This document shows positions 1 to 63,896 of a stretch of 63,896 nt of DNA, one piece after another. Below the pieces are notes generated by a model. That model was given only the letters and a program-made list of their open reading frames with translations, was not told where the DNA came from and ran no database searches. The stretch is taken from assembly GCA_000717735.1 (NCBI GenBank), contig JOBE01000058.1:1-63896 (forward strand). The letters run 5' to 3'. Position 1 is the stretch's first letter; every line of letters begins with the position of its first letter. The translations under genes and the position numbers were made by a program. The DNA is from Streptomyces griseoluteus. Lineage in GTDB: Bacteria > Actinomycetota > Actinomycetes > Streptomycetales > Streptomycetaceae.

Positions 1-51
1 CCGGAGGGCAGGAGCCGCGGCGTCTGGTGCGCGCGATCACAAGGCGCCGGG

Positions 52-80
52 ATGCCCTCGTAGCGGAGCTACGTGGGCAT
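52..80. terminator. Stem-loop at left edge
   Basis: A 13-base arm (52-64) pairs with 68-80 across a 3-base loop with one mismatch. It lies upstream of the first gene, so it probably ends a transcript entering from the left. No T tract follows. The remaining bases to 210 hold no gene I can support. Confidence 0.45.
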
Positions 81-210
81 GTCGGCAACGCGGCGAGCGT
101 GCGTGCCAGGCGTCGCGGCTCAGGCGGGACTTTCCGGACACGGCCTAAGGCCCGGCACCCTCGGGGCCGGATCCGGAGGTGTTCACCCGCGCCCCGTAGG
201 GTGGCGGCCC

Positions 211-1425
211 GTGACGTCAGCCGAAGCCGCCTCGCCCTCCCTGACCGTCGTGCGCGCCCTGCTCGCGCTCGGCGTCGTGTTCGTGCTCCTCGCGACCACC
301 GGGTGGACCACGATCCGGCACCGCCCCGCGCCGGGCCCTTCCCTGGAGGCCGCGCTCGCCGACTGGGCGCGCGACCGGATCGACCAGCGTCCGCTGCCGG
401 GCCTCGGCTCCCCCTCCCGTACCGTCGCCGCGTACTTCGCCGGGCTCGGCCACGCGCGCGCGGCCACGCTCGCCGAGCGGCACCCGCTCGTCGTCGGCAA
501 TCTCAACGGCGCCCCGGTCGGGCTGCGCTACCGCGCCAACCGGATCACCCTCGGCCGCGCGCTCGCCGCCGAACGCGGCAGGGTCGACGACCTCCGGCTC
601 TCCGCCGAAGGCCGGCACGAGGCACGGCGCCGGTTCGACCGCTTCACCTCGCTGCTGCGGCCCGGCCGTCAGATCCTCGCCTTCGACCCGACCGGGACGG
701 GGCGGGCCGCCGAGGTCCTCGGAGACCTGGAGCGGGCCCGGCGGGTCTCCGTGATCGTGCCCGGCGTCGACACCAACCTCCTGACGTTCCAGAAGACCCA
801 CGGCCGGTACGGGGCCCCCGTCGGCATGGCCGAAGCCCTCTACGCCGCCGAGCGGCGGGCGGCGCCCGACGAGCGGTTCGCGGTGATCGCCTGGGCCGAC
901 TACACCGCACCCGTCGGGGTCGGCGTGGACGCGGTGACGGGCCGGCTCGCCCAGGAAGGCGCCGTACGGCTCGTCGGGCTGACCGAGGCACTGCCGGGCA
1001 ACGCGCGCGTGGCGCTGTTCTGCCACAGCTACGGCTCCGTGCTCTGCGGGCTCGCGGCGCCGCGGCTGCCCGCCCGGGTGACCGACCTGACGGTGGCCGG
1101 AAGCCCCGGGATGAGGGTGGAGCGGGCGGCCGAACTCGCCACCCCCGCGCGCGTGTGGGCGATGCGGGACCCCGACGACTGGATCGCGGACGTGCCCCAC
1201 GTCGAGCTGGGCGGGATCGGCCACGGCGCCGATCCGGTGGCCCCGGAGTTCGGCGCCCGGCTGCTCTCGGCACGGGGTGCGCTCGGCCACAGCGGCTATT
1301 TCGAGCCGGGGACCGAGAGCCTCGGAAACTTCGCCGCGATAGGGGTCGGCGCCTACCGGAACCTGGTGTGCGCACGTGCCGACAGCGCTTGCCACGACGG
1401 AATATCCGGCACGGAAGGGCACTGA
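211..1425 (+). CDS. DUF1023-type alpha/beta hydrolase, membrane-anchored or exported
   Basis: The 404-residue product begins at GTG 211. A TAGGGT -10 box at 197-202 lies only 8 bases upstream, so the mRNA is probably leaderless. One hydrophobic segment near residues 12-28 should anchor or export the protein. The rest matches the actinobacterial DUF1023 alpha/beta hydrolases: a VIVPG strand, a CHSYGS nucleophile elbow with serine as presumed nucleophile, and Asp and His acceptors further on (DPDDW, GHGADP). The same motifs occur in the gene at 4928-5908, so the two are paralogues. The substrate is unknown; ester or peptide hydrolysis outside the membrane is the likely reaction class. It stands 74 bases before the DUF4429 gene. 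Confidence 0.8.
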   Translation: MTSAEAASPSLTVVRALLALGVVFVLLATTGWTTIRHRPAPGPSLEAALADWARDRIDQRPLPGLGSPSRTVAAYFAGLGHARAATLAERHPLVVGNLNGAPVGLRYRANRITLGRALAAERGRVDDLRLSAEGRHEARRRFDRFTSLLRPGRQILAFDPTGTGRAAEVLGDLERARRVSVIVPGVDTNLLTFQKTHGRYGAPVGMAEALYAAERRAAPDERFAVIAWADYTAPVGVGVDAVTGRLAQEGAVRLVGLTEALPGNARVALFCHSYGSVLCGLAAPRLPARVTDLTVAGSPGMRVERAAELATPARVWAMRDPDDWIADVPHVELGGIGHGADPVAPEFGARLLSARGALGHSGYFEPGTESLGNFAAIGVGAYRNLVCARADSACHDGISGTEGH

Positions 1426-1434
1426 CGCGCGTAG

Positions 1435-1444
1435 ATCACGTGAT
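1435..1444. promoter_or_regulatory. Perfect palindrome ATCACGTGAT
   Basis: A 10-base perfect palindrome lies between the first hydrolase and the DUF4429 gene, 43 bases before the latter's likely -10 box (TACGAT, 1487-1492). It could be an operator for the DUF4429 gene. No regulator is assigned. Confidence 0.35.
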
Positions 1445-1499
1445 TTCGGGACCTTTCACGGGGGCGACGCACGGGCACGGGCCGCCTACGATGAGCCGT

Positions 1500-2474
1500 A
1501 TGGGTGATGTGCTGGCCGGAATTCATGCCACCTGGGAGTTCGAGAGCGACGCCCTCGTCATCCGCTTCGAACGGGGGAACCGCACGCCGAAGCTCTTCCA
1601 CGTGCTGCGCGAGCGACGGATACCGTACGAGGCGTTGGCGTCGGTGACGCTCACGCCCGGCAAACGGGACACCGTCGTCCTGCACGCCGTGCCGAGACCG
1701 GGTGCCGATCCGCTGATGGAGGCGGCCGCGGGGCAGCTCGCGGAGCAATGCGATCCGTACCGCCTGGTGCTCCCGGCGGATCGGGAGACGCTCGCCGAGT
1801 ACTACCGGGACGAGCTGCGGACGGTCCTCGCACCGCGGACGACCGCCGCCTGGGACCTCGCGGCCGCCACCGAAGCCTCCCCTGGCTCCTTCGAAGCGGA
1901 CGCCTTCGAAGCGGACGCCTTCGACGCCGTGGACGTGGACGTGACGCCCGCCGAGCGCTTCCTCGTCGCGCCGCCCCCCGGGCCGCAGGCCTTCAAGGCG
2001 TACGACGGGAAGGCGAGTTTCGACGGCCGGTCGGAGGTCGCCTTCCGCTGGTCCTCGACGGGCGCGTCCTCCGAGAAGTGGAAGGCGGGCGACCAGTTCT
2101 TCCAGGTACGGGACCTCTGCGGGGTCGAGTGGCGCTCGCCTGACGTCCTCGGCGGGCACCTGCGCCTGGTGCCGAGGGGCGGTGAACCGCGCGCGTCCCA
2201 GCCGGACCGGGACCCCGCCTCCGTGCTCTTCGGCCTGGGCTACGGGCCGGTGCACCTGTCCCTCCCCTTCGCCGCGGCGGTCCTCGCGGCGATCCGGACG
2301 ACGACGGACCGCGTCCCCGCGCGCGTGGCCGCCCCCGGAGCCGATGCCGGAGCGGTTGCCGGAGCCGTTGCCGTTGCCGAAAGGATTCGGCACCTGGGTG
2401 AACTGCACCAGGCGGGCCTGGTGACGGACGAGGAGTTCTCGGCGAAGAAGACGGAACTCCTCGCGGAGCTGTGA
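1500..2474 (+). CDS. DUF4429 protein with C-terminal SHOCT domain
   Basis: A 324-residue protein. The start at ATG 1500 is preferred because a TACGAT -10 box ends 7 bases upstream, which fits a leaderless message; ATG 1491 is also in frame. Residues about 1-110 and 150-275 form two DUF4429 units, recognisable by WEFESDALVIRFERG and by a second copy near the middle (EVAFRWSSTGASSEKWKAG). An acidic Ala/Phe-rich linker with a repeated FEADA separates them. The last about 35 residues are a SHOCT helix pair (LGELHQAGLVTDEEFSAKK), a small oligomerisation or partner-binding module. DUF4429 proteins are common in Streptomyces but have no assigned biochemical role. Confidence 0.85.
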   Translation: MGDVLAGIHATWEFESDALVIRFERGNRTPKLFHVLRERRIPYEALASVTLTPGKRDTVVLHAVPRPGADPLMEAAAGQLAEQCDPYRLVLPADRETLAEYYRDELRTVLAPRTTAAWDLAAATEASPGSFEADAFEADAFDAVDVDVTPAERFLVAPPPGPQAFKAYDGKASFDGRSEVAFRWSSTGASSEKWKAGDQFFQVRDLCGVEWRSPDVLGGHLRLVPRGGEPRASQPDRDPASVLFGLGYGPVHLSLPFAAAVLAAIRTTTDRVPARVAAPGADAGAVAGAVAVAERIRHLGELHQAGLVTDEEFSAKKTELLAEL

Positions 2475-2492
2475 GTCCGGACCCCGACGTCA

Positions 2493-2559
2493 TACCCGGG
2501 TATCAGGCCGGAGCCCGGTCCCCGGTATGACGTCGGGGGCCGGGCACGCTGCCTACCCT
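2493..2559 (+). promoter_or_regulatory. Promoter/operator of the two-component operon (copy 1 of a shared motif)
   Basis: The block TACCCGGGTATCAG (2493-2506) is followed 27 bases downstream by CCCCGGTATGACGT (2520-2533) and 61 bases downstream by TACCCT (2554-2559). The first block extends to the perfect palindrome ATACCCGGGTAT. The same three blocks recur at identical spacing at 4815-4881. TACCCT, 9 bases before the kinase ATG, can serve as a -10 of a leaderless message. The downstream LuxR-type regulator is the obvious candidate to bind here. Confidence 0.65.
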
Positions 2560-2568
2560 GGGCGGGTC

Positions 2569-3939
2569 ATGGCTACCGAACCGCGGCACGAGCCGCCATC
2601 CCCCCGCCGGCCCGGAAAGCCCAGCCGGATCAGCCGGCTCGGCACCCCGACGCGCGCGACGCTCCAGGGGCTCGGCGCCCGGGCGGGCGAGACGTTCCAG
2701 GGGCTCGCGTCCGCGCTCACCACCCCCAGCACGCCCGGGGCGCCCCTCCTCTCCGACGCCTCCTCGCGCTGGGTGCGGCTGCTGCCGTACGTCTTCGGCC
2801 TCGCGCTCGTCGCGTCGCTCCTGCCCACCACGGTCCACCTCCTCAGCGGGGACTACGGCGTCAACGGCGCCCTCGCCGGCGCGATCGGCACCGCCCAGAC
2901 CGCGCCGCTGCTGCTCGCCGTCGTCCGCCCCCTGCAGGCCTGGTGGATCATCTTCCCCGCCAACCTTCTCGGCGCGCTCGTCCTGCTCACCTCGGACGGC
3001 CCGCGCGCCCACCTCTGGCCGTGGACCCCGCCGAGCGTCGTCGGCTACTGCGCGCTGATGATCGCGCTCGGCCTGCGCGAGTCCCGCCGGACGCTGTTCG
3101 GCGTCTGGCTGGCCACGGGCGTGGCCGGATACGCCATGGAGGCCTTCCGGCCCGACGGGTACAGCAGCATCCACACCCTGCTGTTCGTTCTGACCGGGGT
3201 GCTGCTGCTCCTCACCTCGGCCGTACGCGCGCGGGGCGACGCCCAGCGGCTGCTGCGGGAGCAGGAGACCATCAGCGAGGCCGAACGGGCCCACCGCACC
3301 CTCCTGGAGGAGCGGGCGAGGATCGCGCGCGAGCTGCACGACGTGGTGGCCCACCACATGTCCATGATCACCGTGCAGGCCGACTCGGCCCCGTACCGCA
3401 TCCCGGAGCTTCCGGAGGCCGCCCGCGAGGAGTTCACCTCGATCGCGGCGAGCGCGCGCGAGTCGCTGGCCGAGATGCGGCGGCTGCTGTCCGTGCTCCG
3501 CAGCGACGGCAGTGAGGGCGAACGGGCCCCGCAGCCGGGTCTCGACCGGGTCCAGCAGCTGGTCGAGGCGACGGTACGGGCCGGGGTGCCGGCCGAACTG
3601 CGGCTCGCCGCGGACCTCGGGGACGTACCGCAGGCGGTGGACCTGTCCGCGTACCGGATCGTGCAGGAGGCCCTGGCCAACGTCGTCCGGCACGCGCCGG
3701 GGGCGTCGACCCGGGTGTCGGTCCGGGCGGTCGAGGGGTGGCTGACGGTCCTCGTGGTCAACGGCCCCGCCACGGAGCCCGGTTCCTCGGTCGAGCGGGG
3801 CGCGTCCGGTACCGGGCACGGGCTCGTCGGCATGCGGGAGCGCGTACGGTTGACGGGCGGCTCGCTCGACACCGGTCCGCTGCCGGACGGCGGTTTCCGG
3901 GTGGCCGCACGGATGCCGCTAGGGCCTGTCCGGCCCTGA
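2569..3939 (+). CDS. Sensor histidine kinase (HisKA_3/NarL type), C-terminally truncated by a palindrome
   Basis: A 456-residue membrane kinase. The start at ATG 2569 follows the TACCCT box by 9 bases. A basic, proline-rich N terminus leads into about five membrane segments (residues about 65-210). The dimerisation and phospho-acceptor region has the H box RELHDVVAHH with His257, then an N box (EALANVVRHA) and a glycine-rich GHGLVGMRER ATP lid. The reading frame ends at TGA 3937-3939 inside a perfect inverted repeat (3921-3956). The same frame then stays open downstream and stops at TGA 4033-4035, overlapping the response regulator's GTG. The gene has therefore probably lost a low-complexity tail of about 25 residues, with the tight coupling to its partner. 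The catalytic core is intact. Confidence 0.88.
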   Translation: MATEPRHEPPSPRRPGKPSRISRLGTPTRATLQGLGARAGETFQGLASALTTPSTPGAPLLSDASSRWVRLLPYVFGLALVASLLPTTVHLLSGDYGVNGALAGAIGTAQTAPLLLAVVRPLQAWWIIFPANLLGALVLLTSDGPRAHLWPWTPPSVVGYCALMIALGLRESRRTLFGVWLATGVAGYAMEAFRPDGYSSIHTLLFVLTGVLLLLTSAVRARGDAQRLLREQETISEAERAHRTLLEERARIARELHDVVAHHMSMITVQADSAPYRIPELPEAAREEFTSIAASARESLAEMRRLLSVLRSDGSEGERAPQPGLDRVQQLVEATVRAGVPAELRLAADLGDVPQAVDLSAYRIVQEALANVVRHAPGASTRVSVRAVEGWLTVLVVNGPATEPGSSVERGASGTGHGLVGMRERVRLTGGSLDTGPLPDGGFRVAARMPLGPVRP

Positions 3940-3956
3940 TCCGCCGGACAGGCCCT
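3921..3956. repeat. Short palindromic element at CTAG inside the kinase 3' end
   Basis: A 13-base arm (3921-3933) is perfectly complementary to 3944-3956 around a 10-base loop. It starts at a CTAG (3919-3922), and its AGGGCCT edge resembles the ends of the elements at 27561, 33811 and 47301. The loop contains the in-frame TGA that ends the kinase. It can fold into a hairpin between the kinase and regulator coding regions and may attenuate the latter. Confidence 0.7.
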
Positions 3957-4031
3957 GGCCCAGGACCCGGCCACGACGACCGTCACGACCGCGACGAGCA
4001 CCAAGATCCCCACGACCGGCAAGGAACCCGA

Positions 4032-4712
4032 GTGACCATCCGCGTGATCATCGTCGACGACCAGGCCATGGTGCGGGCCGGATTCGCCGCACTGCTCTCC
4101 GCCCAGCCCGACATCGACGTGGTGGGCGAGGCGCCGGACGGGCGGCAGGGCGTGGACGTGGCGCGGTCCACGCACCCGGACGTCGTCCTGATGGACGTAC
4201 GGATGCCGGAGCTGGACGGCCTCGCCGCCGCCCGGGAGATCCTGCACCCGCCGACCGGTGTCACCCACCTGCCGAAGGTGCTCATGCTGACCACCTTCGA
4301 CGTGGACGACTACGTGTACGAGGCGCTGCGCGCGGGTGCGTCGGGCTTCCTCCTGAAGGACGCGCCGCCGGCCGATCTCATCGCGGCGGTACGGGTGGTG
4401 GCGGCGGGCGAGGCGCTGCTCGCCCCGTCCGTGACGCGGCGGCTCATCGCCGACTTCGCCGCGTCCCGGCCCGCCCCGCGCCGGGACACCACGGCGCTGC
4501 GCCTGAACGGTCTCACCCCGCGGGAGACGGAGGTCCTGGAGCTGATCGCCCGGGGCCTGTCGAACCAGGAGATCGCCGACCACCTGGTCCTCGCCGAGCA
4601 GACGGTGAAGACCCACATCGGGCGGGTCCTCGCCAAGCTGGACCTGCGTGACCGGGCGCAGGCCGTGGTCTTCGCGTACGAGTCGGGCCTGGTGACCCCG
4701 GGCACGTCCTGA
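4032..4712 (+). CDS. LuxR/NarL-family response regulator
   Basis: A 226-residue regulator starting at GTG 4032. The receiver domain (1-125) has the acidic pair VDD, phospho-acceptor Asp55 (VVLMDVRMPE), a Thr (MLTTFD) and Lys (LLKD). A C-terminal LuxR helix-turn-helix follows (LTPRETEVLELIARGLSNQEI). It is the partner of the kinase at 2569-3939. The ancestral kinase frame still ends in a GTGA overlap with this start, but the present kinase stops 92 bases earlier inside a hairpin. The duplicated motif upstream of the kinase gene and of the hydrolase at 4928 suggests it controls its own operon and the next one. Confidence 0.9.
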   Translation: MTIRVIIVDDQAMVRAGFAALLSAQPDIDVVGEAPDGRQGVDVARSTHPDVVLMDVRMPELDGLAAAREILHPPTGVTHLPKVLMLTTFDVDDYVYEALRAGASGFLLKDAPPADLIAAVRVVAAGEALLAPSVTRRLIADFAASRPAPRRDTTALRLNGLTPRETEVLELIARGLSNQEIADHLVLAEQTVKTHIGRVLAKLDLRDRAQAVVFAYESGLVTPGTS

Positions 4713-4814
4713 CCCTCTCGGGCCCCTCGGCGCCCCCGACCACCCCTGCCACCCCAGCCATCCCCCGGGGGAAAACCCCACCCCCTCCCTGGTGTTGGCC
4801 GCTCGTCCACCCCC

Positions 4815-4881
4815 TACCCGGGTATCAGCACAGGGTTGGCTCCCCGGTGTGACGTGCCGTCACCCGTCGTCTTCCTACCTT
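4815..4881 (+). promoter_or_regulatory. Promoter/operator of the hydrolase-acyltransferase operon (copy 2 of the shared motif)
   Basis: TACCCGGGTATCAG (4815-4828), CCCCGGTGTGACGT (4842-4855) and TACCTT (4876-4881) match the kinase promoter blocks at the same offsets of 27 and 61 bases, while the intervening bases differ. Conservation of blocks and spacing argues for a functional regulator/RNA polymerase site rather than chance. Confidence 0.65.
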
Positions 4882-4927
4882 CCTCTCGCCGACGAACGAG
4901 CGAGAACCGGAGAGGGAGGGCGAGCCC

Positions 4928-5908
4928 ATGCGCCGCTTTGCGAGGACCCTGACCACCATGGCCCTGGTGGCCACCGTGATCGCCGGAACGGCCGGCTGGG
5001 CGTCCGGGAACGCGCAGCAGGCCGTGACCGGCGCCCCGGTCGGGACTGCGGCCTGGCGGGCCGCGGGGCTGCCGGACCCCGAGCGGATGAGCCCGGCCGA
5101 GGTCAGTCGGTTCTTCGCGGGCCTCGGCCCCGTACGACAGCGTGAACTGGCCCGCACGCACCCGACGGTCGTGGGGAACCTCGACGGGGCGCCCCTGGAC
5201 CTGCGGTACGAGGCCAACGCCCGCACCACACACGGACAGTTCGAAGGGGCGCGGGTCCTGGCCCACGATCCGCGCGGCCGGGGGCAGGTGGCCCTCGTGT
5301 ACGGGGACCTGGCGCGGGCCGAGCACGTGGCCGTGATCGTGCCCGGCTCCGACACCGACGCGGCGCACGTACGGCCGCTCGCGGACATGGCGACCGCCCT
5401 GCGCCGGGCGACCGGCGGCCGTACGGCCGTCGTCGCCTGGGTCGGATACACCACGCCCGTCGGCGTGGGGCTCGACGCGGCCACCGGCCGCCTCGCCGAG
5501 ATCGGGGCGGACCGGCTCACCCGGTTCACCGACGGGCTCGCGGCCGTCGGGGCCGCCGAACCGTCCGTGTTCTGCCACAGCTACGGCTCCGTCGTCTGCG
5601 GCCTCGCCGCCCGCGATCTGAAGGCCAAGGACCTGGTGGTCCTCGGCTCCCCCGGGATGCGCGCCGCGAACGTCGCCGAACTCGGCACCTCCGCCCGCGT
5701 CTGGGCCGCGAAGGACCCCACCGACTGGATCGACCGGATCCCGAACGTCGAGGTCGCCGGTCTCGGGCACGGCACCGACCCCACCGATCCGGCGTTCGGC
5801 GCCCGCCGCGTCCCGGCCGACGACGCCGCCGGCCACGGCGGCTACTTCACGCCCGGCACCAGCTCCCTGCGCACCTTCGCCGCGATCGCCGGGGGAGACG
5901 TCCGATGA
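4928..5908 (+). CDS. Secreted DUF1023-type alpha/beta hydrolase
   Basis: A 326-residue protein with a cleavable signal peptide (MRRFARTLTTMALVATVIAG, cut probably near Ala-Ser-Gly at about 30). The start has a good ribosome site (GGAGAGGGAGGG). Motifs shared with the hydrolase at 211-1425 are HPTVVGNLDGAPLDLRYEAN, VIVPGSDTD, the elbow FCHSYGS, DPTDW and GHGTDP. Ser in the elbow is the presumed nucleophile. Its stop overlaps the acyltransferase start by 4 bases (ATGA), so the two are translationally coupled. An exported hydrolase coupled to a membrane acyltransferase suggests turnover or modification of an extracytoplasmic substrate, perhaps an acylated wall or surface molecule. Confidence 0.82.
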   Translation: MRRFARTLTTMALVATVIAGTAGWASGNAQQAVTGAPVGTAAWRAAGLPDPERMSPAEVSRFFAGLGPVRQRELARTHPTVVGNLDGAPLDLRYEANARTTHGQFEGARVLAHDPRGRGQVALVYGDLARAEHVAVIVPGSDTDAAHVRPLADMATALRRATGGRTAVVAWVGYTTPVGVGLDAATGRLAEIGADRLTRFTDGLAAVGAAEPSVFCHSYGSVVCGLAARDLKAKDLVVLGSPGMRAANVAELGTSARVWAAKDPTDWIDRIPNVEVAGLGHGTDPTDPAFGARRVPADDAAGHGGYFTPGTSSLRTFAAIAGGDVR

Positions 5909-7101
5909 ACAGGCTCGCCGAGCGGATCGAATCCCGCACCCCCGCCCACCGCGACCGGGCCGTCGACGGGCTCCGCGCCCTGGCCCTGCTCGCCGTGCCC
6001 ACCGGGCACTGGCTGCTCGGCGGGTTCACGCTCTCCTCCGACGGCGCGATCCACAACGCGAGCCCGCTGGGCACGTTCGCCGGTCTCGCCCCGGTCAGCT
6101 GGGTCCTCCAGATGCTGGGGATCTTCTTCCTCGTCGGCGGCTACGCCTCGGTGCTCTCGTACCGGCGCAGGAAGGGCTCCACGGGCGAGTGGCTGAAGGG
6201 CCGCCTCGCCCGGCTCGGCCGCCCGGTCCTCGGGGTCACCGCGGTGTGGGCGGCGCTGCTTCCACTGCTCCACTTCGGCCTCGGGGTGCCCGTGGACAGT
6301 CTGCGGACGGCGTCCACGCTCGTGATCCAGCCGCTCTGGTTCGTCGGCGTCTACACGGCGGTCACGGCGCTCACCCCGCTGTGCGTGCGGGCGGCCCGCC
6401 GCCTCGGGGTGTGGGCCGCGGCGCCGCTGCTCGGCTCGGTCGCGGTCGTCGACTTCCTGCGGTACGGGCCGTACGCCGACGCCGTGCCGTCCTGGCTGAG
6501 CCTCCTGAACATCCTGCCCGGCTGGCTCTTCGCCTATCAGCTCGGCGTCTCCTGGGGCGAGGGCCGGGTCACCCGGCGCCACGCCTGGGCTCTGCTGCTC
6601 GGCGGCACCGCACTCTTCGCGGCTCTCCTCGTCTGGTTCGGCTACCCGGCGTCGATGGTCGGCGTCCCCGGCGAGGCCCGCACCAACTCGCACCCTCCGT
6701 CGCTGCTCGTCCTCGCCCTCGCCGCCGCGCAGAGCGGTGCGGCGATCCTGCTCAGGAACCGGCTCGGCGCGCTCCTGAGGCGGCCCGCGCTGTGGGCCCC
6801 GGTCGTGATCGTCAACCTGTCCGCGATGACGATCCTGTGCTGGCACCAGACGGCGATGCTCACGGCGGCGATCCCCGCCTCGTACCTCGGGGAGGTGCCC
6901 GGCCTGGTCGGCGCGCCGGACTCGGTCGGCTGGATCGTCGCCCGGCTGGCGTGGATGCCGGTCTTCGCCGGACTGCTCGTCCTGATCGGGCGGTTCGCGC
7001 GGGGCTTCGAGTCGCCGTGGACGAGGACAGGAACTGCCCGCCGCACCCTCGCGGGCCTGCTCGCGGCGGGGTTCGCGGTCTTCGCCCTGGGCCTGGCGTG
7101 A
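5905..7101 (+). CDS. Acyltransferase 3 family membrane protein
   Basis: A 398-residue polytopic protein with about ten hydrophobic segments. The N-terminal segment has the family pattern of a conserved Arg and His (GLRALALLAVPTGHW), and basic loops follow the third segment (YRRRKGSTGEWLKGRLARL). Acyltransferase 3 proteins move acyl groups from cytoplasmic CoA donors onto sugars, lipids or peptidoglycan at the membrane. The ATGA overlap with the secreted hydrolase shows they are one operon, under the copy-2 motif at 4815. Its stop codon lies in the first unit of an 18-base tandem duplication (7095-7148). Confidence 0.85.
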   Translation: MNRLAERIESRTPAHRDRAVDGLRALALLAVPTGHWLLGGFTLSSDGAIHNASPLGTFAGLAPVSWVLQMLGIFFLVGGYASVLSYRRRKGSTGEWLKGRLARLGRPVLGVTAVWAALLPLLHFGLGVPVDSLRTASTLVIQPLWFVGVYTAVTALTPLCVRAARRLGVWAAAPLLGSVAVVDFLRYGPYADAVPSWLSLLNILPGWLFAYQLGVSWGEGRVTRRHAWALLLGGTALFAALLVWFGYPASMVGVPGEARTNSHPPSLLVLALAAAQSGAAILLRNRLGALLRRPALWAPVVIVNLSAMTILCWHQTAMLTAAIPASYLGEVPGLVGAPDSVGWIVARLAWMPVFAGLLVLIGRFARGFESPWTRTGTARRTLAGLLAAGFAVFALGLA

Positions 7102-7148
7102 GCCCCGGGGCCGGCGTGAGCCCCCGGCCCGGCCTGAGCATGAACCCC
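7095..7148. repeat. 18-base tandem repeat over the acyltransferase stop codon
   Basis: Units at 7095-7112 and 7113-7130 differ at two positions; a third, decayed unit follows at 7131-7148. Each begins GGC(G/C)TGAGC, so the stop codon itself is duplicated. It sits in the short convergent gap before the aldo/keto reductase. Confidence 0.6.
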
Positions 7149-7175
7149 GGGACCGGCCCGGTCGGGCGGAGGGGC

Positions 7176-8216
7176 TCAGACCTCGCGTGTCACCGAGGTG
7201 AAGCGCATGTCCGGGTAGCGGTCGCCCGCCACCAGGCCCGCGATCGGCTCCAGTTCGGCGAGCTCCGCCCCGGTCAGGGTGATCCGGGTCGCGGCCGCGT
7301 TCTCCGTCAGGCGGGAGCGCTTGCGGGTGCCGGGGATCGGGACGACCGTCAGGCCGTGCACGGTCGCCCGCTGCTGCACCCAGGCGAGGGCGATCTGCGC
7401 CGGGGTCGCCCCGTGCGCGGCGGCGATCCTGCGGACCGGTTCGAGCAGGGCGGCGTTCCGCTCCGCGTTCTCGCCGGTGAACCGGGGCTGGTACTGGCGG
7501 AAGTCGCCGCCCGACAGGTCCTTGGCGGCGTCCGCGAACGCCCCGGTCAGGAAGCCCCGGCCGAGCGGCGAGTAGGGCACGAAGGTGACGCCGAGTTCGG
7601 CGACGGCCGCGACGGCGCTGCGCTCCACGTCCCGGGAGAAGAGCGACCACTCCGACTGGAGGGCGGCGATGGGGTGCACGGCGTGGGCCTCGCGCAGCTC
7701 GGGTCCTGTGACCTCGCTGAGGCCGAGGTACCGGACCTTGCCCTCCTCGACGAGTTCGGCCATCGCGCCGACGGACTCGGCGAACGGGATCTCCGGGTCG
7801 CGCCGGTGCATGTAGTAGAGGTCGATGGTCTCGACGCCGAGGCGGCGCAGGCTGTCCTCCGCTGCCTTCCTGATGTAGGCGGGGTCGTTGCGGACGGCCC
7901 GGTGGGCCGGGTCGTCGGCGCGCCGCTCGATGGCGAACTTGGTCGCGAGGGTGACCTCGTCGCGGTGGGCGGCGAGGAACGGGGCGAGGAACTCCTCGTT
8001 GGCGCCGCTGCCGTAGATGTCGGCGGTGTCGATCAGGGTGACGCCGGCCTCCAGGGCCGCGTCGAGGGTGTCCCGGGCGGCGGCCTCGTCGGTCTCGCCG
8101 TAGAACTCGCTGATGCCCATGGCTCCGAAGCCCTGGACGCCGATCTCGGGTCCGTCCTGTCCGCCGAGCCGTACGGTGTCGATCCTGGTCACGCTGGTCT
8201 GGTTCACGCCGGTCAT
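7176..8216 (-). CDS. Aldo/keto reductase
   Basis: A 346-residue NADPH-dependent oxidoreductase of the TIM-barrel family. The start at 8216 has a GGAGG about 10 bases upstream and overlaps the MerR stop by 4 bases (ATGA). Visible are the DTADIYGSG motif carrying the catalytic Asp and Tyr, a Lys in TLATKFA, and YYMHRRD with the family His. The C-terminal region has the cofactor-binding VVPIPGTRKRSRLTEN. The operon with a MerR regulator suggests induction by electrophiles, aldehydes or redox stress; the physiological substrate cannot be read from the sequence. Confidence 0.9.
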   Translation of the reverse strand: MTGVNQTSVTRIDTVRLGGQDGPEIGVQGFGAMGISEFYGETDEAAARDTLDAALEAGVTLIDTADIYGSGANEEFLAPFLAAHRDEVTLATKFAIERRADDPAHRAVRNDPAYIRKAAEDSLRRLGVETIDLYYMHRRDPEIPFAESVGAMAELVEEGKVRYLGLSEVTGPELREAHAVHPIAALQSEWSLFSRDVERSAVAAVAELGVTFVPYSPLGRGFLTGAFADAAKDLSGGDFRQYQPRFTGENAERNAALLEPVRRIAAAHGATPAQIALAWVQQRATVHGLTVVPIPGTRKRSRLTENAAATRITLTGAELAELEPIAGLVAGDRYPDMRFTSVTREV

Positions 8217-8629
8217 GAAGAAGTGCCTCCGCATGCGGTCCCGTAATGACTGATCTTGATGTCGAGCACGGCGAGCGTGTCCTGGAGCTCGGTGATCCGG
8301 GAGAGCACGTCCCGCCGGGTGGCCTCCAGGAGCTCCCGGCGCTCCTCGCGGGTGTGGTCGCCCTCCCGTACCAGCTCGGCGTACCGGACCATGTCGGCGA
8401 CCGGCATGCCGGTCAGGCGCAGTTTGCCGACGAAACCCAGCCAGCCCAGGTCCCCTTCGGTGAAGCGGCGCTGGCCCGTGTGCGAACGGTCGACGTGCGG
8501 CATCAGGCCGATGCGCTCGTACCAGCGCAGGGTGTGCGCCGAGAGGCCGGTCAGGGCGGCGACCTCGCTGATGGTGTAGTGCGCCCGGGTTCCGCTCCGA
8601 CCGGCGGCCGTGCTCGCGATCACGCTCAT
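8213..8629 (-). CDS. MerR-family transcriptional regulator
   Basis: A 138-residue regulator. The N-terminal winged helix-turn-helix reads YTISEVAALTGLSAHTLRWYERIGL, followed by a wing and a long coiled-coil dimerisation helix (about 85-125). Only one Cys is visible, near the C terminus (TACGG), so classical metal ligation is unlikely and a small-molecule or redox signal is more plausible. It heads the operon with the aldo/keto reductase and faces the serine hydrolase across a 50-base gap holding a palindrome. Confidence 0.9.
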   Translation of the reverse strand: MSVIASTAAGRSGTRAHYTISEVAALTGLSAHTLRWYERIGLMPHVDRSHTGQRRFTEGDLGWLGFVGKLRLTGMPVADMVRYAELVREGDHTREERRELLEATRRDVLSRITELQDTLAVLDIKISHYGTACGGTSS

Positions 8630-8646
8630 GCCCCCACGCTAAAACG

Positions 8647-8662
8647 TTGGAGTGCACTCGAA
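8647..8662. promoter_or_regulatory. MerR-type operator
   Basis: TTGGAGTGCACTCGAA is a near-perfect palindrome midway between merR and the serine hydrolase. It sits where a MerR protein would bind between widely spaced -35 and -10 boxes. TAGGCT (8668-8673) lies 6 bases before the hydrolase ATG, suggesting a leaderless message for that gene. Confidence 0.6.
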
Positions 8663-8679
8663 GCAAGTAGGCTCGGCCC

Positions 8680-9510
8680 ATGCAGAGCAGCTTGCCGAGC
8701 CTGGCGTCGATCGAGAACTGGCCCGTCCCCACCGCGGCCGCGGCCGTCGTCCGCGCGGACGGCACCCTGGCCGGGTCCCACGGCCCCACCGGACGGCGTT
8801 TCCCGCTCGCCTCGGTCACCAAGCCGCTCGCGGCGTACGCCGTCCTCGTCGCGTACGAGGAGGGGGCGATCGACCTCGACGAGCCGGCCGGGCCCGAGGG
8901 CGCGACCGTCCGCCATCTCCTCGCCCACACCTCGGGGCTCGCCTTCGACGAGAACCGGGTGATGGCCGCGCCCGGCACCCGCCGGATCTACTCCAACACC
9001 GGCTTCGAGGCGCTCGGCGACCATGTCGCCAAGGCGGCCGACATCCCGTTCGCCGAGTACCTGCGGCTGGCGGTCCTGGAGCCGCTCGGCATGACCGCGA
9101 CGAGCCTGGAGGGTTCGCCCGCCAAGGACGCCGTGTCGACCGTGGACGACCTGGTGCGGTTCGCCGCCGAGGTGCAGGCGCCGCGGCTGCTCGACCCGCG
9201 CACCGTCCTCGACGCGATGAGCGTCACGCACCCCGGCCTGACGGGCATCCTGCCCGGTTACGGGCACCAGCGGCCGAACGACTGGGGTCTCGGCTTCGAG
9301 ATCCGCGACGGCAAGTCCCCGCACTGGACGGGCGCCGGTTCCTCGCCGCGCACCTTCGGGCACTTCGGGCAGTCCGGCACCTTCCTGTGGATCGACCCGG
9401 ACGCGCGGGCCGCCTGCGTGGCGCTCACCGACCGGCCCTTCGGGGCGTGGGCGGTCGAGGCCTGGCCGCCGTTCACGGACGCGGTGCTCGCGGACCTGCG
9501 CACGGCCTGA
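8680..9510 (+). CDS. Beta-lactamase-family serine hydrolase
   Basis: A 276-residue class C-like/DD-peptidase fold protein. The active-site SxxK motif is Ser45-Val-Thr-Lys48 (FPLASVTKP), the second motif is YSN (RIYSNTGFE), and GHFGQSGTF near the C terminus stands where the third motif lies. No signal peptide is visible, so it probably acts in the cytoplasm as an esterase-like enzyme rather than a wall enzyme. It is divergent from the MerR operon and may share its operator. Confidence 0.85.
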   Translation: MQSSLPSLASIENWPVPTAAAAVVRADGTLAGSHGPTGRRFPLASVTKPLAAYAVLVAYEEGAIDLDEPAGPEGATVRHLLAHTSGLAFDENRVMAAPGTRRIYSNTGFEALGDHVAKAADIPFAEYLRLAVLEPLGMTATSLEGSPAKDAVSTVDDLVRFAAEVQAPRLLDPRTVLDAMSVTHPGLTGILPGYGHQRPNDWGLGFEIRDGKSPHWTGAGSSPRTFGHFGQSGTFLWIDPDARAACVALTDRPFGAWAVEAWPPFTDAVLADLRTA

Positions 9511-9539
9511 TCCGGCCTGGTCCAAGAGACAGGTCCTAG
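9511..9539. repeat. Diverged end of the CTAG-associated element family
   Basis: The stretch ending in CCAAGAGACAGGTCCTAG resembles the element ends at 27561, 33985-34003 and 47325-47352, which read CCAAACGAGAGGCCCTAG or a close variant. The terminal CTA supplies the TAG stop of the lipoprotein gene on the minus strand. Only one end is recognisable. Confidence 0.45.
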
Positions 9540-10165
9540 TCGTCGCAGCGCGCTGTCGGCAGCAGGCCGTCGGGGCCGCCGACCGACACGTCGACCCGGC
9601 CGGCCGGGTGCTTCGCGTAGGCCGTCGTGCACACCAGCTGGCGGACCGCCGCCTCGGGCAGCTCCTTGACGGGGAAGGGGGCCCTGAGCCGGAACAGCGG
9701 ACGCGCCGAGTCGGTCTTGGCCGGGATCTCGGTGACGCGCGGTACCGGTCCCGCCCCCCGGATCCTGCTCGCCGGCAGGGCGGTGGTGAGGCCCGCCGCG
9801 GTCTCGTTCTCCCTGGGGCCCGCGAGGAGCGCGGCGAGGATCTTGTCGGTGGCGTCCGAGTTGCGCAGGTCGTCCACGGATATCTCGTAGCCCGGGCCGA
9901 ATCCGTCGTAGGGGACCCGGTCGTCCCCCGTACCGTCGGTCGGGGACGAGGGAACGGGGTAGGGAGGGCCGACGTCGCGGGCCACCGGCATCGACCGGCC
10001 GTCGGGGCCGAGGAAGTAGAGCACGATCCGGTCCTCGGGTATCGGCGCGACGACGACGGTCGCGGCCCCGCCCGCCTCGACGACGTCGGTCTCCTGGATG
10101 CCGCACCCGGCGACCGTGCCCAGCAGGGCGGCGGACAGGGCCGCGGCGGCCGTCCGGCGGTTCAC
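9536..10165 (-). CDS. GerMN-domain lipoprotein, third partner of a two-component system
   Basis: A 209-residue lipoprotein starting at GTG 10165, overlapping the kinase stop by 4 bases. A signal peptide ends in the lipobox VAGC (lipidated Cys near residue 21). The body has the GerMN pattern: a strand EDRIVLYFLGPDGRSMPVAR and the helix ILAALLAGPRENETAAGL. GerMN is also found in LpqB, the lipoprotein encoded after MtrA-MtrB in actinobacteria, where it tunes the kinase. By analogy this smaller protein, lacking the LpqB propeller, probably sits outside the membrane and modulates the kinase at 10162-11685. The resemblance to the CseA lipoprotein of the SigE system is in arrangement only. Confidence 0.8.
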   Translation of the reverse strand: MNRRTAAAALSAALLGTVAGCGIQETDVVEAGGAATVVVAPIPEDRIVLYFLGPDGRSMPVARDVGPPYPVPSSPTDGTGDDRVPYDGFGPGYEISVDDLRNSDATDKILAALLAGPRENETAAGLTTALPASRIRGAGPVPRVTEIPAKTDSARPLFRLRAPFPVKELPEAAVRQLVCTTAYAKHPAGRVDVSVGGPDGLLPTARCDD

Positions 10166-11685
10166 AACGGCATCCGTACGGTGAAGACGGCCCCGCCCAC
10201 GGGGTCGTTGGCGGCCGTGACGGTGCCTCCGTGCAGCCGGACGTTCTCCAGCGTGATCGCGAGGCCGAGGCCGCTGCCCGCCGAGCGGGTACGGGCCTGG
10301 TCCGCCTTGAAGAAGCGGTCGAAGACGTGCGGCAGGACGTCCGGGTGGATGCCCGGGCCCCGGTCGGCGACCTCCGTCACGAGCTGGTCCCCTTCCTCGT
10401 ACAGCCGGACCGTCACCGGCGCGCCGCCGTGCCGCAGGGCGTTGCCGACGAGGTTGGCGACGACGACGTCGAAGCGGCGCGGGTCGAGCCGGGCCCTGAT
10501 CCCCTCGGTGAGGTGGGGGACGACCTGGGCCGGGTCGGTCCACCGCCGGTGCTGGAGGGTCTTGCGGACGCAGTCGGCGGCGTCGACCTCGTCCGTGTGG
10601 AGTTCGGCGGCGCGCGCGTCGAAGCGGGAGATCTCCATGAGGTCCTCGACGAGCACGGCGAGCTTGCCGGTCTCCGCGCTGATCAGGCGGACGGCGCGGG
10701 CGGTGTCGCTGTCGAGGCCGCCGGCGTCCTCGTCGAGGACCTCGGTGACGGCGAGCATCCCGGCGAGCGGGGTGCGCAGTTCGTGCGAGACGTCGGAGGC
10801 GAAGCGGCGGGCGCGGACCTCGGCGTTGCGGAGTTCCGCGACGGAACGTTCCAGCTCGGCGGCGGACTCGTTGAACGTCCGTGCGAGGTCGGAGAGTTCG
10901 TCCCTCCCCTTGGCGTGGATACGGGTGTCGAGCCGGCCGCGGCCCATGCTGTGGGCCGCCCGGCGCAGCTCCCGTACGGGCCGGAGGACACCGCGTGCGG
11001 CGATCAGCGCGGGGATGAGGGCGACGGCGAGGGCGGGGAGGGCTCCGTCGCGGGCGGCCATGACCATGGCCTCCACGTTGGCCTCCTCCGCGCGGAGGTC
11101 CATCACGGCATAGAACACGAGGCCGGTGCGCTGGGGCGGGCCGTCGGCCGAGCGGGCGTGGAAGACGGCGGGGACGGCGATGGTGAGGTACGGGGTGCCG
11201 CCCTTGACCACCCGCTGGAAACTGCCGTGCTGGAGGGTCTCGTCGGCGGCGCGGGCCCGCAGCTCCGGGGTGATGACGGAGGAGGTGGGCCGGTCGGTGG
11301 AGGAGACGCGCAGGGTGCCGTACTCGGCGTAGACGCGCCACGGGTGGGGCTTGCCCTGGCGGGCGATCCGCATGAGGGAGTCCCGCAGGCTGTCCTGCAC
11401 GACGGGCAGATCGGTGCTGAGGGCCTCGACCTGCTCGCGGAAGGCGGACACGGCGGTGTCCTGGGCCTGTTCCAGGATGGCGTTGCGGGCGGCCCGGTAG
11501 GTGAGGGCGGCGGTGGTGCCGCAGCCGACGGCGGCGACCAGCAGGAAGGCGAGGACGAGCCGGGTGCGGAGCCCGAAGGGGTGCGGGCGCAGGCTCGGGC
11601 CGCGGGCCCTGCGCCGCGTGGCGCGGCCCGCTGCTTCCGTCTCGTGCCGTCCGGCGTCCGGTTCGGGTCCTACGCAGGTCTTCAC
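10162..11685 (-). CDS. Sensor histidine kinase (HAMP-HisKA-HATPase)
   Basis: A 507-residue kinase. After a basic tail come a membrane segment (about 42-62), an extracytoplasmic sensor of about 150 residues, a second segment (about 210-232), a HAMP linker, the H box FASDVSHELRTPLAG with His301, an N box (VANLVGNALRHG), DRGPGIH, and the G box SAGSGLGLAI. It overlaps the regulator stop by ATGA and is itself overlapped by the lipoprotein gene, so all three are made together. The sensor sits at the wall, in keeping with the MurJ and FemX genes upstream on the same strand. Confidence 0.92.
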   Translation of the reverse strand: MKTCVGPEPDAGRHETEAAGRATRRRARGPSLRPHPFGLRTRLVLAFLLVAAVGCGTTAALTYRAARNAILEQAQDTAVSAFREQVEALSTDLPVVQDSLRDSLMRIARQGKPHPWRVYAEYGTLRVSSTDRPTSSVITPELRARAADETLQHGSFQRVVKGGTPYLTIAVPAVFHARSADGPPQRTGLVFYAVMDLRAEEANVEAMVMAARDGALPALAVALIPALIAARGVLRPVRELRRAAHSMGRGRLDTRIHAKGRDELSDLARTFNESAAELERSVAELRNAEVRARRFASDVSHELRTPLAGMLAVTEVLDEDAGGLDSDTARAVRLISAETGKLAVLVEDLMEISRFDARAAELHTDEVDAADCVRKTLQHRRWTDPAQVVPHLTEGIRARLDPRRFDVVVANLVGNALRHGGAPVTVRLYEEGDQLVTEVADRGPGIHPDVLPHVFDRFFKADQARTRSAGSGLGLAITLENVRLHGGTVTAANDPVGGAVFTVRMPL

Positions 11686-12365
11686 AGCGGTCCGAAGCGG
11701 TAGCCGAAGCCCCGCAGGGTCTGGATGTAGCGGGGTTCGCCCGGGGTGTCCTCGATCTTGTTCCGCAGCCGGCGGACGCAGGCGTCGACCAGTCGGGCGT
11801 CGCCGTGGTAGCTGTGCTCCCAGACGTGTTCGAGGAGCTGCTGCCGGCTGAAGACCTGCTCGGGCGCGGCCGAGAGGTGCAGAAGGAGCTTCATCTCGGA
11901 GGGGGCGAGGGCGATGCGCTCACCCGCCTTGGCGACGGTGAGGCCGGCCCGGTCGACGGCCAGTTCGCCGTGGAACTCGACGGCGGAGCGGCTGCCGCCG
12001 GGCTCCTCGATGCGGCGGAGCACGGCGCGTATCCGGGCCTCGATGACCTCGGTGCGGGCGGGCTTGACGATGTAGTCGTCGGCCCCGGCCTCCAGGCCTA
12101 TGACGATGTCGAAGTCGTCGCCGCGGGCGGTCAGCATGATGATCGGCAGCTGGCTGCTCTCGCGGACGCGGTGGCAGACCTGGACGCCGTTCATGCCGGG
12201 CAGCATCAGGTCGAGCAGCAGCAGGTCCGGGCGGAAGTCCGCGAGCGCTTCGAGCCCGTCCTCTCCGGTGGCCGCGGTCCGCACCTCGTGCCCGCGGCGG
12301 CGCAGGCCGAGTTCGACGCCCTCCCGGACGGAGGGGTCGTCTTCTATGAGGAGCACGCGGGGCAT
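11682..12365 (-). CDS. OmpR/PhoB-family response regulator (AfsQ1-like)
   Basis: A 227-residue regulator. The receiver has LIEDD, phospho-acceptor Asp52 (LLLLDLMLPG) and Lys in IVKPA. The C-terminal winged helix is typical (VDACVRRLRNKIED, RGFGYRF). By general resemblance, and from memory of the family, it is closest to the AfsQ1/CseB type; orthology is not proven. It starts 52 bases after the murJ stop on the same strand and could be transcribed with the MurJ-FemX pair, while a separate promoter in the gap cannot be excluded. Confidence 0.92.
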   Translation of the reverse strand: MPRVLLIEDDPSVREGVELGLRRRGHEVRTAATGEDGLEALADFRPDLLLLDLMLPGMNGVQVCHRVRESSQLPIIMLTARGDDFDIVIGLEAGADDYIVKPARTEVIEARIRAVLRRIEEPGGSRSAVEFHGELAVDRAGLTVAKAGERIALAPSEMKLLLHLSAAPEQVFSRQQLLEHVWEHSYHGDARLVDACVRRLRNKIEDTPGEPRYIQTLRGFGYRFGPL

Positions 12366-12417
12366 CTGTGGAGTATCCCAAGGTCGGTGCGGGGTGTGTC
12401 GCGGGGGCGGGTGTCCG

Positions 12418-14085
12418 TCACCGGCGGCGGAGGGCGCGGAGGCGGCCGGAGCCCACCGCGAGGAGGGTCCGGACCTCGGTGAGGCGGAGCGGCCGGGCGA
12501 GGACGGCGAAGGCCCCGAGGACGGTCAGCGCCCCGGCGACGCCCGCGGGCACCGCTCCTGCGGGACCCGTGAGGTCGGTGACGAGGAGCCCGTAACCGGC
12601 GGCGGGCACGGCCGCGAGCAGCAGCCTTACGAGGCCCGGGAGCGCGCCGCCCTCGGACGGGGTCCCAGCGCCCGCGGACGGGGTCCCGCCGAGCCGGCGC
12701 CGCAGCACGTACGCCGTGAGCGCCCAGCCCGCCCACAGGGCCAGCGAGTACCCGGCCGCCATGCCCGCGACGGCCCACCGGGTGGGCAGGTAGTGGTAGG
12801 CGGCGAAGGAGAGCGCCGCGTTGAGACCGGCGATCACCAGGTTGAGAAGGAAGGGGGTGCGGGTGTCGCGGAGGGCGTAGAACGCGCGCGTGCACACGTA
12901 CTGGCCGGACAGGGCGACGAGGCCGGGCGCGAAGGCCATCAGGATCCAGGCCATCGCGCGGACGTCGTCGGCGCTGGTCGCCCCGTACCGGAAGACCACC
13001 GTCATCAGCGGTACGGCGAGCGCGAGGAGGGCGCAGGCGGCGGGGACGACCGCCGCCGCGCTGGTCCGCAGCGCGTACGAGACGTCCCGCCGGACGCCGG
13101 CGAGGTCTCCGTCGGCGGCGGCGCCGCTCATCCGGGGCAGCAGCGCGGTGACGAGGGACACGGTGATGATGCCGTGCGGGACGGTCCACAGCAGATAGGC
13201 GTTGTTGTACGCGGCGAGACCCGAGCCGCCGCCGACGCCGGGTCCTGAGCCCGCCGAGGTGGCGAGCAGGGTGGTCACCCAGTACGCGCCCTGGTTGGTG
13301 AGGACGAGCAGCACCAGCCAGCCGGCCGAGCGCAGCGGTGCCGCGAGTCCGCTGCCGCGCCAGTCGAGGCGGGGCCGCCAGCGGAAGCCGGCGGAGCGCA
13401 GCGAGGGCAGGAGCGCGAGGGCCTGGAGGGCGATGCCGGCGGTGGTGCCCCAGCCGAGCAGGGCGGTCTCGCCGGGGGTGAGGGTGCCGCCGTCGCTGAC
13501 GACGAGGAAGAGGCCGAAGACGGCGACGACGACGACGTTGTTGAGGACGGGGGTCCACATCATGGCGCCGAACCGGCCGCGGGCGTTGAGGACCTGGCCG
13601 AGGAGGGTGAAGAGCCCGAGGAAGAGGATCTGCGGGAGGCACGCGCGCGCGAAGGCCACGGTCATCTCGCGCCGCTCGCCCGCGTAGTCGGTGTACAGGT
13701 CGACGATGAGCGGCGCGGCGAGGACCGCGGCCGCCGTGAGGACGGTGAGGGCGAGCGCGCAGAGGGTGAGGAGCCGGTCGGTGTAGGCGACGCCGCCGTC
13801 CTCGTGCTCCTTGGCGGCCTTGACGAGTTCGGGGACGAAGACGGCGTTGAGGGCGCCGCCGAGGAGCAGCATGTAGACGATGGTGGGGACGGAGTTGCCG
13901 ACCGCGTAGCCGTCGGCGACGTAGCCCGCACCGAGCGCGGCGGCGACGACGGCGGCCCGGACGAAGCCGGTCGCGCGGGAGACGAGCGACCCGGCGGCCA
14001 TCAGGGCTCCGCTGCGGAGCGCGGACGGCGCGGCCTTCGGCTTCTCGGGGCGGTCGGCGGTGAGCGTGGCGGCGGCGCTCGTCAT
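12418..14085 (-). CDS. murJ: MurJ-family lipid II flippase
   Basis: A 555-residue protein with about 14 membrane segments and the MVF/MurJ signature near the start (SGALMAAGSLVSRATGFVRA), plus charged residues in the early segments and the GRFGAMMWTPVLNN loop. MurJ proteins export lipid II for wall synthesis. It starts inside the end of the femX-like gene (ATGA overlap). Streptomyces encode more than one MurJ homologue, so this may be an accessory or condition-specific paralogue rather than the essential copy. Coupling to a FemX-like ligase and probably to a sensor system supports a role in envelope remodelling under stress. It lacks the kinase-like C-terminal extension of mycobacterial MviN. 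Confidence 0.85.
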   Translation of the reverse strand: MTSAAATLTADRPEKPKAAPSALRSGALMAAGSLVSRATGFVRAAVVAAALGAGYVADGYAVGNSVPTIVYMLLLGGALNAVFVPELVKAAKEHEDGGVAYTDRLLTLCALALTVLTAAAVLAAPLIVDLYTDYAGERREMTVAFARACLPQILFLGLFTLLGQVLNARGRFGAMMWTPVLNNVVVVAVFGLFLVVSDGGTLTPGETALLGWGTTAGIALQALALLPSLRSAGFRWRPRLDWRGSGLAAPLRSAGWLVLLVLTNQGAYWVTTLLATSAGSGPGVGGGSGLAAYNNAYLLWTVPHGIITVSLVTALLPRMSGAAADGDLAGVRRDVSYALRTSAAAVVPAACALLALAVPLMTVVFRYGATSADDVRAMAWILMAFAPGLVALSGQYVCTRAFYALRDTRTPFLLNLVIAGLNAALSFAAYHYLPTRWAVAGMAAGYSLALWAGWALTAYVLRRRLGGTPSAGAGTPSEGGALPGLVRLLLAAVPAAGYGLLVTDLTGPAGAVPAGVAGALTVLGAFAVLARPLRLTEVRTLLAVGSGRLRALRRR

Positions 14086-15269
14086 CGGCGGGCCATGTAG
14101 GCCGTGAAGGCCCGGTACAACGCGTGGTTGGTCGTGCCCTGCATCGGTGTCTCCCACTCCCCCAGCGTCTCGACGACCTGTCCGCCCGTGCCGAGCTTCC
14201 AGCGCAGGAGCCCGTGGGCGCGGTCGCCCGGATCGAGGGTGGAGGGTACCCCGCGCAGGTCGTAGACGGCGGCGCCGAGGGCGTGGGCGTCGAGCAGCAT
14301 GCGCCACTGGAGGGCGTTGGAGGGGCGGACCTCGCGCCGGTGGTCGGCGGAGGCGCCGGTCTGGTACCAGACGCGGCCGCCGACGGTGACCATGGTGTGG
14401 GCGGCGAGGATCTCGCCCTCGTGGCGGGCGAGGTAGAGCTTCATGCGGCCGGGGTGCTCGGCGTTGAGGACGGCGTACTGGCGCTCGTAGTACGCGAGGG
14501 AGCGGCCGAGCCGGAAGCCGTCGCGCTCCTCGGTGATGCGGAGCAGCCGGTAGAACTCGGGCAGGTCGGCGGCGGACCCGAGGGTGATCTCGACGCCGGA
14601 CTTGCGGGCCTTGCGGACGTTGCGCCGCCATTCCTGGTTGAGGCCGGTCCACAGGTCGTCGGGGGTGCGTCCGGTGAGCGGGACCTGGAAGACGTGCCGG
14701 GGCTGGGCGTCGGCGCCGTCCTCGGACTCTCCGCCGCAGCGCCGCCAGCCGCGGGCCCGCAGGCGTTCGGCGACGACGGTGCCGAGCGGGTCGACCTCGT
14801 CGGCGAGTACGTCGGCGAGGCGGCGGCCCGGTCCGGTGCCGGCCTTGACGGTGGCGGCGCTCCACCGGCGGTGGGCGGGCCCGGGGCCGATGCGCACGGC
14901 GAAGGCGCCGGAGGCGCGCAGATGGCCGAGGAGCGGGGAGAGCCAGCCGTCGACGTCGGGGTCGGCCCAGTCGGCGACGGGTCCTTCGGGCAGGTAGGCG
15001 AAGTACTTGCGGGTGCCGGGGAAGGGCCGCAGGAGGACGAGGGCGACGCCGGTCAGCTCACCGGACTCCGTCCCCCAGCCGACCAGTTGGTGGCTCCAGC
15101 CGTCCTTCACCTGGGCCCAGGAGGGGACTTGGAGGAAGCTGGGCCCGTCCGCGCCGGTTCGGGACGCCAGGAAGGCGCGGTAGACCTCGGGGGTCACGGG
15201 GCCGAGTCCGACCGGTCCCGCGGGGGCGCGGCGGTCGGTGGGTGCGGCCGTCACGAGCAGCGCTGACAC
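14082..15269 (-). CDS. FemABX-family peptidyltransferase (lipid II:glycine ligase-like)
   Basis: A 395-residue protein starting at GTG 15269 with AGGAGG 8 bases upstream. It has two GNAT-like lobes. The second carries the family pattern EWRRNVRKARKSGVEI, a helix with LLRITEERDGF, and the closing block YDLRGVPSTLDPGDRAHGLLRWK. Fem enzymes use aminoacyl-tRNA to add the interpeptide bridge residue; in Streptomyces the bridge is a single glycine. It lacks the coiled-coil arm of staphylococcal FemA. It is the first gene of the operon with murJ and is divergent from an L,D-transpeptidase, so three wall-building steps meet here. Confidence 0.85.
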   Translation of the reverse strand: MSALLVTAAPTDRRAPAGPVGLGPVTPEVYRAFLASRTGADGPSFLQVPSWAQVKDGWSHQLVGWGTESGELTGVALVLLRPFPGTRKYFAYLPEGPVADWADPDVDGWLSPLLGHLRASGAFAVRIGPGPAHRRWSAATVKAGTGPGRRLADVLADEVDPLGTVVAERLRARGWRRCGGESEDGADAQPRHVFQVPLTGRTPDDLWTGLNQEWRRNVRKARKSGVEITLGSAADLPEFYRLLRITEERDGFRLGRSLAYYERQYAVLNAEHPGRMKLYLARHEGEILAAHTMVTVGGRVWYQTGASADHRREVRPSNALQWRMLLDAHALGAAVYDLRGVPSTLDPGDRAHGLLRWKLGTGGQVVETLGEWETPMQGTTNHALYRAFTAYMARR

Positions 15270-15478
15270 AACGGGAGCCTCCTTGTTCCGCCCCTCGGTG
15301 GTGGGGCGCACAGCAGGCTCACAGCCGAATTCGACGGGTGCGCGCGGTGTTTGTGACCGGACGATGACCGTTGTGCCGCAGCCCTTGTCACATGCGCCGC
15401 GGGCGGCTTCCGCGCATCGGGGGCGACTTACAGTCCAGAACATCCCACCTCGACTCCTCACCACCGCGGAGGTCTTCC
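15270..15478. promoter_or_regulatory. Divergent promoter region between femX-like and L,D-transpeptidase genes
   Basis: A 209-base region holding the ribosome sites of both genes (AGGAGG before GTG 15269 on the minus strand, GGAGG before GTG 15479 on the plus strand). It must carry promoters in both directions. I see no convincing palindromic operator in it. Confidence 0.5.
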
Positions 15479-16651
15479 GTGCCGCTCATACGCACACCCC
15501 GTCCCGTTCTCGCGGCGGTCGCGCTGACCGTCTCCCTCACCGCCTGCACGGCGCAGGCGGCGAACGACCCGGCGGGGTCCGGGGCCCCCGCGTCGAAGAC
15601 CCCGCCGGCGAAGGTGACCGTCGTAAACCCGGCGGCCGGCCGGCCGGTGACCGTGACCGTCACGGGCGGCACGATCGCCGGGGTGAAGGTCGTCGACGCG
15701 GACGGCGGGGCCCTCACCGGCCGTACGGGGACGGGCGGGGCGCGCTGGACGTCGGACCGCAAGGCGGTGCCGGGCTCCTCGTACACGGTGGAGGTGACGT
15801 CCCGCACGGCCGACGGCAGGGAGGCGGCGACGTACCGGTCCTCCTTCACCACCCCGGAGGCCGCTCAGGTCAACAAGCTGACCCTGGCCCCCGGCAAGAA
15901 CTCCACCGTCGGCATCGCCCACCCCCTCTCGATCGTCTTCGACCTGCCGGTGACGCGGAAGGCGGACGTGGAGCGGCAGTTGAAGGTGACCACGTCGAAC
16001 GCCACCGAGGGCTCCTGGGGCTGGGTCAAGGACTACTCGGGCCGCGACAGGGCGGACTGGCGGCCCAGGGAGTACTGGAAGCCCGGCACGAAGGTCACCC
16101 TCGAAGCGGATCTGAACGGCACGGACTCGGGCGGCGGCTGGTTCGTGCGGGACTACCGCACCGGCTTCACGGTCGGCGCCGCGCAGGTCGTCAAGGTCGA
16201 CCTGGACCGCCGGAAGCTGACCCTGAACCGGGACGGCAGGACCGTCCGGACGATCCCCGTCTCCGGCGGCACCCCGGGCGGCGACAAGCGGTCCTGGCGG
16301 GGCACGGCCGTGCTGATGGCGAAGGAGGGCACCATCAACATGAACTCCGAGACGGTCGGGCTCGGGGACGCGTACGACAAGATGGTCGACTACTCGATGC
16401 GGCTGACCTGGTCGGGCATGTACGCGCACGCGGCCCCGTGGAACGCGGCGTACTTCGGTCGCGCCAACAAGAGCTCGGGGTGCATCGGGATGAGCGACGA
16501 GAACGCGGCGGCGTTCTATGCCGCGGTGAATGTCGGGGATCCCTTCGAGATCAGCGGTCGGGACACGAAGGGCACGGTCGCGGAAGGCAACGGGTACGGG
16601 GCGTGGAACCTGAGCTGGGAGCAGTGGAAGGCGAAGAGCGCGGTGGGCTGA
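15479..16651 (+). CDS. L,D-transpeptidase lipoprotein (Ig-like domains + YkuD)
   Basis: A 390-residue lipoprotein. GTG 15479 follows GGAGG by 6-7 bases. The lipobox is LTAC with lipidated Cys23. Residues about 40-240 are two Ig-like domains, as in mycobacterial LdtMt2-type enzymes. The C-terminal YkuD domain has His317 (MYAHAAPWN) and nucleophile Cys335 in SSGCIGMSDENA, followed by a Trp-rich tail. It makes 3-3 crosslinks between diaminopimelate residues on the outer face of the membrane and is naturally resistant to most penicillins. It is divergent from the femX-murJ-regulator operon. Confidence 0.93.
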   Translation: MPLIRTPRPVLAAVALTVSLTACTAQAANDPAGSGAPASKTPPAKVTVVNPAAGRPVTVTVTGGTIAGVKVVDADGGALTGRTGTGGARWTSDRKAVPGSSYTVEVTSRTADGREAATYRSSFTTPEAAQVNKLTLAPGKNSTVGIAHPLSIVFDLPVTRKADVERQLKVTTSNATEGSWGWVKDYSGRDRADWRPREYWKPGTKVTLEADLNGTDSGGGWFVRDYRTGFTVGAAQVVKVDLDRRKLTLNRDGRTVRTIPVSGGTPGGDKRSWRGTAVLMAKEGTINMNSETVGLGDAYDKMVDYSMRLTWSGMYAHAAPWNAAYFGRANKSSGCIGMSDENAAAFYAAVNVGDPFEISGRDTKGTVAEGNGYGAWNLSWEQWKAKSAVG

Positions 16652-16705
16652 GGTCGGCGCAGGGAGCGGAGGCGCCCGCCCAGGGCGCCGTCCCGTGTGC
16701 CCACC

Positions 16706-16746
16706 CTCCCCCGAGCTCTCGGCTTCGCCCGAGCAGGGGACCCCCA
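16706..16746. repeat. Interspersed palindromic repeat, copy 1
   Basis: A 41-base unit reading CTCCCCCGAGCTCTCGG then TTCGCCCGAGCAGGGG, ending in ACCCCCA. It can fold into a long hairpin in the convergent gap between the transpeptidase and pirin genes. A closely related 43-base copy lies inside fabH at 20415-20457. The remaining bases of 16652-16802 hold no gene. Confidence 0.8.
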
Positions 16747-16802
16747 TCGCCCTGCGGGACGATTGCCCACACGGAGGGGGCGCCGACAGTCCCCACGGGG
16801 GC

Positions 16803-17459
16803 CTACGGAGCGGCGCGCATCTCCCAGAGGAGGACCTCCGCGTCGGCTGTCGCCTGCAGCTCCTCGCCCTTCGCACCCGTCAGCCGGGCCGCGTCGCCCG
16901 CTACCAGTTCCTCGCCGGCCAGCAGCACTGCCCCCCGCACCACGTGGACGTAGACGTGCTCGGCTTCCGGTACGGACACCTGCGCGCCCTCCCGTAGGCG
17001 GTGGGCGTGGAGCTTCGCGCCCGCCTCCGGGAGGTCGTACGGGCCGTCGAGGTTCCTCACCACCTCGTACGACGGCTCCCCGCCCGGCGACAGCGGTGCC
17101 AGCCACATCTGCACGAAGACCAGGGGGACGGCGGCGTCGTTGCGCTCGACGTGCCGGACGCCCCCCGCCGAGCTGAGCCGCTGGAGGTCGCCGGGGCGGA
17201 CGACCGTGGTGTGGCCGGCCGTGTCGTGGTGGGTGAGTTCGCCCTCGACGACCCAGGTGACGATCTCGGTGTGGCTGTGCGGATGCTCGTCGAAGCCCGC
17301 GCCGGGCGCGAGCCGCTCCTCGTTGCAGGCGAGGAGGGCGCCGAAGCGGAGGTTGTCGGGGTCGTAGTGCGGCCCGAACGACAGGGCGTGCCGGGTCTCG
17401 ATCCCGGCCGCCGGTTCGCCCCCCGGGTACCGCTCGGCGGCGCGCTGGATGCGTATCAC
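16803..17459 (-). CDS. Pirin-family protein (bicupin)
   Basis: A 218-residue protein starting at GTG 17459. The N-terminal cupin has the metal ligand pattern HPHSHTEIV with a Glu (EGELTHHD) and a later His (GVRHVERN); the C-terminal cupin is degenerate (LLAGEELVAGDAARL). Pirins are non-haem iron proteins; some bacterial members have quercetinase activity and others act as redox cofactors of regulators. A 21-base tandem repeat covers its start codon. Confidence 0.85.
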   Translation of the reverse strand: MIRIQRAAERYPGGEPAAGIETRHALSFGPHYDPDNLRFGALLACNEERLAPGAGFDEHPHSHTEIVTWVVEGELTHHDTAGHTTVVRPGDLQRLSSAGGVRHVERNDAAVPLVFVQMWLAPLSPGGEPSYEVVRNLDGPYDLPEAGAKLHAHRLREGAQVSVPEAEHVYVHVVRGAVLLAGEELVAGDAARLTGAKGEELQATADAEVLLWEMRAAP

Positions 17460-17519
17460 GTGCCCAACGGTAGTGCGCACGTGCCCGACGGTGGGGCGCA
17501 CGCGCCTGTCGGTAGGACC
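17457..17519. repeat. 21-base tandem repeat at the pirin start
   Basis: Units at 17457-17477 and 17478-17498 share CACGTGCCC(A/G)ACGGT; a decayed third unit follows to 17519. The first unit contains the complement of the pirin GTG start, so the repeat spans the start and upstream region. It lies between the divergent pirin and fasR genes and could be a regulator array or a slipped duplication. Confidence 0.55.
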
Positions 17520-17583
17520 GCCTCCGGAGGTGAAGCCGCCCCGACCCCGCATGCCGGCGTCCCGATAAGGCAGTCTTGTCCCC

Positions 17584-18765
17584 GTGCCAGAACCCACGAA
17601 CGCTCCTCATCCGCACGCCGCGACCCTGAAACGCCTCGAACAGTCCTCCGGACGGCTCGCCGCCGGTGCCATCACGCGCATGGACGAGACGCTTCCGTGG
17701 TACCGGGCGATGCCGCCCGAGAACCGGTCGTGGATCGGGCTGGTCGCCCAGGCCGGAATCGCCGCGTTCACCGAGTGGTTCCGGCACCCCGAGACCCCGC
17801 AGGCGATCTCGACGGACGTCTTCGGCACGGCGCCCCGCGAGCTGACCCGGGCGATCACCCTGCGCCAGACCGTCGAGATGGTCCGTACGACGATCGAGGT
17901 CATGGAGTCGGCGATCGAGGAGGTCGCCGCCCCCGGCGACGAGTCGGTCCTCCGTGAGGCGCTGCTCGTCTACGCCCGGGAGATCGCCTTCGCGACGGCC
18001 CAGGTGTACGCGCAGGCCGCCGAGGCCCGGGGAGCCTGGGACGCGCGCCTCGAATCCCTCGTGGTGAACGCGGTCCTCTCCGGCGAGGCCGACGAGGGCG
18101 CCGTCTCCCGCGCGGCGGCCCTCGGCTGGAACTCACCCGACCACGTGTGCGTGATCCTCGGCACCGCCCCCGACGGGGACAGCGAGCTGACGGTGGAGGC
18201 GATCCGCCGGGCCGCCCGGCACGCCAAGCTCCAGGTCCTCACCGGCGTGCTCGGCGACCGTCTCGTCGTCATCGCGGGCGGCAACGACAACCCGCTCGCC
18301 GTCGCGAAGGCCCTGATCGGCCCGTACGCGGCGGGTCCCGTCGTCGCCGGCCCCGTCGTCCCCGACCTGCTCGCCGCGACCCGCTCCGCGCAGGCGGCGG
18401 CGGCCGGCCTCAAGGCGTGCACGGCCTGGCAGGACGCCCCGCGCCCCGTCCTGGCGGACGATCTGCTGCCGGAGCGCGCCATCGCCTCGGACCCTTCGGC
18501 GCGCGAACAGCTGGTGGAGGAGATCTACAGACCGCTGGAGGAAGCGGGCTCGGCGCTCCTGGAAACGCTCAGTGTCTACCTGGAGCAGGCCAGCAGCCTG
18601 GAAGGCGCCGCACGGATGCTCTTCGTCCACCCGAACACCGTGCGCTACCGGCTTCGACGTGTGACCGACGTCACCGGCTGGTCACCCTCCGACGTACGCT
18701 CCGCGTTCACGCTGCGGATCGCACTCATCCTCGGACGCTTGGCCGACGGAGATACGCAGTCCTAG
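17584..18765 (+). CDS. fasR: FasR, PucR-type activator of the fatty acid synthase operon
   Basis: A 393-residue regulator starting at GTG 17584. An N-terminal helical region of about 150 residues leads to a GGDEF-like fold segment and a C-terminal PucR helix-turn-helix (EGAARMLFVHPNTVRYRLRRV). It sits directly before fabD-fabH-acpP-fabF in the order known from S. coelicolor, where FasR (SCO2386) activates that operon in response to acyl-CoA status. The assignment rests on family and synteny. The stop is 89 bases before fabD, and the gap carries a TTTTGT...ACAA inverted motif. Confidence 0.88.
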   Translation: MPEPTNAPHPHAATLKRLEQSSGRLAAGAITRMDETLPWYRAMPPENRSWIGLVAQAGIAAFTEWFRHPETPQAISTDVFGTAPRELTRAITLRQTVEMVRTTIEVMESAIEEVAAPGDESVLREALLVYAREIAFATAQVYAQAAEARGAWDARLESLVVNAVLSGEADEGAVSRAAALGWNSPDHVCVILGTAPDGDSELTVEAIRRAARHAKLQVLTGVLGDRLVVIAGGNDNPLAVAKALIGPYAAGPVVAGPVVPDLLAATRSAQAAAAGLKACTAWQDAPRPVLADDLLPERAIASDPSAREQLVEEIYRPLEEAGSALLETLSVYLEQASSLEGAARMLFVHPNTVRYRLRRVTDVTGWSPSDVRSAFTLRIALILGRLADGDTQS

Positions 18766-18767
18766 AC

Positions 18768-18786
18768 TTTTGTCGAACACCAACAA
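18768..18786. promoter_or_regulatory. Candidate FasR box upstream of fabD
   Basis: TTTTGT (18768-18773) and ACAA (18783-18786) form an imperfect inverted repeat with a 9-base spacer, the only AT-rich palindromic feature between fasR and fabD. FasR is known to bind upstream of fabD, so this is the best candidate. The exact consensus was not checked. Confidence 0.45.
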
Positions 18787-18854
18787 TTCCCCCGACGGTT
18801 CTTCGTCCCTGTCCCCACGGGCGCCGGGAGCCGTCCCCAAGAGAGAGTGTGAGG

Positions 18855-19772
18855 GTGCTCGTACTCGTCGCTCCCGGCCAAGGCGCCCAGACGCCCGGCT
18901 TCCTGACTCCCTGGCTCGAACTCCCCGGCGCCGCCGACCGCGTCGCGGCCTGGTCCGACGCCATCGGGCTCGACCTCGCCCACTACGGCACGAAGGCGGA
19001 CGCGGACGACATCCGTGACACCGCCGTGGCCCAGCCCCTCCTCGTCGCCGCCGGTCTGCTGTCCGCAGCGGCCCTGGGCGACGTGTCGCCCGGCGTCGTC
19101 GCCGGTCACAGCGTCGGCGAGTTCACCGCCGCCGCGTTCGCGGGCGTCCTCGACGAGACCGCCGCGCTGCGTCTCGTACGGACCCGTGGGCTCGCGATGG
19201 CCGAGGCCGCCGCGATCACTCCCACCGGCATGTCGGCGCTGCTCGGCGGCGACCCCGAGGTGACCGTCCCGCACCTGGAGAGGCTCGGCCTGACCCCGGC
19301 CAACGTGAACGGCGCCGGCCAGATCGTGGCCGCCGGCACCCTGGAGCAGCTGGCGGCCCTGGAGGCCGACAAGCCCGAGGGTGTCCGCCGGGTCGTCGCA
19401 CTGAAGGTCGCCGGAGCCTTCCACACGCATCACATGGCCCCGGCCGTGGCGAAGCTGGAGGAGGCCGCGAAGGAGCTGTCCCCGGCCGCCCCGGCCACCC
19501 GCTACGTCTCCAACAAGGACGGGCAGGTCGTCACCGACGGCGCCGAGGTCCTGGCCCGCCTGGTCGGCCAGGTCGCGAACCCGGTCCGCTGGGACCTGTG
19601 CATGGAGACCTTCCAGGCGCTGGGCGCGACCGCGCTGATCGAGGTGTGCCCCGGCGGCACCCTCACCGGCATCGCCAAGCGCGCCCTGCCCGGAGTCGCC
19701 ACAGTGGCCCTGAAGACTCCTGCCGACCTGGACGCGGCCCGTACGCTCATCGCCGAGCACGCGGCCGTCTGA
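18855..19772 (+). CDS. fabD: Malonyl-CoA:ACP transacylase FabD
   Basis: A 305-residue type II FAS enzyme that loads malonyl units onto ACP. The GTG at 18855 gives the typical N terminus VLVLVAPGQGAQTPGF; GTG 18849, two codons earlier, is equally in frame. The nucleophile elbow is GHSVG with Ser86, and the catalytic His is near 190 (VAGAFHTHHM). The NPVRWD block before the end is also typical. It is the first enzyme gene of the fab operon after fasR. Confidence 0.95.
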   Translation: MLVLVAPGQGAQTPGFLTPWLELPGAADRVAAWSDAIGLDLAHYGTKADADDIRDTAVAQPLLVAAGLLSAAALGDVSPGVVAGHSVGEFTAAAFAGVLDETAALRLVRTRGLAMAEAAAITPTGMSALLGGDPEVTVPHLERLGLTPANVNGAGQIVAAGTLEQLAALEADKPEGVRRVVALKVAGAFHTHHMAPAVAKLEEAAKELSPAAPATRYVSNKDGQVVTDGAEVLARLVGQVANPVRWDLCMETFQALGATALIEVCPGGTLTGIAKRALPGVATVALKTPADLDAARTLIAEHAAV

Positions 19773-19790
19773 CGAGGAGTGTCGAGAAGC

Positions 19791-20861
19791 ATGTCGAAGA
19801 TCAAGCCCAGCAAGGGCGCCCCGTACGCGCGGATCCTCGGTGTCGGCGGCTACCGCCCCACCCGGGTCGTGCCGAACGAGGTGATCCTCGAGACGATCGA
19901 CTCGTCCGACGAGTGGATCCGCTCGCGCTCCGGTATCGCCACGCGCCACTGGGCCTCGCCCGAGGAGACCGTCGCCGCCATGTCGGTGGAGGCCTCGGGC
20001 AAGGCCATCGCCGACGCCGGGATCAACCCGGAGCAGATCGGTGCCGTGATCGTCTCCACGGTCTCGCACTTCAAGCAGACCCCGGCCGTCGCCACCGAGA
20101 TCGCCGACAAGATCGGCGCCGGGAAGCCGGCCGCGTTCGACATCTCCGCCGGCTGCGCGGGCTTCGGCTACGGCCTGACCCTCGCCAAGGGCATGATCGT
20201 CGAGGGTTCGGCGGAGTACGTGCTCGTCATCGGTGTCGAGCGGCTCAGCGACCTGACGGATCTGGAGGACCGCGCGACGGCCTTCCTGTTCGGTGACGGC
20301 GCCGGCGCCGTGGTCGTCGGCCCCTCCGACGAACCGCACATCGGCCCCACCGTATGGGGCTCCGAGGGCGACAAGTCGGAGACGATCAAGCAGACCGTCC
20401 CGTGGAACGAGTTCCTCCCCCAAGCTCTCGGCTCCGCTCGAGCAGGGGGGACCCCCACCGGCGACGTCTCCAAGCTGCCGCTCAACGAGCGGGGCGAGAT
20501 CAAGTTCCCCGCCATCACGCAGGAGGGCCAGGCGGTCTTCCGCTGGGCCGTCTTCGAGATGGCGAAGGTCGCCCAGCAGGCCCTGGACGCCGCCGGCATC
20601 TCGGCGGACGACCTGGACGTCTTCATCCCGCACCAGGCGAACATGCGGATCATCGACTCGATGGTGAAGACGCTGAAGCTGCCGGAACACGTCACGGTCG
20701 CCCGTGACGTCGAGACCACCGGCAACACGTCGGCGGCCTCGATTCCGCTCGCCATGGAACGACTCCTGGCGACCGGCCAGGCGAAGAGCGGCGACACGGC
20801 GCTCATCATCGGCTTCGGGGCGGGTCTCGTCTTCGCCGCGACGGTCGTTACCCTCCCCTAG
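19791..20861 (+). CDS. fabH: Beta-ketoacyl-ACP synthase III FabH with an in-frame repeat insertion
   Basis: A 356-residue initiation enzyme that condenses acyl-CoA primers with malonyl-ACP; in Streptomyces it accepts branched primers. ATG 19791 is the usual start (MSKIKPSKGAPYARILG). The catalytic triad is complete: Cys122 (ISAGCAGF), His281 (HQANMR) and Asn312 (TGNTSAAS). Residues about 208-223 (LPQALGSARAGGTPT) are encoded by a 43-base interspersed palindromic repeat at 20415-20457 that lies in frame within the gene. Family members are usually near 335-345 residues, so the insert probably forms an extra surface loop. Conserved sequence on both sides indicates a functional protein. Confidence 0.94.
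   Translation: MSKIKPSKGAPYARILGVGGYRPTRVVPNEVILETIDSSDEWIRSRSGIATRHWASPEETVAAMSVEASGKAIADAGINPEQIGAVIVSTVSHFKQTPAVATEIADKIGAGKPAAFDISAGCAGFGYGLTLAKGMIVEGSAEYVLVIGVERLSDLTDLEDRATAFLFGDGAGAVVVGPSDEPHIGPTVWGSEGDKSETIKQTVPWNEFLPQALGSARAGGTPTGDVSKLPLNERGEIKFPAITQEGQAVFRWAVFEMAKVAQQALDAAGISADDLDVFIPHQANMRIIDSMVKTLKLPEHVTVARDVETTGNTSAASIPLAMERLLATGQAKSGDTALIIGFGAGLVFAATVVTLP
20415..20457. repeat. Interspersed palindromic repeat, copy 2, within fabH coding sequence
   Basis: It begins CTCCCCCAAGCTCTCGG and ends AGCAGGGGGGACCCCCA, matching the intergenic copy at 16706-16746 throughout, apart from a few substitutions and two extra G's. It is translated as part of FabH without breaking the frame. Confidence 0.85.
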
Positions 20862-20917
20862 GCACTCCGGTTCTCCCGGAAGCCCATTCCCAAGCAATCA
20901 CAAGAAGGAGCGCCACC

Positions 20918-21166
20918 ATGGCCGCCACCCAGGACCAGATCGTCGAAGGCCTCGCCGAGATCGTCAACGAGATCGCCGGCATCCCGGTCGAGGACGTCGA
21001 GCTGGGCAAGTCGTTCACCGACGACCTGGACGTCGACTCGCTCTCCATGGTCGAGGTCGTCGTCGCCGCCGAAGAGCGCTTCGACGTCAAGATCCCGGAC
21101 GAGGACGTCAAGAACCTCAAGACGGTCGGCGACGCTGCCGACTACATCCTGAAGCACCAGGCCTGA
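20918..21166 (+). CDS. acpP: Acyl carrier protein AcpP
   Basis: An 82-residue acidic carrier protein with the phosphopantetheine site DSL at Ser41 (DDLDVDSLSMVEV). It carries acyl intermediates between FabD, FabH and FabF. The ribosome site AAGGAG lies 6 bases before ATG 20918. Gene position and single-module length identify it as the fatty acid ACP rather than a polyketide ACP. Confidence 0.97.
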   Translation: MAATQDQIVEGLAEIVNEIAGIPVEDVELGKSFTDDLDVDSLSMVEVVVAAEERFDVKIPDEDVKNLKTVGDAADYILKHQA

Positions 21167-21245
21167 TTCGGCCCTCGCTGACTCGGTCCGCCACCCGGCG
21201 GTGGCGCCGTATTCCGACCATCACACACATGGAGAACGAATTCCT

Positions 21246-22532
21246 GTGAGCTCGACCAATCGCACCGTGGTCGTCACCGGTATCGGCGCAACCACACCGC
21301 TGGGTGGCGACTCCGCGTCGACCTGGGAAGGTCTTCTCGCGGGGCGCTCCGGCGTCAAGCCCCTGGAGGGCGAGCGCTTCGCCGAACTGCCCGTGCAGAT
21401 CGCCGCGACCGCCGCCGTCGACCCCGGTGACGTCCTGCCCCGCCCGCTCGCCCGCAAGCTGGACCGCTCGGCGCAGTTCGCGCTGATCGCGGCCCGTGAG
21501 GCCTGGGCCGACGCGGGCTACACCGCGCCCGCCGGCACTGTGACATCAGACGCTGACGCGTCGGGCGCCCAGATCGCGCCCGAGCGGCTCGGTTCCGTCA
21601 TCGCCTCCGGCATCGGCGGTGTCACCACCCTGCTCGACCAGTACGACGTGCTGAAGGACAAGGGCGTCCGCCGCGTCTCGCCGCACACCGTGCCCATGCT
21701 CATGCCGAACAGCCCCTCCGCCAACGTGGGCCTGGAGGTGAACGCCCGTGCCGGCGTCCACACCCCCGTCTCCGCGTGCGCGTCGGGTGCCGAGGCGATC
21801 GGCTACGCCGTCGAGATGATCCGTACCGGCCGTGCCGACGTGGTCGTCGCCGGCGGTACCGAGGCCGCGATCCACCCGCTGCCGATCGCCGCCTTCGCCA
21901 ACATGATGGCGATGTCCAAGAACAACGACGAGCCGACGAAGGCCTCGCGTCCCTACGACACCGGCCGTGACGGCTTCGTGCTCGGCGAGGGTGCGGGCGT
22001 CGTGATCCTGGAGTCCGAGGAGCACGCGAAGGCGCGCGGCGCGCGCATCTACTGCGAGGTCCTCGGCCAGGGCCTGTCGGCCGACAGCCACCACATCGCG
22101 CAGCCCGAGCCGACCGGCCGGGGCATCGCGGCCGCGATGCAGAACCTGCTCGACGCGACGGACCTCAAGCCGTCCGAGGTCGTCCACCTCAACGCGCACG
22201 CCACGTCGACGCCGCAGGGTGACGTCGCCGAGATCAAGGCGCTGCGGAAGGTCCTGGGCGACGACCTCGACCACGTCGCGATCTCCGCGACGAAGTCGAT
22301 GACCGGTCACCTCCTGGGCGGCGCCGGCGGCATCGAGACCGTCGCGACGGTCCTGGCGCTGCACCACCGCCTGGCCCCGCCGACGATCAATGTCGACGAG
22401 CTGGACCCGGACGTCGACGCGGACATCGTCCGCGACGAGCCCCGCGCCCTCCCGCAGGGCACGATCGCCGCGATCAACAACTCGTTCGGCTTCGGCGGGC
22501 ACAACGTGGTCCTGGCGTTCCGCTCGGTCTGA
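21246..22532 (+). CDS. fabF: Beta-ketoacyl-ACP synthase II FabF
   Basis: A 428-residue condensing enzyme that extends the acyl chain. GTG 21246 gives VSSTNRTVVVTGIGATTPLG, the usual N terminus; GGAG lies 11 bases upstream. The triad is Cys178 (VSACASGA), His318 (NAHATSTP) and His355 (SMTGHLLGGAGG). It is the last gene of the fab operon. Its 3' end together with the terminator is present twice, offset by 89 bases. Confidence 0.96.
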   Translation: MSSTNRTVVVTGIGATTPLGGDSASTWEGLLAGRSGVKPLEGERFAELPVQIAATAAVDPGDVLPRPLARKLDRSAQFALIAAREAWADAGYTAPAGTVTSDADASGAQIAPERLGSVIASGIGGVTTLLDQYDVLKDKGVRRVSPHTVPMLMPNSPSANVGLEVNARAGVHTPVSACASGAEAIGYAVEMIRTGRADVVVAGGTEAAIHPLPIAAFANMMAMSKNNDEPTKASRPYDTGRDGFVLGEGAGVVILESEEHAKARGARIYCEVLGQGLSADSHHIAQPEPTGRGIAAAMQNLLDATDLKPSEVVHLNAHATSTPQGDVAEIKALRKVLGDDLDHVAISATKSMTGHLLGGAGGIETVATVLALHHRLAPPTINVDELDPDVDADIVRDEPRALPQGTIAAINNSFGFGGHNVVLAFRSV

Positions 22533-22551
22533 CCGTCACCTGAACAAGCGC

Positions 22552-22583
22552 GAGGCCCGTCCCCCACCCCGGGGCCGGGCCTC
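22552..22583 (+). terminator. Terminator hairpin after fabF (unit 1)
   Basis: GAGGCCCG at 22552-22559 pairs with CGGGCCTC at 22576-22583. It ends the fab operon. Confidence 0.65.
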
Positions 22584-22641
22584 CGCCGCATCCGCCGGTT
22601 CTGGCGTTCCGCTCGGTCCGATCCGCGTACGCGCGCGACTG

Positions 22642-22674
22642 AGGCCCACCCCCGGTTTCGAGGGTGGGCCTTTC
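22642..22674. terminator. Terminator hairpin (unit 2), bidirectional
   Basis: AGGCCCACCC (22642-22651) pairs perfectly with GGGTGGGCCT (22662-22671), followed by TTT. It lies between convergent fabF and the DUF3145 gene and can serve both. Confidence 0.75.
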
Positions 22675-22692
22675 GCGTGGAGCTACGGGCCG

Positions 22693-23187
22693 TCAGACGA
22701 CCTGGTGGAGCCAGCGGACCGGGGCGCCCTCGCCCGCGTAGCGGAAGGGCTCCAGTTCGTCGTCCCAGGGCTTGCCGAGGAGCTTGGCGATCTCGGCCTC
22801 CAGCTGCGTCTCGCCCTGCAGGGAGCGCGCCAGGGCGGCCCGCAGCCGGTCCTCGGGGATCAGGATGTCGCCGTGCATGCCGGTGACCGCGTGGAAGATG
22901 CCCAGGTCGGGGGTGGCGCTGTAGCGCTCGCCCTCGGCGGTGGGGCAGGGTTCCGCGGTGACCTCGAAGCGGAGCATCTGCCAGCCGCGCAGCGCGGAGG
23001 CGAGCTCGGAGGCGGTGCCGGTGCGGCCCTGCCAGGAGAACTCGGCTCTCCAGGTGCCGGGGGACGCCGGCTGGCGGATCCAGTCGAGCTGGACCCTCGC
23101 ACCGAGGACGCCCGCCACCGCCCATTCGACGTGCGGGCACAGCGCGCGCGGTGCGGAGTGAACGTACAGGACTCCACGTGTCGTCAC
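22693..23187 (-). CDS. DUF3145 domain protein
   Basis: A 164-residue actinobacterial protein of unknown function, starting at GTG 23187 with GGAGG 5 bases upstream. Recognised by VLYVHSAPRALCPHVEWAV near the start and the closing WDDELEPFRYAGEGAPVRWLHQV. It has no signal peptide or membrane segment. It stands convergent with fabF, as I recall for SCO2391 in S. coelicolor, which may reflect conserved order rather than function. Confidence 0.88.
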   Translation of the reverse strand: MTTRGVLYVHSAPRALCPHVEWAVAGVLGARVQLDWIRQPASPGTWRAEFSWQGRTGTASELASALRGWQMLRFEVTAEPCPTAEGERYSATPDLGIFHAVTGMHGDILIPEDRLRAALARSLQGETQLEAEIAKLLGKPWDDELEPFRYAGEGAPVRWLHQVV

Positions 23188-23254
23188 CGGGACCTCCAGT
23201 GTGGGACGAGGTTCGCCTTTCCCAGCGGCCTCAGTAAACAGCATCAGGAGTAAA

Positions 23255-23292
23255 ACGTCACAAACCCACAAAAATGGGACAGGATGTGACGT
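23255..23292. promoter_or_regulatory. Nested inverted repeats upstream of the DUF3145 gene
   Basis: ACGTCACA (23255-23262) and TGTGACGT (23285-23292) are perfect inverted arms 22 bases apart. Inside them CCCA (23265-23268) and TGGG (23275-23278) form a second inverted pair around an A-rich centre. The region is unusually AT-rich for this genome and lies in the 259-base divergent gap between the DUF3145 gene and the SGNH gene. It probably contains the DUF3145 promoter and an operator for an unidentified dimeric regulator. Confidence 0.55.
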
Positions 23293-23446
23293 GATGTAAT
23301 TTACCGGAGCCGGTCGGCAAAGGCGCCTCTGGTTCGACGGGGGAAAAGCTACCGTGCCGCGCCGTCATCGGTGTGACGTACGGTCGGTCCGGGGGCGGGT
23401 GAACACGAAGCTTTCACTCGCCAGGACGCCGAAGGAGGGGTCGGGG

Positions 23447-24340
23447 ATGCGCGGCCGAGGCCGATTCCGTACCGCTGCCGTCACCGCGACGGCCGCGCTG
23501 CTGTGCGCAGGGGCACTGTCCGGCTGCACCTCGGAAGAGCCCGTGGCGAAGACCGCCACGGCGAGCGCGGCGCCGAGACCGACGCCGAAGCCGGCTTCGC
23601 TGTGGGACGTCTCCCCCGCCTCCGTCGCCGCCGTGGGCGACTCCGTCACCCGCGCCTTCGACGCCTGCGCGGTCCTCGCGGACTGCCCCGAGGTGTCCTG
23701 GGCCACCGGCACGGACGCCGCGGTGAACAGTCTGGCCCTGCGTCTCCTCGGCCCGGCGAAGGTCGCCACCCGCAGCTGGAACCTGGCCAGGACGGGCGCG
23801 CGGATGGCGGAGCTTCCCGAGCAGATGGCGGGGGCGGCGGCCGAGAAGCCCGAGCTTGTGACGGTGATGATGGGCGCGAACGACGCCTGCCGGCCCACCC
23901 CGGCGCTGATGACGCCGGTCGACGACTTCCGCGTCTCCTTCGAGGCGGCGCTCGCCCGGCTGCGGGCGGGCGCGCCGAAGGCGCAGGTGTACGTGGCGAG
24001 CGTGCCCGACCTCAAGCACCTGTGGTCGACGGGGCGGCTGAGCCCGCGGGGGCTCCAGGTGTGGAAGCTGGGGATCTGCGGCTCGATGCTGGCGGACGCG
24101 GAGGACCTGGGTCCGGCGGCCGAGCGGCGACGGGCGGCGGTCCATGAGCGGGTGGTGGCGTACAACGCGGTCCTGAGGGACGTCTGCGCGAAGGACGCGC
24201 GGTGCCGGTACGACGGCGGGGCGGTCTTCGGTTTCCGCTTCGACGGCGGGCAGTTGAGCCCCTGGGACTGGTTCCATCCGAGCAAGGACGGGCAGGCGCG
24301 GCTCGCGGAGCTCGCGTACCGGCGGATCACGAAGGAGTGA
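23447..24340 (+). CDS. SGNH/GDSL-family hydrolase lipoprotein
   Basis: A 297-residue exported esterase. ATG 23447 has AAGGAGG 8 bases upstream. The lipobox is LSGC, so the enzyme is tethered to the outer face of the membrane. Block I carries the nucleophile in GDSVT, block III is MMGANDAC with the oxyanion Asn, and block V is DWFHPS with the catalytic Asp and His. Several Cys pairs outside the core may form disulfides. SGNH enzymes cleave acyl esters of lipids or sugars; the substrate is not evident. Confidence 0.9.
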   Translation: MRGRGRFRTAAVTATAALLCAGALSGCTSEEPVAKTATASAAPRPTPKPASLWDVSPASVAAVGDSVTRAFDACAVLADCPEVSWATGTDAAVNSLALRLLGPAKVATRSWNLARTGARMAELPEQMAGAAAEKPELVTVMMGANDACRPTPALMTPVDDFRVSFEAALARLRAGAPKAQVYVASVPDLKHLWSTGRLSPRGLQVWKLGICGSMLADAEDLGPAAERRRAAVHERVVAYNAVLRDVCAKDARCRYDGGAVFGFRFDGGQLSPWDWFHPSKDGQARLAELAYRRITKE

Positions 24341-24342
24341 GG

Positions 24343-24378
24343 GGCCCCGGGGCGGTTGTCAGGTGCCGCCCCGGGGCC
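24343..24378. terminator. Bidirectional terminator between SGNH and GH3 genes
   Basis: A perfect 13-base stem (24343-24355 with 24366-24378) and 10-base loop in the convergent gap. Confidence 0.75.
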
Positions 24379-24400
24379 GGTCGCGGGGGTTCCCCGGGGG

Positions 24401-26836
24401 TCAGACCTCCAGGGTCGCGGTCAGGCGGGTGTCGGTGAGGGAATGGGCGGCCCGCACCTCGTAGGCGCCGGAGACGAGGGTCCAGTCGTTCTTCGCCTCG
24501 TCCCAGATCTCGAAGGCGCGGCGGGGCAGCGTGATCTCCGCCTCGACGGTCTCGCCGGGTCCGGCCTCGACGCCGGCGAAGCCGGCCAGCCGGCGTTCGG
24601 GGCGGTCGACGTCGTCGGCGCGGGGCGCCAGGTAGATCTGGACGACCTCGCGGCCGGGCCGGTCGCCGGTGTTGGTGACCCGGACGGTGACCGCGTCGGG
24701 CCGCGCGACCAGGGAGTCGTACGACCAGGTGGTGTAGCCGAGGCCGTGCCCGAAGGCGTACGCGGGGGCCGTCCGCAGCCGGTCCCAGGCGCGGTAGCCG
24801 ATGAAGAGGCCCTCGCTGTAGTCGAGTTGCCCCTCGACGGGGGTGACGTCGGTGACGGGTACGTCGGCGAGGGCGCCGGGCCAGGTGGTGGGGAGGCGGC
24901 CGCCGGGCTCCTCGGCGCCGGTGAGGACGTCGGCGAGGGCGGCGCCGCCCTCCTGGCCGGGGAACCAGCTGAGCAGGATCGCGGCCACGTCCTCGCGCCA
25001 GGGCAGTTCGACCGGGGAGCCGGCGTTGACCACGACGACGGTGTTCGGGTTGGCGGCGGCCACGGCCCGTACGAGGTCGTCCTGGCGGCCGGGGAGGGCG
25101 AGGTCCTTGCGGTCGAAGCCCTCGGACTCGACGCGCTCGGTGGTGGCGACGACCACGACGGCGGTGTCGGCGGCGCGGGCGGCCTCGACGGCCTCGGCGA
25201 TCAGTTCGTCGGGGTCACGGCGGGGACCGAGGTGGACGAAGGAGAACACGACGGCCGGCAGCGGGGCCGCGAACTCCTTGTCGAGGGTGTGGAGCAGGGA
25301 CACCTCCACGGTCTCGCCCGCGGTGAGCGTGACCTTGGCGCGCTCGACCGGGGCGCCGAAGAGGGCCTCGAAGGGGTCGGCCTCGGGGCCCATGGCCTGG
25401 ACGCCGTCGAAGACGGTCTCGCCCGCGACGGTGAGGGTGTAGGCGCCGAGGCCGCGGGTGCCGAAGGAGTGCGGGCCCGTCTCGCGCGGGGTGAAGGTGC
25501 CGACGACCTCGACGGAGGCGAGGGCCTCGTGGGTGACGCCGGCCGGGAGGTCGTCGCCGATCCACTGGACCTGCCCGTTGGGCAGGGAGCCCTCGCCGAG
25601 GAGCCGCCCCTCGGCGTCGCGGCAGCGGGCGCGGAGAGTGAAGCCCTGTTCGGCCGGGGCGAGTTCGTCGCTGGGGTCGGCGCCGGTCACATACGTCAGG
25701 GCCCCTTCGGGCAGGGCGGCGGTGAGGCCGGCGAGCGGGGAGACGACGTGGTCGGGGAAGACCTGGGCGGAGCCGCCGCCGAGGACGCGGGCGTCGCGGG
25801 CGGCGGCGCCGGAGAGGGCGACGGTGCCGTTCCCGAGGGGCAGGGCGGCGTTCTCGTTGCGTACGAGGACGAAGCCGCGGCGGGCGATCTCGCGGGCGAG
25901 GGCGTCGCCGTCGATCGGGGCGGGGGGTTCGGTGACGACCGGCGGGGCGCCTTCGAGGGCGCCGACGCGGGCGGCGAGCCGCAGGACGTTGCGTACGGCC
26001 GCGTCGACGGCGGACTCCTCGACCTCGCCGGCGCGGACGGCGGCGGCGAGCGCCTCGCCGTAGACGGTGACGGGGCCGGGCATGGCGACGTCGAGGCCGC
26101 CCTCGATGTCGCCGGTGGTGGAGCGGGCGGCCATCCAGTCGGAGACGTTGAAGCCGTCGAAGCCCCACTCGCCGCGCAGGACCTCGTTCACGAGGTACCG
26201 GTGCTCGGTCATCGTCACGCCGTTGACCTGGTTGTAGGCGGTCATGATGCCCCAGGGGTGGGCGTTCCTGACGATGGCCTCGAAGGGGGCGAGGTAGAGC
26301 TCGCGGAGGGGACGCGGGGCGATCCTGTTGTCGACGGTGAAGCGGTCGGTCTCGGCGTCGTTGGCGACGAAGTGCTTGACCGTGGTGCCGACGCCGCCGT
26401 CCTGCACGCCCTGGACGTAGCCGGTGCCGATCTCGCCGGTGAGGAAGGGGTCCTCGCTGTAGGCCTCGAAGTGGCGTCCGCCGAGCGGGGTGCGGTGCAG
26501 GTTGACGGTGGGTGCGAGGAGGACGTGGACGCCCTTGCGGCGGGCCTCCTGGGCGAGGAGGCGGCCGGCGCGGCGGGCGAGCTCGGGGTCCCAGGCGGCG
26601 GCGAGGGCGGTCGGGGACGGCAGGGCGACGGACGGGTCCTCGGCGGTCCAGCGGACGCCGCGGACGCCGATGGGGCCGTCGGACATGACCAGGGACTTCA
26701 GGCCGATCTCGGGCAGTGCGGGCAGGGACCACATGTCCTGGCCGCCGAGCAGCCGCGCCTTGGTGTCCAGGTCGAGCTTGGCGAGCGCCGTCTCGACGGC
26801 CTGTTCCCGTGCCGTGTCCGCGCCGGTCTGCGTCAT
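24401..26836 (-). CDS. Glycoside hydrolase family 3 beta-glucosidase with PA14 insert
   Basis: An 811-residue enzyme starting at 26836 with GAGGAGG 7 bases upstream. The GH3 N-terminal barrel (about 1-290) has KHFVANDAE and the nucleophile Asp233 in GFNVSDWM. The GH3 C domain is interrupted by a PA14 module (about 400-540) of the kind that shapes the active site of some beta-glucosidases. A fibronectin-type III-like domain closes the protein. There is no signal peptide, so it hydrolyses imported oligosaccharides in the cytoplasm. It is divergent from a TetR gene that probably controls it. Confidence 0.92.
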   Translation of the reverse strand: MTQTGADTAREQAVETALAKLDLDTKARLLGGQDMWSLPALPEIGLKSLVMSDGPIGVRGVRWTAEDPSVALPSPTALAAAWDPELARRAGRLLAQEARRKGVHVLLAPTVNLHRTPLGGRHFEAYSEDPFLTGEIGTGYVQGVQDGGVGTTVKHFVANDAETDRFTVDNRIAPRPLRELYLAPFEAIVRNAHPWGIMTAYNQVNGVTMTEHRYLVNEVLRGEWGFDGFNVSDWMAARSTTGDIEGGLDVAMPGPVTVYGEALAAAVRAGEVEESAVDAAVRNVLRLAARVGALEGAPPVVTEPPAPIDGDALAREIARRGFVLVRNENAALPLGNGTVALSGAAARDARVLGGGSAQVFPDHVVSPLAGLTAALPEGALTYVTGADPSDELAPAEQGFTLRARCRDAEGRLLGEGSLPNGQVQWIGDDLPAGVTHEALASVEVVGTFTPRETGPHSFGTRGLGAYTLTVAGETVFDGVQAMGPEADPFEALFGAPVERAKVTLTAGETVEVSLLHTLDKEFAAPLPAVVFSFVHLGPRRDPDELIAEAVEAARAADTAVVVVATTERVESEGFDRKDLALPGRQDDLVRAVAAANPNTVVVVNAGSPVELPWREDVAAILLSWFPGQEGGAALADVLTGAEEPGGRLPTTWPGALADVPVTDVTPVEGQLDYSEGLFIGYRAWDRLRTAPAYAFGHGLGYTTWSYDSLVARPDAVTVRVTNTGDRPGREVVQIYLAPRADDVDRPERRLAGFAGVEAGPGETVEAEITLPRRAFEIWDEAKNDWTLVSGAYEVRAAHSLTDTRLTATLEV

Positions 26837-26911
26837 GGCCGTACCTCCTCGTTGACGTACTGGTGACCCCGATGCGGCCATGGTGCACCCATGCGCCTGT
26901 AGGGCGGTAGG

Positions 26912-26930
26912 TAACGTAATCGTCTTGTTA
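26912..26930. promoter_or_regulatory. Candidate TetR operator between GH3 and tetR
   Basis: TAACGTAATCGTCTTGTTA has matching outer TAAC/GTTA arms and imperfect inner symmetry. It is the most AT-rich palindromic site in the divergent gap. Confidence 0.4.
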
Positions 26931-26991
26931 TCTTCACGGGGGAGGTACGGTCCTGTCGGACACTCGAATGCCTCGGAAGGGGGCCACGGCG

Positions 26992-27564
26992 ATGGTGCGG
27001 GCCAGGAGCGAGGAGCGGCGGGCGGACATCCTCCGCGCATCCCTCGAAGTGATCGCCGAACGCGGCTACCGGGGCGCCACCCTGGGCTCCGTCGCCGAAC
27101 GGGTCGGGCTGACCCAGCAGGGGCTCCTGCACTACTTCCCGACGAAGGAGGCGCTCCTCGTCGCCGTCCTTGAGGAGCGCGACCGCTGGGACACCAGCGG
27201 GGCCCGGGGCCCCGAGGGCTGGCGGCTCGACCTGCTCGAATCCCTCGTCGAGTACAACGCCATGCGGCCGGGCATCGTGCAGACCTTCTCCGCGCTGCTC
27301 GGCGAGAGCGTGACGGACGGGCACCCGGCGCGGGAGTTCTTCACCGAGCGGTACGCGCAGGTGCGGGCGAACATGGCGCGGGTGCTGCGCCTGGAGTTCG
27401 GCGAGCGGCTGCCCGGCGGACTCACCCCGGAGCGGGCGGCCCCGCTGCTCACGGCGGTGATGGACGGCCTCCAGTACCAGTGGCTCCTGGACCCGGCGGC
27501 GGTGGACATGCCGTCCGCCTTCCGCGACTTCCTGCGGCTGCTGCAGGGGGACGACCGGACCTAG
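26992..27564 (+). CDS. TetR-family transcriptional regulator
   Basis: A 190-residue regulator; ATG 26992 is preferred (GGAAGG upstream), and ATG 26968 is in frame but lacks a ribosome site. The N-terminal helix-turn-helix reads RGATLGSVAERVGLTQQGLLHYFPTK, followed by the helical ligand domain. Divergence from the GH3 gene suggests repression of beta-glucosidase relieved by a sugar. Its TAG stop is part of the CTAG (27561-27564) at which a palindromic element end begins. Confidence 0.9.
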   Translation: MVRARSEERRADILRASLEVIAERGYRGATLGSVAERVGLTQQGLLHYFPTKEALLVAVLEERDRWDTSGARGPEGWRLDLLESLVEYNAMRPGIVQTFSALLGESVTDGHPAREFFTERYAQVRANMARVLRLEFGERLPGGLTPERAAPLLTAVMDGLQYQWLLDPAAVDMPSAFRDFLRLLQGDDRT

Positions 27565-27612
27565 GGCCTCTCGTTCGGATCATGCCGGGCTCGCGGGCCC
27601 TGGCACCGCACC
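27561..27612. mobile_element. Single end of the CTAG-associated element
   Basis: From CTAG, the sequence GGGCCTCTCGTTCGGATC continues through ATGCCGGGCTCGCGGGCCC, almost identical to the end at 47301-47352 and to the right end of the full copy at 33811-34003. The opposite end is missing. Beyond the inner edge lies a decapitated LysR-like gene. Confidence 0.75.
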
Positions 27613-27758
27613 CGGACGACGTCCCGTACCGGCGGATCTGTGCCGCGACCCCGCCGGGCCCGACCGTGGCGGCGACCGCCTTCCTGGAGGGGCTGCGGGA
27701 GACGGCGGAGGCGCTGCGGGGGTCCCGGGGGTTCCCGCGCCGCGGCCGGGCGGGATGA
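27613..27758 (+). pseudogene. C-terminal remnant of a LysR-type regulator
   Basis: About 48 codons in one open frame end at TGA 27758. The residues (PYRRICAATPPGPTVAATAFLEGLRETAEAL) look like the last helices of a LysR effector-binding domain. Everything upstream, including the helix-turn-helix, is gone and replaced by the element end at 27561-27612. The frame continues back into an ATG inside the element (MPGSRALAPH), but no ribosome site is visible. Its TGA overlaps ATG 27755 before the nitrilase gene. The LysR identity is a judgement from a short fragment. Confidence 0.55.
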
Positions 27759-27766
27759 TGGCGGGC

Positions 27767-28480
27767 ATGATCGTCGCAGCCACCCAGTTCGCCCCGGTCG
27801 CCGGGGACATCGACGCCAACGTCCGTACGGTCGCCGGTCTGGTCCGGGCCGCCGGGGCGGAGGGGGCCCGTGTGGTCGTCTTCGCCGAGCTCTGCCTCAG
27901 CGGGTACGAGCCGACCCTGATCCGGGACACCCCCGGCCTCGTCCTCACCGAGGACGACCCCCGGCTCGAACCCGTACGGGAGGCCTGCCGGGAGGTCTCG
28001 GCGGCGGCCGTGGTCAACGGGCCGGTGCGGACGGCGGACGGGCGGCCCGCGGTCACCTCGCTGGTGATCGGCCCGGACGGGTCGCTCCTCACCCGCTACG
28101 ACAAGCAGAACCTGTACGGGATCGAGCTGGAGGTCTTCGCGGCGGGCACCGCCGACGGGCGGTTCGCGCTCGACGGGGTGCGGTTCGCGACCGCCACCTG
28201 CTACGACAACCGCTTCCCCGAACTGGCCGAGCGGGCCGCCGCCGACGGCTGCGCGGTCTACCTGGCGAGTTCGGTGCTCTCCGCCGACAACGACTCGTTC
28301 GAGAAGGTGTATCCGGTACGGGCCCGGGACTTCGGTCTGTACGTGGTCCTCGGCAACGTCCTCGGCGCCAACGAGGACGGGGTCGGCACCGGCCTGGCCG
28401 GGGCCTGGGGCCCGGACGGTGAGCGGATCGCCGACGCGGGCCCTGACACGGCGGGGTTCGTCCTGGCCGAGGTCGGCTGA
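27767..28480 (+). CDS. Carbon-nitrogen hydrolase (nitrilase superfamily)
   Basis: A 237-residue enzyme; ATG 27767 gives MIVAATQFAPVAGD, and ATG 27755, four codons earlier, is also possible. The Glu-Lys-Cys triad is visible: Glu41 in VFAELCLSGYE, Lys in RYDKQNLYG, and Cys in TATCYDNRFPE. Members hydrolyse amides or nitriles; without a diagnostic substrate loop I cannot choose between omega-amidase, carbamoylase and others. It follows the LysR remnant, which may once have controlled it. Confidence 0.88.
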   Translation: MIVAATQFAPVAGDIDANVRTVAGLVRAAGAEGARVVVFAELCLSGYEPTLIRDTPGLVLTEDDPRLEPVREACREVSAAAVVNGPVRTADGRPAVTSLVIGPDGSLLTRYDKQNLYGIELEVFAAGTADGRFALDGVRFATATCYDNRFPELAERAAADGCAVYLASSVLSADNDSFEKVYPVRARDFGLYVVLGNVLGANEDGVGTGLAGAWGPDGERIADAGPDTAGFVLAEVG

Positions 28481-28502
28481 CGCCCCTCTGAGGGAGCCGG
28501 GG

Positions 28503-28534
28503 CCGGGCGGCCGTAGGAGATTACGGCCGCCCGG
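28503..28534. terminator. Bidirectional terminator between nitrilase and pectate lyase genes
   Basis: A perfect 13-base stem (28503-28515 with 28522-28534), loop GGAGAT, in a convergent gap. Confidence 0.8.
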
Positions 28535-28542
28535 TTCCGGGA

Positions 28543-29370
28543 TCAGTTGTAGGTGAGGTCTCCGGCCGAGTAGCGGCAGCTGACGCCGTCGGGGCCGGTG
28601 CCGATCTCCTTGGGCTCCTTGCCGGTGTTGTTGCCGGTGAAGCGGGTACACGGCTTGATCTTCTTGCCGGTGTCGCCGTGGATGCGGATGTTGCGCAGGG
28701 TGGCGGTGTCGCCGTAGTTGGCGTTGACGCCGACGATCGACTTGCCGGGCGTGGTGATGTCGACGTCGTTGATCAGGATGGTGCGCGGGTACTGCTTCTT
28801 GCAGTTGCCGCAGGAGCGGACCAGCTTGCCGAAGTCGGAGACCTGGAACTTGGTCACGACCAGCTTGCCGGCGCCGTTGAACTGGAAGACCTTGTCGGAC
28901 GCGCTCTTCGCGCCGCCGCCGTAGACCGCGTACACCGACGACGCCGAGGTGCCCTTGAAGGTGGCGGCGTCCTCGCCGACGTTCTCCCACCAGACGTTCT
29001 GCAGGGTGCAGCTCCCGAGGCAGTGGACCCCGTCGGCGGCCGGCGAGCCGAGGATCACGTTCTTGAGGATCGCGCCGTCCTTGAGGACGAAGACGGGCTT
29101 CTGGCTCTCGCCCTGGCCGTCGGAGCCGAGCTCACCGGTGCCGTAGAAGCGCTTGAGCTTGCCGTCGTAGGTGCCCGAGACCTCGATGGACGCGGGGACC
29201 GGCTTGCTGCCCTTCGCCTGGGGCCACGCGGCCACCGTGGGGGCGGCGGGCGCGGCGCCCGCCGGGGCGAGCAGGCTGCTGGTGACGAGGGCCGCACCCG
29301 TGATGCCGAGGGCGCTCAGGCCGCCGATGAGGGCGCGGCGGCGGCCGGTCTTCCGCTTGTGGGACGTCAT
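28543..29370 (-). CDS. Pectate lyase, polysaccharide lyase family 3
   Basis: A 275-residue secreted enzyme with a signal peptide (RRRALIGGLSALGITGAALV, cleaved near AGAAPA). The body is the compact right-handed beta-helix of PL3 pectate lyases, with LKDGAILKNVILGSPAADGV, CLGSCTLQNVWWENVGEDAA, and paired Cys that probably form disulfides. It cleaves polygalacturonate by Ca-dependent beta-elimination, a plant-litter function common in soil Streptomyces. Confidence 0.92.
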   Translation of the reverse strand: MTSHKRKTGRRRALIGGLSALGITGAALVTSSLLAPAGAAPAAPTVAAWPQAKGSKPVPASIEVSGTYDGKLKRFYGTGELGSDGQGESQKPVFVLKDGAILKNVILGSPAADGVHCLGSCTLQNVWWENVGEDAATFKGTSASSVYAVYGGGAKSASDKVFQFNGAGKLVVTKFQVSDFGKLVRSCGNCKKQYPRTILINDVDITTPGKSIVGVNANYGDTATLRNIRIHGDTGKKIKPCTRFTGNNTGKEPKEIGTGPDGVSCRYSAGDLTYN

Positions 29371-29381
29371 GTGCTCTTCCT

Positions 29382-30221
29382 TCAGTGGGGGAGGTGGTGC
29401 ACCTTCTGGTCGCCACTGGAGGAGGAAAGGTTGCCGCGCTCTTGATCGTTTTCCTGCGCGTCGCCGTCACGGTCGTCGTCGGCCGTCTCGCCGCGCAGGT
29501 CCCGGGCCATCAGGGTGGCGCCCGCGACGGCTCCCGGCATCAGGAAGACGGCGACGAACGGCACCAGGAAGGCGAGGGTCAGCGGCACGCCGAAGCCGAG
29601 GACGGCCGTCCGGCGCCCGCGCAGCAGCCCGAGGCGCTCCTTGAGCTCGACGCCCCGGCGCTGGAACGCGACCGCCGTCAGCTCCTCGGTGAGGAAGAAG
29701 CCGGAGACGCAGAAGCCGATGACGGGGACGACGGTCTGGCCGATCACCGGGATGAAACCGCAGGCGAACAGTAGGATGCCGTAGAACGCGACCCGCAGCA
29801 GGACCCGCAGGCTGTCACGGGCGGAGATCCACAGCTCGCGCCAGAGCGGAAGCCCGGACTCGGGCACCTCGCCGCCCTCGCTGCGGTCGACCGCCTCGGA
29901 CAGCGACTCGTAGAACGGCTGGCCCACGAGCAGGGTGACGGCGGTGAAGGTGATGACGGCGAGGAACAGCCCGAAGGCGAAGACCAGCGCGGTCAGGGTG
30001 CCGCGGAAGACGTCGAGCCAGGGCGAGGTCCAGTCGTCGGCGAACGGCGTCGCCCAGGCGGTCACGTCGTCGGCGCCGTAACCGAGTCCGACGAGCGCGC
30101 CCGTGTAGAGGATCAGGGTCACGAGCCCCGGCAGCAGCCCGAATCCGAACCACCGTCCGTGCCGGCCCACCCACTTCTGGCCCTGTACCAGGTAACCGAA
30201 ACCCGCCCCGAAATCGCGCAT
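29382..30221 (-). CDS. EI24-domain integral membrane protein
   Basis: A 279-residue protein with four to six hydrophobic segments and the EI24 (CysZ-like) pattern: GFGYLVQGQKWV at the start, PFYESLSEAVDR in the middle and GFIPVIGQTVVPVIGFCVSGFFLTEE later. The C-terminal tail is acidic and His-ending. CysZ transports sulfate in proteobacteria, but actinobacterial EI24 proteins are uncharacterised, so no substrate is assigned. It ends 12 bases before the pectate lyase start on the same strand. Confidence 0.82.
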   Translation of the reverse strand: MRDFGAGFGYLVQGQKWVGRHGRWFGFGLLPGLVTLILYTGALVGLGYGADDVTAWATPFADDWTSPWLDVFRGTLTALVFAFGLFLAVITFTAVTLLVGQPFYESLSEAVDRSEGGEVPESGLPLWRELWISARDSLRVLLRVAFYGILLFACGFIPVIGQTVVPVIGFCVSGFFLTEELTAVAFQRRGVELKERLGLLRGRRTAVLGFGVPLTLAFLVPFVAVFLMPGAVAGATLMARDLRGETADDDRDGDAQENDQERGNLSSSSGDQKVHHLPH

Positions 30222-30272
30222 GGGCTCACTTTATCGGGGGCCCGCGGACCGGCGGCGCCGGGCCGAACGCGG

Positions 30273-30307
30273 CGAGGACCGCACCCCGGGGCGGGGTGCG
30301 GTCCTCG
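30273..30307. terminator. Strong terminator hairpin after ohr
   Basis: A perfect 16-base stem (30273-30288 with 30292-30307) and a 3-base loop, 36 bases past the ohr stop on the minus strand. Confidence 0.85.
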
Positions 30308-30343
30308 TTCCGTACCGCGGGTCCGGACTCTGCGCGCCCGGAC

Positions 30344-30766
30344 TCAGACGGCGAGCTCGACCGTGATGTTGCCGCGGGTCGCCTTGGAGTACGGGCAGAC
30401 CTGGTGCGCCTTCTCGATCAGGCTCTTCGCGGTCTCGGCGTCCACGTTCGGGATGGTCGCCGAGATCTTGACGATGATGCCGAAGCCGTCGTCGTTCTTG
30501 CCGATGCCGACCTCGGCGGTGACCGTCGCGCCCGAGACGTCGGCGTTCTCGTTACGGGCGACCACGCCGAGCGCGCCCTGGAAGCAGGCGCTGTAGCCCG
30601 CCGCGAAGAGCTGCTCGGGGTTGGTGCCCGCGCCGGAGCCGCCCATGGCCTTGGGCGGGTTGACGACGACGTCGAGCCGGCCGTCGTCGGTGGCGACACG
30701 GCCGTCACGCCCGTTCTCGGCGGTGGCGACGGCGGTGTAGAGGACGTCGGTGTGCTGGATCGACAT
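30344..30766 (-). CDS. Organic hydroperoxide resistance protein (Ohr), copy A
   Basis: A 140-residue thiol peroxidase of the OsmC/Ohr family. Catalytic Cys lie in YSACFQGAL and QVCPYSKATRGN. It reduces fatty-acid and other organic hydroperoxides with lipoyl-type reductants. The Ohr signature CPYSKATRGN separates it from OsmC. It is 72 bases downstream of the MDR oxidoreductase on the same strand and probably co-transcribed. A second Ohr with its own OhrR lies at 47349-48367. Confidence 0.93.
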   Translation of the reverse strand: MSIQHTDVLYTAVATAENGRDGRVATDDGRLDVVVNPPKAMGGSGAGTNPEQLFAAGYSACFQGALGVVARNENADVSGATVTAEVGIGKNDDGFGIIVKISATIPNVDAETAKSLIEKAHQVCPYSKATRGNITVELAV

Positions 30767-30838
30767 GCGAGGTACTTCCTTCATGGGTTCGCCGCGACTC
30801 GCGCCCACGATCGCGACGGCTGAGGGAAGACTAACGGG

Positions 30839-31852
30839 TCACACCGAGACGATCATCTTTCCGGTGTTGTCACCGCGGAGCAGGCCGAGGAAGGCGTCCA
30901 CGCCGTTCTCGATGCCGTCGACGAAGGTCTCGCGGTGCTTCAGCTCGCCGGAGCCGAGCCAGCCGCCGACCTCCTGGACGAACTGCTGCTGGAGGCCGTA
31001 GTGGTCGCCGACGAGGACGCCCTGGAGACGCAGCCGCTTGCCGATGATCATCGCCATGTTGCGGGGGCCCGCCACCGGCTCGGTGTCGTTGTACTGGGCG
31101 ATCATGCCGCAGATGGTGGCGCGGCCGTGCACGTTGAGCGAGGAGATCGCGGCTTCGAGGTGCTCGCCGCCGACGTTGTCGAAGTAGACGTCGATGCCGT
31201 CGGGGGCGGCCTCGCGGAGCTGGTCCTTGACCGGGCCGTTCTTGTAGTTGAAGGCGGCGTCGAAGCCGAGCTCCTCGACGAGGAACTTGACCTTCTCGTC
31301 GGAGCCGGCCGAGCCGATGACCCGGGAGGCGCCCCTGAGGCGCGCCATCTGGCCGACCTGGCTGCCGACGGCCCCGGCGGCGCCGGAGACGAAGACCGCG
31401 TCGCCCTCCTTGAAGGAGGCGACGTCGAAGAGGCCCGCGTAGGCCGTGAGGCCGGTCATGCCGAGCACGCCGAGGTAGGCGGAGAGGGGGGCGAGCGCCG
31501 GGTCGACCTTGGTCGCGTGCCGCGCCGGGACGTCGGCGTACTCGCGCCAGCCGAGGCCGTGCAGGACGTGGTCGCCGACGGCGAAGCCCTCGGCGTTGGA
31601 CGCGATGACCTCGCCGACCGCGCCGCCGTCCATCGGGTGGTCCAGCAGATACGGCGGGATGTACGACTTCACGTCGTTCATCCGGCCCCGCATGTACGGG
31701 TCGACCGAGAAGTGCAGGTTGCGCACCAGGACGCGGCCCTCGGCGGGCTCGGTGACCGGGGTCTCGCGCAGGGCGAAGTCCGCGGGGGTCGGCCAGCCGT
31801 GCGGACGGGCGACGAGGTGCCACTCACGGCTGGACGCGGGAAGAACGGACAT
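30839..31852 (-). CDS. NADPH-dependent MDR oxidoreductase (PTGR/CurA-like)
   Basis: A 337-residue zinc-free medium-chain reductase. ATG 31852 has GGAGG 8 bases upstream. The substrate half begins SREWHLVARPHGWPTP with VDPYMRGRM. The Rossmann half has VSGAAGAVGSQVGQMARL, then DVYFDNVGGEHL. Relatives reduce 2-alkenals and enones such as curcumin and prostaglandin-like compounds, a detoxification activity. It is divergent from a MarR gene and followed by ohr, so the unit looks like a lipid-peroxide/electrophile response. Confidence 0.9.
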   Translation of the reverse strand: MSVLPASSREWHLVARPHGWPTPADFALRETPVTEPAEGRVLVRNLHFSVDPYMRGRMNDVKSYIPPYLLDHPMDGGAVGEVIASNAEGFAVGDHVLHGLGWREYADVPARHATKVDPALAPLSAYLGVLGMTGLTAYAGLFDVASFKEGDAVFVSGAAGAVGSQVGQMARLRGASRVIGSAGSDEKVKFLVEELGFDAAFNYKNGPVKDQLREAAPDGIDVYFDNVGGEHLEAAISSLNVHGRATICGMIAQYNDTEPVAGPRNMAMIIGKRLRLQGVLVGDHYGLQQQFVQEVGGWLGSGELKHRETFVDGIENGVDAFLGLLRGDNTGKMIVSV

Positions 31853-31958
31853 GAGCACGGCCTCCGATAGAAGCTTGAGATCACAAACGATTCACTGACT
31901 GAAACAACCATGCGCCTACATATTTCATGTTGTCAAGTATCCGGGTACGATGGATCCC
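31853..31958. promoter_or_regulatory. Divergent promoter region of MDR and MarR genes
   Basis: A 106-base AT-rich gap. TACGAT (31946-31951) ends 7 bases before ATG 31959, so the MarR message is probably leaderless. CATATTTCATGTTGTCAAG (from 31917) is the most likely operator region. No perfect palindrome was found. Confidence 0.5.
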
Positions 31959-32387
31959 ATGGCCACCTCACGCACGGACCCCGTCACCCTCGAAGTCGTC
32001 GAGCTCATCGGCGCCGTCGTGGCGCGCTACTACGCGGAGTACGAGCAGGCGGCCGGGCAGCACGCGCTGACCGGGGCGCAGGCCCGGGTCCTCGGCCTGC
32101 TGTCGCTCGACCCGCTGCCGATGCGCCGGATCGCCCAGAAGCTGAAGTGCGAGCCGTCGAACATCACCGGGATCGTGGACCGGCTGGAAGCGCGCGGCCT
32201 TGTCGAGCGCCGCCCCGACCCGGCGGACCGCCGCGTGAAGCTGGCCGTCCCCACGGACGAGGGCCGCGACACGGCCCGCCGGCTGCGCGAGTCCCTCGAC
32301 TTCGCCCGCGAGCCCCTCGGCGAGCTGACCGAGGCCGAGCGCACCGTGCTGCGGGACCTCCTGAAGCGCATGCTGGGCGAGGTCTAG
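31959..32387 (+). CDS. MarR-family transcriptional regulator
   Basis: A 142-residue winged-helix regulator. The recognition helix region reads MRRIAQKLKCEPSNITGIVDRLEARGLV and the wing RRPDPADRRVKLAV. It lacks the N-terminal Cys of OhrR; its only Cys is in the recognition helix region. The leaderless -10 box supports ATG 31959; ATG 31950 is in frame. It probably represses itself and the divergent MDR-ohr unit. Confidence 0.9.
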   Translation: MATSRTDPVTLEVVELIGAVVARYYAEYEQAAGQHALTGAQARVLGLLSLDPLPMRRIAQKLKCEPSNITGIVDRLEARGLVERRPDPADRRVKLAVPTDEGRDTARRLRESLDFAREPLGELTEAERTVLRDLLKRMLGEV

Positions 32388-32399
32388 GAGCCGTCGGCT

Positions 32400-32455
32400 T
32401 CAGGCGGTGGCGGGCTCCGGGGCCTTCGGGACCTCAGGCGGTGGCGGGCTCCGGG
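32400..32455. repeat. Tandem duplication of the merR 3' end
   Basis: The 22-base string TCAGGCGGTGGCGGGCTCCG plus two more bases occurs at 32400-32421 and at 32434-32455, a 34-base offset. The second copy contains the merR stop codon (minus strand); the first is the untranslated copy. Confidence 0.7.
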
Positions 32456-32841
32456 TCGGCGCCTTCGAAGGGCGGGTAGTTCTGGTCGCTCATCCGCTCG
32501 GCCGCTTGGATGTACTCGGCGAGGGCCCCGCGCGACCGGGCGAGCCGGTCCATCTGCTCGTCGATCCGCCGCATCCGCGACCGCATCGCGGCCACGAGTT
32601 CGGGGCATCCGAGCAGCTCCGGCGCCTCGCCGAACGCGCACGGCAGCAGGTACGCGATGTCCTCGGAGGACAGGCCGGCGTCGAGGAGGTGCCGGATCTG
32701 CCGCACCCGCAGCACGGCGCTCTCGTCGTACTCGCGATAGCCGTTCGCGCCGCGCCCGGCCTCAAGGAGGCCCTGGGCCTCGTAGTAGCGCAGCTGATGG
32801 GTGTTCAGGCCAGTCCGGCGGCCCAGCTCCCCGATCCGCAT
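32434..32841 (-). CDS. MerR-family transcriptional regulator
   Basis: A 135-residue regulator starting at 32841 (MRIGELGRRTGLNTHQLRYYEAQGLL). A wing with YDES follows, then a dimerisation helix. Two Cys (LLPCAFGEAPELLGCPEL) sit around the loop before the coiled coil. It is divergent from an imine-reductase-like gene across a MerR-type operator, and presumably activates it. Its 3' end is duplicated downstream. Confidence 0.9.
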   Translation of the reverse strand: MRIGELGRRTGLNTHQLRYYEAQGLLEAGRGANGYREYDESAVLRVRQIRHLLDAGLSSEDIAYLLPCAFGEAPELLGCPELVAAMRSRMRRIDEQMDRLARSRGALAEYIQAAERMSDQNYPPFEGADPEPATA

Positions 32842-32853
32842 CGGCGTTCCCCC

Positions 32854-32885
32854 TTGACCTTCACACCGGTATGAACGTCGACGAT
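32854..32885 (+). promoter_or_regulatory. MerR-type promoter of the imine-reductase-like gene
   Basis: TTGACC (-35, 32854-32859) is followed by the imperfect palindrome TTCACACCGGTATGAA (32860-32875) and GACGAT (32880-32885) as -10. The overlong spacer of about 20 bases with a central palindrome is the hallmark of MerR-activated promoters. GACGAT lies 6 bases before ATG 32892, so the message may be leaderless. Confidence 0.7.
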
Positions 32886-32891
32886 GCTGCC

Positions 32892-33776
32892 ATGAACGAC
32901 ACCACCACCACACCTGTGACAGTCATCGGACTCGGGCTGATGGGCCGGGCACTCGCCGGCGCCTTCCTGAGGGCCGGGCACCCCACGACCGTTTGGAACA
33001 GGACGTCCGCCAAGGCCGACCGGCTCGTGGCCGAGGGCGCGCTGCGGGCGGCGACGGTCGGCGACGCGGTCGCGGCCGGCGGTCTGACGATCATCTGCGT
33101 CACCGACTACCCGGCCGTGCGCGAGCTGCTCGGCGCGAGCGACGTCGCCCTGGACGGCGCGACCCTCGTCAACCTGACCTCGGGCGACTCGGCCCAGGCC
33201 AGGGAGACGGCCCGCTGGGCAGGGGAGCGGGGTGCCCGCTACCTGGACGGCGCCGTCATGGCCGTCCCGCCGGTGATCGGGACCGCCGACGCGGTGATCC
33301 TGCACAGCGGGCCGCCCGCGGTCTTCGAGGCGCACGCGTCCACGCTCGGCGCGCTCGGCACCGTCACCCACCTCGGCGAGGACCCCGGCCTCGCGTCCCT
33401 GTACGACGTGGCCGGCCTCGCCATGATGTGGAGCGTCCTGAACGCCTGGCTCCAGGGCACCGCTCTGCTCAGGACGGCCGGCGTCGACGCCAGGACGTAC
33501 GCGCCGTTCGCGCGGCAGATCGCCGCCGGGGTCGCCGAGTGGCTGCCCGGGTACGCCGAGCAGGTCGACAGCGGCTCCTTCCCCGCCGAGGTGGCGGCCC
33601 TGGAGACCGACGTACGGGCGATGGCGCACCTCGTCGAGGAGAGCGAGGCCGCCGGGATCAACGCCGAACTGCCCAGGCTGCTCAAGGCGATGGCGGACCG
33701 CTCGGTCGCCGCCGGGCACGGCAAGGAGCAGTACCCGGTGCTGATCGAGGAGTTCGTCACGCCCCGGGACGCCTGA
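32892..33776 (+). CDS. 6-phosphogluconate dehydrogenase-like NAD(P) oxidoreductase (imine-reductase-like)
   Basis: A 294-residue protein; ATG 32892 fits the promoter, and ATG 32871 is upstream and in frame but lies within the operator. The Rossmann fold begins VTVIGLGLMGRALAGAFLRAGH, with NRT at the cofactor ribose site suggesting NADPH. LVNLTSGDS follows, then a helical C-terminal half with LLRTAGVD. This length and the GLMG pattern match the beta-hydroxyacid dehydrogenase/imine reductase group; the Lys used by hydroxyacid dehydrogenases is not evident, which favours the imine-reductase branch. Confidence 0.82.
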   Translation: MNDTTTTPVTVIGLGLMGRALAGAFLRAGHPTTVWNRTSAKADRLVAEGALRAATVGDAVAAGGLTIICVTDYPAVRELLGASDVALDGATLVNLTSGDSAQARETARWAGERGARYLDGAVMAVPPVIGTADAVILHSGPPAVFEAHASTLGALGTVTHLGEDPGLASLYDVAGLAMMWSVLNAWLQGTALLRTAGVDARTYAPFARQIAAGVAEWLPGYAEQVDSGSFPAEVAALETDVRAMAHLVEESEAAGINAELPRLLKAMADRSVAAGHGKEQYPVLIEEFVTPRDA

Positions 33777-33780
33777 CGGA

Positions 33781-34003
33781 GCCCGGCATGACCCGGACGG
33801 CAGGCCCTGGGGTCTTTCGTTTGGATCAGGCCGGATCAGGGAGCGGGGTCCGGTGCATGGGGTCTCCCCAGGCCCGCAGGGCCTGGGGGACGCCTCGCGA
33901 GACGGAGGAGGGCGCCATGGCGGAGCCATGGCGACCGACGACAACGCGGCGAGGCGCGGCGCCAGGGCCCGCGAGCCCGGCATGATCCAAACGAGAGGCC
34001 CTA
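33781..34003. mobile_element. MITE-like element with terminal inverted repeats, abutting a second diverged end
   Basis: The left end GTCTTTCGTTTGGATCAGGC (33812-33831) and the right end GGCATGATCCAAACGAGAGG (33979-33998) are inverted copies. About 190 bases lie between the outer edges, and no transposase is encoded. The interior holds two perfect hairpins (33866-33888 and 33913-33933). The right edge is a CTAG (34001-34004) whose CTA provides the TAG stop of the zinc-ribbon gene. Bases 33781-33808 are a further, diverged copy of the right end placed just before the left edge. The whole gap from 33777 to 34000 is thus element sequence. Confidence 0.75.
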
Positions 34004-34879
34004 GACGCACCACCAGAGGAAGCGGGTGCAGGTCGGGGACGGCGTCGGGGTCGGGGTCGGGGTGGTGGCGGTCGGGGCGGGGCCCGTGGTCGAGGGGGCG
34101 GGGCCGCCGGTCGTCGCCGAGGGGGACGGTGTCCCGTCGTCCGCCGTGGCCGAGGGGGTCGCGGTGGGCGTGGCGGACGGGGTCGCCGGGTCGGTGGCGG
34201 TCGGCGATCCCGCGGGGGCGCCCTCTCCCCCGCTTCCTGTACCGGATCCCGTACCCGTACCCGTACCGGATCCCGTACCTGGTCCTGATCCCGCGCCCGC
34301 GCTGGATCCCTCGGCCGGGCGGCCCGTGGCCGGGGCCGCGCTCACGTGGCGGGGGCGCGTCGACGTCTCCGAGGCGACCGGGGACGGGCCCGAGCCGTCC
34401 GGGAGGTCGCTCGCGACGGGCTCGGGGGACAGCGTGACCTCGGGGACGTCCTGCTCCTCGACGGCCGACGCGGCGCCCAGGGCCACCGGCTCCTCCAGGG
34501 CCATGCGCACCAGGCTCAGCGTCCCGGCGGCGAGCACCAGGCCGAGGGTTCCCACCAGGACCGTACGGGTACGGCCTCCCCGCGCCCTTCTGCCCCTGCG
34601 CGTGGCGGCGCGCCCCTTGGCGGCCGAGCGTCCACGGGCGGCGCGACGGCCGCCGGGGGCCGGGCGCGGGCGCTCGACGACGTCGAGTTCGTAGACGTGC
34701 TCGGACCCGACGGGCCGGACGGGCTCGACCTGATCGACCTGCTGGGTCGGCTGAGTCGGGTACGTCGGCTGGACGGGTATATGGGGGGTCTCGTACCGCA
34801 GTTCCTCGACGGGAGTCCCGCACCCGGCACAGGCGAGGGCCCCGTTGAGATGCCGCCGGCACGCGTGGCAGTAGTCCAT
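34001..34879 (-). CDS. Zinc-ribbon membrane protein with Pro/Thr/Ser/Gly-rich exterior
   Basis: A 292-residue protein of unknown function. Residues 4-22 form a two-CxxC zinc ribbon (CHACRRHLNGALACAGC). A proline-rich segment and a very basic stretch (about 75-105) follow, then one membrane segment (about 107-127). The outer half is a long low-complexity Thr/Pro/Ser/Gly region with GTGTGTG repeats, ending in CTRFLWWCV. The cytoplasmic ribbon plus disordered exterior suggests a signalling or scaffold role. It is divergent from mbl. The stop codon is supplied by the CTAG at an element edge. Confidence 0.8.
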   Translation of the reverse strand: MDYCHACRRHLNGALACAGCGTPVEELRYETPHIPVQPTYPTQPTQQVDQVEPVRPVGSEHVYELDVVERPRPAPGGRRAARGRSAAKGRAATRRGRRARGGRTRTVLVGTLGLVLAAGTLSLVRMALEEPVALGAASAVEEQDVPEVTLSPEPVASDLPDGSGPSPVASETSTRPRHVSAAPATGRPAEGSSAGAGSGPGTGSGTGTGTGSGTGSGGEGAPAGSPTATDPATPSATPTATPSATADDGTPSPSATTGGPAPSTTGPAPTATTPTPTPTPSPTCTRFLWWCV

Positions 34880-35131
34880 GGGGCCCGCAGGCTATGCGTC
34901 CCAGCACTTCCCCAGGTAGGCGCGGAAGTGAGGATCCTGTGAGGAATCCGCAGGTCGACGGCGGTGCGTCGTGATTCTCCCGCTTCGGGGCTTCCTGGCT
35001 GCCCGTCCCTCAGCAGCCCCGGGCGGCGCATCCCAGCGCGCGCCGCGCCGCGGACGGCCGGACGATGCGAACAGGACCGTGAAACGCGAAACGCCCCGCC
35101 CGTGCCAGCACCGCACCCCGGAGGATCCGCC
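34880..35131. promoter_or_regulatory. Divergent gap between the zinc-ribbon gene and mbl
   Basis: 252 bases that must hold promoters for both genes. A GGAGG ribosome site (35119-35123) precedes mbl. No clear operator, hairpin or small gene is visible. Confidence 0.4.
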
Positions 35132-36193
35132 GTGACCGTCAGCCTGGAGCAGCTGCGTCGTTGCCATGTCGCCGTCGACCTGGGTGCCGCCCGCACCCGG
35201 GTCTTCGTCAAGGGCGCCGGACTCGTCGTCGACGAGCCGAGCGTCGCCGCCGTCAACACCCGTACCGGAGCGCTGATCGCCGTCGGCGCGCTGGCCGAGA
35301 AGATGACCGGCCGCACCCCCGACTACATCCGGGTCGTCAGACCCGTGTCGGGCGGCACGGTCGTCGACATCGAGATGGCGCAGCGGATGCTGCGTCACCT
35401 CCTCGGCGAGAAGCTCCGCCGCCAGCTGCGCCGCAAGCCCCGGCTGCGCGCCGCCGCCTGCACCCCGCACGACAGTGACCCGCTCGCGCAGCGCGCCGCC
35501 GTGGAGACCCTCGTCGGTCTCGGGGCGCGCCGGGTCGAGCTGGTCGACACGCTGATCGCGGCGGCCGTGGGCTGCGGCCTTCCGGTGGAGCAGCCGACGG
35601 CGACCATGATCATGGTGTGCGGGGCGGCGACCACGCAGGTCGCGGTGCTCTCGCTCGGCGCGATCGTCACGGCGGAGCGGATGCCGGTCGGCGGCGACGC
35701 CATCGACCACGCCGTCATCCAGCACCTGCGCCACCACCACGAGCTGATGCTGCCGAGCCAGTCGGTGCGTCCGCTGCAGCTGGCCCTCAGCGGGAACGGC
35801 CTGACGCCGCACGGCCCCGCCTGGACCGAGATCCACGGCCGGGACGTCGCGACGGGCCTCGCCCGTTCGGTGACCGTCGACACCGCCGCCGTACGGGAGG
35901 CGATCCACACGCCGCTGACGGCGGTCCTCGACGGCATCGGGAAGGTGCTGCGGGACTGCCCGCCTGATCTGGTGGCCGACCTCGCGGACCGCGGGATCAT
36001 GATGGTGGGCGGCAGCGCCCTGCTGCCGGGCCTCGACCAGATGCTGCGCGAGGCGACCGGCATGCCGGTGCACATCGCGGAACGCCCGGACGTGTGCGCG
36101 GTGCTGGGGCTCGGGGCGATGCTGGAGGGCAAGGTGCAGCCGATGATCCTCGACCCGCTGGCGGAGCGTGACCCGCTGGCCGACGAGGACTGA
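35132..36193 (+). CDS. mbl: Mbl, MreB-like actin homologue
   Basis: A 353-residue actin-fold protein starting at GTG 35132, 8 bases after GGAGG. The phosphate-1 loop reads VAVDLGAARTRVFVKG, phosphate-2 is MIMVCGAATTQVAVLS, and the adenosine motif is IMMVGGSALLPGLDQML. The hydrophobic membrane-binding patch is not obvious. It corresponds to the short Streptomyces Mbl (SCO2451 type), which works with MreB in spore-wall assembly rather than in rod elongation. The Cys-rich CTPHDSD segment replaces the usual MreB helix. Confidence 0.88.
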   Translation: MTVSLEQLRRCHVAVDLGAARTRVFVKGAGLVVDEPSVAAVNTRTGALIAVGALAEKMTGRTPDYIRVVRPVSGGTVVDIEMAQRMLRHLLGEKLRRQLRRKPRLRAAACTPHDSDPLAQRAAVETLVGLGARRVELVDTLIAAAVGCGLPVEQPTATMIMVCGAATTQVAVLSLGAIVTAERMPVGGDAIDHAVIQHLRHHHELMLPSQSVRPLQLALSGNGLTPHGPAWTEIHGRDVATGLARSVTVDTAAVREAIHTPLTAVLDGIGKVLRDCPPDLVADLADRGIMMVGGSALLPGLDQMLREATGMPVHIAERPDVCAVLGLGAMLEGKVQPMILDPLAERDPLADED

Positions 36194-36213
36194 CCCCCGG
36201 CGACCCGGAAAAC

Positions 36214-36269
36214 GAACCGGCCGAATCGAACCGGCCGGAACGAACCGGCCGGAACGAACTGACGAAACG
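36214..36269. repeat. 14-base tandem repeats upstream of the GAF kinase
   Basis: Four consecutive units at 36214, 36228, 36242 and 36256. The second and third are identical (GAACCGGCCGGAAC), the first differs at two positions and the fourth is decayed. Each unit contains a self-complementary CCGGCCGG or CGGCCG core. They end 25 bases before the kinase ATG, so they may bind a regulator. Confidence 0.7.
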
Positions 36270-36294
36270 ACCCGATTCGTATGACGATGAGACC

Positions 36295-37752
36295 ATGACG
36301 ATCATGGACGAGGGCAGGGACGAGGACAGGGACGAGAGCACCGACTCGGACCCGGAGGACGGCCCCCGCCTGCCCATGCTGCTCGAAGCGGTCCTCAGCG
36401 TCGGCACGGACCTCGAACTCCGCACCACCCTCCAGCACATCGTGGACTCCGCCACCGAGCTGACCGGGGCCCGCTACGGCGCGCTCGGGGTCGTCGACCC
36501 CGAGCGCCGCCGGCTCACCGAACTCTTCACCTGCGGCTTGCCCGAGGAGGAGCGGCAGCGCGTCGGCCGCCTCCCCGACGACCCCACCGGGCTGCTCGAC
36601 GTCCCGATCCGCGTCCACACCGAGGTCTTCGGCCATCTGTACCTCGCCGAGAGGCGCACGGGCGGTTTCACCGAGGAGGACCTCGGCCTGCTCCGCGTCC
36701 TCGCCTCGCAGGCCGGGATCGCCATCGGCAACGCCCGTCTGTACGAGACCGCCCGGCAGCGGGAGCGCTGGATCGAGGGCGCGGCGGCGGTGACCACGGC
36801 CCTGCTGACCGGCGCGTCCGCCGAGAACGCCCTGATGACCGTGGCCGAGCGGGCCCGGATCCTCGCCGGCGCCTCGGCGGGGGTGGTCCTCCAGCCCACC
36901 ACGGAGGGCGGGATGGAGATCGTCGCCGCGTCGACGACGGACGACCCGGGCGATCTGGTCGGTACGACGATCGCGCCCGGCTCCCCCGTCCTCGTCCAAC
37001 TGCTCGGCGGGGAGCCGGTGTTCGTCGAGGACTCGGCCACCGATCCCCGGATGACCACCCATGTGCGGTCCCGTTTCGGCCCGTCGATGATGCTGCCGCT
37101 GCAGAGCGGCGGGAAGCTCATCGGCACCCTTGCTCTCCCCCGGCGGCGCGGCGACCTCCCCTACACGGCGGTGGACCGGCTCCTCGCCTCGCAGTTCGCC
37201 TCGCAGGCGGCGCTCGCGCTCGTCCTGGCGGACGCGCGGCACGACCGGGAGCGGCTCGCGGTGTTCGAGGACCGCGACCGGATCGCCCGCGATCTGCACG
37301 ACCTGGTCGTCCAGCGGCTGTTCGCGACGGAGATGATGCTGGAGTCCACCCGGCGGCGGGCGGCCGGTTCCGCCGACGAGAACGAACTCCTCGGCCGGGC
37401 GGTGGACGAGCTGGACTCCACGATCCAGGAGGTCCGCACGACCATCTTCGCGCTCCAGCAGCCGCCCGCGGACGCGCCGGCGTCCTTCCGCGGCAAGGTG
37501 CTCAGGGAGACCGGCGGGGCCGCTGCCCTGCTCGGCTTCCAGCCGTCCGTGCACTTCTCCGGCGCGGTCGACACCCTCGTGGACGAGGAGTCGGAGGGGA
37601 AGCTCCTCGGCGCCCTGCGCGGGGCGCTCGCGGCGGCGCACCGGCGGTCCGGGATCGGGGCGATCACGGTCGAGGTGTCGGCCGGCGGCGGGGGCGTCCG
37701 TCTCCGGGTCGAGGACGACGGCACCCCGCCGACTATGGTGACCTGGCCGTAG
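36295..37752 (+). CDS. GAF-GAF sensor kinase (DevS/DosT-like) with degenerate ATPase domain
   Basis: A 485-residue cytoplasmic protein. Two GAF domains (about 30-170 and 185-335) precede a HisKA_3 region with the H box ARDLHDLVVQRLFAT. The ATP-binding part looks incomplete: the N box position reads GALRGALAAAHRR, lacking the usual Glu and Asn, and the protein ends VEDDGTPPTMVTWP without a G box. DevS-type kinases usually run about 80 residues longer. It may be truncated, act as a dimer partner, or bind ligand only. GAF-A haem ligands cannot be confirmed. No cognate regulator gene is in the window; a NarK-type transporter follows. Confidence 0.75.
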   Translation: MTIMDEGRDEDRDESTDSDPEDGPRLPMLLEAVLSVGTDLELRTTLQHIVDSATELTGARYGALGVVDPERRRLTELFTCGLPEEERQRVGRLPDDPTGLLDVPIRVHTEVFGHLYLAERRTGGFTEEDLGLLRVLASQAGIAIGNARLYETARQRERWIEGAAAVTTALLTGASAENALMTVAERARILAGASAGVVLQPTTEGGMEIVAASTTDDPGDLVGTTIAPGSPVLVQLLGGEPVFVEDSATDPRMTTHVRSRFGPSMMLPLQSGGKLIGTLALPRRRGDLPYTAVDRLLASQFASQAALALVLADARHDRERLAVFEDRDRIARDLHDLVVQRLFATEMMLESTRRRAAGSADENELLGRAVDELDSTIQEVRTTIFALQQPPADAPASFRGKVLRETGGAAALLGFQPSVHFSGAVDTLVDEESEGKLLGALRGALAAAHRRSGIGAITVEVSAGGGGVRLRVEDDGTPPTMVTWP

Positions 37753-37837
37753 GCCCCGGAGGAAGGCACTCGGACGGGCCGGTGCGCGCGGGTACCCGTA
37801 CGGAGCAGCCCGGCGCGCCGCCCCCGCCGCCCGGATC

Positions 37838-39085
37838 TTGACTGGAGGCGTGACGACCGAGAGCACGCCCCCGACAGCGGCGGCGTACCGCAATCTGGCG
37901 ACGGCCACCGTCGGCTTCACGCTCACCTTCTGGGCGTGGGACCTGATCGCGCCGATCGCGAGCTGGTACGGCGACCGGCTCGAACTCAGCTCCTTCCAGC
38001 AGTCGCTGCTCGTCGCCGTCCCCGTCCTGGTCGGCTCGGTCGGACGCATTCCGGCCGGGGCGCTGACGGACCGCTACGGGGCGAAGCTGATGTTCCCGCT
38101 CGTCTCCGCCCTCACGATCATCCCCGTGCTGCTCCTCATCGTGGTCAAGGACAGCTACGGCCTGCTGCTGGTGGTCGCCTTCCTCCTGGGCCTCGGCGGC
38201 ACGACGTTCGCCATCGGCATCCCGCTGGTCAACTCCTGGTTCCCGCCCGAGAAGCGCGGCCTTGCGCTCGGGGTGTTCGGCATGGGCATGGGCGGTGTGG
38301 CGCTCTCCGGCTACTTCACGCCCCGCATCGCCGAGCACGGCGAGAACCTGCCGTTCATCGTGGTGGCCGTCGCGCTCGCGGCGTACGCGGTGCTCGCCGC
38401 GCTCCTCATCACGGACCGGCCCGACCGGCCCGTGCCGACGGAGTCGCTCGGGACCCGGCTGCGTTCGGCGGGCCGGCTGCGGGTGACGTGGGAGCTGTCG
38501 GCGCTGTACGCGATCGGCTTCGGCGGCATCGTGGCGTTCGGCGTCTACCTGCCGACGTACCTGAAGACCTGGTACGAGCTCGACCCGACGGACGCGGGCA
38601 CGAAGGCGGCCGGGTTCGCCCTGGTCACGGTGGTCTTCCGGCCGATCGGCGGCTGGCTGTCGGACCGGGTCCATCCGGCGCTCGTCACGGCCGTCGCGCT
38701 CGGCACGGTCGCCCTGCTCGCGATCGTCCAGGCCTTCGACCCGCCGCTGAACCCGGGCGGCACGACCGCCCTGCTCATCATGGCGGCCGGGCTCGGCACG
38801 GCGAGCGGCTCCGTCTTCGCCCTGGTCTCCCAGGTCACCCCGCAGGCCAAGGTGGGCAGCGTGACGGGGATCGTCGGCGCGATGGGCGGGCTCGGCGGCT
38901 TCCTGCCGCCGCTGGTGATGGGCGCGATCTACAGCTCCAAGGGCTCGTACTCGATCGGCTTCATGCTGCTGTCCGACCTGGCGCTCGCGGGCTGTGTGTA
39001 CGCGTACGGGCGGATGCGCGGAATCCGGCCGGACGGCGGGGAGCCGACGCCGGAAGCGACGAAGGTCACGGCCGGCAGGCCCTGA
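37838..39085 (+). CDS. NarK-type MFS nitrate/nitrite transporter
   Basis: A 415-residue protein with 12 membrane segments. The family motifs VGSVGRIPAGALTDRYG and a glycine-rich stretch (VFGMGMGGVALSGY) are characteristic of nitrate/nitrite porters, as is the second half (GFALVTVVFRPIGGWLSDR) with its conserved Arg. The start is uncertain: TTG 37838 is the furthest, while GTG 37850 has GGAGG too close. Location after a DevS-like kinase recalls the hypoxia-linked narK2 arrangement, but that link is inference. Confidence 0.85.
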   Translation: MTGGVTTESTPPTAAAYRNLATATVGFTLTFWAWDLIAPIASWYGDRLELSSFQQSLLVAVPVLVGSVGRIPAGALTDRYGAKLMFPLVSALTIIPVLLLIVVKDSYGLLLVVAFLLGLGGTTFAIGIPLVNSWFPPEKRGLALGVFGMGMGGVALSGYFTPRIAEHGENLPFIVVAVALAAYAVLAALLITDRPDRPVPTESLGTRLRSAGRLRVTWELSALYAIGFGGIVAFGVYLPTYLKTWYELDPTDAGTKAAGFALVTVVFRPIGGWLSDRVHPALVTAVALGTVALLAIVQAFDPPLNPGGTTALLIMAAGLGTASGSVFALVSQVTPQAKVGSVTGIVGAMGGLGGFLPPLVMGAIYSSKGSYSIGFMLLSDLALAGCVYAYGRMRGIRPDGGEPTPEATKVTAGRP

Positions 39086-39163
39086 CAGCCCGGCGGAACG
39101 TACTCCTCACCCCGGAGAATGCTCCCCGGCAACCCTCGACCTCGACCCCGAGGAGTACGACCG

Positions 39164-40612
39164 GTGAGTGCGCTCTTCCCGGCCCTTGCGGCCCCTTCCG
39201 CCCGGCCCGCGCTGCGTTTCGGCACGGACACCCTGACGTACGAGGAACTGGCGCGGGCCGCCGGGGCCCTGGCGGCCCGGATCGGAGGCGCGGGGCGGGT
39301 CGCCGTCCGGGCCACGCCGACCGCGCACACGGCGGTCGCGGTGGTCGCCGCCCTGATGGCGGGCGTGCCCGCCGTACCGCTCAATCCGCGGACGGGAGAG
39401 CGGGAGCTGGCGCACATCCTCGGCGACAGCGAGCCCACGGTGGTCCTCGCCGGGCCCGGGGACGAACTGCCCGCCGGTCTCGCGGGGCTTCCCCGGATCG
39501 ACGTGGCCCTCACCGGGCCCGCCGGGCCCCTTCCCGTGGAACCGGCCGCCCCCGAGTCCCCCGCCCTCATCGTCTACACGTCCGGCACCACCGGCCCGCC
39601 GAAGGGGGTCGTCCTGTCCCGGCGGGCGATCGGCGCGTCCCTCGACGCGCTCGCCGACGCCTGGTCCTGGACGGCCGACGACGTCCTCGTGCACGCGCTG
39701 CCGCTGTTCCACGTCCACGGGCTGATCCTCGGGATCCTGGGGCCGCTGCGGCGGGGCGGCGAGGTGCGGCACCTGGGCGCGTTCTCGGCGGAGGGCGTGG
39801 CGCGGGAGCTGGGCGCCGGGGGCGGCACCATGCTGTTCGGCGTACCGACCATGTACCACCGCCTTGCGGACGCGCTCGCCGACGACCCGGCGCTCGTCGC
39901 GGCGATGGCGGGCTCGCGGCTCCTCGTGTCGGGTTCGGCGGCGCTGCCGGTCCACGACCACGAGCGGATCACGGCGGCGACGGGCCGGACGGTGGTGGAG
40001 CGGTACGGGATGACCGAGACGCTCATGAACACCAGCGTGCGGCCGGGCGCCGGGCCGCGCCCCGGGACCGTCGGGACCCCGCTCGCGGGGGTCGACCTGC
40101 GGCTCGTGGACGAGGACGGCTCCGTACTGAAGGAGCTGGACGGGGAGACGGTCGGCGAGGTGCAGGTGCGGGGCCCGAACCTGTTCTCCGGCTATCTCAA
40201 CCGGCCGGAGGCGACGGCGGAGGCCTTCGACGGCGACTGGTTCCGCACCGGCGACATGGCGGTCCGGGAAGCGGACGGGGCGGTGCGTCTGGTGGGCCGC
40301 AAGGCCACCGACCTGATCAAGAGCGGCGGCTACAAGATCGGGGCGGGCGAGATAGAGAACGCCCTCCTCGACCACCCCGGCATACGCGAGGTGGCCGTCA
40401 CCGGTGAGCCCGACCCGGACCTGGGCGAGCGGATCGTGGCCTGGGTGGTGCCGTCGGACGCGTCGGCGCCCCCGGCGGCGGCGGAGCTCGCCGATCACGT
40501 GGCGCGCCTCCTCGCCCCGCACAAGCGGCCCCGGACGGTGCGCTATCTCGACGCGCTGCCCCGCAACGACATGGGCAAGGTCCTGAAGAAGGCGCTCCCC
40601 GCAGGGAGTTGA
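39164..40612 (+). CDS. matB: Malonyl-CoA synthetase MatB
   Basis: A 482-residue adenylate-forming ligase that makes malonyl-CoA (and often methylmalonyl-CoA) from the free acid, CoA and ATP, feeding fatty acid and polyketide synthesis. GTG 39164 follows GAGGAG by 8 bases. Motifs: the P-loop VYTSGTTGPPKG, FGVPTMYHR with the Arg that binds the second carboxylate in MatB enzymes, ERYGMTETLMN, FRTGD, and the C-terminal Lys in NDMGKVLKK. Overall resemblance to S. coelicolor MatB (SCO2444) is strong from memory. It ends at a large terminator. Confidence 0.88.
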   Translation: MSALFPALAAPSARPALRFGTDTLTYEELARAAGALAARIGGAGRVAVRATPTAHTAVAVVAALMAGVPAVPLNPRTGERELAHILGDSEPTVVLAGPGDELPAGLAGLPRIDVALTGPAGPLPVEPAAPESPALIVYTSGTTGPPKGVVLSRRAIGASLDALADAWSWTADDVLVHALPLFHVHGLILGILGPLRRGGEVRHLGAFSAEGVARELGAGGGTMLFGVPTMYHRLADALADDPALVAAMAGSRLLVSGSAALPVHDHERITAATGRTVVERYGMTETLMNTSVRPGAGPRPGTVGTPLAGVDLRLVDEDGSVLKELDGETVGEVQVRGPNLFSGYLNRPEATAEAFDGDWFRTGDMAVREADGAVRLVGRKATDLIKSGGYKIGAGEIENALLDHPGIREVAVTGEPDPDLGERIVAWVVPSDASAPPAAAELADHVARLLAPHKRPRTVRYLDALPRNDMGKVLKKALPAGS

Positions 40613-40621
40613 CCGCCGAAA

Positions 40622-40658
40622 GGCCGGGCCCCCTTCCTCGCGGGAAGGGGGCCCGGCC
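40622..40658. terminator. Bidirectional terminator between matB and the subtilase gene
   Basis: A perfect 16-base stem (40622-40637 with 40643-40658) and a 5-base loop in the convergent gap. Confidence 0.88.
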
Positions 40659-40674
40659 CTGAGCGTGTCGAGCG

Positions 40675-43600
40675 TTACCTCACGCCGACCGCGCGGATCA
40701 GCTCCTGCTTGACCGTGCCGCCCCGGTCGTCGCTCGCGCCGGCCCGCAGCGAGACGGAGTCGGCGCCGGACGGGATGCGCAGTGCGCCGGTCCAGGCCGC
40801 GCCGCGCCACGACTTCTTGAGGGCGACCTTCGTCCAGGTCGCGCCCTCGTCGTAGGAGACCTCCAGGGTGCCGGAGGCGATGGTGCCGGTGCCGGTCGCG
40901 CCCTCGACGTACTCGGCGAAGATCCCGACGGGCAGCCTGCTTCCGGCCCGGACGTCACCGTTCAGGTCGGTGTCCAGGTCGAAGCCGAGGTTGAGCATCG
41001 GCAGGTACGTGATCCGGTCGGCCGGGGTCTCGGCGGAACGGAACGTCCACTCGCTGTGGCCCTTGCTCCCGAGCCGCCAGCGGGCCGGGTCGAGCGCGGT
41101 GTCGGTGACGACCTTGTACGTGGCCTCCTCGGCCGGGGCGTCCCAGGCGTAGGCGCCGGAGCTCATCTTCCGGTCGACGCGGACCCCGTCGACGTACACC
41201 TCGGTGAACTGGGTCATCGTGTCGTCGCCCCACACGTTGCCGAAGCCGGTGTGGTCGGTGCCCGAGTCACCCCAGCCGGGGGTGTTGAAGCGCAGGTCGT
41301 TGCCGGTGCGCTGCTGGCCCCAGCCCAGGCCGGTGCCCAGCCACGGGTGCCAGACGGGGCCGAACCAGTCGAGCGCGACCCGGCTGCCGCCCCGGTAGGA
41401 CGGGGTGCCGCCGCGCTGCTCCAGGGAGTCGCCGAGGTCGACGGACTCGTGCCAGCGCTGGCCGGTGCCGGTGGAGACGTACTCGGTGCGCTCGGTCGGG
41501 AAGGCTATCCACTCCTTGAAGCCGAAGCCGATCGGGAAGGTGTCGGTGATCGAGTAGCGGAACTCGCCGCCGAGTTCCTTCCGCTTGGTCGGCATGCGGA
41601 AGGTGGAGCGGATGGTGGCGAGCTCGTCCTCGTCGGGGCGGAAGACCAGGTCCGTGCCGATGGCGCCGGGGTGGCCCTCGGAGAGGTCGTACGTGAACGG
41701 GGTGAAGCGGGTGCCGGTCAGGTCGACGCGGCCGCCCCGGGCCGCGCCGGCCGCGAGCCGGTTCGCGTCGGCGGTGTTGACGGTGGCGACCGGGAGCGGC
41801 CGGTCCTGGTAGTCGGCGGTGCCGAACCACTTCATCAGCCGGCCTGCCCGGTCGTCGGTGACGAACAGGGCCTTGGCGCCGGCGTCCTGGGCGGTCTGGG
41901 CGAGCGCGGTCGGGTCGGCGCCGTCGGTCAGCCGGACGAGGACGGCCTTGCCGGTGACGTTCCTGCCCGCGTACTCGGCGGGGGTGCCGGTGCCCGCGTC
42001 GACCAGGCCGAGGCGGTGACCGCCCTCCAGGAGGCCGGTGCCGGCCTGCGGGGTGGCGCCGGAGAGCCGGACGCCGTCGACGCTCGCGTCGAGCATCGGC
42101 TTGCCGAGCCGCCAGACGGTCCGGTACTCGAAGGTGCCGGTCGCGGGCTCACGGGTGGGCGCGGCGAAGATCGAGTCGTACAGCGGCGGGACCTGGACGG
42201 CTCCGCCGTAGGAGGCGCCGTTCGCCTCCCGGTCGAACTCCATGAGGAGCTGCCGGGTCTCGGTGCGCTTCTCGACCTCGGCGCGGATCTCGCGCAGCCG
42301 CCGGCCGTCGAGGGTGATCTCGCGGTCGCGGTCGAGGGTGATCTCCGGCTCGGTGAGGAAGCCGAGGCCGAGGGAGTCGGCGCCGTGGGAGCCGCGCACG
42401 TCGAGGAAGGTGTCGACGGTGTACGTGCCGGGCTTGAGGCGCAGTTCGAGGGTGCCGGACTCGCCGACCGTGGCCGGGAAGGGGTCCTCGCCCCGGGCGA
42501 GCTTCTGGACGCCGAGGAAGGCGGGGGCGGGGGCGCCGTCGCGGTCCTTGACGTGGACGGTGAGGGTGTAGCGCTCCTCCTCCTTCACCAGGCCGAGCGC
42601 GGTGTGCGCGACGCGCGCGCCGCCGGCGGTGGCGGTGATCCGGCCGGAGGACTGGCCGACGGGGGCCTTGGCGCCGTCGCCGGTGACGGTGGTGGACGCG
42701 GTGCCGTGGGCGGGGACGGTGAGGGCGGTGTCGGCGAGGGCGGTGACCCCGGCCGGCATGCCTTCCACGGCGAGGTTCAGCTCGACCGGCGCGTCGGAGG
42801 AGTTGGTGTAGGTGACGGTCTTCGTGACCGGCTTGTTCGTCTCGTAGGGCCAGGAGAAGAAGCCGAGGTCGGCGGAGCCGGTCGCGGTGACGTTCGCGGA
42901 GATCGCGGCGGCCACGTCGACCCGTCCGGAGCCGAGCGCGTACGAGGAGGCGTCGAGCGTCTTCGACGACGACATCAGCGCGTCCTTGAGCTGGGCGCCG
43001 GTCCAGTCGGGGTGCTTCTCGGCGAGCAGGGCGGCGACACCGGCGATGTGCGGGGTCGCCATCGACGTACCGCTCATCGAGGTGTAGAGGCCGCTTCCGG
43101 GGGCGAGTTGGGAGCGGGCCGCGAGGATGCCGACGCCGGGGGCCGACAGGTCGGGCTTGAGGGCCTGGTCGCCGTGGCGGGGGCCCTGGCTCGTGAAGTA
43201 CGCGGCCTCGTCGGCCGAGTCGACGGCGCCGACGGTGAGGGCGGAGTCGGCGGCGCCGGGCGAGCCGATGGAGCCGGGGGCGCCGGAGTTGCCCGCGGCG
43301 ATGACGAAGAGGGCGCCGGTCTCGGCGGACAGGGTGTTGACGGCCTGGGCCATCGGGTCGGTGCCGTCGCTCGGTTCGCGCGAGCCGAGGCTCATCGAGA
43401 CGATCTTCGCGTCGATGTCCTTGGCGGCCCACTCCATGCCGGCGATGATCTGCGACTCGGTGCCGGAGCCCTCGTCGCTGAGGACCTTGCCGACGGCGAG
43501 GGTGGCGCCGGGGGCTACGCCCTTCTCCTTGCCGTCGGAGCCCGCGCCGCTGCCGCCGACGGTGGAGGCGACGTGCGTGCCGTGGCCGTCGCGGTCGGCG

Positions 43601-44358
43601 ACCTCCTGGCCCTCGATGAAGGACTTCGACTCGGCGACCCGGCCCGCCAGGTCGGGGTGGCCGAGGTCGGCGCCGGTGTCGAGGACGGCGACCTTGACGC
43701 CCTTGCCGGTGAGGCCGGCCTCCCAGGCCTTCGGGGTGCCGATCTGCGCGTTGGACTCGGCCATGGCGGCGTCGACCTTGCCGTCGAGCCAGACCTTGGC
43801 GGGGGCGGCGGCGCGGGCGTTCGGGGCGGCGGTGAAGCCGCGCCAGAAGGCGGCGGGGTCGGTGGCCGTGACGGCGGCGCCGCCGATGCTCGGCAGCGCG
43901 CGGACGGTCTCTGCGCCGCGCGGGGTTCCCGCGGTGGTCCGCGCGTGCTTGCCTCCGTACGTGACGATCAGCGGCAGCTCGCCGGTGACGCCCTGCTCGA
44001 CGAGGCCGGTGACGTCGAAGAGGCGCGGGTCGAGCGCGCCGGAGTCCAGGTAGGGGCGGGCCTCGTCGGGGACGACGGTGACCCGGCCGTCGGCGATCCG
44101 GCTGCGTATCGCGCCGGTGGCGCCCTCGGCCCGGTCGACGGTGACGGTCTGCTGTCCGCCGCCGAGGTCGGTGAGGGTCACGCGGTCGCCGGTGACCAGG
44201 GTGACGGTGGCGCTGGTCGCCGCCCTGAACGTCTCCGGTACGGCGGAGGTGGCGGTCCCGGCGGCGGCGGTCTGCCCGGCCGGGAGCATCACGAGGGAGA
44301 CGCCCGCGGCGAGCAGCGCGACTCTCCCTCTGCCGAAGGGTGTGGTCCTCGACGTCAT
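40675..44358 (-). CDS. Large secreted S8 (subtilisin-family) peptidase
   Basis: A 1,227-residue exported protease starting at 44358 with GAGGAG 8 bases upstream. A signal peptide (about residues 12-33) is followed by a propeptide. The catalytic triad is Asp227 (VAVLDTGAD), His259 (DGHGTHV) and Ser432 (SGTSMATPH), with Asn in AAGNSG. After the catalytic domain come Ig-like modules. A PA-like region lies about 830-900 (VLVRLTDGADPTALAQTAQDAG), and a further beta-rich C-terminal part ends in YDEGATWTKV. Multi-domain secreted subtilases of this size are common in Streptomyces and degrade environmental protein. Confidence 0.92.
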   Translation of the reverse strand: MTSRTTPFGRGRVALLAAGVSLVMLPAGQTAAAGTATSAVPETFRAATSATVTLVTGDRVTLTDLGGGQQTVTVDRAEGATGAIRSRIADGRVTVVPDEARPYLDSGALDPRLFDVTGLVEQGVTGELPLIVTYGGKHARTTAGTPRGAETVRALPSIGGAAVTATDPAAFWRGFTAAPNARAAAPAKVWLDGKVDAAMAESNAQIGTPKAWEAGLTGKGVKVAVLDTGADLGHPDLAGRVAESKSFIEGQEVADRDGHGTHVASTVGGSGAGSDGKEKGVAPGATLAVGKVLSDEGSGTESQIIAGMEWAAKDIDAKIVSMSLGSREPSDGTDPMAQAVNTLSAETGALFVIAAGNSGAPGSIGSPGAADSALTVGAVDSADEAAYFTSQGPRHGDQALKPDLSAPGVGILAARSQLAPGSGLYTSMSGTSMATPHIAGVAALLAEKHPDWTGAQLKDALMSSSKTLDASSYALGSGRVDVAAAISANVTATGSADLGFFSWPYETNKPVTKTVTYTNSSDAPVELNLAVEGMPAGVTALADTALTVPAHGTASTTVTGDGAKAPVGQSSGRITATAGGARVAHTALGLVKEEERYTLTVHVKDRDGAPAPAFLGVQKLARGEDPFPATVGESGTLELRLKPGTYTVDTFLDVRGSHGADSLGLGFLTEPEITLDRDREITLDGRRLREIRAEVEKRTETRQLLMEFDREANGASYGGAVQVPPLYDSIFAAPTREPATGTFEYRTVWRLGKPMLDASVDGVRLSGATPQAGTGLLEGGHRLGLVDAGTGTPAEYAGRNVTGKAVLVRLTDGADPTALAQTAQDAGAKALFVTDDRAGRLMKWFGTADYQDRPLPVATVNTADANRLAAGAARGGRVDLTGTRFTPFTYDLSEGHPGAIGTDLVFRPDEDELATIRSTFRMPTKRKELGGEFRYSITDTFPIGFGFKEWIAFPTERTEYVSTGTGQRWHESVDLGDSLEQRGGTPSYRGGSRVALDWFGPVWHPWLGTGLGWGQQRTGNDLRFNTPGWGDSGTDHTGFGNVWGDDTMTQFTEVYVDGVRVDRKMSSGAYAWDAPAEEATYKVVTDTALDPARWRLGSKGHSEWTFRSAETPADRITYLPMLNLGFDLDTDLNGDVRAGSRLPVGIFAEYVEGATGTGTIASGTLEVSYDEGATWTKVALKKSWRGAAWTGALRIPSGADSVSLRAGASDDRGGTVKQELIRAVGVR

Positions 44359-44452
44359 CGTTGGAACTCCTCGCGGACCCGGGGTCGGGGGTGTTTTCCG
44401 GGTGCTGCGAGGAGTCTTGGCCCTGGTGGCGGGAGTTGAGTCCGCTCGCTCC

Positions 44453-44484
44453 TGGCGGTTATGTGCCGTGGCGGCCAACCGCCA
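44453..44484. promoter_or_regulatory. Inverted repeat upstream of the subtilase gene
   Basis: TGGCGGTT (44453-44460) and AACCGCCA (44477-44484) are perfect inverted arms 16 bases apart in the 156-base gap between the subtilase start and the MFS stop. It may be an operator or a weak terminator of the upstream transporter. Confidence 0.45.
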
Positions 44485-44514
44485 GAACAGGACGTGCCGT
44501 TCGGGGAGATTTGC

Positions 44515-45777
44515 TCACGGAGTCGGGTCGAGGGCGTCGTACCGGCGGAATTCGCGCCCGTACAGGGCGAGGACGCCGATCGCGAGGACGCAGGCGATCC
44601 CGCCGCCCGTGACGGCGACGGCCGGCGAGGTCAGGTCGGCGACCGAGCCGGCGAGGAAGTCGCCCAGGCGGGGCCCTCCGGCGACGACCACGATGAACAC
44701 GCCCTGGAGCCGTCCGCGCATCTCGTCCGGCGCGGCGACCTGCATCATCGTGTTGCGGAAGATCATCGAGACGGTGTCGGAGTATCCCGCGAGGGCGAGC
44801 AGGAGCAGCCCGAGCCACAGGTTCCTGGTGAGCCCGAAGACGGCGATGGCGGTGCCCCAGCAGGCCACCGCGATCAGGATCGCCTGCCCGTGGTGGCGGA
44901 TACGGCCCTGCCAGCCGGAGAGCACTCCGCCGAGCAGCGCCCCGAACGCGGGCGCCGCGACGAGGAGTCCGGCCGTCCTGGCGTCGCCGCCGAACCAGAC
45001 CACGGCGATCGCCGGGAACAGGGCGCGGGGGTGGGCCAGGATCATCGCGCAGAAGTCCGAGAGGAACGTCATGCGCAGGTTGGGGCGGGTGGCGAGGAAC
45101 CGCAGCCCGTCGAGGACCGAGGCCCGCTTGCTCCCCTTGCGGTCGGGGAGCATCGACGGCAGCCGCCACATCGCGTAGAGGCTCGCGGAGAAGGCGACGG
45201 CGTCGATCAGGTACGCGGTCTGGAACCCGGCGAACCCGACGATCAGACCGCCGAGGCTGGGCCCCACCAGCATCCCGAAGGTCATGACCATCGAGTTGAG
45301 CGCGTTGGCGGCGCGCAGCTGCTCGGGCGGCAGGAGCCGGGGGATCATCGACGTGCGGGCGGGCGAGTTGAGGGCGGCGCAGACGGCCTGGAGGGCGACG
45401 ATCCCGTACAGGAACCAGACCCGGTGGAAGCCGGCGAACGCGGCGGCGGCGAGCGCGATCGAGAGCACGGCGGAGCCGCAGGCGCTGTAGAGACCGAGCT
45501 TGCGGCGGTCGACGGTGTCCGCGATGGCGCCGCCGTACAGGCCGAAGACGACGAGCGGCACGAGGGAGAAGAGCCCGACGAGCCCGACGGAGAAGGGCGA
45601 GCGGGTGATGTCGTACACCTGGAGGGAGACGGCGAGGGACGTCATGCCCTGGCCGACCCAGGAGATGGTGCTGCCGAACCAGAGACGGCGGTAGTGCGCG
45701 GAGGTACGCAGCGGGGTGAGGTCGGCGAAGACCCGGCGCCGGTCCTGCTCCTCCCGCTCCTCCTTGGTGGCGGTCAC
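44515..45777 (-). CDS. MFS exporter (EntS/MFS_3 type)
   Basis: A 420-residue 12-segment transporter starting at GTG 45777. The family shows RLWFGSTISWVGQGMTSLAV in segment 1, GAIADTVDRRKL after segment 2 and ALNSPARTSMIPRLLPPEQLRAANAL mid-protein. Such proteins export siderophores or small metabolites; the substrate is unknown. Its GTG overlaps the GNAT stop by 4 bases (GTGA), so both are in one operon. Confidence 0.88.
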   Translation of the reverse strand: MTATKEEREEQDRRRVFADLTPLRTSAHYRRLWFGSTISWVGQGMTSLAVSLQVYDITRSPFSVGLVGLFSLVPLVVFGLYGGAIADTVDRRKLGLYSACGSAVLSIALAAAAFAGFHRVWFLYGIVALQAVCAALNSPARTSMIPRLLPPEQLRAANALNSMVMTFGMLVGPSLGGLIVGFAGFQTAYLIDAVAFSASLYAMWRLPSMLPDRKGSKRASVLDGLRFLATRPNLRMTFLSDFCAMILAHPRALFPAIAVVWFGGDARTAGLLVAAPAFGALLGGVLSGWQGRIRHHGQAILIAVACWGTAIAVFGLTRNLWLGLLLLALAGYSDTVSMIFRNTMMQVAAPDEMRGRLQGVFIVVVAGGPRLGDFLAGSVADLTSPAVAVTGGGIACVLAIGVLALYGREFRRYDALDPTP

Positions 45778-46220
45778 GCGACGTCGTACCGGAGCTCGGG
45801 GCGGTCCCAGTGGATGTGCCCGGCGTGCGGGAGCGTCCCGGTGCGGACGGCGCCGGTGCGCAGGTAGAAATCCTCGGCGGGCGGATGCGAGACGACCCGC
45901 ACGGACCGCAGACCGGCGGCCCTGGCCTGCCCGGTCATGTGCGCCATGAGCTGCCGCCCGATGCCGAGGCCCTGGGCGCTGTCGGCGACGAAGGCGAGGT
46001 CGAGCTCGGCCTCGTCGACGAGGAGCGCGTAGAACCCGAGCACGAGGCCGTCCTCGTCGACGGCGACGAAGACGAGGTGGTGCTCGATGTACGGACCGCC
46101 GACCTGGTACCCGTCGACCATGCGGGCGTAGTCCCCCCGGTAGGCCCGGGAGCCCCGGACGAGCCGGGTGAGCCGCTTGGAGTCGTCGGCGGTGGCGCGC
46201 CGGATGGTGATGTCGGGCAT
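45774..46220 (-). CDS. GNAT-family N-acetyltransferase
   Basis: A 148-residue acetyltransferase. The acetyl-CoA binding pattern AQGLGIGRQLMAHMTGQA (Q/RxxGxG/A) is clear, preceded by ELDLAFVAD. The substrate is not predictable. Translational coupling to the MFS exporter suggests acetylation and export of one compound, such as a toxin or antibiotic; this is inference from context. Confidence 0.88.
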   Translation of the reverse strand: MPDITIRRATADDSKRLTRLVRGSRAYRGDYARMVDGYQVGGPYIEHHLVFVAVDEDGLVLGFYALLVDEAELDLAFVADSAQGLGIGRQLMAHMTGQARAAGLRSVRVVSHPPAEDFYLRTGAVRTGTLPHAGHIHWDRPELRYDVA

Positions 46221-46255
46221 GGGGCGAGTATAGGGACGGGGGTGGAGATCGCTCC

Positions 46256-47306
46256 TTACGGCTTGTTACTGCTCGGTGAAGGGGAGGTGGGCCGGCCGGC
46301 CTCCGTCACCGCCGCCTCGTGGGACAGGGTCGTGCCGTGCGTGAAGGCCGTCGTGAAGGCGGACGCACCCAGGGGTTACGGGCCGTCCGCCCCGTGCGGT
46401 CCACGTCCAGGCGTTCCGCCGGAGGCAGCGGCGCCCCCGTCGAGGCGCGCAGCGCGGCGGCCGCGCCCAGGAGGAGCGCCGCTCCGCGGGCCTGCCCGGC
46501 CGCCGCGTGCGCCGAGGCCAGGCCCTCCAGGGCGAGCGCGACCGCTCGGGGATCGCCCGAGGCCAGCGCGGTCCCGTACCCCTCCTCCTGGAGCTTGAGG
46601 GCCCCCGCCGCATCGCCGCGCGCGAGCGCCGAGAAACCCGGCTCGGCCGGCACGAGCGCGTTGGCGCTGTCGAGACCGACCGCCCGGTGCCAGTCGAGGA
46701 CCTCCCGCATGTGCGCCTCGGCCTCCTCGACGAGGCCGGCCCGCCGGGCGCCGAGGCCGAGCCCGAGGACGGCGTTGATCTCCCCCGCCCGGAACCCGAC
46801 CTCGACGGCCCGCTCCCGGGCCGCCGCGTGGTACGTCCGCGCCTCGTCGAGGTCGCCCCTGAGCAGGGCCGTACGTCCGATCCCGGCCAGCAGGTCGGGG
46901 ACCTCGGTCGTCAGGCCCAGGCCCTCCGCCGCTGCCAGGCCCGCCCGCTTGAGGCGGTCGGCCCGCTCGTACTCGCCGTGGATCTCGGCGACCGTGGCGA
47001 GCGGGTACACCGACCACAGCCGCGAGCAGGCGCCACCCAGCTCCGCGAAGAGCGCGTCCGACCGTGCCGCGTCCCGCTGCGAACCCGCCACGTCGCCGGC
47101 GAGCAGCCGCTGGACCGAGCGGTCCGCGAGCGCCGCCGCCTCGCCCCAGCGGTCCCCGTGCGCCCGGAATCCGTCGAGTGCCCGTCCGGTGAGGACACCG
47201 CCCTCGCTCTGGCTGCCGGTTCCGCAGAGCGCGTGGGCGAGGAACCAGCGCGCCCACGGGCAGCCGTCGGGGCGGCCGGTCTCGTCGTACGCGGTGTCGA
47301 GGTGCG
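46256..47306 (-). pseudogene. Decapitated and frameshifted TPR regulator (AfsR/BTAD or LuxR-like C terminus)
   Basis: The minus strand encodes about 330 residues of helical TPR-like repeats (GDRWGEAAALADRSVQRLLAGD, HGEYERADRLKRAGL, ARGAALLLGAAAALRASTGAPLPPAER) as in the C-terminal half of AfsR/BTAD regulators. The N-terminal DNA-binding and ATPase parts are missing: the fragment begins exactly where an element end (47301-47352) lies. Near 46370 the frame slips. In the original frame the product ends NPWVRPP..., while the conserved continuation (GASAFTTAFTHGTTLSHEAAV) is in another frame and ends at TAA 46256-46258. Two independent lesions make this a pseudogene. Confidence 0.8.
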
Positions 47307-47352
47307 GCGCCAGGGCCCGCGAGCCCGGCATGATCCGAACGAGAGGCCCTAA
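47301..47352. mobile_element. Single end of the YTAR-associated element
   Basis: Reading on the minus strand from TTAG (47352), the sequence matches the end at 27561-27612 almost base for base for about 50 bases. The terminal CTA (47349-47351) forms the TAG stop of ohrR. The other element end is missing, and the inner edge joins the truncated regulator. Confidence 0.75.
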
Positions 47353-47831
47353 CCGCAGGAGCTGAGGTCGTCCGGGTCGACGCCGTCGAGCCGGACGGCC
47401 AGCGCGGCGAGGCGTTCCCGCAGCTCGCGGATCTCGTCCAGGTCGAGGCCGGTCGCGGTGGCGATCCGGCGGGGTACGGCGCGGGCCTTCGCCTTCAGGG
47501 CGGCCCCCTCGGCGGTGGGCCGTACGGTGACGGACCTCTCGTCCTCCGGGCTGCGGCGCCGCTCGACGTAGCCGGCCGCCTCCAGGCGCTTGAGCAGCGG
47601 CGACAGGGTTCCGGAGTCGAGCCGGAGGCGTTCGCCGATGCCCTTCACGGGCAGCTCGCCGTGCTCCCAGAGCACGAGCATGACGAGGTACTGCGGGTAG
47701 GTGAGCCCGAGCTCCTTGAGGGCCTCGCGGTAGACGCCGTTGAAGGCGCGGGTCGCCGCGTGCAGCGAGAAGCAGATCTGGTGGTCGAGCCGGAGGAAGT
47801 CCTCGTCCGGGACCGTGTCGAGCGTCTCCAT
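47349..47831 (-). CDS. ohrR: OhrR, organic-peroxide-sensing MarR-type repressor
   Basis: A 160-residue winged-helix regulator. The N-terminal [15 protein letters not shown] contains the peroxide-sensing Cys typical of OhrR, followed by [14 protein letters not shown] and the recognition region [22 protein letters not shown] second Cys is penultimate (SSCG). It is divergent from ohr, with two inverted repeats in the gap. Oxidation of the Cys by organic hydroperoxides should release the operator. The stop codon lies at an element boundary, but the protein has normal length. Confidence 0.93.
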
Positions 47832-47868
47832 GGCTCCAGGATACGCGAGGCCCGCTCGTGCGCGATTG

Positions 47869-47896
47869 AGTTGTGCGCAACTGAATAGTGCGCTAT
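47869..47896. promoter_or_regulatory. OhrR operator pair
   Basis: AGTTGTGCGCAACT (47869-47882) and ATAGTGCGCTAT (47885-47896) are two adjacent imperfect palindromes sharing a GTGCGC core. They lie midway between divergent ohrR and ohr, the expected position for OhrR dimers controlling both. Confidence 0.7.
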
Positions 47897-47950
47897 CAAT
47901 AGAGGGCCACCGCACGACACGGCCTCCCCAGGACAGGAACGGAAGAGAAC

Positions 47951-48367
<417 letters not shown>

Positions 48368-48386
48368 TCCCCCACCCACGGACACC

Positions 48387-48428
48387 GGAAAACCCCCGGC
48401 GCGCGGCATCCCGCGCCGGGGGTTTTCC
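48387..48428 (+). terminator. Strong terminator after ohr
   Basis: A perfect 17-base stem (48387-48403 with 48412-48428) with an A/T run inside the arms (GGAAAA...TTTTCC) and an 8-base loop. Confidence 0.9.
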
Positions 48429-48594
48429 CGTACGCGCACGAGGGGTTCGTCTTCTGTACGGCGGGCAGTCATGGGGCGGCCGCCGGGTGGTGGGGCGCGG
48501 GCGCTGTCCTTGGGGCGCTTCGCGACCGGCCCCCGGCCGGCCGCGCGCACCCGCACCCGTACTCGTCCGCTTCCCCTCCGGAGGGCAACTCCCC

Positions 48595-50652
48595 ATGGTC
48601 GACCTCGATCGCCGCAGGTTCCTCCAGCTCGCAGGCGGCGCCGCCGCCCTCACCATGCTGTCCGACAGCATCGCGCGGGCCGCCGCCATCCCGGCGCAAG
48701 GCTCCACCGGCACGATCCAGGACGTCGAGCACATCGTCGTCCTGATGCAGGAGAACCGTTCCTTCGACCACTACTTCGGCGCGATGAAGGGCGTCCGCGG
48801 CTTCGGAGACCCCCGCCCCGTCACCCTGCCCAGCGGCAAGTCCGTCTGGAACCAGTCGGACGGCAGGAAGGTGACCCTGCCGTTCCGGCCGCCGAGCGAC
48901 GACCTCGGCATGGAGTTCCTCCAGGGCCTCAACCACGACTGGGCGGGCGGCCAGAAGGCGTTCAACAGCGGCAAGTACGACCAGTGGGTGCCGGCCAAGA
49001 CCCCGGCCACCATGGCGTACCTCACGCGTGAGGACATCCCGTTCCACTACGCGCTCGCCGACGCCTTCACGGTCTGCGACGCGTACCACTGCTCGTTCAT
49101 CGGCTCGACCGACCCGAACCGCTACTACCTGTGGTCCGGCCACACCGGCAACGACGGCACGGGCGGAGGCCCCGTCCTCAACAACGCCGAGGCGGGCTAC
49201 GGATGGAAGACGTACCCCGAGCGCCTGGAGGCGGCCGGGGTCTCCTGGAAGGTCTACCAGGACATCGGCGACGGCCTGAACGCCGCCGGGCACTGGGGCT
49301 GGATCAACGACGCCTACCGCGGCAACTACGGCGACAACTCCCTCCTCTACTTCAACACCTACCGCAACGCCCAGCCCGGCAACCCGCTGTACGACAAGGC
49401 CCGCACGGGCACGGACGCGTCCAAGGGCGAGGCCTACCTCGCCGACCTCCGCGCCGACGTCCAGGCCGGCCGGCTGCCCAAGGTCTCCTGGATCGCCGCT
49501 CCCGAGGCCTTCTCGGAGCACTCCAACTGGCCCTCCAACTACGGCGCCTGGTACATCGCGCAGGTCCTGGACGCGCTGACCTCGAACCCGGACGTGTGGG
49601 CCCGTACCGCCCTGTTCATCACCTACGACGAGAACGACGGCTTCTTCGACCACGTCGTCCCGCCGTACGTCCCGGCCTCCTCGGCGCAGGGCCTCTCCAC
49701 GACCCCGACGGCGCTCGACCACTTCCCGGGGAAGACGGGTTACGTCGCCGGCCCGTACGGCCTCGGCCCGCGCGTCCCGATGATCGTCGTCTCGCCCTGG
49801 TCCACCGGCGGCTACACCTGCTCCGAGACCTTCGACCACACCTCGGTCATCCGCTTCATGGAGCAGCGCTTCGGGGTGCTCGAACCCCAGATATCGCCCT
49901 GGCGCCGGGCCGTCTGCGGCGACCTGACCTCGGCGTTCGACTTCACGAACACCAACGCCCAGCCCGCTCCGCTGCCGCCGACCGACGGCTACTACCCGCC
50001 GGACCGCGACCGCCACCCCGACTTCCTCGCCACCGCCCCCGCGGCCGGCGCCATGCCCCGCCAGGAGCCGGGCACCAAGCCCACCCGCCCGCTGAAGTAC
50101 GCCCCGTACGTGGACGGCGCCGCCGACACCACGGCGGGCACCTACCGCCTCACCTTCAGCGGCGGCCCGTCGGCGGGCGCCCAGTTCTACGTGACCTCGG
50201 CGAACCGCACCGACGCGCCCTGGACGTACACGACCGAAGCCGCCAAGACCCTCTCGGACACCTGGAACACCAAGTACTCCAAGGGCGTCACCGACCTCAC
50301 GGTCCACGGCCCCAACGGCTTCCTCCGCCGCTTCCGCTCCCCCGGCAAGACGGCGGTCCCCGAGGTCACGGCCCGTCACCACGCCTCCACGGGCAACCTG
50401 GAACTGACGCTGACGAACGGCACCGCGGCGGCGGCCACCCTCACGATCACGAACACCTACGCGGGCACCCCGCAGACGGTGACCGTCCCCAAGGGAGCGA
50501 CGGTCACCCACACGGTCGACCTGACGACGGCGGCCCGCTGGTACGACGTGACGGTCGCGATCCCGGCGAACGCGGACTACCTCCGCCGCCTCGCGGGCCA
50601 CGTGGAGACGGGCGCCCCCGGCGTCACCGACCCGGGCATCCTGACGTACTGA
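48595..50652 (+). CDS. Phosphocholine-specific phospholipase C, Tat-exported
   Basis: A 685-residue secreted phosphoesterase. A Tat signal (DRRRFLQLAGGAAAL) opens the protein. The phosphoesterase domain has the metal-site blocks EHIVVLMQENRSFDHYFG, GLNHDWAG, FTYDENDGFFDHV (seen here as ITYDEND) and the Thr/His residues near HTGND. Two C-terminal DUF756 beta domains (about 505-590 and 600-680) follow. The family includes non-haemolytic PlcN of Pseudomonas and Streptomyces enzymes that hydrolyse phosphatidylcholine or sphingomyelin for phosphate. Confidence 0.93.
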   Translation: MVDLDRRRFLQLAGGAAALTMLSDSIARAAAIPAQGSTGTIQDVEHIVVLMQENRSFDHYFGAMKGVRGFGDPRPVTLPSGKSVWNQSDGRKVTLPFRPPSDDLGMEFLQGLNHDWAGGQKAFNSGKYDQWVPAKTPATMAYLTREDIPFHYALADAFTVCDAYHCSFIGSTDPNRYYLWSGHTGNDGTGGGPVLNNAEAGYGWKTYPERLEAAGVSWKVYQDIGDGLNAAGHWGWINDAYRGNYGDNSLLYFNTYRNAQPGNPLYDKARTGTDASKGEAYLADLRADVQAGRLPKVSWIAAPEAFSEHSNWPSNYGAWYIAQVLDALTSNPDVWARTALFITYDENDGFFDHVVPPYVPASSAQGLSTTPTALDHFPGKTGYVAGPYGLGPRVPMIVVSPWSTGGYTCSETFDHTSVIRFMEQRFGVLEPQISPWRRAVCGDLTSAFDFTNTNAQPAPLPPTDGYYPPDRDRHPDFLATAPAAGAMPRQEPGTKPTRPLKYAPYVDGAADTTAGTYRLTFSGGPSAGAQFYVTSANRTDAPWTYTTEAAKTLSDTWNTKYSKGVTDLTVHGPNGFLRRFRSPGKTAVPEVTARHHASTGNLELTLTNGTAAAATLTITNTYAGTPQTVTVPKGATVTHTVDLTTAARWYDVTVAIPANADYLRRLAGHVETGAPGVTDPGILTY

Positions 50653-50855
50653 TCCGTCGCCACCCCTGGCTCGCGGCCGGTCCCTCCCGTACGGGCCGGC
50701 CCGGGACAGGGGTGGTCGTACCGCCGTCAAGCACGTCGCCCGGGCGGGCCTGATACTGGGAAGGAGGTGCCTGGGCCCGGCGTCCCGTGGAACCGCGAGC
50801 AGGTCGGCGACCGACGGGATGCCCGGCGAGGATCGCGAGCTGTGAGGTGACTTCC

Positions 50856-51305
50856 ATGAGCCAGCAGACACCGGCCGGAGGACAGTGGAACGCCCGGACC
50901 GCGCCAGGTGACGCGCCCCGGTCCGGCGGCGGCGTGGCGAGCGGCGGTACGGTGTTCGCCGCGGTGCTGCTGACCGTGTCGGGCGCCCTGGCCGTCCTCC
51001 AGGGCATCGCGGCCATCGCGGAGGACGACGTCTACGCCCGCATCGGCTCCTACGTCTTCGAGTTCGACCTGACGGCCTGGGGCTGGATCCACCTCGTCCT
51101 CGGGATCATCATCGTGGTCACCGGAGCGGGCCTCTTCAAGGGCGCGAACTGGGCGCGCGTGGCCGGCGTCGGCCTGGCCGGCCTCAGCATGATCGCCAAC
51201 TTCCTCTGGCTGCCCTACCAGCCGTGGTGGGCGCTCACCCTCCTGGCGATCGACGTCTTCATCATCTGGGCGCTGTGTGCCGGCTGGTCGCACACGGCCG
51301 ACTGA
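50856..51305 (+). CDS. DUF7144-type four-helix membrane protein
   Basis: A 149-residue protein with four hydrophobic helices (VFAAVLLTVSGALAVLQGIAA; WGWIHLVLGIIIVVTGAGLF; VAGVGLAGLSMIANFLWL; WWALTLLAIDVFIIWALCAGW). ATG 50856 follows GAGGTGA. This family is widespread in actinobacteria and of unknown function. It is the first of a run of plus-strand genes of stress-type families. Confidence 0.8.
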   Translation: MSQQTPAGGQWNARTAPGDAPRSGGGVASGGTVFAAVLLTVSGALAVLQGIAAIAEDDVYARIGSYVFEFDLTAWGWIHLVLGIIIVVTGAGLFKGANWARVAGVGLAGLSMIANFLWLPYQPWWALTLLAIDVFIIWALCAGWSHTAD

Positions 51306-51468
51306 CGGGCCGGAACCAGGACGCCACGCCCGCACTCCGGGCCGGCTCGCCCCGCCCGGAGTGCGGAATGCGCGACCGCGCCGCAGTCTGGAGGAAGTTT
51401 CGCCCACCGGACCGCGACCGCCGGAGAACAGGCAGTCGCGGCCGGTCACGACCGGCAGGAGATCGGCC

Positions 51469-51882
51469 ATGAACGACTCGATGGTGCACTTGGCGGTGGA
51501 CTACCCGCTGCTGAACATGTTCTGGACCATGCTGATGATCTTCTGCTGGGTCCTCTGGTTCATGCTGCTCTTCCGCATCATCGGTGACATCTTCCGCGAC
51601 GACTCGCTCGGCGGCTGGGGCAAGGCGGGGTGGTCCGTCTTCGTGATCCTGCTGCCCTTCCTCGGCGTGTTCGTCTACCTGATCGCCCGCGGGCGCGGCA
51701 TGGGCGAGCGCGAGCTGAACCGGGTCCGCCAGAACGAGCAGCAGTTCCGCTCGTACGTACGGGAGACCGCCGGGAGCGGCGGGCACGCGGAGGAACTGGC
51801 CCGGCTCGCCGAGCTCAAGGACCGGGGCGCGATCACGGAGGCCGAGTTCGCGCAGGCCAAGGCCAAGGTCCTCGCGACCTGA
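51469..51882 (+). CDS. PLDc_N/SHOCT small membrane protein
   Basis: A 137-residue protein with two membrane helices (MFWTMLMIFCWVLWFMLLF; GWSVFVILLPFLGVFVYLIA) in the phospholipase-D-N-terminal arrangement, then a soluble C-terminal SHOCT motif (LARLAELKDRGAITEAEFAQ). Probably a regulatory or scaffold membrane protein. It shares the SHOCT module with the DUF4429 protein at 1500-2474. Confidence 0.85.
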   Translation: MNDSMVHLAVDYPLLNMFWTMLMIFCWVLWFMLLFRIIGDIFRDDSLGGWGKAGWSVFVILLPFLGVFVYLIARGRGMGERELNRVRQNEQQFRSYVRETAGSGGHAEELARLAELKDRGAITEAEFAQAKAKVLAT

Positions 51883-51936
51883 CCGGGCGAAGGACCTCAG
51901 CGCCGTCCACCGTTCCCACCTGATCGGAAACGCCAC

Positions 51937-52431
51937 ATGAAGGATCTCAAGTTCGAGCAGAAGCGCGCGCTGTCACGGCTCGAGGCCGCTGACCAGCTCG
52001 CGGCGCTCGCGGCCGCGCTGCGACAGGGCGGCGAGGTCGAGATGGAGTTCGGCCTCGGGACGCTGAGCCTGCAGATCCCCGACGACCTGCACGGCGAGGT
52101 GGAGGTCGAGATCGGCGGCGGGGAGGTGGAGCTGGAGATCGAGTTCAAGTGGCCGACCGGACCGACCCGGCGCGCCCCGTCCGAGGCGGCGGACACGGAG
52201 AAGGCCGCTGAGACGGAGAAGAAGGCTTCCGTCACGGAGAAGAAGGCCGACACGGAGAAGAAGGCGGCCCCGCGGAAGCGGAAGAGCGCGCCCGCCAAGC
52301 CCGGACGGAACGGCGCCGGTGCGGGCACCCGCCCCGCACGGGGCGGTACGGGCGGTACGGGCGGTACGGGCGGTACGGGCACCAAGAAGACGGACACGCC
52401 GGCCAAGCCGCCCGCCCCGAAGAAGCCCTGA
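51937..52431 (+). CDS. Amphi-Trp domain protein with low-complexity tail
   Basis: A 164-residue protein. Residues 1-70 are an amphi-Trp domain (KRALSRLEAADQLAALAAAL... FKWP), a small beta-rich fold of unknown function. The tail is charged and repetitive, with several copies of TEKKA/DTEKK, then a GGT/TGG array from a short tandem repeat of GGTACGGGC (about 52345-52380), and a Lys/Pro end. Repeat number may vary between strains. The DUF2252 gene begins 3 bases after its stop, indicating translational coupling. Confidence 0.8.
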   Translation: MKDLKFEQKRALSRLEAADQLAALAAALRQGGEVEMEFGLGTLSLQIPDDLHGEVEVEIGGGEVELEIEFKWPTGPTRRAPSEAADTEKAAETEKKASVTEKKADTEKKAAPRKRKSAPAKPGRNGAGAGTRPARGGTGGTGGTGGTGTKKTDTPAKPPAPKKP

Positions 52432-52433
52432 CG

Positions 52434-53861
52434 GTGGCCGACGCGACCACGGCGCTGCGCGCCGCACGCCACGCCACACCCGAGGAACGCGCGGCGCTCG
52501 GCAAGGAGGCCCGGCGCCGCTCGCCGCGGTCGGGCCACGCCGAGTACCGGCCGGCCGCCGACCGACCGGACCCGCTGACGGTCCTGGAGGCGCAGTCGGC
52601 GACACGGGTCCCCGAACTCGTACCGATCCGCTACGGCCGCATGATCGAGTCCCCGTTCCGCTTCTACCGCGGGGCCGCCGCGATCATGGCGTCCGACCTG
52701 GCCGGCACCCCGCGCTCCGGTCTCACGGCCCAGCTCTGCGGGGACGCCCACCTGCTCAACTTCCGGCTGCTCGCCTCACCGGAGCGGCAGTTGATGTTCG
52801 ACATCAACGACTTCGACGAGACACTTCCCGGCCCCTGGGAGTGGGACGTCAAGCGACTGTCGGCGAGCTTCGTCATCGCGGGCCGGGCGAACGGCTTCGA
52901 CGACACCGAGCGGGCCCGCATCGTCCGCGCCACGGTCCGTTCGTACCGCGAGGCGATGATCCGCTTCGCGGGCATGCGCACCATCGACGTCTGGTACGCG
53001 AAGATCGACGCGGCCGGCCTGGAGGCCCTGGCCGCGGACCGGCTCCACAAGGGCGGGCGGAAGAGACTGGCCCGCGTCATGGCGAAGGCCCGCACGCGCG
53101 ACAGTCTGCAGGCCTTCGCCAAAGTAACCCGTTCGGTCGACGGCAAGCCGATGATCGCGGCGGATCCCCCGCTGCTCGTCCCCATCGCCGACCTCCTGCC
53201 GGACGTCGAACGCGGCGCGCTGGAGCGGCAGTTCCGCGGCCTGCTCGAGCGGTACGGACGCACCCTGCCGTCCGACCGGCGCACGCTCCTGGAGGACTAC
53301 CGTCTCGCGGACGTCGCCCGCAAGGTGGTCGGCGTCGGCAGCGTCGGCACCCGCTGCTGGATCTTCCTGCTCCTCGGCCGGGACGACCGGGACCCGCTCT
53401 TCCTCCAGGCCAAGGAGGCCGACACCTCCGTGCTCGCGGCGCACGTCGGCGCGAGCCGGTACCGCAACCAGGGCGAGCGCGTCGTCTCCGGGCAGCGGCT
53501 GATGCAGGCCACGAGCGACATCTTCCTCGGCTGGGAACGGGTGGACGGCATCGACGGCCGCCAGCGTGACTTCTACGTACGGCAGTTGCGCGACTGGAAG
53601 GGCATCGCCATGCCGGAGACGATGAACCCGAGGCGCATGGAGGCGTTCGGCGACTTGTGCGGCGTCACGCTGGCCCGCGCGCACGCCAGGTCCGGCGACC
53701 GGATCGCCATCGCCGCCTATCTGGGCGGCGGTGAGGCGTTCGACCGCGCCCTCGTCACCTTCGCGGAGGCGTACGCCGACCAGAACGAGCGTGACCACCA
53801 GGCCCTGACGGACGCGGTGCGGGCGGGCCGGCTGCCCGCCGAGGAAGTGCCCGCGGCCTGA
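52434..53861 (+). CDS. DUF2252 family protein (kinase-like fold)
   Basis: A 475-residue protein starting at GTG 52434, 2 bases after the amphi-Trp stop. Recognisable by RIPELVPIRYGRM near the start (here TRVPELVPIRYGRM), FYRGAA, CGDAHLLNF, FDINDFDETLPGPWEWDVKRL and KEADTSVLAAH. The DFDE block and Lys in QAKEAD recall aminoglycoside-phosphotransferase-like kinases. The function is unknown; DUF2252 genes often sit near amphi-Trp and stress genes, as here. Confidence 0.88.
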   Translation: MADATTALRAARHATPEERAALGKEARRRSPRSGHAEYRPAADRPDPLTVLEAQSATRVPELVPIRYGRMIESPFRFYRGAAAIMASDLAGTPRSGLTAQLCGDAHLLNFRLLASPERQLMFDINDFDETLPGPWEWDVKRLSASFVIAGRANGFDDTERARIVRATVRSYREAMIRFAGMRTIDVWYAKIDAAGLEALAADRLHKGGRKRLARVMAKARTRDSLQAFAKVTRSVDGKPMIAADPPLLVPIADLLPDVERGALERQFRGLLERYGRTLPSDRRTLLEDYRLADVARKVVGVGSVGTRCWIFLLLGRDDRDPLFLQAKEADTSVLAAHVGASRYRNQGERVVSGQRLMQATSDIFLGWERVDGIDGRQRDFYVRQLRDWKGIAMPETMNPRRMEAFGDLCGVTLARAHARSGDRIAIAAYLGGGEAFDRALVTFAEAYADQNERDHQALTDAVRAGRLPAEEVPAA

Positions 53862-53909
53862 CCCGGGGAGCGGAGCGTCCGGACGTCCAAGCGCAAGGAC
53901 ATGACATCC

Positions 53910-55526
53910 ATGGCATCACACAAAGGCACCGCCGAAGGCGCCGCGAAGGCGCGACTCGTGCTGCTGACGCTGGCGGCCGGCCAGTTCCTGATGGCGCTCG
54001 ACAGCTCCGTCATGAACGTCTCCATCGCGACGGTGGCGGAGGACGTCGGCACGACGGTGGCCGGGATCCAGGGGGCCATCACGGCCTACACCCTGGTGAT
54101 GGCGATGTTCATGATCCCCGGCGGCAAGATCGGGCAACTGATCGGACGCAAACGCGCGTTCATGCTCGGGTGCGTCATCTACGGATGCGGCTCCCTGACC
54201 ACGGCCCTCGCGCCCAACCTTCCGGTGCTGCTCATCGGCTGGGCGTTCCTGGAGGGCATCGGGGCCGCGCTGATCCTGCCGGCGATCGTGGCGCTCGTGG
54301 CGGGCAACTTCGCCACGGAGCGCCGGCCCGCCGCCTACGGTCTCGTCGCCGCGGCCGGCGCGATCGCCATCGCGGTCGGTCCCCTCGTCGGCGGTGTCGC
54401 GACGACGTACTTCTCCTGGCGCTGGGTCTTCGCCGGCGAGGTCCTGGTGGTCCTGGGCATCCTCGTCCTCGCCCGCCCGATCGCCGACGCGGTGAGTGAC
54501 GTGCGTCCGCGCATCGACCTCGTCGGCACGGCGCTCTCCGCCCTCGGGCTCGGGAGCTTCGTCTACGGTGTGCTCCGATCGGACGAGTGGGGCTGGTTCC
54601 AGCCCAAGCCCGAGGCACCCGCACTGCTCGGGGTGTCCCTGACGGTGTGGCTGATGCTGCTCGGCATGGGGATCACGTGGCTGTTCCTCCGCTGGGAGGC
54701 CCGCCTCGTCCGGCAGGGCGGGGAACCGCTCCTCGACCCCGCCATGCTGCAGAACAAGCAGCTGAACGGCGGCCTGACGATGTTCTTCTTCCAGTACCTC
54801 GTCCAGATGGGCGTGTTCTTCGTCGTCCCGCTCTACCTCTCCGTCGCCCTGGGCCTCTCCGCGCTCGACACCGGTGTCCGGCTCCTGCCGCTCTCGGTGA
54901 CCCTGCTCGCCGCCGCGGTCCTCATCCCCCGCTTCCTCCCGGACGTCTCACCCCGGCGGGTGGTACGGAGCGGGATCACCGCGCTGCTCCTCGGCGCGGT
55001 GATCCTGATGGCCGCGCTCGACGCGGACGCCGGCGCGGAGGTGGTCACGATCCCCATGCTCCTGATCGGCCTCGGGATGGGTGCGCTCGCCTCCCAGCTG
55101 GGGTCCGTCACCGTCTCCGCGCTGCCGGAGGAGCAGAGCGCGGAGGTCGGAGGCGTCCAGAACGCCGTCACCAACCTCGGCGCCTCGATCGGCACCGCAC
55201 TCGCCGGATCGGTCCTGATCGCCTCGCTCACCTCGTCCTTCCTGGCGAACGTGGAACAGAATCCGGCCGTCCCTGCCAGTGTGAAGAGCCAGGCGGCCGT
55301 CGAGCTCCAGAGCGGCGCGCCGTTCCTCTCCGACGTCCAGCTGGAGAGCGCGCTCGACGAAGCCGGCACCAGCGAACGGCTGACGCAGGAAGCGCTGGAG
55401 GCGAACGCCGCGGCGCGGCTCGACGGGCTGCGCGCCGCACTCGCCATCCTCGCCTTCGCCGCACTGGTCGCCCTGTTCTTCACCCAGCGCATCCCCACGA
55501 CCCAGCCCCGCTCGACCAGGCGGTGA
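53910..55526 (+). CDS. MFS drug exporter, DHA2 (14-segment) family
   Basis: A 538-residue transporter; ATG 53910 has AAGGA at proper distance, and ATG 53901 is too close. Motifs: FLMALDSSVMNVSI in segment 1, GGKIGQLIGRKRAF after segment 2 and VGPLVGGVATTYFSWRWVF in segment 5, the antiporter motif C region. The C-terminal loop before the last helix is long and acidic. Likely exports hydrophobic toxins or antibiotics. It follows the DUF2252 gene by 48 bases. Confidence 0.9.
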   Translation: MASHKGTAEGAAKARLVLLTLAAGQFLMALDSSVMNVSIATVAEDVGTTVAGIQGAITAYTLVMAMFMIPGGKIGQLIGRKRAFMLGCVIYGCGSLTTALAPNLPVLLIGWAFLEGIGAALILPAIVALVAGNFATERRPAAYGLVAAAGAIAIAVGPLVGGVATTYFSWRWVFAGEVLVVLGILVLARPIADAVSDVRPRIDLVGTALSALGLGSFVYGVLRSDEWGWFQPKPEAPALLGVSLTVWLMLLGMGITWLFLRWEARLVRQGGEPLLDPAMLQNKQLNGGLTMFFFQYLVQMGVFFVVPLYLSVALGLSALDTGVRLLPLSVTLLAAAVLIPRFLPDVSPRRVVRSGITALLLGAVILMAALDADAGAEVVTIPMLLIGLGMGALASQLGSVTVSALPEEQSAEVGGVQNAVTNLGASIGTALAGSVLIASLTSSFLANVEQNPAVPASVKSQAAVELQSGAPFLSDVQLESALDEAGTSERLTQEALEANAAARLDGLRAALAILAFAALVALFFTQRIPTTQPRSTRR

Positions 55527-55529
55527 CCG

Positions 55530-55757
55530 TCAGAGGCGGAGGATGACCAGGGCGGTGTCGTCGGTGATCCCGGCGGGCGGGACCGGTCGCCACCCGGGAG
55601 GCCGCGGAGAGGGCGCTGCGGAGCCGGCCCATGTGAGGCCGTACAGCGCGCTGTACGCCTCGTTCACGTCGACGAACACGAGGTCCCTGCTCAGCAGGGC
55701 GGCCGCGCCCGGCAGGGCGCGGAAGACCGCTTCGAAGTCGATGCCGGTAGTGCCCAC
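55530..55757 (-). pseudogene. PAS-PP2C (RsbU/SpoIIE-like) gene with large internal deletion
   Basis: A 75-codon frame starting at GTG 55757. The first 40 residues are the beginning of a PAS domain (FEAVFRALPGAAALLSRDLVFVDVNEAY) as found at the N terminus of Streptomyces PAS-phosphatases. The last residues (GITDDTALVILRL) match the end of an RsbU/SpoIIE PP2C domain (DDxALVxLR). The several hundred residues normally between are absent, replaced by a Pro/Ala-rich joint. It is best read as one gene collapsed by an in-frame deletion, probably non-functional. Confidence 0.6.
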
Positions 55758-55901
55758 GTTCCACCTGCCCACGCGCGACCTCTTCGGTCCTCGCCCTCCC
55801 ACCGTAGGCACCGGCATGCCCGTCCGGCCCGGTGAGAGGGGCCGGAGGCGACGGCTCGGCCGCGCCGACGGCCGCCCGGTCATCGCGACCGGGCACGCGC
55901 C

Positions 55902-57002
55902 TCACGCGGTGGTGGCTCCCGTGGTGACGAGCGCCGCGACCCCCGGCAGACCGGCCTCGGCCAGGGCGTGGCGCTGGCAGTCGGCCGCCGTTCCCCGCCG
56001 GATGAGCCGCTGGACGAGCGAGGCCACCTCGCGGTGGTCACCGGTCTCCTCGAGGGCGGGGCGGAGGTACGTCAGGAGCGCGTGCAGTACGTCCCCGCTG
56101 TTCCGGAGCCGGCCTTCGCCTCCCAGGTCCACCAGCGTGCTGCTCAACCCGTGCCGGGCCGCGTGCCATGTCGCGGCCCGCAGCAGCTCCGGCGGGCAGG
56201 GCGCGTGGCTGATCCCCGCCTTCTCCTCGGCGATCGCGGTGGCCGCGAGCCCGCGGACGAGGCCGGCGAGCATCACCGCGTCGTCCGCCTCCAGCTGCAC
56301 GTCGCAGCAGCGCACCTCGACGGTCGGGTACCGCTCCGAGAGCCGGGCCTGCCAGTACAGCTGCCCCCGGTCCGGGATCAGCCCCGGTTCCACCAGGGCG
56401 TCGGCCAGCGCCTCGTAGTCCGCCGGTCCTTCGAAATGCGGTGGTGGGCCGCTGACCGGCCAGCGGCCGAAGATGATCGTGCGCCAACTGGCGAACCCGG
56501 TGTCCCGCCCGTCCCACAGGGGCCCGTTCACGGACATCGCGAGCAGCGTCGGAAGCCAGGGGCGCAGCCGGTTCAGGACCGCGACTCCCGTCGCGCGGTC
56601 GGGGATCCCCACGTGGACGTGCATGCCGCAGATCAGCTGCTCGTCGACCAGCAGTCGGGCCTCGTCCCGCATCTTCAGGTACCGGTCCGTACGGGTGAGG
56701 GGTACGGGTGCGGCGTCCCTGACCGGCGCGGTGGCGGAGAGCGCGGTGCGGCAGCCGTTGGCCTCCGCCGCCGAGGCGACGGCGTGACGCAGTCGCAGCA
56801 GATGGCCCCCCACCTCTTCGAGGGCCGTGCACACCGGGGTCGCGACCTCGATCTGCGCCTGCAGCAGCTCGTCCTGGACCTCCCGCGCCTCCGCGATCGT
56901 CGCCAGGCCGGCGGTCGCCCGTACCTCCCGCACGCGCGGTACGGGGAGGAGCGTCGCCGGGTCGACCAGCAGGTACTCCTCCTCGACCCCGACCGTGATC
57001 AC
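55902..57002 (-). CDS. Carboxylate-amine ligase, GCS2 family (YbdK/EgtA-like)
   Basis: A 366-residue ATP-dependent ligase starting at GTG 57002 ([14 protein letters not shown], the GCS2 signature). [11 protein letters not shown] carries metal/ATP ligands, and [14 protein letters not shown] follows. The family joins glutamate to an amine such as cysteine; YbdK is a weak gamma-glutamylcysteine synthetase, and EgtA of ergothioneine synthesis belongs to the same group. The gene begins 22 bases after the stop of an EgtC-like amidotransferase on the same strand, so they probably act in one pathway. Confidence 0.88.
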
Positions 57003-57024
57003 GACGTGTGCCGGCGGCAGCGCG

Positions 57025-57861
57025 TCATGCCGGTTCCGGGACGAAGGGACGCAACTCGTCGCCGCCCGCCTGGACGACGCCGTAGCTGCTCTCGGGCACC
57101 TCGTTCCAGGCACCGGGCAGATCACCGAGGGGTTCGGACACGATGAGGCGGGACTCGTCGGACACTTCCCGCAGGAACGCGACGTCGGGGTGCAGCGTGC
57201 GCAGGGTGTCCACACGCGTGCTGTAGAACAAGGACCGGGAAGCGCCCGCGCTCGAGTAGCGGAAGGCCCACAGCCGTTCGCCGTCGGTCACGGCGATCGT
57301 CATCTGCATCGGGAACTCCACGCCGTGGTCGCGGCCGATGCGCTCCACGACTCCCACCATCCGGGCCACGGCGCCGGGCGGGTCCTGGTCCAGGCCGAAC
57401 GTGACCGCCAGGTAGAACATCACCTCGGAGTCCGTCGTTCCTTCGACCTCGGAATACAGCGCGGGCTCGATGAGCAGGGACAGCTCGCGGCGCAGGAGGT
57501 GGAAGTCCGCGATGGCCCCGTTGTGCATCCACATCCAGCGGCCGTGCCGGAACGGGTGGCAGTTCGACTGCTGGACCGCCGTGCCGGTCGAGGCCCTGAT
57601 GTGGGCGAAGAACAGCGGTGAGCGGACGTGGTCCGCGATCTCCCGCAGGTTGCGGTTGTTCCAGGCGGGGCCGATCTCCCGGAGCAGGGCCGGGGTGGTC
57701 CCGTCCTCCTCCGGGTACCAGCCGACACCGAAGCCGTCACCGTTCGTCGTCTCGACGCCCAGTCGGGAGTGGAGACTCTGGTCGATCAGCGAGTGGGCGG
57801 GCTTGTAGAGGATGGTGTCGAGCAGCAGGGGCGTACCCGAGTATGCGAGCCATCGGCACAT
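57025..57861 (-). CDS. Class II glutamine amidotransferase (EgtC-like)
   Basis: A 278-residue Ntn hydrolase with the nucleophile Cys2 after Met removal (MCRWLAYSG). [30 protein letters not shown] and the conserved MHNGAI are typical of this family. EgtC removes a gamma-glutamyl group in ergothioneine synthesis. No EgtB, EgtD or EgtE gene is nearby, so the pair with the GCS2 ligase more likely serves another gamma-glutamyl pathway or is a detached homologue. Confidence 0.88.
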
Positions 57862-57979
57862 GAGCGATCACCTGTGTTCCTGCCGCCGCCGGTCCCCTCT
57901 GCCTTCCAGCATGGCACCTGCGCCCCCGGCTCGCCGTCCCTCTGCCACATCCGCCGAGGCGCCGGGGTCGACGGACCCC

Positions 57980-58477
57980 CTACCCGCCGAATTCGGGGTC
58001 GGCGGAAGTGCGCTTGTAACGACATGGGTAGGACTGGCCGGGCTCCCCGGGCACCGGGACGCTGCGGCTCATCCGCAGCTCTCCCTTCTCCATATAGAAC
58101 GGCAGCAACTTGTTGTCTTTCCCGTTGTCGAATTTGAGCACCAGATAGGGCGTCAGGCCGGGGTCCTTGTTGACCGCATGCCATTTCCCGTCGGTCGTAC
58201 GGCGTGTCACCTTCCAGTCCTCAGGACCGGGACCTTCCCACTCGACCGGAAAATCCTTGACGGAAAAGGTGTAGTCGTCATGCAGCCGAACGACCGGAAG
58301 CGGCGATCTGCATTCCTGCCCTCCGTCCCATCGACCGACCAATTCCGAATGCTCTACGGACTCCGGGGTCTCCGCGCGGGCGGAGGTGGGTTGAATGATG
58401 CCGCATGCGGTCGAGGTGAGTACCGTCAAGGTGGCGGCCGCAAGGGCTGCACCGTTGCGAAATGTGCCGGGCTTCAC
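57980..58477 (-). CDS. Lipoprotein, candidate immunity protein of the Rhs toxin
   Basis: A 165-residue lipoprotein not recognised as a named family. The signal peptide ends in the lipobox STAC (LTSTACGII). The mature part opens with ELVGRWDGGQEC and has a lipocalin-like small beta pattern with four further-spaced Cys or Trp positions. Its GC content looks lower than its neighbours'. It is the next gene downstream of the Rhs toxin on the same strand, the usual place for an immunity gene; a lipid anchor outside the membrane would suit a toxin arriving from neighbouring cells. A strong hairpin separates them, so independent expression is possible. Confidence 0.65.
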   Translation of the reverse strand: MKPGTFRNGAALAAATLTVLTSTACGIIQPTSARAETPESVEHSELVGRWDGGQECRSPLPVVRLHDDYTFSVKDFPVEWEGPGPEDWKVTRRTTDGKWHAVNKDPGLTPYLVLKFDNGKDNKLLPFYMEKGELRMSRSVPVPGEPGQSYPCRYKRTSADPEFGG

Positions 58478-58503
58478 GCGATCTGCTTCCAGTCGTTGCG
58501 GGC

Positions 58504-58546
58504 GGCGGGGCCGCCCCCCAAGGAATCCCTGAGGGGCGGCCCCGCC
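58504..58546. terminator. Hairpin between the Rhs gene and the lipoprotein gene
   Basis: A perfect 14-base stem (58504-58517 with 58533-58546) and 15-base loop. The T run (GTTTT) is on the plus strand, but the stem works in both directions. It follows the Rhs stop by 58 bases. Confidence 0.8.
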
Positions 58547-58604
58547 GTTTTCAAGGCGCGTCCCGACCGGGCGGACCGGCGGGGGCGAACGCGTCAGCCG
58601 GCCG

Positions 58605-61600
58605 TCAGAAGAGGCTGCCCAGCCAACTTGTCACGCTGTCCAGGAAGCCACCCCCCGAGTCCCCCGACGATGACGACGACTGCGACGGAGCCGCGGGGTC
58701 GTTGAGGTCGACCGTCTCCGTCCACGTGATGTCCTGCTCCTGCTTGCTGAAACGCCCCGTACTGTAATAGTTGTTGAGCGGGGCGGCGATGTTTTCGCTC
58801 CACCAATCGCTGTACCCGCCGAGCTCCGGGGCGATGTGCGATCCAGAGTTCATGGTGCTGTTGTTGTGCACGTGGAACTGAATGGTCGCCGTCCCCGCCT
58901 CCTTGTCGATGGACTTGACGGTGTAGTCCATATTGTAGGAACCCAGGAACGCCGCGGACATGTTCGACGTGAAGTCCATGAAGACGGTCTTGGAGTTCAA
59001 CGAGTGGTTCAGCCCGTTGTTCTCCATCATCTTCGCGTCTTCGTTCCACGTCTGGGCGACATTCGCACCCAGATTGTAGTTTCCGCTGTTGATGTTGTCG
59101 GCCGCGATCTCCCTCACGCGCTGGACATGATAGTGGTCCATGAGCGTCTGCGTGAAGGCGTCGTTTCCACCGAAGTCCCGCTGCTTGGGCCCTTCGCCCG
59201 AGACCCATTCGAATCCCAGATCCACTCCATTGGGATTACCGGGAGTTCCGAAGCACGAAGGGCACTGATCCCGGAGAATCGGCTCCGCGGCGAGAACGGG
59301 GGCGGCCATCGTGTCGGCGACCGTCGTGACGGTGCCGACCCAGGCAGCGGCGAAGTTGTCGTCCCAGGGGCAGAACGAGCCACCTTCGCACCAGTTGTGC
59401 CCGTCGATCTCGATGCCGCTGATCGGGTTGCCGCCGGTGAAGGCGTAGCGGTTCCCCGTGAAGGGATCCGAGCCCAGGCGCATGTCGGACAGGGCGCCGT
59501 TGTACATGTCCCGGCTGGTGAAGCGGTTCAGGCCGGGGCTGTAGTCGCGGAAGCCCATGTCGTAGGTGCCGGTGGCGGAGTCCCAGCGCTTGCCGTTGAA
59601 GCGGTAGGGGTTGTACGCCTCCTTGTCGGGCTGGGCGGTGTCGGGCTTGTCGATGCCGGTGAACTCGGCGTCGTTGTTGGTGCCGTAGGCGGTGTAGCCG
59701 TAGGTGGACTTGGTGTCACCGGTGGAGTCGGTGAGGGTTTCGACGTCGGTGTGGCCGTTGTAGCCGTAGACGCCGAGCTCCTCGGAGCCGTCGGTGTTGC
59801 GCTTCAGCTGCGTCAGGCGTTCGCCCCACGGGCTGTACTGGTAGGACTTGGTGATCTCACCGGCGACCGCCTCGTTGAGAACCTCGCTGGAGGTTCCGAG
59901 GTAGTTGAAGTCGGTGGTCTTGCCGCCCTCCGTCTTGGACGCCGTGCGGTCCAGGGGGTCGAAGACGTAGGTGGTGGTCTTCGTGGTGACCCCGTCGGGC
60001 TGCAGCTTGGCGTTCCTGACCACGTGGTCGAAGCCGTCGTAGTCCCTGTCCTCGGCCACCTTGCCGGCCGCGACGACCGTGTCCAGTCGGCCGTACGGGT
60101 CGTAGTTGTAGCTGTTGCTCGCGGCGCCGACGCTCGAACTGAGGAGCCGGTTGCGGTCGTAGGTGTAGTTCGTCGTGACGTTCTTGATCGTCTGGGTGAC
60201 GACGTTGGCGTTGTTGTCGTGGACGTAGGTCTCGGTGCCCGCGCCGGTGCCTGTCTTCACGGACTGGGAGAGCCGGTTGACCGGGTCGTAGGTGTAGTTC
60301 GTGGTGGAGTTCAGGTACGCGCCGTGGTTGTCGGCGTTCATCTTGGACGCGACGTCCTGCGCCTGGTTGCCGTTGGCGTCGTAGGTGTAGGTGTGCGAGG
60401 AGACCAGGATGCCGTTGGGCTTCTTCTCGCTCTGGCTCTTCAGCGCCGCGTTGAGGTAGTAGGTGTAGTCGACCGTGTTGCCGTTGGCCTTGGTCTCCTT
60501 CAGCCGCAGGCCGCGGTCGGTGTAGGTGTAGCCGGTGGCCTTCGGCGAGGCGTCCGATGCGGACTTGCCGACCTTCACCGTCGTGACCAGCTCACGCAGG
60601 TCGTAGATGTACTGCGCGTACTGGTCCGGGTGGGTCGTCGTCTGCTTCTGGCCGTTGGCGTCGTAGGTGAACGACGTGGCCTTCTTCTCGACGCCGGACA
60701 GCGACTCGCTGACCTTCTGGACCTGATTGAGGCCGGTGTAGGTCATCGAGTACGTGTCGACCTTGGCACCCGACGAGGTGTCCCCGATCGAGGTGAGGTT
60801 GCCGTTGAGGTCGTACGAGTAGGTGAAGTTCTTCTTCTCGTTGTCCGTCTCGGTGACGGTACGGACGATCTTCACCGCGTCGGCGACGACCTTGCCGGAG
60901 GCGTCGGTCGCCAGGGTGATCTTGGACGTGTTCCCCTGCTTGAAGGTGAACGCACCCAGCGAGACCCAGGTGCCGCCGCCGGTGGTCTGGTTGACCGCCT
61001 TGTCGGTGGTGCCGCTGCCGTGGGTGACGGTGTACTTCGCCGCCGTGGAGGCGCCCGAGGTCGTCGGGTACTTCGCGTAGGCGGTGTAGCTGCCGTCCTG
61101 CGGCACGTTCAGGGTCCAGGTGAACGTGTCCGTCGACGCGCCCGCCGCGTGGGTGCGGTGGTCGTAGCCCTGCTGGCCGGTGGCCGAAGCCGTGGCCCAG
61201 GTGCCGGTCGCCGAGACGGTCTGGGTGTCGGAGTTGTCGGCCACGACCACGTGGGCACCGACCGGCACGCCGTCGTCGGAGCGGGCCTGGAGGCTGCCGT
61301 CGGGGTAGTACGCCCAGCCCTGGGTCCGCGAGCTGGAGCCGCCGGCGGAGGTGAGGGTGCGGGAGATCTGCTGGCCGGTCTGGTTGTAGCCGTAGGAGGT
61401 GACGATGTCCCACGGGTCGGTGGACGTCTTGGTCCAGCCGTTGTCGAAGTAGGTGTAGTCGGTGTCGTTGCGGACCGTCTGACCCGCAGACGGCGGCGCG
61501 GAGACCCGCGAGGGGCGGCCGACCGCGTCGTAGGTCGTCTGGGTGTAGACGTTGGGGTCGTTGTAGCGCGCGTCCGCCGGGTCGTAGGGCTGGAACCGCT

Positions 61601-63719
61601 TGACCGGGCGGTTGAGCTTGTCGTACTCGGTGCGGCTGGTGAAGTCGTCCACGGCCGCGGTGGCGGCACCCCGCGGGGTGATCACCTTGGTGGTGTTGCC
61701 CATCTGGTCGTACTCGTACTTGGTCGACCGGACCGTGGTGCCCTCATAGGGAACCTTCTGCTCGACGACCTTGCCGCGCTCGTCGTAGACGACCTGCGAC
61801 TTGTTGCCCTCCTTGTCGGTGGTCTCGACGACCAGGGAGTCCTTGTCGTAGATGGTGGTGGTGAACTTGCCCGCCGCGTCCGTGACCTTGGTGACGCGGT
61901 GGTTGAGGTCGAAGGTGCTCTTGCTGGTGTAGTCGGTGGTGTCGGCGGTGGCGTTCTTCTTCGGGTCGATGACCGTGACCGCGTTGCCGACGTTGTCGTA
62001 CTCGTAGGAGACCTTGTCGCCCTGGGCGTTCACCACCGCCATGAGCTGGTAGATCTCGTTGTAGGTGTTGGTGGTGACGTAGTCGTCCGGGACGGAGGTC
62101 GTCGCCACACCCTTGGGCTCGGTCGTGGTCTTGAGGTTTCCGACCTTGTCGTAGGTGTAGCGCGTCGTGCGACCGCTCAGGTTGTTGTCCGGGCCGGTCG
62201 ACTGGGTCACCTGGTCCGCGGGGTCGTAGACCGCGGTGGACACCACGCCGTCCGCGGCGGTACTGGTGGTGACGTTGTCGTTGGCGTCGTACACCGGGGC
62301 CGGAGTGGTGATGAACACCCCCTGCGCCTGGTCCTTGGGCAGCTTGTTGACCAGCGGACGCTTGAAGACGTCGTAGGTCTGGGTGGTGGTGGTGCCCAGC
62401 GTGTCGGTCACCGAGGTGACCTGGCCGCGCTCGTCGTAGACGAACGAGGTGGCGTGGCTCTCCGCGTCGGTGATCGTCCTGGGGTAGCCCATGACGCTGA
62501 AGTCGGAGTTGACGGTGGAGTTGCCGTTGGCGTCGGTCGCCTTCGTCAACTGCCCGTAGGCGTCGTAGTCGTACTTGGTGGTGTAGTCGTCGGCCACCGA
62601 GGTGGTGGCGGCACCCTTCGGGTCGGTGACCGTCTTGAGGTTGCCGAAGGCGTCATAGCCGAACTGCCACCTGCGGCCCTCGGGAGAGGTCTTGGTGGCC
62701 AGATCGGCCGAGAAGCCGTCCGCACGGGTCTGGTACGTGTAGACCGTCGCCGCGGTGCCGTTCTTGTTGGCCTCCGCGTCCTTCATCGTCAGCGGGTTGC
62801 CGGTCTTCGGGTCGTACGTCCAGGTGGTCTGGGAGCCGTTCGCCTCCCTCTGGAGGATGACGTTGTTGTCCGCGTCCCAGGACAGGTCCATGGACTCGGA
62901 CTTGGCGTTGGTCGACTTCACCTGGCGGCCGAAGTCGTCCAGGACGTAGTCCGTGGCGTGCGACTCGGCGTCCGTGACCTTGGTGTCGGTGAACTTCGGA
63001 TTCGTCGCGTTCGCCTTGTAGGCGAACGTCGTGTTGCTGTTCAGCCGGTCCGTGATGGTCTTGGTCCACCAGTGGTACTTCGGGTCGTCGCCGGCCTGCG
63101 GGGCGTAGTAGGCCAGCTTGGTGGCGTTGCCCCGGGGGTCGGTGGCCGCCACCAGCTTGACGTTCTTGTTGCCCTGCGTGGCGTCGTAGGTGAACTTGAA
63201 CACCTTCGGCTGCGAGGAGCCCACACCGTCGGTGAACTGCCCGAGCAGACCCTTGTCGGTGTACCAGAAGTTGATCTTACGACCGGAGACGTCGGTGACC
63301 GACTTGATGTGGTCGTAGATCTTGGAGTTGGTCAGGTTCGAGCCGGTGGCGATGGTGCCGGTGCTCGAGACGTACTCGTAGGAGGCGTCGCCCTTCTTGA
63401 AGTAGTTCACCGTCAGCGTCTGCCGCGACGCCGGGTCGGTGATGTACGTCAGGAACTTGGTCGGCTTGTTGTTGGACTTCCGCTCCTCGTAGGTGAACAG
63501 CATGGTGTTGCCGTTCTTGTCCACCGTGGAGGTCAGGTAGCCGTCACAGCCGAACAGGAAGCGAGTACCGTCCGGCCTGGCCATGGTCCAGGCGTCCGGG
63601 ATCGGGTCCTTCAGCGGTGTGCAGTCCAGGCCGGCCTTCGCCGTCAGCTTGTAGTGGACGCCCGCGGGGGCCTTCCAGGTGCTGCTGACGGAGTCCCAGC
63701 GGAAGACGTGCGTGGTGTC
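58605..63719 (-). CDS. Rhs/YD-repeat polymorphic toxin, main reading frame
   Basis: At least 1,700 residues with no start codon assigned. The frame is open back to GAC 63719 (DTTHVFRWD), where it meets a frameshift/deletion junction; the first in-frame ATG is at 63584. Dozens of YD repeats (YDPADQVTQ, YDERGKVVEQ, YDKVGNLKTT) build the beta-cocoon. One carbohydrate-binding-like module lies near 60870-61200 (SYTAYAKYPTTSGASTAAKY). The core ends with RFTSRDMYNG and GNPISGIEIDGH. The last about 230 residues are a variable, lower-GC domain rich in Asn, Trp and beta strands (HNNSTMNSGSHIAPELGGY; ITWTETVDL) that I cannot assign. The product is presumably secreted or wall-associated, with the C-terminal toxin shielded inside the shell. 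Confidence 0.85.
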   Translation of the reverse strand, partial: DTTHVFRWDSVSSTWKAPAGVHYKLTAKAGLDCTPLKDPIPDAWTMARPDGTRFLFGCDGYLTSTVDKNGNTMLFTYEERKSNNKPTKFLTYITDPASRQTLTVNYFKKGDASYEYVSSTGTIATGSNLTNSKIYDHIKSVTDVSGRKINFWYTDKGLLGQFTDGVGSSQPKVFKFTYDATQGNKNVKLVAATDPRGNATKLAYYAPQAGDDPKYHWWTKTITDRLNSNTTFAYKANATNPKFTDTKVTDAESHATDYVLDDFGRQVKSTNAKSESMDLSWDADNNVILQREANGSQTTWTYDPKTGNPLTMKDAEANKNGTAATVYTYQTRADGFSADLATKTSPEGRRWQFGYDAFGNLKTVTDPKGAATTSVADDYTTKYDYDAYGQLTKATDANGNSTVNSDFSVMGYPRTITDAESHATSFVYDERGQVTSVTDTLGTTTTQTYDVFKRPLVNKLPKDQAQGVFITTPAPVYDANDNVTTSTAADGVVSTAVYDPADQVTQSTGPDNNLSGRTTRYTYDKVGNLKTTTEPKGVATTSVPDDYVTTNTYNEIYQLMAVVNAQGDKVSYEYDNVGNAVTVIDPKKNATADTTDYTSKSTFDLNHRVTKVTDAAGKFTTTIYDKDSLVVETTDKEGNKSQVVYDERGKVVEQKVPYEGTTVRSTKYEYDQMGNTTKVITPRGAATAAVDDFTSRTEYDKLNRPVKRFQPYDPADARYNDPNVYTQTTYDAVGRPSRVSAPPSAGQTVRNDTDYTYFDNGWTKTSTDPWDIVTSYGYNQTGQQISRTLTSAGGSSSRTQGWAYYPDGSLQARSDDGVPVGAHVVVADNSDTQTVSATGTWATASATGQQGYDHRTHAAGASTDTFTWTLNVPQDGSYTAYAKYPTTSGASTAAKYTVTHGSGTTDKAVNQTTGGGTWVSLGAFTFKQGNTSKITLATDASGKVVADAVKIVRTVTETDNEKKNFTYSYDLNGNLTSIGDTSSGAKVDTYSMTYTGLNQVQKVSESLSGVEKKATSFTYDANGQKQTTTHPDQYAQYIYDLRELVTTVKVGKSASDASPKATGYTYTDRGLRLKETKANGNTVDYTYYLNAALKSQSEKKPNGILVSSHTYTYDANGNQAQDVASKMNADNHGAYLNSTTNYTYDPVNRLSQSVKTGTGAGTETYVHDNNANVVTQTIKNVTTNYTYDRNRLLSSSVGAASNSYNYDPYGRLDTVVAAGKVAEDRDYDGFDHVVRNAKLQPDGVTTKTTTYVFDPLDRTASKTEGGKTTDFNYLGTSSEVLNEAVAGEITKSYQYSPWGERLTQLKRNTDGSEELGVYGYNGHTDVETLTDSTGDTKSTYGYTAYGTNNDAEFTGIDKPDTAQPDKEAYNPYRFNGKRWDSATGTYDMGFRDYSPGLNRFTSRDMYNGALSDMRLGSDPFTGNRYAFTGGNPISGIEIDGHNWCEGGSFCPWDDNFAAAWVGTVTTVADTMAAPVLAAEPILRDQCPSCFGTPGNPNGVDLGFEWVSGEGPKQRDFGGNDAFTQTLMDHYHVQRVREIAADNINSGNYNLGANVAQTWNEDAKMMENNGLNHSLNSKTVFMDFTSNMSAAFLGSYNMDYTVKSIDKEAGTATIQFHVHNNSTMNSGSHIAPELGGYSDWWSENIAAPLNNYYSTGRFSKQEQDITWTETVDLNDPAAPSQSSSSSGDSGGGFLDSVTSWLGSLF

Positions 63720-63896
63720 AGGCCCCGGCCGGGGTTGTTGAACGCGTTGTACGACCAGGACACGTTGCCGGAGGAGAGGTTGTTCATCAGGCTGGCGCCG
63801 GCGCCGGTGTTCTTGCCGGTGTAGCCGTAGAACTTCTCCAGGCCGAGCTGGTTGGAGGTGGGGTCCTCCACGGCCACGTTCTGCTTCAGACCGGGG
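63720..63896 (-). pseudogene. Upstream segment of the Rhs gene in a shifted frame, cut by the window edge
   Basis: From the right edge a second frame reads KQNVAVEDPTSNQLGLEKFY, then NNLSSGNVSWSYNAFNNPGRG, typical of the segment before the YD repeats in Streptomyces Rhs proteins. At 63717-63735 it passes out of register with the main frame. Normally about 50-60 residues lie between NNPGRG and the TTHVF block, so both a deletion and a one-base slip are indicated. Confidence 0.65.

Follow-up and report, generated by a model that had tools for sequence, protein, structure and literature searches.

IS630 is reportedly selective for CTAG, a preference stated in the title of a 1991 paper by Tenzen and Ohtsubo. 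Among the elements with related ends, RUP of Streptococcus pneumoniae is a MITE of 107 bp with TA targets, thought to be moved by IS630-Spn1, according to the available portions of PMC2229807 and PMC3049150. For ISY100, the available part of PMC2170065 reports TA duplication in 34 of 39 products obtained in vitro; a further three had TA at one side and A alone at the other. A repeat-mediated deletion of the core, leading to a terminal-only form of 52 bp, is described for a PATE in the accessible text of PMC3119063.

The locus described here lies in Streptomyces griseoluteus, within a stretch of 63,896 nucleotides (contig JOBE01000058.1), hereafter the window. Very probably, a 34-bp, terminal-only miniature element of IS630 type was inserted there at the 3' end of an intact, overlapping pair of kinase and regulator genes, adding 36 bp, truncating the kinase and uncoupling its stop codon from the start of the regulator. 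A survey of the open-access literature on IS630, MITEs and short palindromic elements returned no described IS630-type MITE of Streptomyces.

The sensor histidine kinase gene extends, in its present form, over 2569..3939 (+ strand) and encodes 456 aa, with HisKA_3 and HATPase_c domains and the C-terminal residues RMPLGPVRP; its start, ATG 2569, was picked by matching the start of a close relative, P0001. The response regulator gene, at 4032..4712 (+ strand), encodes an intact protein of 226 aa, composed of a receiver and a LuxR-type domain (Pfam Response_reg and GerE), and is preceded by AAGGAA, a Shine-Dalgarno-like motif read from the sequence at 4021..4026 (+ strand). The end of the kinase gene is contained within an inverted repeat at 3918..3959 (no strand assigned), whose 17-nt arms, 3918-3934 and 3943-3959, are 94% complementary, with one mismatch, and are separated by 8 nt. 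A preliminary description had reported a perfect inverted repeat of 13 bases whose loop contains the stop codon of the kinase (TGA 3937-3939); this stop lies where described, and the perfect stem, AGGGCCTGTCCGGC / GCCGGACAGGCCCT around the loop CCTGATCC, is 14 bp long, one more than reported. The RNA fold of 3900-3980 has an energy of -54.9 kcal/mol (z -5.39), equalled by none of 200 shuffles, and a search for the paired 11-nt arms gives a single match in the window and none in 100 shuffles. From 3940 the same frame is open again, reads SAGQALAQDPATTTVTTATSTKIPTTGKEPE and closes at TGA 4033-4035, which overlaps the regulator GTG 4032-4034 as GTGA. This reopened frame, with its 4-nt overlap, had already been pointed out and can be read directly from the sequence; the tail quoted on that occasion corresponds to the middle part of SAGQALAQDPATTTVTTATSTKIPTTGKEPE only.

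An uninterrupted form of the kinase was found by protein search in P0001, listed as Streptomyces exfoliatus and known from protein sequence alone, which is 98% identical over 98% of the query (among the best 120 of 1595 matches). Its tail reads RMPL-AQDPATTTITTATTATTATSTKIPTTGKEPE, i.e. RMPL is directly followed by AQDPATTT...GKEPE, whereas the aligned window tail reads RMPL-GPVRP-stop-SAGQAL-AQDPATTTVTTATSTKIPTTGKEPE. Exactly 12 codons (36 bp) are extra in the window; the tails otherwise differ in one V/I replacement and in six Thr/Ala residues present only in P0001. The insert occupies 3921..3956 (no strand assigned), with a 34-bp core at 3922-3955 which recurs elsewhere in the genome; its ends may be placed one base leftward equally well. 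It is followed by the severed former kinase tail, AQDPATTTVTTATSTKIPTTGKEPE with its stop TGA 4033-4035, at 3958..4035 (+ strand), which matches the P0001 tail. The history proposed earlier, an insertion of about 40 bases adding a stop and a hairpin between the two partners, is thus borne out as an insertion and corrected in size to 36 bp. An assembly error, conceivable in a draft of 190 contigs, is extremely improbable as an explanation of the insert, which is short and lies inside a 63.9-kb contig, matches the uninterrupted allele on both of its sides and belongs to a repeat family that is real elsewhere.

The junction between the two genes was then compared among relatives. The kinase was searched in 199 genomes of the genus, with 185 matching at E 1e-60, and 30 loci were taken; further kinase loci were obtained from genome contigs (80 loci kept) and by a DNA search of 392 genomes (30 loci taken). 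From the 140 loci, 34 were left out, 27 for a kinase identity below 55% and seven in which the regulator start was missed by the pattern used. Three of these seven (L141, L155, L172) have a 4-nt overlap, two (L142, L168) appear on our reading to be coupled via TTGA and ATGA, and L137 and L166 are unscored. In the first relatives the tail runs into a 4-nt overlap in 29 cases out of 29. The scored set contains 91 distinct junctions, 80 of them coupled with a 4-nt overlap and 11, including that of the window, uncoupled; 12 junctions for which the pattern gave an overlap of 7 were counted among the coupled ones, the pattern being one codon too long and inspection giving 4 nt in 12 of 12. These figures agree with the preliminary description, in which the 4-nt overlap was taken as the expected state of an intact pair.

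The element arm is present at only one of the 91 distinct junctions, the window's own. At the other ten uncoupled junctions the gap measures 9-112 nt and the element arm is missing; some of these loci are kin to each other, and the ten cannot therefore be counted as independent events. At some of them, such as L121, the tail is closed by an in-frame stop, while at L127, L215 and L216 the regulator is reached only in another frame. Other Streptomyces kinases of this family whose variable tail contains an in-frame stop or a frameshift, and which have thereby lost the overlap, are those of L121/L214, L127, L215, L216, L219 and L224. The overlap is the rule for this gene pair, yet it is dispensable. 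Orthologues all carrying the hairpin and the early stop, or lacking the downstream in-frame tail, which would have contradicted the proposed history, are not what was encountered: the arm is confined to the window junction and the P0001 tail is uninterrupted.

These comparisons also bear on the possibility that the hairpin is a native terminator or attenuator, setting the kinase to regulator ratio of the operon. A very stable hairpin located exactly between the two genes would suit this role, and terminators devoid of a T run are said to occur in Streptomyces. The hairpin is, however, missing from 90 of the 91 distinct junctions and, as judged by protein, from the near-identical allele, and the same 34-bp unit is found at other places of the genome. 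In addition, no terminator-like site was called at the hairpin and no T run follows its GC-rich stem. A native attenuator was rejected on account of the missing hairpin at the other junctions and in the near-identical allele, and an intrinsic terminator for want of a T run and of a called site; overall, a native structure is very improbable, and insertion of a mobile element remains the preferred reading.

The pair of hairpin arms is found at two further places in the same genome. A half-pattern, AGGGCCTGTC, occurs there 130 times, against 23 occurrences of its reversed control; copies fetched from 100 of the 130 places gave 102 distinct oriented matches, chance ones among them. The resulting family has ends of the form (TA)GGGCCTGTC...GGATCA and comprises MITEs 160-200 bp in length, shorter forms measuring 29, 34, 42, 56, 60 and 79 bp, and a single insertion sequence, about 1.14 kb long. 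The latter (on C19, locus L053) is intact and encodes a 357-aa transposase, which matches the NCBIfam IS630 model NF033545 with 261.7 bits (cut-off 100) and also Pfam DDE_3; no other full copy was found in the genome, which has one additional match, partial in extent and weak. One end of this insertion sequence has 25 nt in common with the window hairpin, flanking T included, and its other end has GGGCCTGTC and GGATCA, like the rest of the family. A second full insertion sequence was considered at L064, where end patterns lie 1353 bp apart, and was rejected: the ORF is glycosyltransferase-like, and a 79-bp element is present there instead.

Allowing up to two mismatches, the 34-bp unit is found at 12 places in its own genome. 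It is present in 9 of the 199 genus genomes, its own one counted, and related stretches, at a loose limit of E 1, were detected in 80 plasmid records, 64 of them from Streptomyces. Seven of the fetched loci are solo 34-bp copies (L002, L003, which is the window's, L026, L056, L059, L079 and L083). The 34-bp core and the 36-bp insert are both too short to code for a transposase; the insert has terminal inverted repeats related to those of an IS630-family element and is dispersed in multiple copies. It is best read as a core-deleted, terminal-only MITE of IS630 type, for which the IS630-type (Tc1/mariner-related) family would be the source, and an IS630 transposase would have provided mobilisation. 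Its identification as a PATE, of IS605 type, was rejected, since the insert has terminal inverted repeats and the related insertion sequence is of IS630 type.

The target site was analyzed at the window copy and at other copies of the family. The window copy is flanked by CTA on the left (TA 3920-3921) and by TGG on the right (TG 3956-3957); the right flank being TG and not TA, a clean TA duplication is not seen at this copy. Empty sites were looked for in 16 relatives for six copies (C20, C21, C49, L028, L002 and L004). Copy C20 (L056) has flanks CTA/TAG and corresponds to a single CTAG in clean empty sites of two relatives (L272, L276), which fits the TA duplication expected of the family; of the 16 loci, 12 aligned on one flank only and two more were not clean. 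Copy C21 (L059) has flanks CTA/TGA, and TG is found in four relatives with clean empty sites (L257, L258, L260, L261), while in the other relatives there is additional sequence, the junction is slightly shorter (L265) or one flank only could be aligned. For C49 (L083) no clean empty site was found among the 16 relatives, many of which have a CTAG stop nearby. The junctions of L028, a MITE located at a stop codon, are fuzzy in the relatives and give no resolution between TA and TG; for L002 no relative locus included both flanks, and for L004 the alignment of the flanks stopped short of the junction. Of 35 partner ends, 31 have T as the inner base and 24 have A as the outer base; this count includes three probably spurious rows (L080, L088, L077).

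Either one TA has decayed at the window copy, or the unit can enter between the CT and RG of a target without duplication. In the latter case the unit that entered, between CT and GG, would have been 36 nt long with A...T at its ends, and not a 34-bp element accompanied by a TA duplication. We give this possibility appreciable weight without favoring it. It would account for the flanks of the window copy, for the TG of the four clean relatives of C21, and for an outer A that is less constant than the inner T; against it, IS630-family elements duplicate TA, as in the ISY100 products quoted above (PMC2170065, available part), and C20 is compatible with such a duplication, though equally with entry in its absence. 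In what follows the element is taken as the 34-bp unit.

As far as can be judged by comparing sequences, this unit looks like a 195-bp MITE which has lost its core by deletion between 12-nt direct repeats, with fusion of the two ends. In the 195-bp MITE of L001, one end is the window 34-bp unit with 1 mismatch (C44:19324), and the other end starts with the same GGCCTGTCCGGC (12 nt), so that the MITE contains a 12-nt direct repeat; the corresponding ends in L017, L021 and L082 have two different bases each. A deletion between the repeats would take out 161 bp and leave the window unit. The insert could accordingly have arrived as a full-length MITE (about 195 bp) and been shortened by core loss at its present position, the 34-bp form never having been mobile. 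This course of events falls only somewhat short of an even chance: the direct repeats, located in the left end and in the right subterminal stretch, would leave exactly the 34-bp unit, and the 52-bp PATE form (PMC3119063, accessible text) sets a precedent, but an identical deletion would be required for each of the seven solo copies, and in one relative, G268, a 34-bp copy lies within a few bases of the C49 position.

The latter copy (L241) sits where a gene ends, a few bases away from the site matching copy C49 of the window genome, which suggests separate insertions into the same intergenic stretch. Together with the seven solo copies, it counts in favor of the short form moving by itself. 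That the fused-ends unit is itself mobile, consisting of two overlapping ends devoid of interior and seeking CTAG-like sites, often stop codons, is a tentative and rather doubtful proposal. If true, the unit would be among the smallest transposing DNA units, and the window copy, located in a Leu codon, would be one of the few which cut a gene; CTAG-like sites being often stop codons in a GC-rich genome, about half of the examined ends would then leave a TAG stop.

A TAG stop in a coding frame was in fact found at 27 of 54 oriented element ends (25 of 47 in a first count), against 9 of 47 CTAG sites lacking the element, with coding frames assigned solely from open length and the GC content of third positions; ends in the CTA frame, the kind found in the window, are 3 of 54. 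When counted by site, 4 of 7 CTAG sites of the window are coding-frame stops, and therefore much of the bias may lie in the distribution of CTAG itself. Selective removal of harmful insertions would add to it.

According to the preferred history, the element entered between a Leu and an Ala codon in the tail of the kinase and lengthened the gene junction by exactly 36 bp. The TGA at 3937..3939 (+ strand), located in the hairpin loop and within the insert, is the terminator codon of the kinase and lies 92 nt upstream of the regulator start, in place of the former 4-nt overlap, so that the kinase end is cut off and uncoupled from the regulator, as first proposed. Supplied by the element, this codon makes the kinase stop after a gained GPVRP and lose a tail of 25 residues. 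The Pfam match to HATPase_c ends at the Leu of MPL, and the catalytic part is therefore whole; the lost tail varies freely among the first 29 relatives.

A piece of AAGGAGG, 3-5 nt long, precedes the regulator start at 91 of 91 junctions, reaching 5 nt in 56 of them. Predicted pairing around the regulator start is similar with and without the insert, the ribosome site being unpaired at 0.52 and 0.51, and the start codon at 0.02 and 0.00, respectively. The likeliest effect would be a loss of stop-start coupling, offset at least in part by the regulator's own ribosome site, so that the fall of the regulator relative to the kinase would be mild or nil. A mild fall through lost reinitiation is plausible. 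The suggestion that the insertion lowers regulator output is weakened, because ten junctions are uncoupled and have no hairpin, AAGGAA is kept, and the predicted accessibility of the start is unchanged.

Two further features of the neighborhood were recorded. The two-component system is flanked by two Abhydrolase_8 genes, at 73-1425 and 4928-5908, with 49% identity over 325 aligned positions. A motif, GGGTATCAG-N13-CCCCGGTRTGACGT, is located at 2498-2533 and 4820-4855, i.e. 5' of the kinase gene and of the hydrolase gene 4928-5908, and is a candidate operator or promoter common to the two-component system and its neighbor. It has two matches in the window and none in 100 shuffles; all 32 relatives inspected have loose forms, with up to five substitutions, in most cases at these same positions, a count made with no shuffle control.

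Two close alleles of a two-component operon are thus found to differ at the junction by a 36-bp hairpin insert. The value of the stop-start overlap for the kinase to regulator ratio thereby becomes directly measurable. The presence in the same genome of one IS630-type family, with shortened forms from 29 to 200 bp, bears both on the minimum size of a mobile unit and on what brings CTAG-seeking elements to the ends of genes.

Among known systems, RUP resembles the family described here in being a short non-autonomous repeat, with ends like those of an IS630-family element of the same genome and, probably, with TA targets; it differs in size, its 107 bp exceeding a GC-rich Streptomyces unit of 34 bp which is scarcely more than two overlapping ends. 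With IS630 and ISY100 the family probably shares the TA target, and the window genome contains an IS630 transposase gene with related ends, but the window element has no transposase and this copy shows an imperfect duplication. The PATE HqIRS46 of Haloquadratum, 52 bp long after core deletion, is similar in that its palindromic ends are fused through repeat-mediated removal of the core (PMC3119063, available text), while PATEs are related to IS605-type elements and have neither terminal inverted repeats nor target duplication.
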